30,408 bases of DNA from positions 1 through 30,408 of the IMG/VR virus record IMGVR_UViG_3300046001_008485. One strand, written 5' to 3'. The first letter of the stretch is position 1. Each line of letters opens with the position of its first letter. The translations under genes were made by a program, and so were the position numbers. The stretch is from a virus. The notes under the pieces are model-generated. The model was given only the letters and a program-made list of their open reading frames with translations, was not told the origin of the DNA and did not search any database. Shown piece by piece: positions 1-30,408 of the stretch.

Positions 1-81
1 GTTTTTTGAGCCACCAAGCATCTGAGCTGCATATTCACGCTTACTCTGACCTTTTGCTCGTTTGTTAAAATTTAGTGCCAT
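1..81 (-). CDS. Partial small protein, runs off the left edge
   Basis: An open frame of 27 codons starts with ATG at 81 and continues past base 1, so only the N-terminus is seen. It is basic and polar (begins MALNFNKRAKGQ) and matches no family I recognise. It follows the leftward small gene at 152-310 and may be transcribed with it. The region upstream of the ATG is A/T-rich with no Shine-Dalgarno site, as for most genes here. If the sequence were circular, the frame would close three codons into the right end; I cannot tell whether it is. Confidence 0.4.
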   Translation of the reverse strand, partial: MALNFNKRAKGQSKREYAAQMLGGSKN

Positions 82-129
82 ATAATTATTATACCACAAT
101 TAATATTATTTATCAAATCAACTAATCAG

Positions 130-158
130 TTGACATTTTTATTTAGATGTATTATACT
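130..158 (+). promoter_or_regulatory. Promoter P1 (sigma70-type)
   Basis: TTGACA at 130-135 and TATACT at 153-158 are separated by exactly 17 bases. The spacer starts with a T run, as in the four other promoters of this family (P2-P5). Transcription would start near 165 and run rightward into the 331-778 pair. The first 145 nt of that transcript are antisense to the leftward gene at 152-310. A 5'-terminal hairpin follows immediately at 166-192. Confidence 0.75.
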
Positions 159-310
159 TTTGATAGGGGTTTAGTCGTCTCTTTTAGACCCTCTTCTATT
201 TTTTCCAACTTAGAAAGCTCAATAATCAAATTATTCACCTCAGCCCAAGGGCGAGAAGAAAGATAATTAAGAATCTTCTGTAATTGGTCAGCTGTTAATT
301 TAAAACTCAT
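152..310 (-). CDS. Small phage protein, 52 aa
   Basis: A 52-residue frame begins at ATG 310 (MSFKLTADQLQKILNYL). It has a protein-like amphipathic helical pattern (residues 6-40) with a conserved-looking RPWAEV stretch, resembling small helical proteins common in phages. No function is recognised. The start is preceded by TAATAATTAT rather than a Shine-Dalgarno site, the local norm. Its stop codon abuts the -10 box of rightward promoter P1, so most of the gene is covered by the P1 transcript in antisense. That could repress it, or the two may be expressed at different times. Confidence 0.55.
   Translation of the reverse strand: MSFKLTADQLQKILNYLSSRPWAEVNNLIIELSKLEKIEEGLKETTKPLSKV
166..192 (+). 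other. 5'-terminal hairpin of the P1 transcript
   Basis: Bases 166-173 (GGGGTTTA) pair with 185-192 (TAGACCCT) as eight pairs including two G-U wobbles that work only in rightward RNA. The loop is 11 nt. The predicted start site is at about 165, so the RNA would begin with this stem, an arrangement known to protect mRNA 5' ends. The sequence also encodes part of the 152-310 gene on the other strand, so chance cannot be excluded. Confidence 0.4.
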
Positions 311-330
311 ATAATTATTATTAAAAAATT

Positions 331-501
331 ATGAAACATCTATGGAGTATTGGAACATTACTATTAGGATTTTTTATTGGTGCTTATCTTCTTTGGATTG
401 CGTTGCTTCCTAATGAATTGTGCAGATTATTCGGAGGAATTTTTTGGATTATCTGGTTTCCGATTTGGTATTTATTATTATTAAATTCTTATGAAGAATA
501 G
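331..501 (+). CDS. Two-helix membrane peptide, holin-like, 56 aa
   Basis: A 56-residue, strongly hydrophobic protein starts at ATG 331 (MKHLWSIGTLLLGFF). Two membrane segments (about residues 6-26 and 36-52) are joined by a short polar turn containing NELCR. Size and topology fit a class II holin or a small superinfection-exclusion protein, but there is no sequence match to prove either. It is the first gene after P1 and overlaps the next gene by 11 nt, so the two are probably translationally coupled. It lies on the strand opposite to the late genes. An A/T-rich leader with TAATTATTATTAA precedes the ATG. Confidence 0.55.
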   Translation: MKHLWSIGTLLLGFFIGAYLLWIALLPNELCRLFGGIFWIIWFPIWYLLLLNSYEE

Positions 502-778
502 TCTCTATCTTTTTATCGCCTGGTTATTCCTTTTTTCAACGGGTTGTTTTCTTTTGCGTCAATATTCTGAAAATCAGTTATATATAAATCCTCTTTGTGG
601 TCATCTTGAAAATGTTATTGGGTATAAATTCGGTTCTGATCAATGGGATAATATGAATAACGGCGGTAGCTGTTTTGTTAAATTTCCTATTGGAGTGATG
701 ACGATTTGGAATGTCGGAGATTGCAATGATTATTCTGAACCTATTACTTATCAGATAACGGATTATACTTGTCATTAA
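491..778 (+). CDS. Lipoprotein-like exported protein, 95 aa
   Basis: The N-terminus is a signal peptide (MKNSLYLFIAWLFLF) ending in FSTGC with Cys19 as the likely lipidated residue. The lipobox is imperfect because the -3 residue is Ser rather than Leu/Val/Ile. The mature part has four more cysteines (about 36, 61, 77 and 94), enough for two disulfides, so an extracytoplasmic location is likely. It is paired with the membrane peptide at 331-501. A superinfection-exclusion lipoprotein or a spanin-like lysis partner are both possible; neither is proven. Its stop codon overlaps the stop of the convergent tail-fibre gene (775-1782) within TTAA. Confidence 0.6.
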   Translation: MKNSLYLFIAWLFLFSTGCFLLRQYSENQLYINPLCGHLENVIGYKFGSDQWDNMNNGGSCFVKFPIGVMTIWNVGDCNDYSEPITYQITDYTCH

Positions 779-1782
779 GCATTAGCAGTGCTTTCTCCGC
801 TTTCAGCAGTCAATATTCCATCTTTCCAAGTATATCCTCTATAATTATACTTCAATGTTCCGCCGTCCCACCAAACAGATGTAACTAAATTTCTTGTTTT
901 TGACACTCCCGCTGTATCATCACTTGACCTGAATTTTCCCCTTATATTATTACTATTTACATTAATACTACCACAAGTCAAAGTTCCTCCAAGGGTGGTA
1001 TTATTTGAGTCGTCTAATTTAAAAACTAATGTATTTTCATTATAAATAAGATATTCACCGCTACCTCCAGTAGCATTATAGTTTATTTGACACCATTCAT
1101 TAGCCTTTAGATGTAAATAATTATCTGCTTGAATTTCAACACTTCCTCCGTGAGTTCCATCATTATATCCCGTGACATAACCAATTTTTGTAGAACCACT
1201 ATAAAATTTTAATTGTCCATCGGTGCTGTCCATCCAAACATCGACTGCTCCGCCTGTTGCCTTGACTGTTCTACCTATTAATGTTCCAGCATTAATTAAA
1301 TCAGCATTTATATTAGCCGATATTATAGCTCCTGCCGACACAGTTCCGGCGAATGTTCCTGTTGCTCCCGATAATGCACCACTAAAATTTCCAGTAGTAA
1401 AAGTAATTGAACCGGCAGCAGATATTTTTATTAAAGCATCTGCATAAGTTGCATAATTACCCCACCACATATTTCCATTGGCGTCTACGTGCCAAGCGTT
1501 TGTTCCGATTGTGATCGCACCTAGAGAACCGGATGCGGCAGTTAGTGTTCCTCGAAATACTCCGTTATTAAATTCTACATCTCCATTAGCATTTACTTGC
1601 CATCCAGTGATACCTGAATTAAAATTAGGTGATTGTAAATAATCTATAATACTGCCTGCTCCGATATTTTGAGGAGCAACTGCGTTACTAATATTAGATT
1701 GAATAGCTGTTGGGATACTACTAAAAAGACCCGGCTTTTCCAAGTTCAATTGAAATCCTAAATCTTTATAGAGATCAATCAT
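775..1782 (-). CDS. Tail fibre/appendage protein, 335 aa
   Basis: A 335-residue protein rich in Gly, Ser, Thr, Asn and Ala. The middle (about residues 55-175) carries repeats such as GWQVNANGDVEFNNG and TFAGTVSAGAI, typical of beta-structured phage fibres and host-specificity proteins. The C-terminal third (about 180-325) has more folded segments (LHLKANEW, SVWWDGGTLKYNYRGYTW) and may be the receptor-binding tip. It is the last large gene of the leftward operon, and its start overlaps the preceding stop by 4 nt (ATGA), indicating translational coupling. Fibre assignment rests on composition and position; the ligand is unknown. Confidence 0.7.
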   Translation of the reverse strand: MIDLYKDLGFQLNLEKPGLFSSIPTAIQSNISNAVAPQNIGAGSIIDYLQSPNFNSGITGWQVNANGDVEFNNGVFRGTLTAASGSLGAITIGTNAWHVDANGNMWWGNYATYADALIKISAAGSITFTTGNFSGALSGATGTFAGTVSAGAIISANINADLINAGTLIGRTVKATGGAVDVWMDSTDGQLKFYSGSTKIGYVTGYNDGTHGGSVEIQADNYLHLKANEWCQINYNATGGSGEYLIYNENTLVFKLDDSNNTTLGGTLTCGSINVNSNNIRGKFRSSDDTAGVSKTRNLVTSVWWDGGTLKYNYRGYTWKDGILTAESGESTANA

Positions 1783-3236
1783 TTTACTGTATCATAAATA
1801 GTTATACTTTTCTCTGGAAATTCCCAACCTAATATTTTAACTTGTCCGGAATCGGAAGTACCTGTAATTTTTAAATTAAACCAATTTCCTTCCATTTTAA
1901 AATCTATAATTTGAGTAATCGGATCTTGAATAGGACCAAATGACTTCCATTCTTTAGGGTCGTTTGAATTATTTCTTATTAAAACTATTCCATTTGCAAT
2001 ATTTTCAGTCAATAAATGAACCACGCTTACATTTTTCTTTAAAGCTCTTTGGCCTAATTCTAAATCTTGTGACTCTAATGAATAAGTTATTGGAAGAGGA
2101 TTAGCTGCGAAATCTGTATAGCCTGTATTTAATTGTAGAATCTGACCATCAATATCACCTACTGCAATTTGAGAGATTCCATTGGAATCTACATATTGAC
2201 TAAATATTCTAAATGTATTTCCATATGATCGCACCTCCCAAGATTCTGTCGCAATATTATATTTTAAAACTACATTAATAAATGTATCTAATCCAATAGT
2301 AATATCTCCAATTGAAAAATACCCATACTCATCATCCGCCCAACAATAAACATTTCCCCAGTTAGCTCCAGGAATATTATCAATGAAATCTTGAATTGGC
2401 TTAGAAATTCTAATTGGATAACCACCATTAGTTGCCCAAACACCCTTAGTATTAATAAATAAAGCCATCTCTTTTGCAGTACAAACACAATCTTGAGAAT
2501 AAACTCCTTGCTTAATAAGATCTTCTGGATAAGTAGATGCACCATCCCAGCGCTTCATAGTTCTATTTTTGAATATTAAGATATAGCCTGGTACTTTAGC
2601 TAGCGCTACAATATCTCCTCCATTATCTTCTTGTTCTACTTCAATTTGACCTGCTCCAGTCGAACCAGTAGCTGTCCAAGAAATTGTTTTAGTAGTTGAA
2701 TCTGCAATACTAGAATATTGCAAAATTCCGTTTTTAACGCCAGCTCCATAGACTCTATCTTTCCATTCGAGAAGCACTTTAAATTTAGGCATATTAGCTA
2801 AATCAAAAGCACCTGCAGTTGCAATCCAACCTCCTCCAACAGTATAAGATTTACAAGCATCTGTTCCATTTACTCTTACTGTGGCTCCAAGATAAGTAAG
2901 AAATCTAGTTTTAAGATCTTTTGTATCGTCTTGCAATGATTTAGCACCAGAACTAGCTAAATAAATATCATTATTTGTTCCATCAGAAAACACTCCAAAT
3001 AATACTGTGCCTGCTGTTTCAAAATGCTGATGCAAGCCTAAACAAGGCTTTCCTGCGACCATTTGTACTCCTAATCGATCAGTACCTAATCTTGATAATA
3101 AAGCTCCTATTATTTTATCAGAATCCAAATTAAGACCTAATTGATAAGAATTTTTAGGAGCTAAGCTAGGTTGTACTGTTCGAATAGTACCCTTAGAAAA
3201 GTCTCGATATTGTATTAAAGCTAATTGTTTTGGCAT
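1779..3236 (-). CDS. Propeller-like tail protein (P22 gp10-type stabilisation/tail hub)
   Basis: The ATG at 3236 (MPKQLALIQYRDFSKG) was chosen because it follows the local TAATAATATG start signal just after the upstream stop. An in-frame ATG at 3254 would overlap that gene. The protein has about 485 residues. Repeated blade-like strands (KFKVLLEWKDRVYGAG, YILIFKNRTMKRWDG, MALFINTKGVWATNG, DEYGYFSIG) resemble the beta-propeller tail stabilisation proteins of podoviruses such as P22 gp10. It would plug or extend the portal after packaging. It lies between an unassigned 463-residue virion protein and the tail fibre. The family call is by pattern only. Confidence 0.55.
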   Translation of the reverse strand: MPKQLALIQYRDFSKGTIRTVQPSLAPKNSYQLGLNLDSDKIIGALLSRLGTDRLGVQMVAGKPCLGLHQHFETAGTVLFGVFSDGTNNDIYLASSGAKSLQDDTKDLKTRFLTYLGATVRVNGTDACKSYTVGGGWIATAGAFDLANMPKFKVLLEWKDRVYGAGVKNGILQYSSIADSTTKTISWTATGSTGAGQIEVEQEDNGGDIVALAKVPGYILIFKNRTMKRWDGASTYPEDLIKQGVYSQDCVCTAKEMALFINTKGVWATNGGYPIRISKPIQDFIDNIPGANWGNVYCWADDEYGYFSIGDITIGLDTFINVVLKYNIATESWEVRSYGNTFRIFSQYVDSNGISQIAVGDIDGQILQLNTGYTDFAANPLPITYSLESQDLELGQRALKKNVSVVHLLTENIANGIVLIRNNSNDPKEWKSFGPIQDPITQIIDFKMEGNWFNLKITGTSDSGQVKILGWEFPEKSITIYDTVK

Positions 3237-3240
3237 ATTA

Positions 3241-4632
3241 TTATGATCGATCAAAATCTAAATTATCCTCCATATTATAATTTATTCCGGAAATTTTTGG
3301 ATTTCTCTTAAATTTCTGACCACTATCTTCTCTTCGGATTGCATCATTAAGTATAGTCAAAAACATTACCCAGTCACCATCTTTAAAATCTTTCTTGCCA
3401 TTATTGTCAGTAATATTTTTAATTTCCCATTTCAACCAATAGTCAACTAAATCGTATCTAGTCCCAGTCAAAATATCTGTATCACTATCTATTTGCACAA
3501 TATCAGTATAGAAATCCATATAGATATTTTTTCCTGTATCTGTTTCATTATTTAAGCCCCAGATATATAAATATCCATCCCAGATAGAAAAATAATTAGG
3601 AGTTTCTTCGCGCTCATTTATCCAAACATCTAATTCGGCTGTCATATCAGCAGTTAGTGCAGTTACTGTTAGAGTATTAGTAGTTTTATCATTCGCTGAA
3701 TAATCGATCTCGTATAAAGTATTGTTTTTATAAATATGTATAGTTCCTGTGTCATCAAGATCAGCTGTCGACGTTAAAATCAACGCTGTCGCAGAAGTTA
3801 GCGCAGTAGTAGCTACAGTTGTATGAATCACATCTTTCATCATTTCATTAAATTCTCTTTTGTCTTTATATATAAGAGTATCTCCACTTCCAACTCTTAT
3901 AGATAAACAAGATTTATTTGAATTTTTGTCATAATAAGTAGTAGGTAATTCAAATCTATATTCACCTCTATTCATTTGATCTATAATATAATCAAATTCT
4001 TGATAATTACTCCAGGTTTTTAATTTACCTCTTGTAAAACTAAGGCAAGCATTAATTCTTCGAATTAATATATCATATGTCAAAATATCGCTGAGATTTT
4101 TACCTAATTCTGCTAGTGCTCCATAAATAAGATAGCCTACTGTATTTATTGCATAACCTTCGAAAGGAATTGCATCAGAATAATTAGAAAATGTATTTGT
4201 AATAGTTTCTTTATAACGAGTAAAGTAATAACCTGAGGTATAAGTACTATCATCATATCTAATTTCAGGATTTTCAGGATTAATAGTTTGAGTGGACATT
4301 ACTGTCTTAGTTCCAGTTTCAGTAGTTGCATGAGATATTTCAATTGAATCATAAGGAATAAGATATACGGGAGTATCTTTTGGATGTGGCTTAGTTGTAT
4401 TTGAAGCTAAAGTTACTGTAAAGCTAGTAGGTGCTGTAGATCCGTGTGTTTTAATAATTTCAGATCCTTCTTCGCCATATTCTCCTATAAGAAGAATTTT
4501 ATTTATAGCAAAATCAGTTATACTATAAACAGTAAAAGAGTTTACTCCTGCAGCAATAGAAGCTTTTAGTGATGATTTATTAGTATCTTGCCATAGGTCA
4601 GATACATCTACTAGTAATGGTCTAATCGGCAT
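3241..4632 (-). CDS. Putative neck/tail protein, 463 aa
   Basis: A 463-residue protein without a recognised domain. Residues 20-110 are beta-rich (SFTVYSITDFAINKILLIG), as is 270-340 (ALTSATALILTSTADL). The C-terminal part is more helical, with VDYWLKWEIKNI and ILNDAIRRED. It lies immediately upstream of the propeller-like tail protein, and both have the A/T-rich start signal, so a role in the head-tail junction or tail is likely. No signal peptide or membrane segment is seen. Confidence 0.5.
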   Translation of the reverse strand: MPIRPLLVDVSDLWQDTNKSSLKASIAAGVNSFTVYSITDFAINKILLIGEYGEEGSEIIKTHGSTAPTSFTVTLASNTTKPHPKDTPVYLIPYDSIEISHATTETGTKTVMSTQTINPENPEIRYDDSTYTSGYYFTRYKETITNTFSNYSDAIPFEGYAINTVGYLIYGALAELGKNLSDILTYDILIRRINACLSFTRGKLKTWSNYQEFDYIIDQMNRGEYRFELPTTYYDKNSNKSCLSIRVGSGDTLIYKDKREFNEMMKDVIHTTVATTALTSATALILTSTADLDDTGTIHIYKNNTLYEIDYSANDKTTNTLTVTALTADMTAELDVWINEREETPNYFSIWDGYLYIWGLNNETDTGKNIYMDFYTDIVQIDSDTDILTGTRYDLVDYWLKWEIKNITDNNGKKDFKDGDWVMFLTILNDAIRREDSGQKFKRNPKISGINYNMEDNLDFDRS

Positions 4633-4678
4633 ATTGTTTTATTAAATTGATTATCTTTTTATTATTATAACACCTTTT

Positions 4679-5125
4679 TTATTTTTTGGTAACTTCTATG
4701 AAGCCTGTAATTTTATAATTACGACTTATTAAATAAGTAGTATCTCCATAAAAAGGATCTGCTACTTTATAGCCAAACATTTTTGAATATCCAATCAAAA
4801 CTACCCAATGATTTCCATTTACTTGCAAGATACAAGCGCTATTTTTCGATGCTAAAATTTCTTTTATCTTTACATCATTTTTAGTATAATATCGATAAAT
4901 AAACTTCATTGGTAAAATACTTTCTGTGATTGATTTCCATAAAATTAAACCTTCTAACGTAAAAGATAGATTTTTTGCCATCCATTCAGGATCTTTATAT
5001 TTTCCATACCATTCTGATAGCATTGACAGACTTGTTATTACGCAGCCATAATCAGCAATAGCTGAGTTACTTTTTCCAATTTTTACATTTCTCCATAAAG
5101 GATTTTTTTGACTCAATATGATCAT
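4679..5125 (-). CDS. C39-like papain-fold peptidase, candidate lysin
   Basis: A 148-residue protein with the layout of peptidase C39-like (C39_2) enzymes. The N-terminal NPLWRNVKIG is followed by ADYGCVITSLSMLSEWYG with probable catalytic Cys28, then NHWVVLIGY with His106 and DPFYGD with Asp123. In phages such domains act as cell-wall lysins or as virion-associated or bacteriocin-type peptidases. There is no signal peptide. Its ATG overlaps the stop of an upstream membrane peptide (5122-5274) by 4 nt, so the two are probably co-translated; a lysis pair is plausible. Substrate (peptide cross-bridge or protein) cannot be told from sequence. Confidence 0.65.
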   Translation of the reverse strand: MIILSQKNPLWRNVKIGKSNSAIADYGCVITSLSMLSEWYGKYKDPEWMAKNLSFTLEGLILWKSITESILPMKFIYRYYTKNDVKIKEILASKNSACILQVNGNHWVVLIGYSKMFGYKVADPFYGDTTYLISRNYKITGFIEVTKK

Positions 5126-5274
5126 AACTTTTTTTTGTTGTAATTTTCAAAACTTTCACTTCTTTGTTGAATAAGGCTTTTCCTCGATTCAACTAATAAT
5201 AGTTTTGCAAACACAGTCTTTGAAATTAAAAATAAACTAATTAAAATAATTACTACTACTAAAAATAAGTGCAA
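5122..5274 (-). CDS. Small membrane peptide with non-ATG start, about 50 aa
   Basis: An open frame with no ATG reads, from TTG at 5274, a long hydrophobic segment (HLFLVVVIILISLFLI, residues 2-17) followed by a basic, polar tail (SRKSLIQQRSESFENYN). The pattern is that of a single-pass membrane protein with a soluble helical tail, like a small inner-membrane spanin or holin. The TGA stop overlaps the ATG of the C39-like peptidase, the usual sign of coupled genes, which is the main argument that it is real. The exact start is uncertain; ATA codons lie further upstream in frame. Confidence 0.45.
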   Translation of the reverse strand: MHLFLVVVIILISLFLISKTVFAKLLLVESRKSLIQQRSESFENYNKKKL

Positions 5275-5377
5275 TAAGAATTTATGTATATGTTTAAATT
5301 AAGAATTAAGTTGGCTTGAAATTATTCTCCTAGTAAAAATAATTTCGCGGTATCTAAAATAATTATTTTTTTTATGT

Positions 5378-5412
5378 GGGAGTATTGGCGTTGCCTTTAC
5401 TCCCGTTTTTTT
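5378..5412 (+). terminator. Hairpin with T-tract on the + strand, after the Cys-rich cassette
   Basis: GGGAGTA (5378-5384) pairs with TACTCCC (5398-5404). Inside, GGC (5387-5389) pairs with GCC (5393-5395) across a symmetric TT/TT loop. Seven T residues follow at 5406-5412. As written this is a rho-independent terminator for rightward RNA, yet all neighbouring genes are leftward. On the leftward RNA it sits directly after the stop of the 5411-5578 gene, without a U-tract, and could act as a 3' stabiliser or processing barrier. Confidence 0.6.
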
Positions 5413-5578
5413 AAGAGTGTCCTGGATAATAATCCTTGATTTTTTCGCAACAGAAATGATTTTGCATTGCGAAGCTTTTGGAGATTTGAGACTTCTTGTT
5501 TTCACAGAGAGAAACTATTTCTCCGTGGTCAATGGAATAAAAATGCTTCTCGCATTCGTGGCAACTGAATTTATGCAT
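5411..5578 (-). CDS. Cysteine-containing miniprotein, 55 aa
   Basis: It starts at ATG 5578, preceded by a strong Shine-Dalgarno (AAAGGAGGATGTT). The N-terminus is zinc-ribbon-like (FSCHECEKHFYS, Cys6-x2-Cys9), with a later SLCENKK (Cys25) and a FCCEK pair (Cys43, Cys44). The second knuckle is incomplete, so metal binding is uncertain. It overlaps the preceding Cys-rich gene by 8 nt and is the last gene before the hairpin at 5378-5412. No function is recognised; nucleic-acid or protein binding would be typical for such proteins. Confidence 0.6.
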   Translation of the reverse strand: MHKFSCHECEKHFYSIDHGEIVSLCENKKSQISKSFAMQNHFCCEKIKDYYPGHS

Positions 5579-5786
5579 AACATCCTCCTTTGACCCAGTG
5601 TCCAAAAGTGAAATTTGGAACAGATTTTTCGATTGTGCATTTTTTGCACAAAAGAGCTTGCGTGTCGTAGTTGTCAATTTTGTCAAAAGGACAACCTTGC
5701 GTTGCACAGTCAGTGCATTTGTGAAAACCACCCGTTAAATTACAGGCAACTTTTTCACAACATTCGTAACATCTGTAAAGTTTCAT
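5571..5786 (-). CDS. Cys-rich zinc-binding miniprotein A, 71 aa
   Basis: It starts at ATG 5786 after a perfect Shine-Dalgarno (AAGGAGGACTT). It contains ten cysteines. Eight of them follow the spacing C-x2-C-x5-C-x8-C-x2-C-x4-C-x14-C-x2-C (Cys6, 9, 15, 24, 27, 32, 47, 50), exactly the spacing of the neighbour at 5796-5966, so the two look like diverged tandem paralogues. Eight ligands could bind two zinc ions. A hydrophobic/aromatic C-terminal tail (FTFGHWVKGGCYA) is extra. No known family is recognised. Confidence 0.7.
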   Translation of the reverse strand: MKLYRCYECCEKVACNLTGGFHKCTDCATQGCPFDKIDNYDTQALLCKKCTIEKSVPNFTFGHWVKGGCYA

Positions 5787-5795
5787 AAGTCCTCC

Positions 5796-5966
5796 TTATT
5801 TGATGAGCCCTTGGCAGGAATCGCAAACAATGTATGCGTAGTAATCAGGTGTCTTTTCTGAGAAATGACACGGGATTATTCCGCAATGGTAGCATTTAAT
5901 AACCGCACTTGCGACTATACAAGCTACTCGTCTCTGACATTTTTCGCAGATTAAGAGTTTTCTCAT
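5796..5966 (-). CDS. Cys-rich zinc-binding miniprotein B, 56 aa, paralogue of A
   Basis: ATG 5966 follows AAAAAGGAGAGACTAG, a good Shine-Dalgarno. The protein (begins MRKLLICEKCQRRVAC) has eight cysteines at 7, 10, 16, 25, 28, 33, 48 and 51, the same spacing as miniprotein A, although the residues between differ. The motif around ICEKC and YHCG suggests zinc knuckles. Its start lies inside the 3' end of the 5896-6081 gene, a 71-nt overlap, and its stop is 9 nt before the next start codon. Function unknown. Confidence 0.65.
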   Translation of the reverse strand: MRKLLICEKCQRRVACIVASAVIKCYHCGIIPCHFSEKTPDYYAYIVCDSCQGLIK

Positions 5967-6081
5967 CTAGTCTCTCCTTTTTATATTTGCATTGGACCCA
6001 GAAGTCTCCTAACTTAATTATAAGCCTAGGAAACAATTCACATTTATCGCCAAAACAATGATAACAATCTCTGCATTTCAT
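5896..6081 (-). CDS. Cys-rich miniprotein, 61 aa, first gene of the cassette
   Basis: The start at ATG 6081 is chosen for its Shine-Dalgarno (AAGGAGAATAAAT); an in-frame ATG at 6117 lacks one. The N-terminus reads MKCRDCYHCFGDKCELFP with Cys3, 6, 9 and 14, then WVQCKYKK (Cys31), a compact metal-binding pattern. The C-terminal 28 residues overlap the next gene in another frame and look low in complexity; either the overlap is genuine or the functional part ends near residue 34. It is the first of four cysteine-rich genes sharing real Shine-Dalgarno sites. Confidence 0.55.
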   Translation of the reverse strand: MKCRDCYHCFGDKCELFPRLIIKLGDFWVQCKYKKERLDEKTLNLRKMSETSSLYSRKCGY

Positions 6082-6122
6082 ATTTATTCTCCTTTCAAGG
6101 AACATGATTTTTTTCAATCTAC

Positions 6123-6128
6123 ATTATA
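6123..6128 (-). promoter_or_regulatory. Possible -10 box for the Cys-rich cassette
   Basis: A perfect TATAAT on the leftward strand lies 42 nt upstream of the first cassette gene. No good -35 sits 17 bases upstream (TGATTT only), so it would be weak or activator-dependent. It overlaps an imperfect inverted repeat (TAGGAT at 6127-6132 with ATCCTA at 6151-6156). Confidence 0.25.
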
Positions 6129-6229
6129 GGATTATTTGAAGAAATAAATCATCCTAAGATATAAATAAAAAAACCCGACAGTTATGTATTAAATAGTGTT
6201 TTACTCATAAATTTATAATAGTATATTAT

Positions 6230-6739
6230 TTATATTTTGTCTAACTTAGACATAAGAAGATTTAAAACTAACCCAACGAGAGTTGTCGCAGTGAACGCTA
6301 AGACCCAATACACTAATTTTTTTAACTCATTGAATGATTCTTTTTCCGCCTTTGTGTTTACAGAGCTTTCTAATTTTGTAACGTACACTTGGTCGGCTTT
6401 TGTTTTACTTATTTCTTCAAGTTTGTCCATTGTTTCCTGATGTTGCTTTCGTCCATCTTCGGTGATTTCTTTGTGCTGTGCGTCATTTTTTTCTAAACCT
6501 CTTTTAATTTCAATTAATTGCTCTTCCATGTTAGTGAGTTTTGCACCCTGTAAAGAGTAACAATTATTTATTTTATTTAGTTCTTCCATTGTTTTTGGCG
6601 AAGTTGATTGGTGCTGAAGGATTTTTGAAGTGTGAGAAAATAACTCTTCTTTAAATTTAAAAAGATTATCATCTCTCTCTTTATTATTTTTAGTCAATTC
6701 TTCTTTAATTATTTTTTTTATTTCGGTTGGATCGCACAT
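6230..6739 (-). CDS. Coiled-coil protein with C-terminal membrane anchor, 169 aa
   Basis: A 169-residue, highly charged, helical protein. Residues 5-140 are coiled-coil-like (NMEEQLIEIKRGLEKND, ETMDKLEEISKTKADQ). One hydrophobic segment near the C-terminus (about 143-163, VYWVLAFTATTLVGLVLNLL) is followed by a basic end. This tail-anchored layout resembles XhlA-type holin-associated proteins, but no family signature is clear. It overlaps the preceding gene by one base (TAATG). With the membrane peptide and C39-like peptidase downstream, a lysis role is possible. Confidence 0.6.
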   Translation of the reverse strand: MCDPTEIKKIIKEELTKNNKERDDNLFKFKEELFSHTSKILQHQSTSPKTMEELNKINNCYSLQGAKLTNMEEQLIEIKRGLEKNDAQHKEITEDGRKQHQETMDKLEEISKTKADQVYVTKLESSVNTKAEKESFNELKKLVYWVLAFTATTLVGLVLNLLMSKLDKI

Positions 6740-7143
6740 TAGTTTTTAGTATTCAAATATTTAATAACTTCTTTAGGTTCAATAAAAACATCTTTTCTGT
6801 AATCACTTTGCTCCCAAAATCTATATTGAAACTTTCTTAAATTTTCTCTACTCTTCAATAAATTCACATTCTCTTTATGCCCAAATATTAATGAATCACC
6901 TTGCCCCCATAATACAATAGCTTTTTTATTTTCAGACCAGCATAAGTGTTGAAGGTAGCTATCTATACAAATTATATTTTTTGCTTTTTTAATTAAGTCA
7001 ATACTTTCTTTTAATGGAATTGGTTTTGTTATCTCTATTATATCATCATTTAGCAATTTTTTCAACTCATCAATATACGGATAATTTTTAGGATTTTCCT
7101 TACCATTTCTCAATTCTTTACTTTTTAGATGTAACAAAATCAT
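6739..7143 (-). CDS. Detached C-terminal half of a GT9-type glycosyltransferase, 134 aa
   Basis: The protein resembles only the second Rossmann half of ADP-heptose/GT9 family transferases. NIICIDSYLQHLCWSENKKAIVLWGQ (about residues 57-82) corresponds to the family's donor-site segment, normally a D-[ST]-x2-x-H-x(4,9)-V-x2-[LF]-[FW]-G pattern. The N-terminal half appears at the end of the 327-residue protein two genes upstream (7651-8634), with one unrelated gene in between. Overlap with that intervening gene is 4 nt, so the two are co-translated. It may work as a two-part enzyme or be a decayed fragment. Confidence 0.55.
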   Translation of the reverse strand: MILLHLKSKELRNGKENPKNYPYIDELKKLLNDDIIEITKPIPLKESIDLIKKAKNIICIDSYLQHLCWSENKKAIVLWGQGDSLIFGHKENVNLLKSRENLRKFQYRFWEQSDYRKDVFIEPKEVIKYLNTKN

Positions 7144-7661
7144 ACTCGTTGAAATGAAGGAAATGGCGAATTATATTGATCTACTATTTGTATTCCGTAT
7201 TCCTCAAACATAAATGACCATCCAGCATCCACCCATATATTACCTGCGTTTGGCGAATAGCCACTATTTTGAGGATATTGGCCGACATTTTCTAATCTCC
7301 AATAAATACAATTATTATTATCTCCAACTGAACCTGAATCGAATAAAACAATCGCATATTTTACCCCAGCAGTAAGATCAACTGAGGTAAAGGGTATTTC
7401 ATACCACAGTCCTTCAATTCCCTCTTCCACAGAATCAGACTGTATATAACCGACTGTTAAACCGCTACCACTTGGCTTACCATCTATCATTGAATCAATA
7501 ACGACATAAATATTTCCATTGGGAGAACCGAGTTTTCCTAATTTTACCCTAACACTTGTTATTGAATGAGTAACAGTAGGGACAAATGTCTGCATAAGCC
7601 AGTTATCCTTAAATATTGAAGTGACTGTATCATCATTTATATTATAGTGTTCAAATAGCAT
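7140..7661 (-). CDS. Beta-sandwich, carbohydrate-binding-like virion protein, 173 aa
   Basis: The sequence has a jelly-roll pattern: QTFVPTVTHSITSVRVKLGKLG, then GNIYVVIDS, WYEIPFTSVDLTAGVKYAIVLF and CIYWRLENVG. This resembles the discoidin/choice-of-anchor type sandwich domains often attached to phage fibres. There is no signal peptide. It overlaps the preceding glycosyltransferase gene by 11 nt and the following GT9 fragment by 4 nt, so it looks inserted between two halves of one enzyme. A role in virion adhesion or binding sugars is inference. Confidence 0.5.
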   Translation of the reverse strand: MLFEHYNINDDTVTSIFKDNWLMQTFVPTVTHSITSVRVKLGKLGSPNGNIYVVIDSMIDGKPSGSGLTVGYIQSDSVEEGIEGLWYEIPFTSVDLTAGVKYAIVLFDSGSVGDNNNCIYWRLENVGQYPQNSGYSPNAGNIWVDAGWSFMFEEYGIQIVDQYNSPFPSFQRV

Positions 7662-8634
7662 ATAATTTTCGATAAGCTCCTTCTAAATCTCCCTCCCAAT
7701 TATTTTCTTCCATCCATTTATATAGATTATGATTTTCTTTATTTTCTAGTCTCTCTCCCTCAGCGATGCTAATAATTTTTTCTCCTTCAAACACCTCAGG
7801 ATAACAACAACTAATCAAAACTTTTCCATACTTCTTTTTTATATCCGGGAGAACCTTACTAAATACAATATGATCACCCAATCCAGAATCCAATATAATT
7901 AACTTTTTATCTTTTCGAGTGAAATCTAGCCATTCTCTAAAAATCTTATCGTCATTCTCATAATCTGATTGACTGGCCATTGTTCTTGTCCCGCCTGTAG
8001 CGCTTTTGAAGTGCCAGGTTATTGCTGGAGTAATTAAAATTTTATAACCAGCTAATTTAAGCGCATAAGTAAACATCGTTTCTCCCCTGAAAGACTTATT
8101 GCTTAGTCCTAGGTGAAAATTGACTATTCCCGCGCGGAAAATAAATGAATTATGGAGGTGGTCGACTTCTTTTGTTCCTTTAATTTTAAACCATTGTTCG
8201 TTTTGAGTAGTTAGGTCATTGATAGCTGAACCGATATTATTGCTTTCCCATAGTGGTGGAGTTAGAATCGAACCTCCAACCGCGCCAACCTCATCTGTCA
8301 TCTGTGCTTCTAGTTTTTCTAACACGTCAGGTTCCGGAATATTGTCGTCATCTACTCTCCAGCAAAGTTCATACCCGGATTGATTTGCCATTTCATCATT
8401 AAAATGCTGCCCCTTCTTTTGTCCAAAAACAACATCCCATCCGATTCCTTTTTCGTCTAGCATTTTTAAAAGGTATAAATACGCCTCATTTTCCCTGATA
8501 TCTTTTGGATTATCGTTATCATCGTAAATAGTAAGGTGGTCTGGTTTTCGTGTTTGCATCGCCACAGATAAAATAGCCATTGGTAGATAGTTTTCGTAGC
8601 GTCCCCTAGTACAAATATAAGCTAGAATCTTCAT
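7651..8634 (-). CDS. GT2 glycosyltransferase fused to a GT9 N-terminal segment, 327 aa
   Basis: Residues 1 to about 230 form a GT2-type (GT-A) domain: MKILAYICTRGRYENY at the start and CWRVDDDNIPEPDVL with the DDD metal/nucleotide-sugar motif near residue 95. Residues from about 240 (LIILDSGLGDHIVFSKVLPDI, then CCYPEVF) match the start of GT9/heptosyltransferase-type proteins, whose family signature is LGD. The chain then stops, and the matching C-terminal half is encoded separately at 6739-7143. Its start overlaps the previous gene by 4 nt. Likely task: adding sugars to virion proteins or host surface polymers; donor unknown. Confidence 0.65.
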   Translation of the reverse strand: MKILAYICTRGRYENYLPMAILSVAMQTRKPDHLTIYDDNDNPKDIRENEAYLYLLKMLDEKGIGWDVVFGQKKGQHFNDEMANQSGYELCWRVDDDNIPEPDVLEKLEAQMTDEVGAVGGSILTPPLWESNNIGSAINDLTTQNEQWFKIKGTKEVDHLHNSFIFRAGIVNFHLGLSNKSFRGETMFTYALKLAGYKILITPAITWHFKSATGGTRTMASQSDYENDDKIFREWLDFTRKDKKLIILDSGLGDHIVFSKVLPDIKKKYGKVLISCCYPEVFEGEKIISIAEGERLENKENHNLYKWMEENNWEGDLEGAYRKLYAI

Positions 8635-9860
8635 AATCTTTTTGACCAGACAGAACCTTGAGCGATTCCTGTGTCTATTTTAAAATGCTCGTCATTTAAT
8701 CTTATATTAAAATATTTTTCATTCACTGCTCGTCCTACGCCTTCCCAATTACCATAATCATGCCCGGATATAGTTCCACTTTTTTTAACCTTGCACTCCC
8801 AATTTTCTATATCTTTTTTAACATCTTCATATAAATGTGAAGCGTCTATAAATAATAAGTCGAATGTTGCATCTGGAATTTTATTTACTATTTCGTCTGT
8901 ATAACCTTTGTAAATAATAACCTGGTCTCTAATCCCAAATCTTTGAATGTTTGTCTCAAATAATAATTGATAGTCTAGCTCTTTTACTTCACAATCCGTT
9001 CCATTGAAAATATCTACAACAACTACTTTCAGGTTCTTTCGCTTGATAATATCAGCTACTGAGCATAGACTTCTTCCTTTATAACAACCTAGTTCTCCGA
9101 TAGTTCCGCCTTCTGGAACATCTTCAACTAGTCTTCGATATTCTGCGATATCTCCTCCATAAAACCAACCTTCCGGTAACTTATATTTATACTCTAATCT
9201 CTTTCGAATATCTGCGATATGTTTAATCCACATTTCCTTATGTTCATTATCCATCATAGTTGCCTCGCCTGCGTGATAACTCATAAACCGATTCACATTT
9301 ATTCCGTTTATTACTTCATTATTTTCATCAGGTACTTGAATTATTTTATAACCTAGCTGTTCAACTTGCAAACAAAATTCTATATCTTCTCCGCCTCCCG
9401 GACTCCAAGATTCGTCAAATCCTCCTATCTTATCCCAAATTTTTCTAGTTGTTGCCATCAAAAATCCAACCGCAAACATTCTTTCAACTGACTCATCCCA
9501 GATTTTCAAGTTACAAGTTATTCCGATATTATCTTTGAGGGGTTTTACAAGAAAATCTAGCCATTGGTTTTTTGGTTGATCCAGTAAGACAACGTCGTTG
9601 TTCATTAAAATTATAATATCACCAGTCGCTACTTTTACTCCTTCGTTAGTTGCCTTAGTATAGCCTAATCCTTCATCAAACCAAACTAACTTAAATGGTT
9701 CTCCTAGACTTTCAACATATTCTTTCGTTCCATCTTTGCAACCATTTGCAACAACTATTATTTCCACGTCTGATAAATCAGTATATTTCTTAATAGACTC
9801 GCAAGCTGGTTTTAGACAATCTGAGAGGTGATTGTAAGTCGGAATAATTATTGAGATCAT
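8631..9860 (-). CDS. Bifunctional GT2 glycosyltransferase-methyltransferase, 409 aa
   Basis: Residues 1-210 are a GT2 domain: MISIIIPTYNHLSDCLKPA, VEIIVVANGCKDGT, IIILMNNDVVLLD (DxD-like metal site near residue 88) and a GGFDESW acceptor loop. Residues 250-400 are a class I SAM-dependent methyltransferase of the Methyltransf_24/TylF kind: GTIGELGCYKGRS (SAM-binding glycine loop), VVVVDIFNG, DLLFIDASHLYEDVKKDI and SGHDYGNWEGVGRAV. Such fusions make methylated sugars or methylate after transfer. It follows the collagen-like fibre gene, a plausible substrate, and overlaps the next glycosyltransferase by 4 nt. Confidence 0.75.
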   Translation of the reverse strand: MISIIIPTYNHLSDCLKPACESIKKYTDLSDVEIIVVANGCKDGTKEYVESLGEPFKLVWFDEGLGYTKATNEGVKVATGDIIILMNNDVVLLDQPKNQWLDFLVKPLKDNIGITCNLKIWDESVERMFAVGFLMATTRKIWDKIGGFDESWSPGGGEDIEFCLQVEQLGYKIIQVPDENNEVINGINVNRFMSYHAGEATMMDNEHKEMWIKHIADIRKRLEYKYKLPEGWFYGGDIAEYRRLVEDVPEGGTIGELGCYKGRSLCSVADIIKRKNLKVVVVDIFNGTDCEVKELDYQLLFETNIQRFGIRDQVIIYKGYTDEIVNKIPDATFDLLFIDASHLYEDVKKDIENWECKVKKSGTISGHDYGNWEGVGRAVNEKYFNIRLNDEHFKIDTGIAQGSVWSKRL

Positions 9861-9891
9861 AATTTTTTAAACATATTAGTCTATTTCGTAA

Positions 9892-12800
9892 TTAGGTCAT
9901 CCCCACATATTTGACCACTCCTTGTTCTCGGATATAAAGCCGATTATTTGTTGTGTCATATCCCATTTGTCCGTCTTTTGTAAGTTCGGTTGTAGTCAAT
10001 GCTCCTGAAAAAAATGCCATATTTCCATCAACACGGTAACCCAGATTTTTATCAGCGAAATCCATTGCCAATGCTTTGGAAAATCTCACAATATCGTCAT
10101 AACTCGGATACCACACATAAAACAAAGTCGAACCTTCATAAAAAGCCACTTCTTTGAACCACGTGTTGCCGTCTGAGGTTGAATGTTTTAGTTTCAGTGT
10201 AATTGCCGTAGCAGAGGCGGAGATTGTTTTTGAAACTCCAATATTCTGCCAAGCGTCAGCAGTTGTATTCGTGGCGGACGCTGTTTCTATTCCGTCATCA
10301 ATCGAAACTTGCATAGTTGAAGCAACTGTTTGATATGCTTTTGCCACAATAGAAACTTCTTTTCCTCGCAGTCTTTCCACTAAGTCTTCGGGTAAAGTTT
10401 GAGTAATTAAAGCGTCAGTCGTTGCTCGTCTGATTTTTTGTCCTCGATACATTGTTGCGGCGAAAAGTTTTTTGACTTGGGAATCGGTTAGAGCGACTGA
10501 AAGAACGCCAGCGTTTTGGATAAGGCCGTCAAAAAACCAGTTAGACGAAAAAACACCAAGACGGCCTATTGAAAAGTCTCCATTTGTATCAGAATGCGAA
10601 CCACTTGCTGCAACTTCTTTTTTTATTCCATTTATCCAAATTTTATTTTTTTGTAATACAGAATCGTAAACTCCACATATAAAATACCACTTCCCCGTTT
10701 CAATTTTTACATCCGAAGTAACTGCTGGATTTGTAGTAAGTGCGTCTAGGTTGAATCCAATCGTATTAGCACTACCTACATATAACCCAGCCCAAGGAGT
10801 TGCGTTGCTAGGAGATTTTCCCATAATTGCCATTTCAGCAGCAGGGAGAGATTCTGCTTTTATAAACGCAAACCACGTTTGACTTCCAGCAATTTCTAAA
10901 TTAGCACAAGAAGCGTCTGCAATCGTGAAATACTCCGAGTTGTCTCTTTCAAAATCTCTCGCCTTACCCATCAATCCGTCATCAGAAGAAAGAACAGTAT
11001 TATTATCAGTCAAATGATACCCATTAGAAGAAAGGTCAGTTGCATTTCCACTGGCTTCATTCAGATTCCAAAGTCCTTCAATATCTCCGTCTGAAATTCC
11101 TAAAAGAGCAATCAGCTCTGCTTTGGTCATTGAGGGAAATCCGCCTTGCACTGGATTGGCAGAAGAATTTGTCCAGTCGTCAGGAGTTGAACCATAACCG
11201 TTGGTAGAATTATTGATGAAGTTTCCATTTTTAAGAAGGTTGTTCATTCCACCGCCACCTGCGGCTACTCCACTAAACCCTGACGTACCTGAAAATCCAC
11301 TAATGCCAAGACCACTAGTTCCTGATGTACCTGAATACCCTGAAGTTCCACTTGTGCCTGAAAATCCTGAAGTTGATGTTAAACCTGAAAAGCCACTTAT
11401 GCCAGAATAACCTGAAGTTCCAGATGTACCTGAGAATCCAGAAGTTCCGCTAAATCCAGATGTTCCACTTGTCCCACTATAGCCACTTGTTCCAGATGTC
11501 CCTGTCCCAGAAGTTCCAGAAAAACCTGATATACCTGAGGATCCATTAATACCTGATGTACCAGATGTTCCAGAATATCCTGATGTTCCACTCGTTCCTG
11601 AAAATCCGCTTGTTCCAGAATATCCTGATGTTCCACTCGTTCCTGAAAATCCGCTTGTTCCAGAATATCCTGATGTTCCACTCGTTCCTGAAAATCCGCT
11701 TGTTCCAGAATATCCTGAATATCCTGATGTTCCACTATAACCAGAAACTCCTTGTTCTGCAAAGACTGACCAAAAAGCTCCTTCGACTGGCGTATTATTT
11801 AAATTAGTATTTTGTAGAGAGATCCAAGTTATTTCTCCATAAGAAGCTAAATCATTTATACTATATGTTGTTCCACTATCCCAAACTCCTTTTGCTGTAA
11901 CTCCTGTTCCTGCCGCACCAGATGTTCCAGAATAACCACTAGTTCCAGAAGTTCCTGAAACTCCTTGAATGAAAAATGATGTTACAATATGTGAAGCCAT
12001 TTCAGCTCCTTGATATATAAAGGAGATATTTCTATTAACTCCAGCAGTTGTAGCCACCGGGCGAACAATAATTCTATCGGTAGTCAAAAGAGTAATATCA
12101 CTAACTACGGTGTATTTTTGTATATAATATTTAGCTGCGACTGAACTACCTACTACTGATGTTATTTCACTTTTTGATACTGCAGTTGAAAATAATAAAG
12201 TAGAAGCTCCAGTAGGTGCTGTTTTAAATACATCAAACCAGATATAGGATTTACTAGATACACTACTTACATAAGCCCAAAAATTAAATTCCCACACTCC
12301 AGCTGGGAGTGTTGTTGACACTGGAAATAAATCTGAAGTAGCATAAGAATCTAAAGGGACTCCTTGTGTTGCTTCAAGTCCCGTAGATGTAACTGTTTTT
12401 GTTTCTACTACCTGAGTTCCTGTTACCGGAACGCGAGTGAGGGATTCTCTTTGCACAGAAATAGTGATAGCAGTTCCAGCAGATTCATTTATAACAGCAG
12501 ATGAATAAGTAAAAGTAAGAGTTCCAGCTGCAACTGAAAGAATATCATATTTTGCTCCATTATTAGCACCACCAGAAACTTTAATAGTCATTCCAGCAAT
12601 AAATCCTGTTGTGATAAAATTAACGTCACCAACTGTCATTGTATCAGGAGTAGAAGCTGTAACAAATGCTACTTGCGATGAAGTAAATGTTGGTGTATTA
12701 AAAGAATCTAAATTATCAAAATATAGAAGTTGTCCAGATGTAAGTCCCTGTATTCCTGATGTTCCACTGAAACCGCTTGTTCCTGAAGTTCCGGAAAAAC

Positions 12801-13857
12801 CACTTGTTCCGGATGTCCCACTATAACCCGAAACTCCAGAATACCCACTTGAACCTACGAATGAACCACCACTATAACCAGAAGTTCCTGAAAATCCTGA
12901 TGTTCCAGAAAAACCAGAAGTTCCAATACCGGATGTTCCAGAATAACCTGATGTTCCACTAAAGCCACTATATCCTGAAGCTGTTAGTAAATTCCAATAA
13001 GCTCCATCTGTGACTGCATGATTTGTTCCTCCTTGAATTGAAACATAGCCTGCTCCATTATATGAAACGCAATCATTTATAAAATATTCTGTTCCACTAT
13101 CCCAAATTCCTTTCCAAGGATATTGAGTTCCTATTGTTCCACTAGTTCCTGAATAACCTGATGATCCAGAAATTCCAGAATAACCACTGAGACCACTAGC
13201 ACCAGAAAAACCACTAACTCCTGAGAAGCCTGATGTTCCACTTGTGCCACTAGATCCTACGAATGAGCCACCGCTATACCCCGAGGTTCCAGAAAAACCA
13301 GACGCTCCAGATGTTCCTGATAGTCCAGCACCTGATGTTCCTGAAGATCCACTATTTCCTGAGAAGCCTGATGTTCCACTAATACCTGAATAACCTGAAG
13401 TTCCAGAAAAGCCACTTATTCCACTAAAACCAGAAGTCCCTGAAAAACCTGATGTTCCTATGCCAGAGAACCCTGAAGTTCCACTAGCTCCTGATACTCC
13501 TACTCCTGATGTACCTGAGAACCCACTAGTTCCACTGAAGCCACTTATTCCTGAAAATCCTGATGTTCCAGAATAACCAGAAGATCCAACAAAAGAACCG
13601 CCAGAATAACCTGAAACTCCGCTAAAGCCTGATGTCCCGGAAAAGCCAGATGTTCCAGAAAAGCCAGATATTCCTGAAAAACCAGAAGTACCAGAATAAC
13701 CAGAAGATCCAACAAAAGATTCTCCGGAGTAACCAGAGACCCCACTAAATCCAGATGCTCCTGAAAATCCACTAGCTCCTGATATGCCCGAGTATCCACT
13801 AATTCCTTGAGGTCCTGTCGGAGTAGCCTTAATTTTAATCAAAGGTAATATTCTCAT
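9892..13857 (-). CDS. Giant collagen-like fibre with sugar-binding and LamG-like modules, 1321 aa
   Basis: The start is collagen-like (TPTGPQGISGYSG). Long Gly-x-Ser triplet tracts (GFSGTSGYSG) fill about residues 15-240 and 700-865, with shorter ones between. Two modules, near 245-292 and 645-697, carry WDSG-T-Y-x3-D at the start and a terminal W, resembling chitin-binding CBM5/12 modules. A non-repetitive beta-rich part lies at about 375-630. Residues 870-900 (NLLKNGNFINNSTNG) look like CBM4/9. Residues 915-1135 look LamG/concanavalin-like, with AGLYVGSANTIGFNLD and KWYFICGVYD. Triplets lack Pro, so any triple helix would depend on Thr/Ser, perhaps glycosylated by the adjacent transferases. 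Three exact 45-bp tandem copies lie inside. Confidence 0.8.
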   Translation of the reverse strand: MRILPLIKIKATPTGPQGISGYSGISGASGFSGASGFSGVSGYSGESFVGSSGYSGTSGFSGISGFSGTSGFSGTSGFSGVSGYSGGSFVGSSGYSGTSGFSGISGFSGTSGFSGTSGVGVSGASGTSGFSGIGTSGFSGTSGFSGISGFSGTSGYSGISGTSGFSGNSGSSGTSGAGLSGTSGASGFSGTSGYSGGSFVGSSGTSGTSGFSGVSGFSGASGLSGYSGISGSSGYSGTSGTIGTQYPWKGIWDSGTEYFINDCVSYNGAGYVSIQGGTNHAVTDGAYWNLLTASGYSGFSGTSGYSGTSGIGTSGFSGTSGFSGTSGYSGGSFVGSSGYSGVSGYSGTSGTSGFSGTSGTSGFSGTSGIQGLTSGQLLYFDNLDSFNTPTFTSSQVAFVTASTPDTMTVGDVNFITTGFIAGMTIKVSGGANNGAKYDILSVAAGTLTFTYSSAVINESAGTAITISVQRESLTRVPVTGTQVVETKTVTSTGLEATQGVPLDSYATSDLFPVSTTLPAGVWEFNFWAYVSSVSSKSYIWFDVFKTAPTGASTLLFSTAVSKSEITSVVGSSVAAKYYIQKYTVVSDITLLTTDRIIVRPVATTAGVNRNISFIYQGAEMASHIVTSFFIQGVSGTSGTSGYSGTSGAAGTGVTAKGVWDSGTTYSINDLASYGEITWISLQNTNLNNTPVEGAFWSVFAEQGVSGYSGTSGYSGYSGTSGFSGTSGTSGYSGTSGFSGTSGTSGYSGTSGFSGTSGTSGYSGTSGTSGINGSSGISGFSGTSGTGTSGTSGYSGTSGTSGFSGTSGFSGTSGTSGYSGISGFSGLTSTSGFSGTSGTSGYSGTSGTSGLGISGFSGTSGFSGVAAGGGGMNNLLKNGNFINNSTNGYGSTPDDWTNSSANPVQGGFPSMTKAELIALLGISDGDIEGLWNLNEASGNATDLSSNGYHLTDNNTVLSSDDGLMGKARDFERDNSEYFTIADASCANLEIAGSQTWFAFIKAESLPAAEMAIMGKSPSNATPWAGLYVGSANTIGFNLDALTTNPAVTSDVKIETGKWYFICGVYDSVLQKNKIWINGIKKEVAASGSHSDTNGDFSIGRLGVFSSNWFFDGLIQNAGVLSVALTDSQVKKLFAATMYRGQKIRRATTDALITQTLPEDLVERLRGKEVSIVAKAYQTVASTMQVSIDDGIETASATNTTADAWQNIGVSKTISASATAITLKLKHSTSDGNTWFKEVAFYEGSTLFYVWYPSYDDIVRFSKALAMDFADKNLGYRVDGNMAFFSGALTTTELTKDGQMGYDTTNNRLYIREQGVVKYVGMT
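11581..11715. repeat. Three exact 45-bp tandem repeats in the fibre gene
   Basis: Units 11581-11625, 11626-11670 and 11671-11715 are identical, each beginning TGATGTTCCACTCG on the + strand. They encode 15 residues of Gly-x-Ser repeat on the leftward strand. Neighbouring repeats are diverged, so this block is a recent expansion. Because 45 is a multiple of three, copy-number changes keep the frame. Confidence 0.95.
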
Positions 13858-13867
13858 CTAGGTAATT

Positions 13868-14248
13868 TTAATAACTTACTAATACTTTAGCTGTGTGAGC
13901 ACCATCAGCAGTTTCTGTTACTGTAACTTTAATATGTGTAAATTGATTCTTTTCTAAGTCAAGCGCTGCAATTTTACTACCATCAGCATTTGCAATTGAT
14001 ACTGAAGCTGCTCGAGTATAATTTTGAGCATTTGTATTAACAAGATCTTCAATTAAACTATTCAGTGTTACGTAAGTTCCATCGATACCATTAATTGAGC
14101 CAGAAACTGAAAAGGCAGAAGTTCCACCTGCGTTTGCTGCTCTAGTTACAAGTAATGTAATTTTTTTAGCACAAGTTACATCGATCGCTGAAGAGGTAGT
14201 TGTTGCTGTAACAGCATCGAGAGCTGTAATTAATTTAGGTGTTCGCAT
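13868..14248 (-). CDS. Small virion protein, Ig-like, 126 aa
   Basis: A 126-residue protein dominated by Ala, Thr, Ser and Val with alternating hydrophobics (KKITLLVTRAANAGG, FTHIKVTVTETADG), suggesting one beta-sandwich. It lies 10 nt upstream of the collagen-like fibre gene and after the short AT-hook-like gene. Phage head fibres, decoration proteins and fibre anchors can look like this; which it is cannot be said. Its start has the A/T-rich leader usual here. Confidence 0.6.
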   Translation of the reverse strand: MRTPKLITALDAVTATTTSSAIDVTCAKKITLLVTRAANAGGTSAFSVSGSINGIDGTYVTLNSLIEDLVNTNAQNYTRAASVSIANADGSKIAALDLEKNQFTHIKVTVTETADGAHTAKVLVSY

Positions 14249-14258
14249 ATATTTTTAA

Positions 14259-14483
14259 TTAAATTAAATTATCTATAAATTCTACTTCTTTTTTTGGTCG
14301 ACCTTTTTTTGGTTGCACTATTTCTATTTCTTCTATCTCTTCATCTTTTTTCTCAATCACCTCTACTTCTTTTTTCTCTTTTCGCATAGCATCTACTTGT
14401 GCTAAAGCTTGATCAACTGTTGGACTAATATAATCCGGTAGTTGACCCAATTCTGCTAGTCTTTGAAAATTTGGCTTACCCAT
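14259..14483 (-). CDS. Small charged protein with AT-hook-like motif, 74 aa
   Basis: The N-terminal half (MGKPNFQRLAELGQLPDY) is folded-looking. Residues 35-60 are a charged helix rich in Lys and Glu. QPKKGRPKKE near residue 60 fits the AT-hook core (Lys-rich flank, Gly-Arg-Pro), which binds the minor groove of A/T-rich DNA. An AT-hook inside a structural gene cluster is unusual; it may contact packaged DNA, or the match may be chance in Lys-rich sequence. It lies just downstream of the tRNA gene. Confidence 0.55.
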   Translation of the reverse strand: MGKPNFQRLAELGQLPDYISPTVDQALAQVDAMRKEKKEVEVIEKKDEEIEEIEIVQPKKGRPKKEVEFIDNLI

Positions 14484-14511
14484 AATTTTTTAAATTTAAT
14501 TATTATTTAAG

Positions 14512-14583
14512 AGCCATCAGTTAGAATCGAACTAACAACCTACTGTTTACAAAACAGTTGCTCTACCATTGAGCTATGAAGGC
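14512..14583 (-). tRNA. tRNA-Thr (anticodon UGU)
   Basis: All arms fold by hand. Acceptor is 14577-14583 with 14513-14519 (one T-T mismatch at pair 4-69). The D-arm GCTC/GAGC has GG in its loop. The anticodon stem ACTGT/ACAGT closes loop TTTGTAA with anticodon TGT. The T-arm GTTAG/CTAAC has loop TTCGATT. CCA is not encoded, and the discriminator is U. It would read ACA and possibly other Thr codons. It sits inside the late operon between two structural genes, so it may be cut out of the long mRNA. The nearby fibre gene uses many ACA codons. Confidence 0.93.
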
Positions 14584-14626
14584 AAGAGAAGGGATTTCTC
14601 CCTAACTCTATTTGAATATTTAATTT

Positions 14627-15589
14627 TTAAGAAGCTACTGCAACTCCTGCTGTAGCAAAAGCTGGAACTGCACCGTCAACATAAATTCCAACTGCAGCTT
14701 GCGCCATCACAGTATGATCAACGGAGGTACAATTTTTCAAAATTACTGAACCTTCTGTTTGAGCTCCACCAAATCCAACAGCATGTGCTGGAGTTGCGGC
14801 TCCAAGAGCATTACTCAAGAAAATAGAATCTTTAACAATCAAATGTCTTTCAACATCTGTTGCTCCAGCTCCATAAATTCTTACAGCTTCTGTTCCAGCA
14901 GCCTTTACCAAGAACAAACATCCTTCAATGTAATTATCTCGACAAACTTTTCCAGTAATTACTTCTCTCGTCAGAAGCATATTAGGTCTGATTTTATTAT
15001 CAGCAATAATATTAACAGTTGAACCAAAAGTACAACCTAGCCATGTGACAGAGTCGCCATTATTAAGAACTTCAGCAGCCGCTGTTTCATCTAAATCGCT
15101 AGATTTGTAGAAATGACAGTTCTTATAAAGTGTAAATTCTCCACCTTCTGCAACAGTATATAGAGAAGCGGCAACTGTACTTGAGCTATCGAATTTAATA
15201 TTAGTGAAAGTATTTCTTACACCAGTATTTTTCATCAAAGCAATATCGGCAGCAACCGTACTATCACCCATTGTGATTCTAGCATTTTGACCATAAAGTC
15301 TTCCGCCAGAAGCATCCATACCAATAAAATGAATTCGATTTTTTGAAATATCAAGCATCGAAGTCATTACATGTGCAGCACTTCCCATAAGAACAATAAC
15401 ATCGTCTTTGTTTGTTCTAGTTAGTGAATAGGCCTGTGCGACTGTTTTAACTGCAGCAGTCATTGAACGTCCATTATTCGTATCCATACCATAAGTATAA
15501 TCTACGAAGAAATAACGACCAGCTGTCGCAGGAAGTTCTCCTACCACAGGAACTCCAAAGCTTGCGAGTCCGTTTTTAAAATTATCCAT
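14627..15589 (-). CDS. Beta-helix virion protein, 320 aa
   Basis: The N-terminus contains GRYFFVDYTYGMDTNNGRSM, the usual opening of right-handed beta-helix proteins in phages. Repeating turns follow: NRIHFIGMDASGG, NTFTNIKFDSSS, FTLYKNCHFYKSS, VTWLGCTFGS, LIVKDSIFLSN and SVILKNCTSVDH. It directly follows the major capsid gene, separated by a perfect hairpin at 15617-15652. Position suggests an abundant head-associated protein or head fibre; a tailspike-type enzyme is less likely because no catalytic acidic cluster stands out. Confidence 0.65.
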   Translation of the reverse strand: MDNFKNGLASFGVPVVGELPATAGRYFFVDYTYGMDTNNGRSMTAAVKTVAQAYSLTRTNKDDVIVLMGSAAHVMTSMLDISKNRIHFIGMDASGGRLYGQNARITMGDSTVAADIALMKNTGVRNTFTNIKFDSSSTVAASLYTVAEGGEFTLYKNCHFYKSSDLDETAAAEVLNNGDSVTWLGCTFGSTVNIIADNKIRPNMLLTREVITGKVCRDNYIEGCLFLVKAAGTEAVRIYGAGATDVERHLIVKDSIFLSNALGAATPAHAVGFGGAQTEGSVILKNCTSVDHTVMAQAAVGIYVDGAVPAFATAGVAVAS

Positions 15590-15616
15590 TATTTTAACTT
15601 TAATAATTAGTATTCT

Positions 15617-15656
15617 AGATTATAGGGGCTATATTTCAAACCCCTATAATCTTTTT
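15617..15656 (+). terminator. Perfect 12-bp hairpin after the capsid gene, T-tract on the + strand
   Basis: AGATTATAGGGG (15617-15628) pairs perfectly with CCCCTATAATCT (15641-15652) around a 12-nt loop, and Ts continue to 15656 on the + strand. For rightward RNA this is a textbook terminator, although the genes here run leftward. On leftward RNA it lies just after the capsid stop (15680) and could set the 3' end of a processed capsid mRNA. Confidence 0.65.
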
Positions 15657-15679
15657 ATAATACTCAGTGCTTATACTAA

Positions 15680-16657
15680 TTAAGCAGAGGCATTAGAACC
15701 AACAACCCATTTTGGATCAAGAATTCCAAGATCGTAACAAGCCGAACTCTTGAACTTCCAACCATCTGTTTCAAAGTCTTCTCCATTTCCTCCAACCTTA
15801 GGAGCTGTGAATGTAGGATTCTCAGAAACTTCACAAATAGCATCAGTGTGCTTTGTATCAGCCAACATCCAATAACCAGCCTTAGTTGTATCAACAGCAC
15901 CTGTTGCTGTAGTTGCAAGATAAGGAAGGATCAAGTGCTTATACTTTCCAGCATAAACATTTGTTCCGTTATATGAACTATCAGGCATTCCTTGAGATTT
16001 CATAAATTCCTTAACTGCATTAACTGTAGCAGGATCATCAGAAGTGATGATTGTATCTGGACGTACAACAACTTTCATTCCGTTGTTATTAAACATACGT
16101 GTGAACAATTGTTCAGCAGCTTCCAAACCAGCCTTATCAAATTTAGCAGTAATAAGATTTGAGAAAGTATCAGAACTTCCTGTGATCTTGTGAACCGTAC
16201 TAAAAATTGAAAGACCATCTCCTACTGTTGTATAAACAGTTTCACCATCCTGATTAGTATAACTAGTAGCACCAGCTAGACCAAAAGTAAATTGGTGAGT
16301 AAGATCCAATTCCATTCTTTGTGCTGTAGATTCTCCAAGTCCTCGCATCTTCTTTTCAATTTCGCGATACTTATCAAATTTACGCATTTCCCAGGTTACT
16401 TCTTCCATTAGACCAATTCTCAATTGAGAAAGTGTAATAGAATAACCTTGTTTTGGAGATCCAATAACATACCTATCTCCTTGTTGTTTTCTTTTAGCGA
16501 ATCCAGGACCATCGATTTGAGAATGCTCTGATGTCATTTCTGAAACAGAATATACATCATATAATTGCCTTGCGGCTGGCATTACCATATCATATCCTTC
16601 TCGCCATTTGACCTTCGCATTTTTTACGAGGTCATTAAACTGTGAAGTTGTAATCAT
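15680..16657 (-). CDS. Major capsid protein, HK97-type fold, 325 aa
   Basis: A 325-residue protein located after scaffold and decoration genes. Features fit Mu gpT-like/HK97-fold capsids: a long helix (RKFDKYREIEKKMRGLG, about residues 92-108), an E-loop-like stretch (GDRYVIGSPKQGYSITLSQ), and a domain with VVRPDTIITSDDPATVNAVKEFMKSQ and YAGKYKHLILPYLAT. The C-terminus (YDLGILDPKWVVGSN) is typical of capsid monomers. The start follows TAATAATTAAATACA. The strongest support is its length, the gene order and the spine-helix/loop pattern; there is no protease gene upstream. Confidence 0.8.
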   Translation of the reverse strand: MITTSQFNDLVKNAKVKWREGYDMVMPAARQLYDVYSVSEMTSEHSQIDGPGFAKRKQQGDRYVIGSPKQGYSITLSQLRIGLMEEVTWEMRKFDKYREIEKKMRGLGESTAQRMELDLTHQFTFGLAGATSYTNQDGETVYTTVGDGLSIFSTVHKITGSSDTFSNLITAKFDKAGLEAAEQLFTRMFNNNGMKVVVRPDTIITSDDPATVNAVKEFMKSQGMPDSSYNGTNVYAGKYKHLILPYLATTATGAVDTTKAGYWMLADTKHTDAICEVSENPTFTAPKVGGNGEDFETDGWKFKSSACYDLGILDPKWVVGSNASA

Positions 16658-16690
16658 TGTATTTAATTATTAATTATTAATTCGATCCTA

Positions 16691-17128
16691 TTATTGAGTA
16701 ATAGGAATTTCTAGACCAAATCCTTTATTGAATTTACCAACAACTTGCGTTGCTGAGATAACTCGAGTAATCATAATTTGACCTTTTGTGTATGCATTAA
16801 CATCGACTGAATTTTCATCGTCGAAGTCAATCATCTCTCCTAAATCTGTTGTAGCTGCTGTACCCGTTGATACGTCAAACAAAAATTCTGAATCCGTCTC
16901 GCCTACGAGTACTGGAATTTCAGTTGTCAATGCATAATCAGTATCAGTTGAAGCAACTGTACATTGCACTAATCCTAAAACATTTGTAGTAGCATTAGTA
17001 ACTTTTTCCAAAGTGCCTGGACCTGCAGCTGTATTCAAAAGATGTACGGCATCTCCGAAAGCATAGGCAACAGAAGCTGTTTTTGGAAACCATTCGATGT
17101 GAAATTTTCCTTTGTATGGTGTAATCAT
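16691..17128 (-). CDS. Putative capsid decoration protein, 145 aa
   Basis: The protein begins MITPYKGKFHIEWFPKTAS and is a beta-rich, Thr/Val-rich chain containing VLGLVQCTVASTDTDY and IPVLVGETDSEFLFDV. Small beta-barrel proteins encoded just before the major capsid gene are usually head decoration or cementing proteins (DUF2190-like and similar). Starts and gaps match those of the capsid gene, so co-expression at high level is likely. No further identification is possible by eye. Confidence 0.6.
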   Translation of the reverse strand: MITPYKGKFHIEWFPKTASVAYAFGDAVHLLNTAAGPGTLEKVTNATTNVLGLVQCTVASTDTDYALTTEIPVLVGETDSEFLFDVSTGTAATTDLGEMIDFDDENSVDVNAYTKGQIMITRVISATQVVGKFNKGFGLEIPITQ

Positions 17129-17146
17129 CTGTTTAATTATTAATTA

Positions 17147-17815
17147 TTATGTTAGTTTTATTTCTGCTGACAAAGTATCGTCTTCTTTTTTAAGAGCCTC
17201 AGCTGAAACTCTCATTCTAGAACCAATACTAATTTGTCCTTCAGAAACTCCTTTTTTGTCTTCTTCATATCTTCCTCCATTGCCTAAAGCTCCGTTTGCA
17301 CTTAAATCCCTTAATCTATTTTGTGCTTCTTCTTTTTGTAATTTGACTGGATCAATAATCTCTCCTGCATCAAACATACGCAAAGCATTTGCACGTTCTA
17401 GATCTTTCATAATCTTTTTCGGACTATCCTTCCCGTTTTTTGGATTATAATTGAGAATTATTTGCTCCCATTGCTCATTAGTAATATTTGGATTAGCCTC
17501 ACGAAAATCAGCAACTGCTTGTTTTTCGTTTTTAGCTTCAATGGTTTTTGTAACGATTTCCTCTGTAGATTTTTGAGTCTTAAGAATTGTCTCCGCTTGA
17601 AATTTTTTAGAGGCCTCATCCCATTCAGGTGTTTCCTCTTCCTCTTCTTCAATAGAAGTTTTTTCACTATCTTTCAGTTCTTTGAGTTTCGCTTCTCGCT
17701 CAAGGAGTCCTTTTTTATAGTTTTCTCTTTCCTCTTCAACTTTAGCCAACTCGGCTTTTAGTTCCTCTGCGGTCGGTTCAATTACTTCTCCATTTTCGTC
17801 TTTTTTAATTTCCAT
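17147..17815 (-). CDS. Capsid scaffolding protein, 222 aa
   Basis: A highly charged, helical protein. A coiled coil occupies about residues 12-60 (LKAELAKVEEERENYKKG). An acidic patch (SIEEEEEETPEWDE) and further helices (EEIVTKTIEAKNEKQAVADF) follow, then a disordered Gly-rich stretch (ANGALGNGGRYEED). This composition and the place between portal and capsid genes are the hallmarks of scaffolding proteins, which guide shell assembly and then leave the procapsid. There is no protease motif. The C-terminal part (MRVSAEALKKEDDTL) may bind the shell. Confidence 0.75.
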   Translation of the reverse strand: MEIKKDENGEVIEPTAEELKAELAKVEEERENYKKGLLEREAKLKELKDSEKTSIEEEEEETPEWDEASKKFQAETILKTQKSTEEIVTKTIEAKNEKQAVADFREANPNITNEQWEQIILNYNPKNGKDSPKKIMKDLERANALRMFDAGEIIDPVKLQKEEAQNRLRDLSANGALGNGGRYEEDKKGVSEGQISIGSRMRVSAEALKKEDDTLSAEIKLT

Positions 17816-17893
17816 ACTTTTAAGACAATTGTTTTAAAACGGTTGTCCTCCGTTCGTATTAGAATTAATTTAGGCTTTATAAAGAGCACATTC

Positions 17894-17928
17894 GGATTAA
17901 ATAGCATTGAGTCTATTTAATCCTTTTT
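17894..17928 (+). terminator. Perfect 11-bp hairpin with + strand T-tract at a gene stop
   Basis: GGATTAAATAG (17894-17904) pairs with CTATTTAATCC (17913-17923) around an 8-nt loop, followed by five Ts. It overlaps the stop codon of the leftward gene at 17917-18219. The orientation is that of a terminator for rightward (antisense) RNA, like the hairpins at 5378 and 15617. A second weaker stem-loop lies at about 17826-17851. Confidence 0.6.
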
Positions 17929-18219
17929 GACCTTTATACTCTTCTCTCTTCTTCTTATTTCGTCTGTAATATTTACTGATAATGCTTGTAATTCTTTCAT
18001 ACGACCGACTATTTGCCAATACTCATTATTTTTCTCTATTCCTAAACTTAGTAAATTCAAGAGACTTCTTTTTCTTAGTGTATAATATTGCTTCCAACCA
18101 TTATCTTTATAGGAAACATATAACCATTTATTAAGAGCACTTTGATCAACTAAATCTACTTGACCTAAAATACTATCTCCTATCAACTTTATTAATATTT
18201 TTATAATTAATTTTTTCAT
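17917..18219 (-). CDS. Small basic protein after the portal, 100 aa
   Basis: A 100-residue basic protein (begins MKKLIIKILIKLIGDSILG) with an amphipathic N-terminal helix that is not clearly a membrane span and a Lys/Arg-rich C-terminus (IRRREKSIKVKKD). It overlaps the portal stop by one base (TAATG), so it is translated with the portal. The segment YYTLRKRSLLNLLSLG is unusual. No family is recognised; a head-assembly or portal-associated role follows only from position. Confidence 0.55.
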   Translation of the reverse strand: MKKLIIKILIKLIGDSILGQVDLVDQSALNKWLYVSYKDNGWKQYYTLRKRSLLNLLSLGIEKNNEYWQIVGRMKELQALSVNITDEIRRREKSIKVKKD

Positions 18220-20186
18220 TAGGCTTGCATATTAAGATTAGGTATTGGAGCTTCTGTTGTAGGAGGTGATTCTGTTTCTATAGGAGGAGTATTTTCATCA
18301 GTAGGCATAGCTTCAGTCTCTTTAGGTGGATTTAAATCTAGATCATACTCGTCAACATCTTCTCCGTTTGAAATTAACGTATCTTTGAATAATTTCTCTT
18401 GATTCTTTTTAAAGTATTCGGGGAAAGCTGCTAATATTGTTTTAATTTTATCCTCATTCTTTGAAACTGAATACGAACTATCCTTCTGATATAAATCCTC
18501 TGAAACTATTTTAATTTTATATTCCCAATCATTTAAATATGCTGAAGTAACTGCAATTTCTTCGTAGTTAGTATCTGGGTTTATCTTCTTATATTCCTCT
18601 ACATTTTGATCAATCTCACTTTGAGTTGGAAGATCCTTCTTATCATTAGCAATTATAACACCTTTATTGCCTTTTGTCCCGTCAGATAGTTCTGTTCCTT
18701 CAACTATGAATTTTCTAAATTGCTTGGCTTTATCAGATCCGATAATTGCTTCCATCTTACTAGAAGTAGAATTAATTAAAACATTGAGAGTTCGGAGTTT
18801 AATTTTCTGTAGCCACATACTAGTAATAAAAAGAAAAAAGATTCCTTTTAACTTTCTAGCATTTTCATTTGCAATAATAACCTCTCTTGCAGTAACACCA
18901 TTACCTTGAACACCTTGCTGTGCAGCATCAACTGAACTTAAATCTAACCCAGCGCTGATCAATTTGATCATATTAAATTCAGAAGAAGTTACTCCTGAGT
19001 TTGGCATTTCTTTAACTTGATTAATATCTTGCACATAAATTTTTGAATCTAATGTAATATTCTCATCCATTAAATCAAAGTCATCTTTATTTGTATTTCC
19101 AATAAGTAAATTTGTAACCAAACCTTTAAAAGTTTTATCTGATACCATATTATAAAAAGCGTTTATAATATCTTGTTCTCCCATTAAGCAATTTGGCAAT
19201 GAATTCATCCAAAAGAAATCGCTAGCAAATGGACTATAGCCTCCTTTAGAGAAAGGATAATATTTCCGCTTCTGTCCTAATAACATAGGCGCGGAGAGCA
19301 TTAAAATTCCATTTGCAATAATAATATATTCGTCATTAATTTTATTATAATAACGAATAACTTCGATTGGTCTTTCTTTTGTTCGAGTATTCCAATCTTC
19401 ATAGAAGAATCTTTTTTGAACATCCTTTTCAATTAAATCTGCACCTACTTTAACATATTTAAATTTAGCATAATTACTAAACTCATAAGAAAAGTCACTC
19501 TCATCCATATATTGCGCCCAGATTATAGCTGGTTGATTTTGAATCTTACGAATAAACGCACTCTTAACAAAAATGTTTTCTAATGGCACGATAAAATCTT
19601 TACAACCTTCATCGATTGTAATTTCTTTTTCTTCATATTGAACTTCTCCTGTAATAATATCAAAAGAAGTAATCTCTTTTCTTTTTACTTTTGTTTTTAG
19701 ATAACCATCATAACTAATTACTGTTCCCTTAATAGCTCCATCTAATACTTCAAAGAAATTTTGTTCTTCCTTATCTTCATTATTATAACTCGCTTTAACA
19801 AGATCAGAAACAATTGAAGCTACTTTCATATTTACTTCATTTTTTTCATTAGTAGCTGTAATTCTAATTGGTGGAATATCTAAAGCAACCGAAGCAAGAA
19901 TTGCCATTGTCTTATTTTTTGTAATAGGGTGAAAGAAATTAGCTTGCCATTTTTCTTTACCTTGACTAGATCTACTAGGCACATAACTATTGAAACGTTT
20001 TTCTGAATCATCTATAAATTGGGTGAGAGTTCGGTTATTAAAATATTTATAAGGCTTATTTGTAACGTCTCTCATTAAAGAAAATTCATTGTAAATTCTC
20101 TTGATGAGTTCTAAATCTTTTAAAGAAGGGTCGTAGGACTCTTGATTTTGTTCTATTCCTTTAATTTGTTCTGATATAATCTTCAT
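18219..20186 (-). CDS. Portal protein, 655 aa
   Basis: Length, position after the terminase and order before scaffold and capsid identify the portal, the dodecameric ring through which DNA is packaged. Typical pieces are an N-terminal helical region (LIKRIYNEFSLMRDVTNK), a central part with ENIFVKSAFIRKIQNQPAII, and an extended helix followed by SAGLDLSSVDAAQQGVQG and VTAREVIIANENARKLKG, matching the stem/wing region of large podovirus portals. The C-terminal 35 residues are Pro/Glu/Thr-rich and disordered (TPPIETESPPTTEAPIP). The start follows directly on the previous stop (TAAATG). Confidence 0.8.
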   Translation of the reverse strand: MKIISEQIKGIEQNQESYDPSLKDLELIKRIYNEFSLMRDVTNKPYKYFNNRTLTQFIDDSEKRFNSYVPSRSSQGKEKWQANFFHPITKNKTMAILASVALDIPPIRITATNEKNEVNMKVASIVSDLVKASYNNEDKEEQNFFEVLDGAIKGTVISYDGYLKTKVKRKEITSFDIITGEVQYEEKEITIDEGCKDFIVPLENIFVKSAFIRKIQNQPAIIWAQYMDESDFSYEFSNYAKFKYVKVGADLIEKDVQKRFFYEDWNTRTKERPIEVIRYYNKINDEYIIIANGILMLSAPMLLGQKRKYYPFSKGGYSPFASDFFWMNSLPNCLMGEQDIINAFYNMVSDKTFKGLVTNLLIGNTNKDDFDLMDENITLDSKIYVQDINQVKEMPNSGVTSSEFNMIKLISAGLDLSSVDAAQQGVQGNGVTAREVIIANENARKLKGIFFLFITSMWLQKIKLRTLNVLINSTSSKMEAIIGSDKAKQFRKFIVEGTELSDGTKGNKGVIIANDKKDLPTQSEIDQNVEEYKKINPDTNYEEIAVTSAYLNDWEYKIKIVSEDLYQKDSSYSVSKNEDKIKTILAAFPEYFKKNQEKLFKDTLISNGEDVDEYDLDLNPPKETEAMPTDENTPPIETESPPTTEAPIPNLNMQA

Positions 20187-20585
20187 TTAGTTATTACTAA
20201 TTTGTAATCTATTAGCCTCTACCTCTGTGATCATTTTTACTTTTAAATCTTTTAATTTAGTAAATTTATTTTTTTCTTTTAAATCTATTAATCCGATCTT
20301 AGCTTTACTTCTTTGAATTGCTTTTTCGTAATTAAGAAATTCCTTCTGATCAATATTACCTTCCTTATCTAAAATCTTTTTACCATATAACTTAATAGCA
20401 TCTATCACGTTAGCAAATTGTATTTTAACTTGTCTGATTGCTCTATTCTTAGCTAATCCATTCTTATTCTTCCCAATTTCATAGCCTGCTCCAAATTCTT
20501 CTTCTACTCCATTAATCGAAACCTTAGAGAAGCCTAAGATAGCCGAACCTTCTTCCCATAAATAGATTTGATTTTTTTCAATCAT
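20187..20585 (-). CDS. Unknown protein between terminase and portal, 132 aa
   Basis: A 132-residue Lys-rich protein. Residues 5-35 are beta-like (IYLWEEGSAILGFSKVSI), with helices after that (NRAIRQVKIQFANVIDAIKL and LNYEKAIQRSKAKIGLIDL). It starts 2 nt after the terminase stop (TAATATG) and ends directly against the portal start, so all three are one translation unit. No family match is evident. Proteins here can be packaging accessories or RNA/DNA binders; I do not assign one. Confidence 0.55.
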   Translation of the reverse strand: MIEKNQIYLWEEGSAILGFSKVSINGVEEEFGAGYEIGKNKNGLAKNRAIRQVKIQFANVIDAIKLYGKKILDKEGNIDQKEFLNYEKAIQRSKAKIGLIDLKEKNKFTKLKDLKVKMITEVEANRLQISNN

Positions 20586-20586
20586 A

Positions 20587-22068
20587 TTATGCCATTATCA
20601 TAGAGTAGCCATCATCACTACTCATTTGAATTAATTTCTTAGTCTGTCTTCGTATTTGAGCTTGTACTGCATGACTCTTAGGAAATGCAAATGTTAGCAT
20701 TAAACTATCAGCAACGTCTGGACTATCAATTCCTTTCTTACGCATATCATCCTTAGACATAATAACCATATTACCTGAACTATCTCTAACTTTATATTTA
20801 ATCTGAGTGAGTTGATACCAATCTAAGTGTTTTTTTAATTTGCCTCCTGCTTTAATCCATTCTCTAACTCTCCAATATGCCTCTGCTCTTAGATTATAGA
20901 AATTAACTTTATCAAGTGGACTACTTGAAACTTTAATGCCTTTAACTGGAATGCGTTGTTCTGTAAATCTATCTGCTACTCCTGAACCTACTCCAATCGC
21001 ATCAATAAATATTTCTGATTCTTCTATTCCTAAACGTCTGCATATCTGAATCGTATTACCAACTGTTGTCATTAAATTATCTTCGTGATCTTTTCTAACT
21101 ATAGCAGCAAAGTTTTCTGATCTACATACAAATGAATTAAAATTCTCTCCTCCCTCAGCTACGTCTAACCCTAGTCGCTTAGTGCCAAACATTGGAATAT
21201 TTTCTTCTACAAATGCCGCTTCTAATTCATCATCTGTAATAAGTGGACTCCAACCATCTCTGTCAACCATATCTGCTGCTGGAAATTTATTCTCAAATAA
21301 TATATCATAATTTGGTTTTGTCCTTGCAATCGATAAATATTCCTCTGTGAGCCTTCCTTCTTTTAAACCAATTACTGAATCAATATTTCTACAAAATATA
21401 GTTTCATCTCGAGTATCCTTTAGAAAATGTCCTCGTGTAAACGGATTACCAATCTTTAAATAAAAATAATCTTCTGCGCTATCCGCTAACATACGAAACA
21501 CTTTACCTTCCATTTCATCATCAATCAAAGCCGCTTCATCTAATATAACATTAGAAGCTCCAAAGCCCATAACAGCTTCGCCTGCTCTAACTTTATTATT
21601 TGAATCAACTCCAATAATAAATACTTCTCCTAGTGTTCCGTCAGCGTGTTTAAAATTGATTCTATCTTTAGTGCGTTTCCTTCTAAGAGATTCGATTGAC
21701 TCCCCTTTATCAATCATCAACTTTGACTTAAAATAATCATTATCAAAGGCGTGTTGTAAAACATAATCCATAATAATTCTTGCCTTCTCAAGTGAAGGTG
21801 CAATGATCGCCCACTTCTCTGGAAAAGTAGAAGCTCTTAATAAAACTGCAAGCGCAACTGTCATTGATTTACCAAAACGAGTATGGGCCATCAGATGCTC
21901 TCGCATATGCTTCCGCTTAAATATATCATTAAAGATCATTGCTTGTGTTGGTGTAAGTTTTAACTCATCTCCTTTTTCATCTTTGTAAAGAACTCTAACT
22001 CTTTGATATGTTTCAAAATCTTCTTCAGAATATTCTAATTGTTTACCTTTTAATTCTACAAATTGCAT
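20587..22068 (-). CDS. terL: Terminase large subunit, 493 aa
   Basis: The packaging ATPase-nuclease. Residues 60-70 (MAHTRFGKSMT) form the Walker A loop, 174-178 (VILDE) Walker B with catalytic Glu, and 206-209 (IGNP) the coupling motif. The C-terminal RNase H-like nuclease shows Asp302 (LGLDVAEGG), Asp356 (IFIDAIGVGSG) and a final acidic site in SPDVADSLMLTFAF. It cuts the concatemer and pumps DNA into the procapsid through the portal. Length is typical (450-550). It starts 4 nt after the small subunit stop. Confidence 0.92.
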   Translation of the reverse strand: MQFVELKGKQLEYSEEDFETYQRVRVLYKDEKGDELKLTPTQAMIFNDIFKRKHMREHLMAHTRFGKSMTVALAVLLRASTFPEKWAIIAPSLEKARIIMDYVLQHAFDNDYFKSKLMIDKGESIESLRRKRTKDRINFKHADGTLGEVFIIGVDSNNKVRAGEAVMGFGASNVILDEAALIDDEMEGKVFRMLADSAEDYFYLKIGNPFTRGHFLKDTRDETIFCRNIDSVIGLKEGRLTEEYLSIARTKPNYDILFENKFPAADMVDRDGWSPLITDDELEAAFVEENIPMFGTKRLGLDVAEGGENFNSFVCRSENFAAIVRKDHEDNLMTTVGNTIQICRRLGIEESEIFIDAIGVGSGVADRFTEQRIPVKGIKVSSSPLDKVNFYNLRAEAYWRVREWIKAGGKLKKHLDWYQLTQIKYKVRDSSGNMVIMSKDDMRKKGIDSPDVADSLMLTFAFPKSHAVQAQIRRQTKKLIQMSSDDGYSMIMA

Positions 22069-22072
22069 AAGA

Positions 22073-22549
22073 TTATTTCTTAGCCCATTCTCTTAATTCT
22101 GTTTCTAGTTTTTTAATTTCCACTGGACCTCCTTCTTTACCTGTGAGTTCTGATCTTACGGAATAATAATCTTTTCCTACTCGCTCTGCAATAAACTTAG
22201 CTGAATCTTGTTTTATTTTTCTTAGTCCTGAATCTTCTTTTATATCAATGACTGCTGTGCCCGCAAAAACTTTTACTTTTGTATTCATTGTAAGAGTGTC
22301 CTCTAAAACTTGCTCTGCTTTTGCTAACATTTTTATTCTTCGTTCTCTCGCCTCCTGTAGCCAGCCTGGCATCTTATAAGTAATCGCGCGTGAATAATTT
22401 TTTCCAAAGCCAGCTGCCCTTGCACTTCCAGCGGCATTACCAAAGGTTTTACTCTTCGGATCATTATAAAATTCTAAGAATCTTAATTGCTTAGGACTCT
22501 CGACTGCTTCTTTCTTATAACCAGGTTTTACGCTTTTATCTTTTGGCAT
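22073..22549 (-). CDS. terS: Terminase small subunit, 158 aa
   Basis: ATG 22549 (MPKDKSVKPGYKKEAV) is preferred to ATG 22612 because the local start signal AAATAATAATATG precedes it. Residues 20-55 (QLRFLEFYNDPKSKTFGNAAGSARAAGFG) have the terminase small subunit-type helix-turn-helix, which recognises packaging sites. The middle is helical (RERRIKMLAKAEQVLEDTL) and the C-terminus amphipathic for TerL contact. It is the first gene of the leftward late operon, so the late promoter should lie just to its right, though no strong one is seen. Confidence 0.8.
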   Translation of the reverse strand: MPKDKSVKPGYKKEAVESPKQLRFLEFYNDPKSKTFGNAAGSARAAGFGKNYSRAITYKMPGWLQEARERRIKMLAKAEQVLEDTLTMNTKVKVFAGTAVIDIKEDSGLRKIKQDSAKFIAERVGKDYYSVRSELTGKEGGPVEIKKLETELREWAKK

Positions 22550-22738
22550 ATTATTATTTATATTATAATTCTTTTTCTTAAATAAAGCACGCACCCGTTG
22601 AGTTATACCCAAATTAGGAGCCTCTTCGCTGTTGCTTTATTTTCTATTCTATAATATATTCTTTAATATAAAAAGAAAAAAAAGAATTACTCCCCTTGTA
22701 ATTATCCCTAGAGTGCATAACTTCTGCATAACTCCGGG
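22550..22738. other. Leader of the late operon and upstream operator region
   Basis: Gene-free A/T-rich sequence between terS and promoter P2. It holds an inverted repeat, AATTAC (22685-22690) with GTAATT (22698-22703), and two direct copies of TGCATAACT (22714-22722 and 22725-22733). On the leftward strand there is a TATTAT/TATAGA-type -10 near 22650 but no convincing -35, so late transcription may need an activator. Confidence 0.5.
22714..22733 (+). repeat. Tandem TGCATAACT operator-like repeat
   Basis: Two perfect copies of TGCATAACT are spaced 11 bp apart, about one helical turn, and end 5 bp before the -35 of P2. The CATAACT core recurs at 30037-30043, also five bases before the -35 of P5. 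This looks like a binding site for an activator or repressor. Confidence 0.6.
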
Positions 22739-22767
22739 TTGATTTATTTTTAAATGTAATATATAAT
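22739..22767 (+). promoter_or_regulatory. Promoter P2
   Basis: TTGATT (22739-22744) and TATAAT (22762-22767) are 17 bases apart, preceded by CATAACTCCGGG. Predicted start is at about 22774, the first base of the structured RNA/31-codon frame. The -35 is weaker than in P1 and P3-P5. Confidence 0.7.
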
Positions 22768-22773
22768 GAAATT

Positions 22774-22869
22774 ATGAAAAATCACAATAACAATTCAATA
22801 CAAAGTGATGTTCTATTTTTGAATTGCCAATGGGATTTTTCATCTAATCAACTACTTGTCGTAAGATAA
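22774..22869 (+). CDS. Possible leaderless 31-aa peptide inside the structured RNA
   Basis: An ATG lies seven bases after the -10 of P2 and opens 31 codons (MKNHNNNSIQSDVLFL) ending in the terminator stem. The sequence has no recognisable domain. The start codon is paired in helix 1. The gene at 24558 has the same ATG-to-promoter spacing, which lends some support to leaderless translation, but an RNA function is as likely. Confidence 0.25.
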   Translation: MKNHNNNSIQSDVLFLNCQWDFSSNQLLVVR

Positions 22870-22879
22870 GTAGTTTTTT
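22850..22879 (+). terminator. Rho-independent terminator of the P2 RNA
   Basis: AACTACTT (22850-22857) pairs with AAGTAGTT (22868-22875) around a 10-nt loop, and T residues run to 22879. This gives an RNA of about 106 nt from P2. Confidence 0.8.
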
Positions 22880-22902
22880 AGTTCCTTAAAAAGTGCTAAA
22901 AT

Positions 22903-22978
22903 TAGAGATTTATGTTATTAGAGTAGGGTTGGCTTTTTTTATTTTTAGCTATAATCCAACTAATAACATAGATCTTTG
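22903..22978 (+). ncRNA. Long hairpin RNA element
   Basis: Bases 22903-22921 pair with 22960-22978 over 19 positions: an 11-bp perfect core (TATGTTATTAG with CTAATAACATA) extended by eight pairs including three G-U wobbles, which work only in rightward RNA. After a 7-nt bulge, TTGG (22929-22932) pairs with CCAA (22956-22959). The loop holds TATAAT at 22950-22955. It may be an RNA element, the 5' part of the next structure, or an inverted-repeat protein site. Confidence 0.45.
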
Positions 22979-22999
22979 CTTTTAGCCTAGAGAGAAGAC

Positions 23000-23264
23000 T
23001 GACCCCCGTTATCTAGGTGTTTTGCTTTCTGTCGCTGTAGAGTTAGGGATTTTTAAACTTTTTTGCCTCAAAATTTCTCAAAAAAGTAGCTCCTATATAA
23101 TAATAAATAGCTAGAATAATATATAAAAAGGATCCTCTTTGATCGGGCTCGTCATAACTAGACCACCAATCATAGACTGCCTAATAATAACCCTTTCCTA
23201 CAGCGAACGAAACCAAAACATAGTGGGGGTTATATTATACGTATCATATGGTATGGTGTTTTTT
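23000..23264 (+). ncRNA. Candidate rod-shaped RNA, about 230-265 nt
   Basis: Three nested long-range helices: TGACCCCC (23000-23007) with GGGGGTTA (23225-23232); 23017-23029 with 23209-23221 with one mismatch; and TCGCTGTAG (23032-23040) with CTACAGCGA (23198-23206). AGGG (23045-23048) with CCCT (23191-23194) continues the rod. A 9-bp hairpin (23057-23065 with 23079-23087) lies inside. G-U pairs favour rightward RNA. A weak stem (23240-23245 with 23250-23255) and T-run (23259-23264) could end it. No open frame covers the region, and no known RNA class is recognised. Confidence 0.5.
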
Positions 23265-23272
23265 ATCGAATT

Positions 23273-23452
23273 ATGAATCTAATAACGAAAAAGCAAAAAA
23301 GCAAAAAAGCAATTTTTCACTATAAAAATTATCAATTTGGCTTGCATCCTAATACGGTTGAGCTTTTGAAAAAAGAGAAGCAAAAGTCTAATTTAACGTG
23401 GAATCGTTTTTTCTATAAAATAATCAATCATTATATTAATACTAATCGCTAA
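23273..23452 (+). CDS. Ribbon-helix-helix-like small regulator, 59 aa
   Basis: A 59-residue basic protein. After a Lys-rich N-terminus (MNLITKKQKSKKA), a strand (IFHYKNYQFGLHP) leads into NTVELLKKEKQKSNLTWNRFFYKIINHYI, which has the helix-turn-helix rhythm of Arc/MetJ ribbon-helix-helix repressors. It is the first gene of the rightward early region and sits just beyond the structured RNA region, so it could regulate P2/P3 or the late operon. The Lys-Gln repeat (AAAAAGCAAAAAAGC) at its start is slippage-prone. Only a pattern-level match. Confidence 0.5.
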   Translation: MNLITKKQKSKKAIFHYKNYQFGLHPNTVELLKKEKQKSNLTWNRFFYKIINHYINTNR

Positions 23453-23470
23453 TTAATAACATTCATACAT

Positions 23471-23749
23471 ATGTCACCAATCAAGGATTTAACTAAGGAC
23501 AACTCAGAATCTAGCTTCGACAAGCTGATTAAGAGTAAGGTAATCAAGGTAATTAAAGATAAAGATCCTTGGAAGAAATTACCCAATCATAGTAGTAGAA
23601 GGCATAATGAGGCTTTTGACAAGAGATTAGTGAGAATTACGGCGAAAAAACAGCAAAAATCGATGAGAAGATACATCAAAAAAGCCTTAAAAAAAGAGGA
23701 GAAAGTAATCGAATTTATACCAGACTTTAAAATTAGCCCCTTGAAATAG
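23471..23749 (+). CDS. Small basic protein, 92 aa
   Basis: A 92-residue, strongly basic protein (begins MSPIKDLTKDNSESSFD) with clusters such as KSKVIKVIKDKDPWKKL and KKQQKSMRRYIKKALKKEEK. No domain is recognised; nucleic-acid binding or interaction with host RNA polymerase would suit an early phage protein. It is followed by a terminator that overlaps its last codons, so it forms a short transcript unit with the 23273 gene. Confidence 0.55.
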   Translation: MSPIKDLTKDNSESSFDKLIKSKVIKVIKDKDPWKKLPNHSSRRHNEAFDKRLVRITAKKQQKSMRRYIKKALKKEEKVIEFIPDFKISPLK

Positions 23750-23761
23750 GGGTCTTTTTTT
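23737..23761 (+). terminator. Terminator overlapping a stop codon
   Basis: CCCCT (23737-23741) pairs with AGGGG (23748-23752) around TGAAAT, followed by TC and seven Ts. The stop codon TAG (23747-23749) is in the hairpin. Confidence 0.85.
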
Positions 23762-23801
23762 CGTTTAAACAGTGGGTTTTTAAGCTTTTCTTGATAACCC
23801 G

Positions 23802-23830
23802 TTGACATTTAATCAATAGTAATATATAAT
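23802..23830 (+). promoter_or_regulatory. Promoter P3 (consensus sigma70-type)
   Basis: TTGACA (23802-23807) and TATAAT (23825-23830) are both perfect with a 17-base spacer, preceded by GATAACCCG. Start is at about 23837. It drives the early block beginning at 23976, with a leader of about 140 nt. Confidence 0.85.
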
Positions 23831-23845
23831 AGTATTATAGAAGAG

Positions 23846-23889
23846 TAAGAAAGGAAACAGTTAGAGCTTAGCTCAACGAACCATTCTTA
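23846..23889 (+). promoter_or_regulatory. Two-helix hairpin in the P3 leader
   Basis: TAAGAA (23846-23851) pairs with TTCTTA (23884-23889), then GG with CC across an A/A mismatch. After a 5/3 internal loop, GTT-A-GAGC (23860-23867) pairs with GCTCAAC (23871-23877) around TTA with one bulged A. It begins about 9 nt into the transcript. It could stabilise the mRNA 5' end or regulate translation; no riboswitch class is recognised. Confidence 0.55.
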
Positions 23890-23917
23890 TGAATCTATAC
23901 TAATAATTAAACTAGAA

Positions 23918-23971
23918 ATGTATTTAGCAAAAGCGGAGCTGGTAGCAAAACTTAATCCGCATAATAATTAA
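23918..23971 (+). CDS. Possible 17-aa leader peptide
   Basis: ATG at 23918 follows the local start signal TAATAATTAA and opens 17 codons (MYLAKAELVAKLNPHNN) ending 4 nt before the next start codon. The size is too small to judge. If translated it would couple to the 23976 gene. Confidence 0.25.
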   Translation: MYLAKAELVAKLNPHNN

Positions 23972-23975
23972 AATT

Positions 23976-24278
23976 ATGAATATTAAAAAATGGGTATTTG
24001 AAAAATGCGACAAAGGCGAATACATAAGCGACCAAGCTATTTGCGACTTCACTGAAAGCGAAAATAAATTTTATATCGTCCGAGAATACACGAGGCAATG
24101 GGAAAGACTAGAAAAACAAAAAATAGACTTTAAGTACATTAAAGAGAATAGAAATTTTACCCTAAACCATATCAGGAGAAAATACCTTGTAAGAGAAAAC
24201 GATTGGGAAGATAATTTATGGCAACCGATAACAAAAGAATATTTCGACTATTTAAATAAAATTTTAAACGAAGAATAA
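23976..24278 (+). CDS. Unknown early protein, 100 aa
   Basis: A 100-residue protein (begins MNIKKWVFEKCDKGEY) rich in aromatic and charged residues: YIVREYTRQWERLEKQKIDF and NHIRRKYLVRENDWEDNLW. No known domain. It is first in the P3 transcript and ends one base before the next start codon (TAATATG), so the two are coupled. Small acidic/aromatic early phage proteins often bind host targets; that remains a guess here. Confidence 0.5.
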   Translation: MNIKKWVFEKCDKGEYISDQAICDFTESENKFYIVREYTRQWERLEKQKIDFKYIKENRNFTLNHIRRKYLVRENDWEDNLWQPITKEYFDYLNKILNEE

Positions 24279-24279
24279 T

Positions 24280-24519
24280 ATGAATTGGCAAAAGTTAATA
24301 CAAATAAGAAAACTAACAAGAGAAGAAATTCAAAAATCAATTAAGGATCCAAAGTGGCAGACAATTCGCATCTCTATAAAAGGTAAGACTTTAAAAGAGA
24401 AATATGATATCTTAGAACGTTGGTATAAGACCTCAATTAATAAAGAAGCCTCCGAGATTCAGATAATAAATTATATTAATGCTTTAAAAAGAGGAGGTTT
24501 AATCAAGACTAAAAAGTAA
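24280..24519 (+). CDS. Unknown early protein, 79 aa
   Basis: A 79-residue basic helical protein. Residues 12-60 contain LTREEIQKSIKDPKWQTIRI and KTLKEKYDILERWYKTS, and the C-terminus has YINALKRGGLIK, with the feel of a small DNA-binding module (winged-helix-like end). It ends 3 nt before the -35 of P4, so it closes the P3 transcript unit. No family assigned. Confidence 0.5.
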   Translation: MNWQKLIQIRKLTREEIQKSIKDPKWQTIRISIKGKTLKEKYDILERWYKTSINKEASEIQIINYINALKRGGLIKTKK

Positions 24520-24522
24520 CGG

Positions 24523-24551
24523 TTGACATTTTATTAAAACTAATATACAAT
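24523..24551 (+). promoter_or_regulatory. Promoter P4, start codon at +1
   Basis: TTGACA (24523-24528), 17 bases, TACAAT (24546-24551). The ATG at 24558 is where transcription should start, so the mRNA would be leaderless. Confidence 0.75.
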
Positions 24552-24557
24552 AAAAAT

Positions 24558-24752
24558 ATGGGTAAAATAGAAATAAGTAGAGAGCAGTTTGAAGCTTATG
24601 AGGATTTAGTAAGAATAAAAAAAGAAGTAATGTTAGGTAGGATTTATTCAATTATAGATAAACTTGCAGAAGATTATCTAGTAGATATTGATAAGGATGA
24701 AATATTTGAGATTATGCGAAATTACGATAAGTACCAGAAGAAGTTCAATTGA
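24558..24752 (+). CDS. Small acidic helical protein, probably leaderless mRNA, 64 aa
   Basis: A 64-residue protein (begins MGKIEISREQFEAYEDLV) with long amphipathic helices (MLGRIYSIIDKLAEDYLV and KDEIFEIMRNYDKYQKKF). No domain recognised; the helical pattern would suit a dimeric regulator. Promoter P4 places the transcription start on the A of its ATG, so it has no room for any ribosome-binding leader. It ends in TGA, evidence that UGA is a stop here. Confidence 0.55.
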   Translation: MGKIEISREQFEAYEDLVRIKKEVMLGRIYSIIDKLAEDYLVDIDKDEIFEIMRNYDKYQKKFN

Positions 24753-24787
24753 CGAGCAGTGCCATTCTTAGGGTTTGGACTGTATGG

Positions 24788-24804
24788 GCTAGGGAAAACC
24801 TAGC
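24788..24804 (+). promoter_or_regulatory. Palindrome upstream of the winged-helix gene
   Basis: GCTAGG (24788-24793) and CCTAGC (24799-24804) form a perfect inverted repeat with a 5-base spacer, 27 nt before the 24831 gene. It could be the operator for that putative DNA-binding protein, or a small RNA hairpin. Confidence 0.4.
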
Positions 24805-24830
24805 AACTAACAATTATTATTTTTAAATAT

Positions 24831-25124
24831 ATGACTGAAGAAGAAAAAGACGAAATTGAATATCTAAGAGATGAACAATCAGAATCCGAAGTAAATGAAA
24901 TTATTGAAGAGACTGTTGTAACCAGAAAACAAGTTTTAGAAATTTCTAGTAAATTTCTAAAAGATTGGGGCAAGAGTCCAAGTATGGGATTTATTGCTGG
25001 CCAAATTAGACCGATTGTGACAGTTGAAAGGGTTAGGCAGATTATTAGAGGTCTTGAGGCTGAAGGAATCATCGAAAGGATCCCTGGCAATAAATATTAC
25101 AAAGGATTTACAATTAAAGGTTAA
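24831..25124 (+). CDS. Winged-helix DNA-binding protein, LexA-N-terminus-like, 97 aa
   Basis: After an acidic N-terminus (MTEEEKDEIEYLRDEQ), residues 37-95 read like the N-terminal domain of LexA: KDWGKSPSMGFIAGQIR, TVERVRQIIRGLEAEGIIER, then a hairpin wing (GNKYYKGFTI). There is no LexA-type autocleavage domain, so it would be a plain regulator. A palindrome lies 27 nt upstream. It probably controls early or late transcription; its target is unknown. Confidence 0.6.
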   Translation: MTEEEKDEIEYLRDEQSESEVNEIIEETVVTRKQVLEISSKFLKDWGKSPSMGFIAGQIRPIVTVERVRQIIRGLEAEGIIERIPGNKYYKGFTIKG

Positions 25125-25142
25125 TTATTAATTTTCAATACA

Positions 25143-25220
25143 ATGAAAAAGACAGTTAAAAAAGTTGCTCCTAAAAAAGTAGCTCCAAAAAAGGTAGTAG
25201 CGAAAGGAAAGAAAAAATAG
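25143..25220 (+). CDS. Lys-rich micropeptide, 25 aa, histone-tail-like
   Basis: ATG 25143 opens 25 codons made almost wholly of Lys, Val, Ala and Pro, with the repeat KKVAPKK twice. Twelve lysines make it extremely basic, resembling the C-terminal tails of histone H1-like bacterial proteins. The start follows TTAATTATTAATTTTC, the usual local signal. It could condense DNA or bind RNA. It is too short to exclude chance, but the codon-varied repeats (AAA/AAG, GCT/GCG) suggest selection on protein. Confidence 0.5.
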   Translation: MKKTVKKVAPKKVAPKKVVAKGKKK

Positions 25221-25230
25221 TTTGCTTCTT

Positions 25231-25263
25231 TAGATCGAGTGCGCTGTCTCTTCACTTGATCTA
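25231..25263 (+). promoter_or_regulatory. 11-bp hairpin upstream of the nuclease gene
   Basis: TAGATCGAGTG (25231-25241) pairs with CACTTGATCTA (25253-25263), 11 pairs with one G-U, around an 11-nt loop. No T-tract follows, so it is not a standard terminator. It may be an RNA stabiliser, processing site or operator. Confidence 0.55.
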
Positions 25264-25293
25264 AGATAACTAAATTATTAATGAAAAAATCCT

Positions 25294-26247
25294 ATGAAAA
25301 AAGAAATTATTGAGATTGATAAATCTCGAGGCGTCTATCAGATTACCACAACAGATGAAAGATGGTATACAGAAACTGAAACTAATACTGAAACTGGTTT
25401 ACCGTTTTTCAAATTTATCCCCTCGGTAACTTGGATCACCTCCTATGTTTATAAAGGGGTTGAGTTTTATAAGTGGCTAGCATCAAAGGGTTGGGATGAA
25501 GCAGAGGCTATTAAATCCGAAGCGGGTGATAAAGGATCTAAGATTCATAATGCAGTTGATCAATTAATTAAAGGTGGTACTATTAAAATGGAAGATAAGT
25601 TTAATAATATTAATACAGATAATCCAGAAGATTTAAAGCCAGAAGAATATAGTGCGGTCAATTCTTTTGTTAGATGGTATAATGAAGTTAAGCCAGAATT
25701 TATTCTAAATGAAACGACTGTAATTTCAAAGGAATTTAATTTTGCAGGCACAGTTGATTGTGTTGCTAAAATTGGAGATCAGATTTGGATTATTGACTGG
25801 AAATCTTCTCAGTATATTTGGCCTAGTATGGAAGCTCAAATTTCAGCGTATAAACAAGCCTTTAAAGAAATGGGTCGTAATACTACGGGTATTAAATTAG
25901 CAGTGTTACAGCTCGGATATAAGAAGAATAAGCGCGGTTACAAGTTTACAGAGATTGAAGATAAATTCGAAGATCTATTTTTACCGGCACGTAAGTTTTG
26001 GGAGTCAGCTACTAAAAATCAATCACCAAAACAATATGAATTACCATTAGAGCTGAGCTTGAATTTACCTAAACTAGAAATGCCTAAAGATATAGCTAAG
26101 ATGGATACAGTTGTAATTGATTCTGAAAATCCTCCAACACCTATAACTACAATTCTTCCTGAAATAGAAATAGGTGACAAAAAAGTAGCCACAGTCGATG
26201 AAGTTATAGTTAAGCCAAAGAAGAAATATAAATCTAAGAAAAAATAA
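25294..26247 (+). CDS. PD-(D/E)XK nuclease, RecB/Cas4-like, 317 aa
   Basis: A phage exonuclease of the RecB-like superfamily. Motifs: GSKIH (81-85, His85), FAGTVDCVAKIG (Asp155), IWIIDWKSS (Asp168, Lys170) and MEAQISAYKQAF (Gln182, Tyr186). The last 100 residues are Pro/Ile-rich and then Lys-rich (KPKKKYKSKKK), a disordered basic tail. It probably resects DNA ends for recombination or replication, fitting the SSB-like gene further on. Cys residues of a Cas4-type iron-sulfur cluster are absent. An in-frame-shifted ATG at 25279 opens only ten codons and is ignored. Confidence 0.75.
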   Translation: MKKEIIEIDKSRGVYQITTTDERWYTETETNTETGLPFFKFIPSVTWITSYVYKGVEFYKWLASKGWDEAEAIKSEAGDKGSKIHNAVDQLIKGGTIKMEDKFNNINTDNPEDLKPEEYSAVNSFVRWYNEVKPEFILNETTVISKEFNFAGTVDCVAKIGDQIWIIDWKSSQYIWPSMEAQISAYKQAFKEMGRNTTGIKLAVLQLGYKKNKRGYKFTEIEDKFEDLFLPARKFWESATKNQSPKQYELPLELSLNLPKLEMPKDIAKMDTVVIDSENPPTPITTILPEIEIGDKKVATVDEVIVKPKKKYKSKKK

Positions 26248-26248
26248 T

Positions 26249-26377
26249 ATGAGCAACTATTATATTTCAAATTGTTGTGGCGCGCAAGTAGCTGAAATAG
26301 ATGTAGAGACTAATGAAGGGAGATGTCTGGATTGTAAGGAGATGTGTGAATTAGAAGTAGTAATTGATAATGAATAA
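26249..26377 (+). CDS. Small zinc-ribbon protein, 42 aa
   Basis: ATG 26249 is one base after the nuclease stop (TAATATG). The protein (MSNYYISNCCGAQVAEID) has CCGA near the start and CLDCKEMC (Cys26, 29, 33) later, the pattern of small phage zinc ribbons with a CC-G-A knuckle. Likely nucleic-acid or protein binding; role unknown. Confidence 0.6.
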   Translation: MSNYYISNCCGAQVAEIDVETNEGRCLDCKEMCELEVVIDNE

Positions 26378-26381
26378 TAAT

Positions 26382-26492
26382 ATGGGATGTGCGTGGTTTA
26401 TTTTAATAGGTTGTGTAATCTGGCTTTGTTGTCTTTTTCCATGGCTGATATTAGTATTAATTATATTATTAATAATTGGATCGGCTAATTAA
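26382..26492 (+). CDS. Hydrophobic 36-aa peptide
   Basis: A 36-residue single hydrophobic stretch (MGCAWFILIGCVIWLCC, then a Leu/Ile-rich end) with four cysteines, including a CC pair. It has the correct TAATAATATG start signal. A membrane peptide is certain if it is expressed; a role in envelope alteration or exclusion is speculation. Confidence 0.45.
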   Translation: MGCAWFILIGCVIWLCCLFPWLILVLIILLIIGSAN

Positions 26493-26497
26493 ATTAT

Positions 26498-26656
26498 ATG
26501 CCAGGAATAAAACCTAAAACTCCTTCTTCTAGATTAAGATCAATAATTTACATCTACTGGGAACAAAATCTAAAAGATAAGTATATTAAATTTGATGATT
26601 ATTATAAAATGGTTATAGAAACTTTTATAGTAAGAATTAAAAAGAGATTAAAATAA
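26498..26656 (+). CDS. Small basic protein, 52 aa
   Basis: A 52-residue protein (MPGIKPKTPSSRLRSIIY) with an aromatic helix (IYWEQNLKDKYIKFDDYYK) and a basic end (VRIKKRLK). It starts 5 nt after the previous stop with an A/T-rich signal. No family recognised. It shares the MPG start with the next gene; that may be chance. Confidence 0.45.
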   Translation: MPGIKPKTPSSRLRSIIYIYWEQNLKDKYIKFDDYYKMVIETFIVRIKKRLK

Positions 26657-26686
26657 TCAATTAATAATTATTTAAAGAACAAATTT

Positions 26687-27391
26687 ATGCCAGGAACAAT
26701 GTTTGGAGAGAGAAAAACTTATCTCTCAATCGTACAAGGAAGATTAAGACAGAAGGTAGATGAAGGAACAGTAGGTGCAGAGAAGCGCGAATACGAGCTT
26801 AAAAATGGAACAAAAGGCTCTAAATGGGAGTTAGTTTATAAGTCGTGGGATGGAATTATAGAAGATTTAAGATTAAAGGATGGTGATTTTGGAGAAGTAC
26901 TTGAAGTAGTTTTTCAAGATGCTATCTTGACAGTAGGAGTTGACTCAAGATATTTCGATGATATTATTAAGAAACTAATGAATATTGATATCAATCAGAA
27001 GGTAGTTTTATCTCCTTATGACTTTGAATCCGATGGTAAGAAAAGACAAGGCATGACAGTTTATCAATTTGATAAAGTATCGAGTTACTATGAAGATGAT
27101 AAGAAAAAAACTATTAATGGATTACCTCCTTTTCCAGAAAATTGGAAGACTTACAAGAAGGATGATTGGAAACTATACTCACTAACTGTTAAGAAATTTC
27201 TTAAAGGTGAGATCGCTAAAATTACTGCTAAAATTGAAAGACCTGTTATAGTTACAACTGAAGAAGTAGATGAGATGCAGGACAGCTTAGATGATTTTCT
27301 AGCACCAGAGCCAGATGATTCTGAAATTAAAGCTGATGAAATTGTAGATATTCCTGAGGATAAAATAACTAGTACCGATCAACCTTTTTAA
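26687..27391 (+). CDS. SSB-like single-stranded DNA-binding protein, 234 aa
   Basis: The first 130 residues are beta-rich with conserved-looking aromatic and charged positions (YLSIVQGRLRQKVDEG, KWELVYKSWDGIIEDLRL, GEVLEVVFQDAILTVGVD, YDFESDGKKRQGMTVYQFD), the look of an OB-fold. Residues 195-234 are acidic and disordered and end in DQPF, like the SSB tip that recruits partner enzymes (canonical DDIPF). It probably coats ssDNA during replication or recombination next to the exonuclease. OB-fold identity is inference. Confidence 0.5.
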   Translation: MPGTMFGERKTYLSIVQGRLRQKVDEGTVGAEKREYELKNGTKGSKWELVYKSWDGIIEDLRLKDGDFGEVLEVVFQDAILTVGVDSRYFDDIIKKLMNIDINQKVVLSPYDFESDGKKRQGMTVYQFDKVSSYYEDDKKKTINGLPPFPENWKTYKKDDWKLYSLTVKKFLKGEIAKITAKIERPVIVTTEEVDEMQDSLDDFLAPEPDDSEIKADEIVDIPEDKITSTDQPF

Positions 27392-27408
27392 TTATTAAAT
27401 TTAAATTT

Positions 27409-27618
27409 ATGGATAATAAAATAGAAGAAGAAGTAGGAGAAGTAGTAAAAATAGCTTCATATAAAATCTGTTTACGAAGTGGAAAAACGATAATTATTTC
27501 TCAAAAGGATTATCTTAGAATATCAAATGATCTAAAAACAGGTATAGTCCATTGGATTCAAGTTGGATCTGAAGTCGGACCATTAATTAATGCAGCCAAT
27601 ATCGAAGTAATTGAATAA
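27409..27618 (+). CDS. Small unknown protein, 69 aa
   Basis: A 69-residue protein (MDNKIEEEVGEVVKIASYK) with a beta pattern (KTIIISQKDYLRISN, VHWIQVGSEVGPLIN), likely one small barrel. It ends 4 nt before queD, so it belongs to the preQ0 operon or to the DNA-replication genes upstream. No function recognised. Confidence 0.5.
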   Translation: MDNKIEEEVGEVVKIASYKICLRSGKTIIISQKDYLRISNDLKTGIVHWIQVGSEVGPLINAANIEVIE

Positions 27619-27622
27619 TTAT

Positions 27623-27973
27623 ATGTACACATTAAAACTAACACATAGCTTCTCAGCAGCACATCAACTAACTCACGCATATTCAAAAGAGTGTAATGAT
27701 TTCAAGCACGGACATAATTGGAAAGTAGTCGTAAAAATTCGATCCTACAAATTAGTAAATGGAATGGTAGTTGATTTTAAAAAAGTGAAAGAAGTAATTA
27801 ATAAATTAGATCATAAAGACTTAAATATTATTTTAGATTTTGAGCCTACTGCGGAAAATCTAGCTAAATATCTTTATGATGAAATAATGAAATTAGGATT
27901 AGAAGATAATTTGTGGATGATTGAACTTACTATTTGGGAGGCAGATAATGCTTCGATAAGATATGAAATCTAA
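27623..27973 (+). CDS. queD: QueD, 6-carboxytetrahydropterin synthase, 116 aa
   Basis: Converts dihydroneopterin triphosphate to 6-carboxytetrahydropterin, the second step to preQ0. Zinc ligands are His14 (FSAAH) and His29, His31 (HGHNW). Catalytic Cys24 lies in ECNDFKHGH, with four residues before HGH rather than the usual three. VVDF, the catalytic Asp-His (KLDHKDLN, His64), PTAEN and the substrate-binding IWEAD (Glu107) complete the family. The ATG at 27623 is chosen over a TTG at 27611. It overlaps the next gene by 11 nt. Confidence 0.88.
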   Translation: MYTLKLTHSFSAAHQLTHAYSKECNDFKHGHNWKVVVKIRSYKLVNGMVVDFKKVKEVINKLDHKDLNIILDFEPTAENLAKYLYDEIMKLGLEDNLWMIELTIWEADNASIRYEI

Positions 27974-28133
27974 TAAATATTTCAGTACTCATACTGAAAT
28001 TAGTTTTATTAAAAGTATAGTAAGAATTATTGGATTTATTGCAGTAGCTTGTGGAAATATAATCAGCGGCTCGATAATATTAATAGTCGCTGAAATAATT
28101 GGCATAATTGAAGAATTATATGAAAGTAAATGA
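27963..28133 (+). CDS. Small membrane protein between queD and queE, 56 aa
   Basis: A 56-residue protein with hydrophobic segment (FIAVACGNIISGSIILIVAE, about 25-44) and a basic, polar N-terminus (MKSNKYFSTHTEISF). It overlaps queD by 11 nt and queE by 14 nt, so it sits tightly inside the preQ0 operon. Insertion of a membrane peptide there is unusual; it may be unrelated to the pathway. A preQ0-type transporter would be much longer. Confidence 0.5.
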   Translation: MKSNKYFSTHTEISFIKSIVRIIGFIAVACGNIISGSIILIVAEIIGIIEELYESK

Positions 28134-28770
28134 AGTGTTTTTTGGAATTCAAGGAGAAGGAAAATCAGCAGGCGAGCTTAAATTATTCATTAGATTTAGT
28201 GGTTGTAATTTAAAATGTAGTTTCTGTGATACAAAATATCATGTCGAGAGCCATGAACTAACCGAGAAGGATAAGGCTTTAATGAAACATCATAGTCATT
28301 GGTGTATTACAGGAGGTGAGCCTCAATTATACCAAAAAGAAATAAACGAATTGATTAAAAAATACGAACCACAATCAATAGAGATTGAGACTAATGGCAC
28401 AATCCCTTCTAATGAATTAGATCCTTACGCACATAACTACGATTGTTTAATTAGCTATAATGTTTCACCAAAAGAACTCCGATTTCAACCAGCTGGGAAA
28501 GATTCAACTCCTTATCTACTAAAAACTCTAAATCCTGTATTAGCTATTGTTAAATTTGTCTATTCTGACAAAGAGAGTGAAAAGTTTATTCAAAAAACTA
28601 TAAAAGAATATAGTATTCCAAATGAGATAGTGTGGATTATGGCAGAAGGTAAAACTAAAAAAGAACAAGAAAAAAAAGCAAAAGAAGTTTGGAATTACTG
28701 TACTAAGAAGGGATATAATTTTTCACCTCGTCTTCATGTTATGACTTGGGATATTAAAAAAGGAGTATAA
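28120..28770 (+). CDS. queE: QueE, 7-carboxy-7-deazaguanine synthase, 216 aa
   Basis: A radical SAM enzyme making 7-carboxy-7-deazaguanine, step three to preQ0. FFGIQGEG (7-14) is the QueE opening motif. The cluster cysteines are 29, 33 and 36 in GCNLKCSFC (C-x3-C-x2-C). TGGEP (64-68) binds SAM. The later EIETNGT, NVSPKE and LHVMTW segments match the family. Length 216 is typical. ATG 28120 is preferred to TTG 28108. It is followed by folE after 17 nt. Confidence 0.9.
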   Translation: MKVNEVFFGIQGEGKSAGELKLFIRFSGCNLKCSFCDTKYHVESHELTEKDKALMKHHSHWCITGGEPQLYQKEINELIKKYEPQSIEIETNGTIPSNELDPYAHNYDCLISYNVSPKELRFQPAGKDSTPYLLKTLNPVLAIVKFVYSDKESEKFIQKTIKEYSIPNEIVWIMAEGKTKKEQEKKAKEVWNYCTKKGYNFSPRLHVMTWDIKKGV

Positions 28771-28787
28771 TTATTAAATAAAAATAT

Positions 28788-29333
28788 ATGAAAGAAGCCG
28801 TCAAAAAAATCTTAAAATGTAATGGAGAGAATTGTGATCGCGAAGGTTTAAAAGAAACCCCAGAGCGAGTAGAGAAAGCCAATAAAGAGTTGTTTAATGG
28901 CTACAATATGGATGTTAAGCTAACAGCTTTTAAAGAGCACTGTGATCAGATTATTATGTTGAAGAATATTGAATTCTACTCAACATGCGAGCATCATACA
29001 ATTCCTTTTTATGGTAGAGCGCATATCGCTTATATCCCAAATGGAAAAGTATTAGGGATTTCAAAGTTAGCGAGACTCTTAGATAAGCATGCAAATCGTT
29101 ATCAAATTCAAGAGAGAATGACCGAAGATATTGTGAAAGAGATCGCTGAGGCATTAGGAGATCATTTCGGGGTAGCCATCGTAGTAGAAGGAATCCATCT
29201 TTGTATGAGAGCACGAGGAGTTAAAAAACAAAATTCTGTTATGGTGACCGCTAAGATGACAGGGAAGTTTTTCGAGAATGTCCATACAAGAGCTGAGTTT
29301 TATAGTCTAATTAATACACCTAATTTTAACTAA
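28788..29333 (+). CDS. folE: FolE, GTP cyclohydrolase I, 181 aa
   Basis: First enzyme of the pathway: GTP to dihydroneopterin triphosphate. REGLKETPERV (18-28), STCEHHTIPFYG with zinc ligands Cys67 and His70, GISKLARLLDKHANRYQIQERMT and HLCMRARGV with Cys139 are all present, as in type IA enzymes. Length is normal. It starts after TAATTATTAAATAAAAATAT and is followed one base later by queC. Confidence 0.92.
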   Translation: MKEAVKKILKCNGENCDREGLKETPERVEKANKELFNGYNMDVKLTAFKEHCDQIIMLKNIEFYSTCEHHTIPFYGRAHIAYIPNGKVLGISKLARLLDKHANRYQIQERMTEDIVKEIAEALGDHFGVAIVVEGIHLCMRARGVKKQNSVMVTAKMTGKFFENVHTRAEFYSLINTPNFN

Positions 29334-29334
29334 T

Positions 29335-30030
29335 ATGAAAAAAGTAATCATAATTGTGAGCGGTGGGATGGATTCAGTTACCTTACTTCACGAAGTTGTA
29401 AAAAAACATGGAGCAGAAAATATTTTTGCACTTAGTTTTGCTTATGGCTCTCGTCATATGAAAAAAGAAATTCCTATGGCTCAATTTAATTGTAAAAAAT
29501 TAGGAGTCAGTCACCAAATCGTAGATGTGCGCGGAGTATTTAAAAACTTTAAATCCGCATTATTAAATAAGAGGGATAGTGAGAAAATTCCCGAAGGTCA
29601 CTATGAATCTTCTAATATGAAGAAGACGGTTGTACCTTTTAGGAATGGTATTTTACTTTCAATTGCCGCTGGATTCGCAGAATCAAATAGCGCTAAAATT
29701 CTTTATTATGGCGCGCATGCTGGTGATCACATGATCTATCCCGATTGTAGAAAAGAATTTGTTGACGCGATGTCCAAAGCATTTGAATTAGGTACAATGA
29801 ATAAAGTCGTAGTTAGAGCGCCTTATCGAAAAGACAATAAGATTACAATTCTAAGGAAGGGATTGAAATTAGGAGTAGATTATTCTAAGACTTGGACTTG
29901 TTATTCTCCCTTTGGTAATAAGTCTTGTGGAAAATGTGGAAGTTGTCAGGAGCGGCTGGAAGCGTTTAGATTAAACAAAATTGAGGATCCTTTAGAGTAT
30001 ATTACTAGAGAAGAAATTAAGGGCGTATAA
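29335..30030 (+). CDS. queC: QueC, preQ0 synthase, 231 aa
   Basis: ATP-dependent conversion of 7-carboxy-7-deazaguanine to preQ0. The PP-loop SGGMDS (9-14) binds ATP; zinc is held by Cys189, 198, 201 and 204 (TCYSPF, SCGKCGSC). LSFAYGSRH, VPFRNGILLSIAAGFAE and the later KTWTC region match the family. It is the last gene of the run. The next gene has its own promoter P5. Confidence 0.92.
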   Translation: MKKVIIIVSGGMDSVTLLHEVVKKHGAENIFALSFAYGSRHMKKEIPMAQFNCKKLGVSHQIVDVRGVFKNFKSALLNKRDSEKIPEGHYESSNMKKTVVPFRNGILLSIAAGFAESNSAKILYYGAHAGDHMIYPDCRKEFVDAMSKAFELGTMNKVVVRAPYRKDNKITILRKGLKLGVDYSKTWTCYSPFGNKSCGKCGSCQERLEAFRLNKIEDPLEYITREEIKGV

Positions 30031-30048
30031 CCTCTTCATAACTACCGG

Positions 30049-30077
30049 TTGACATTTTTATAAAAATACTATATAAT
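30049..30077 (+). promoter_or_regulatory. Promoter P5 (perfect sigma70 consensus)
   Basis: TTGACA (30049-30054), 17 bases, TATAAT (30072-30077), preceded by CATAACTACCGG, nearly the same as upstream of P2. It drives the gene at 30113 and whatever follows beyond the window. Confidence 0.87.
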
Positions 30078-30112
30078 TAAATTAAAGAAGTATAATAATT
30101 AATAAAAAAAAT

Positions 30113-30391
30113 ATGCCAGAGGAAAAAAAGAAAGTAGTAAATAGTGTAGTCTGCTCTAAATGCAAACAGAAAAGATTTGTCAATCCAAAGGCATTTCTTG
30201 CTAGAGTTAAGAAATATGGATCAGTAGAAGAAATTGAGAAAAATTGGATCTGTCGCGAATGTAAGCCTAAAAAAGTAAAAGCAGTCAAAATAGAATTAGA
30301 AAAAGGAACTAAAGAAAGTCTAAAAACTTCCGTCAAAAAAGTAGCCGATGATATTAAAAAAAATATCCCAGTAGCTTCTCTAGCTAAATAA
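30113..30391 (+). CDS. Zinc-ribbon protein with basic/helical tail, 92 aa
   Basis: Starts MPEEKKKVVNSVVC. VCSKCKQ (Cys14-x2-Cys17) and WICRECKPKK (about Cys47-x2-Cys50) form a likely four-cysteine zinc ribbon; the 45 residues after it are Lys-rich with helices (KTSVKKVADDIKKNIP). It would bind nucleic acid or a protein partner. It has its own strong promoter P5 and an A/T-rich leader, implying high expression. Function unknown. Confidence 0.6.
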   Translation: MPEEKKKVVNSVVCSKCKQKRFVNPKAFLARVKKYGSVEEIEKNWICRECKPKKVKAVKIELEKGTKESLKTSVKKVADDIKKNIPVASLAK

Positions 30392-30408
30392 TCTAACTAT
30401 AAAATATC

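Follow-up and report, generated by a model that had tools for sequence, protein, structure and literature searches.

A sharply bounded structured block at the transcription divide of a virus genome, possibly part of an early leader RNA

Genome setting

Leftward and rightward genes are separated by a divergent, gene-poor stretch in one IMG/VR virus record from an uncultured phage (IMGVR_UViG_3300046001_008485; 30,408 bases, here termed the window). A preliminary description, made from the letters alone, placed a rod-like RNA fold of about 230 nt in this stretch, at 23000-23264. The locus raises the questions of whether such a fold exceeds chance, how far it extends, which strand would carry it and what role an RNA made from it might have. 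The neighboring genes and signals are as follows.

before the large terminase, leftward: putative small terminase
20587-22068, leftward: large terminase (PHROG terminase match)
23273-23452, plus strand: ORF59, the first candidate gene past the block, starting 9 nt beyond its T6 run
23471-23749, plus strand: ORF92, a second small gene, with its 3' end overlapped by T3
23736-23753: terminator T3
25294-26247, rightward: exonuclease

Every match of the terminase to annotated phage records lies below 60% identity, and the best listed ones reach 23-30%. Further rightward, QueD, QueE, FolE and QueC follow one another at 27611-30030 and together represent the preQ0 pathway, which suggests 7-deazaguanine modification of the DNA. 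A 1321-aa protein with long SGTSGFSG-type repeats is encoded on the minus strand at 9892-13857, adjoining two genes that by eye resemble glycosyltransferases.

Extent of the fold

The fold is stronger than expected by chance, as the preliminary description had claimed. On the plus strand, 23000-23264 has an MFE of -69.5 kcal/mol, against -49.6 +/- 4.4 kcal/mol for shuffled sequences (z -4.5), none of which folds as well (0/200). The proposed extent stands only in part: the plus-strand fold is real, but the significant block is larger, reaching from 22774 to 23264. This interval is the top-scoring 491-nt tile of the window (z -8.2 and -8.0; runner-up -4.9), and its plus-strand flanks are near zero (22600-22770, z -0.7; 23265-23470, z 0.1); the structure therefore begins just past a promoter, P1, and stops at a T6 run. 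The strongest 240-nt tile of the window (22801-23040, plus strand, z -6.2) lies mostly to the left of the originally reported span because it takes in a 27-bp hairpin at 22895-22986. The reported rod thus makes up the right half of a block of about 490 nt with sharp bounds, in which P1 is followed by a hairpin, T1, H2, the rod and T2:

22714-22732, minus strand: tandem 11-bp repeats GTTATGCAGAA/GTTATGCA just upstream of P1, 0 mismatches
22739-22767, plus strand: P1, sigma-70-like promoter TTGATT-17-TATAAT, 10/12 match in the promoter scan
22774-22843, plus strand: 5' hairpin of sRNA1, the predicted short P1 transcript; holds a 31-codon ATG frame
22844-22881, plus strand: T1, predicted intrinsic terminator with an 11-bp stem (22850-22875), U6 and an outer CUAA/UUAG clamp; z -6.1
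22895-22986, plus strand: H2 hairpin, 27-position arms with one U-C mismatch and three G-U pairs
22929-22955, plus strand: P2-like promoter TTGGCT-15-TATAAT within the H2 loop; short spacer, tentative
23000-23232, plus strand: rod, in which helices join two arms, each about 45 nt long, around an interior of about 140 nt
23000-23012/23220-23232: rod helix 1, 13 possible bp, the outer 8-9 firm and the inner 4-5 uncertain
23019-23024/23214-23219: rod helix 2
23026-23029/23209-23212: rod helix 3
23032-23040/23198-23206: rod helix 4
23057-23065/23079-23087, plus strand: internal 9-bp hairpin of the rod, ACUUUUUUG/CAAAAAAGU
23232-23264, plus strand: T2, weak hairpin rich in A/U and G-U, then T6

The block codes for no obvious protein. 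The earlier remark that open frames are absent is correct as far as long ones go, but small ORFs of chance length are present.

Structure of the block

The nested helices and internal 9-bp hairpin of the earlier account are present in the rod, with pair probabilities mostly of 0.9-1.0; lower values are confined to the inner end of helix 1 and two end pairs. Folded alone, the rod has a z of -5.1 on either strand (0/1000 shuffles). Only its two arms exceed chance, and the interior (23050-23190) folds no better than shuffled sequence (z -1.0); the improbable part is therefore the pairing of arms about 160 nt apart.

Upstream of the rod, T1 is predicted to be a good intrinsic terminator, and H2 is strongly structured (z -6.5, 0/1000 shuffles). 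P2 resembles P1, a likeness equalled in 1/500 shuffles; the promoter scan demanded a spacer of 16-18, so P2, with 15, is absent from its list. T2 is a possible terminator, with z -1.9 on the plus strand and 0.5 on the minus strand and a stem probability of about 0.35. The P2-T2 unit was also considered as a tandem duplicate of P1-T1 and rejected: the ends are alike, but the whole units do not align (460/500 shuffles as good). The 31-codon ATG frame (22774-22869, plus strand) starts at the predicted P1 start and ends within T1, and may encode a leaderless peptide or a leader peptide.

Strand of the putative RNA

Folding energy does not choose between the strands, since the minus strand of 23000-23264 folds equally well (z -4.8). 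Imperfect pairs, which appear as G-U on one strand and A-C on the other, are more informative: in T1, H2, the rod and T2 they are G-U on the plus strand in 8/8 cases. Some of the counted helices were picked from the plus-strand fold, so this 8:0 count is support and not proof. Both imperfect pairs of the sRNA1 hairpin (2/2) favour the minus strand, on which that hairpin is also the more stable (-22.4 vs -15.7). The G-U count modestly favours a rightward RNA. The claim that G-U pairs fit the rightward strand only is correct where imperfect pairs of the rod and H2 were counted. The broader proposal, a non-random fold in a gene-free control region that is probably a rightward RNA, is supported.

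Comparison with known RNAs

Rfam was searched with the window at the gathering score and with 22600-23480 at E<=5, yielding a tRNA-Thr elsewhere and otherwise sub-threshold matches of unrelated families only. The block is therefore not assigned to 6S RNA, phage pRNA, GOLLD or ROOL, in agreement with the original account, which recognised no known class. The suggestion of a 6S-like RNA is unsupported: rod-like closing helices are common to both, but even at E<=5 there is no 6S match, and where 6S has one single-stranded bubble at its centre and a stem at its apex, the rod opens into a loop of about 140 nt whose structure does not exceed that of shuffles. A packaging RNA is likewise disfavoured, as no phage pRNA match was found, though terminase genes adjoin. 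GOLLD and ROOL are large, elaborately folded noncoding phage RNAs (PMC12286853); they are widely conserved, their complex folds are supported by covariation, and they often lie near tRNA islands, whereas the rod lacks an Rfam match and has an unstructured interior. 'Something new', the remaining suggestion, survives only in the sense of an orphan, lineage-specific RNA.

Two phage systems resemble the locus in layout. The putL and putR sites of HK022 are structured RNAs soon past a phage early promoter, ahead of early genes and with terminators downstream; each put is about 70 nt, consists of two stem-loops and acts via the zinc-binding domain of the RNA polymerase beta' subunit (PMC9378689). 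The block, with several hairpins across 490 nt, differs from put in size and arrangement, and put may serve as a functional analogue only. At Gifsy-1 IsrK, transcripts from a single phage promoter either terminate early as a short RNA or read through to form an mRNA (PMC4825925); compared by description, the predicted short/long RNA layout of the block resembles this.

Relatives

Using TerL, TerS, MCP and ORF59 as protein anchors, one close relative (L002/G001; terminase 80% identical) and several distant ones were recovered, and the two GTDB scans returned none. In the divergent region of L002, a long hairpin and a terminator accompany a promoter at the matching place. The local alignment score between this segment and P1-hairpin-T1 is equalled in 1/500 shuffles, and the L002 hairpin and terminator together are structured (z -4.0); the terminator keeps the outer CUAA/UUAG clamp on a different stem. 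Tandem 11-bp repeats (GTTATGAAGAGGTTATGAA) also lie upstream of the L002 promoter (5255-5273, minus strand), in the opposite orientation relative to P1 from those in the window, and the consensus in both phages is GTTATGMAGAR. The tandem repeats upstream of P1 are a probable regulator site; a similar copy with 2 mismatches occurs at 30024-30042 of the window.

Past T1, no similarity between L002 and the window was detectable (397/500 shuffles as good), and the L002 DNA is unstructured (z -0.1); the rod therefore appears lineage-specific in the data at hand, and close copies may exist beyond them. No rod homolog was found among phages, plasmids, related records or in an IMG/VR pattern scan, no DNA similar to the block in phages or plasmids, and no second rod copy in the window or the related records searched. 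Five related records gave a promoter-like match, in one only, plus short matches at chance level. The 9-bp rod helix pattern matched five times in IMG/VR, with flanks unlike the rod; the H2-arm pattern matched three times, always in other hairpins. The corresponding divergent region of a further relative (G004; MCP 65%) has no strong fold. L002 itself carries three tRNA-like or long-stem elements with strong closing stems (3866-3988, 4125-4238 and 4250-4335, minus strand), which neither ARAGORN nor Rfam reported.

Possible functions

Judged by sequence and layout, the rod may be part of an untranslated leader or attenuator RNA heading the first early operon, possibly also accumulating free; this reading is tentatively favoured, while falling short of likely, because ORF59 begins 9 nt past the T6 run and has no clear promoter between that run and its start (by sequence and promoter scan), T1 is good and T2 is weak. 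Most P1 transcripts would stop at T1, as short RNAs about 107 nt long. A minority, by readthrough of T1 or from the tentative P2, would cross the rod and H2, whose length would allow processing of the RNase III type. Ending at T2 would leave the rod RNA free, with a length of about 280-300 nt and its ends clamped together; otherwise the transcript would run on into ORF59-ORF92. The rod would thereby limit expression of the first early genes, its free form being a by-product or having a second role. The bounds of the block, from just past P1 to the T6 run with no excess structure in the flanks, its rank above every other 491-nt tile, the retention of P1-hairpin-T1 in L002 and the one-sided G-U count are all consistent with a leader. 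Against it stand the weakness of T2, the 15-nt P2 spacer, the equal folding of the minus strand and the opposite count (0:2) in the sRNA1 hairpin. Neither ORF59 nor ORF92 falls into a recognised family, and a ribbon-helix-helix guess for them is unsupported by the single-sequence models, which are helical and low-confidence. With no rod homolog found, conservation does not stand behind the leader reading.

The main rival, itself rather unlikely, is a free-standing noncoding RNA acting in trans, in which an early rod RNA would hit a host or phage target as decoy, antisense or scaffold and the downstream genes would be incidental. Helix-clamped ends, a P2-like promoter of its own, a T6 end and no notable open frame would suit such an RNA, and orphan RNAs are known in phages, for instance GOLLD and ROOL (PMC12286853); P2 and T2 are both weak, however, and the chance-level interior, the missing Rfam match and the missing homolog argue against it. 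In a more specific and unlikely version, the locus would produce an undescribed early phage RNA: a conserved short RNA (P1-hairpin-T1, with the CUAA/UUAG clamp), then a lineage-specific rod RNA of about 300 nt acting in trans on the host. Third comes a DNA-level element, a replication origin or packaging/initiation site whose palindromes would be extruded or opened single-stranded, leaving the RNA fold as a by-product. Equal folding of both strands, the A/T-rich interior, the adjoining terminase genes and a cumulative GC-skew minimum at 23.0-23.5 kb agree with this; divergent transcription also gives such a minimum, though, and the G-U bias towards one strand and the framing of the block by promoter and terminators make an origin or packaging site improbable.

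The rod arms could also be read as imperfect inverted repeats flanking a structureless interior, as in what remains of a mobile element or of an accidental duplication in inverted orientation whose terminal repeats are imperfect. However, there is no target-site duplication by eye, no second copy turned up in the window or the related records searched, and the block contains not one strong hairpin but three separate ones, so that this origin is very improbable. Least probable is a cis antitermination RNA like HK022 put, in which H2 and/or the rod would bind RNA polymerase and carry it past T2 and later terminators: hairpin RNAs do occur at such places, just past an early promoter with terminators ahead (PMC9378689), but the element here is far larger than put, and no match to it was seen in sequence or structure.

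If the RNA is made, it would be an orphan structured RNA at the transcription divide of a phage for which a search of annotated phage records turned up nothing close. P1-hairpin-T1, kept in the relative despite a rebuilt terminator stem, is the better target for a conserved phage small RNA.

Other features of the rightward genes

No Shine-Dalgarno sequence is visible in front of several of the rightward genes. A TTGACA-17-TACAAT-like promoter at 24524-24558 (plus strand) has its expected start at the ATG of a 64-aa ORF, which is likely leaderless. The leader of the exonuclease gene contains a stable hairpin (25218-25285, plus strand; -16.7 kcal/mol).
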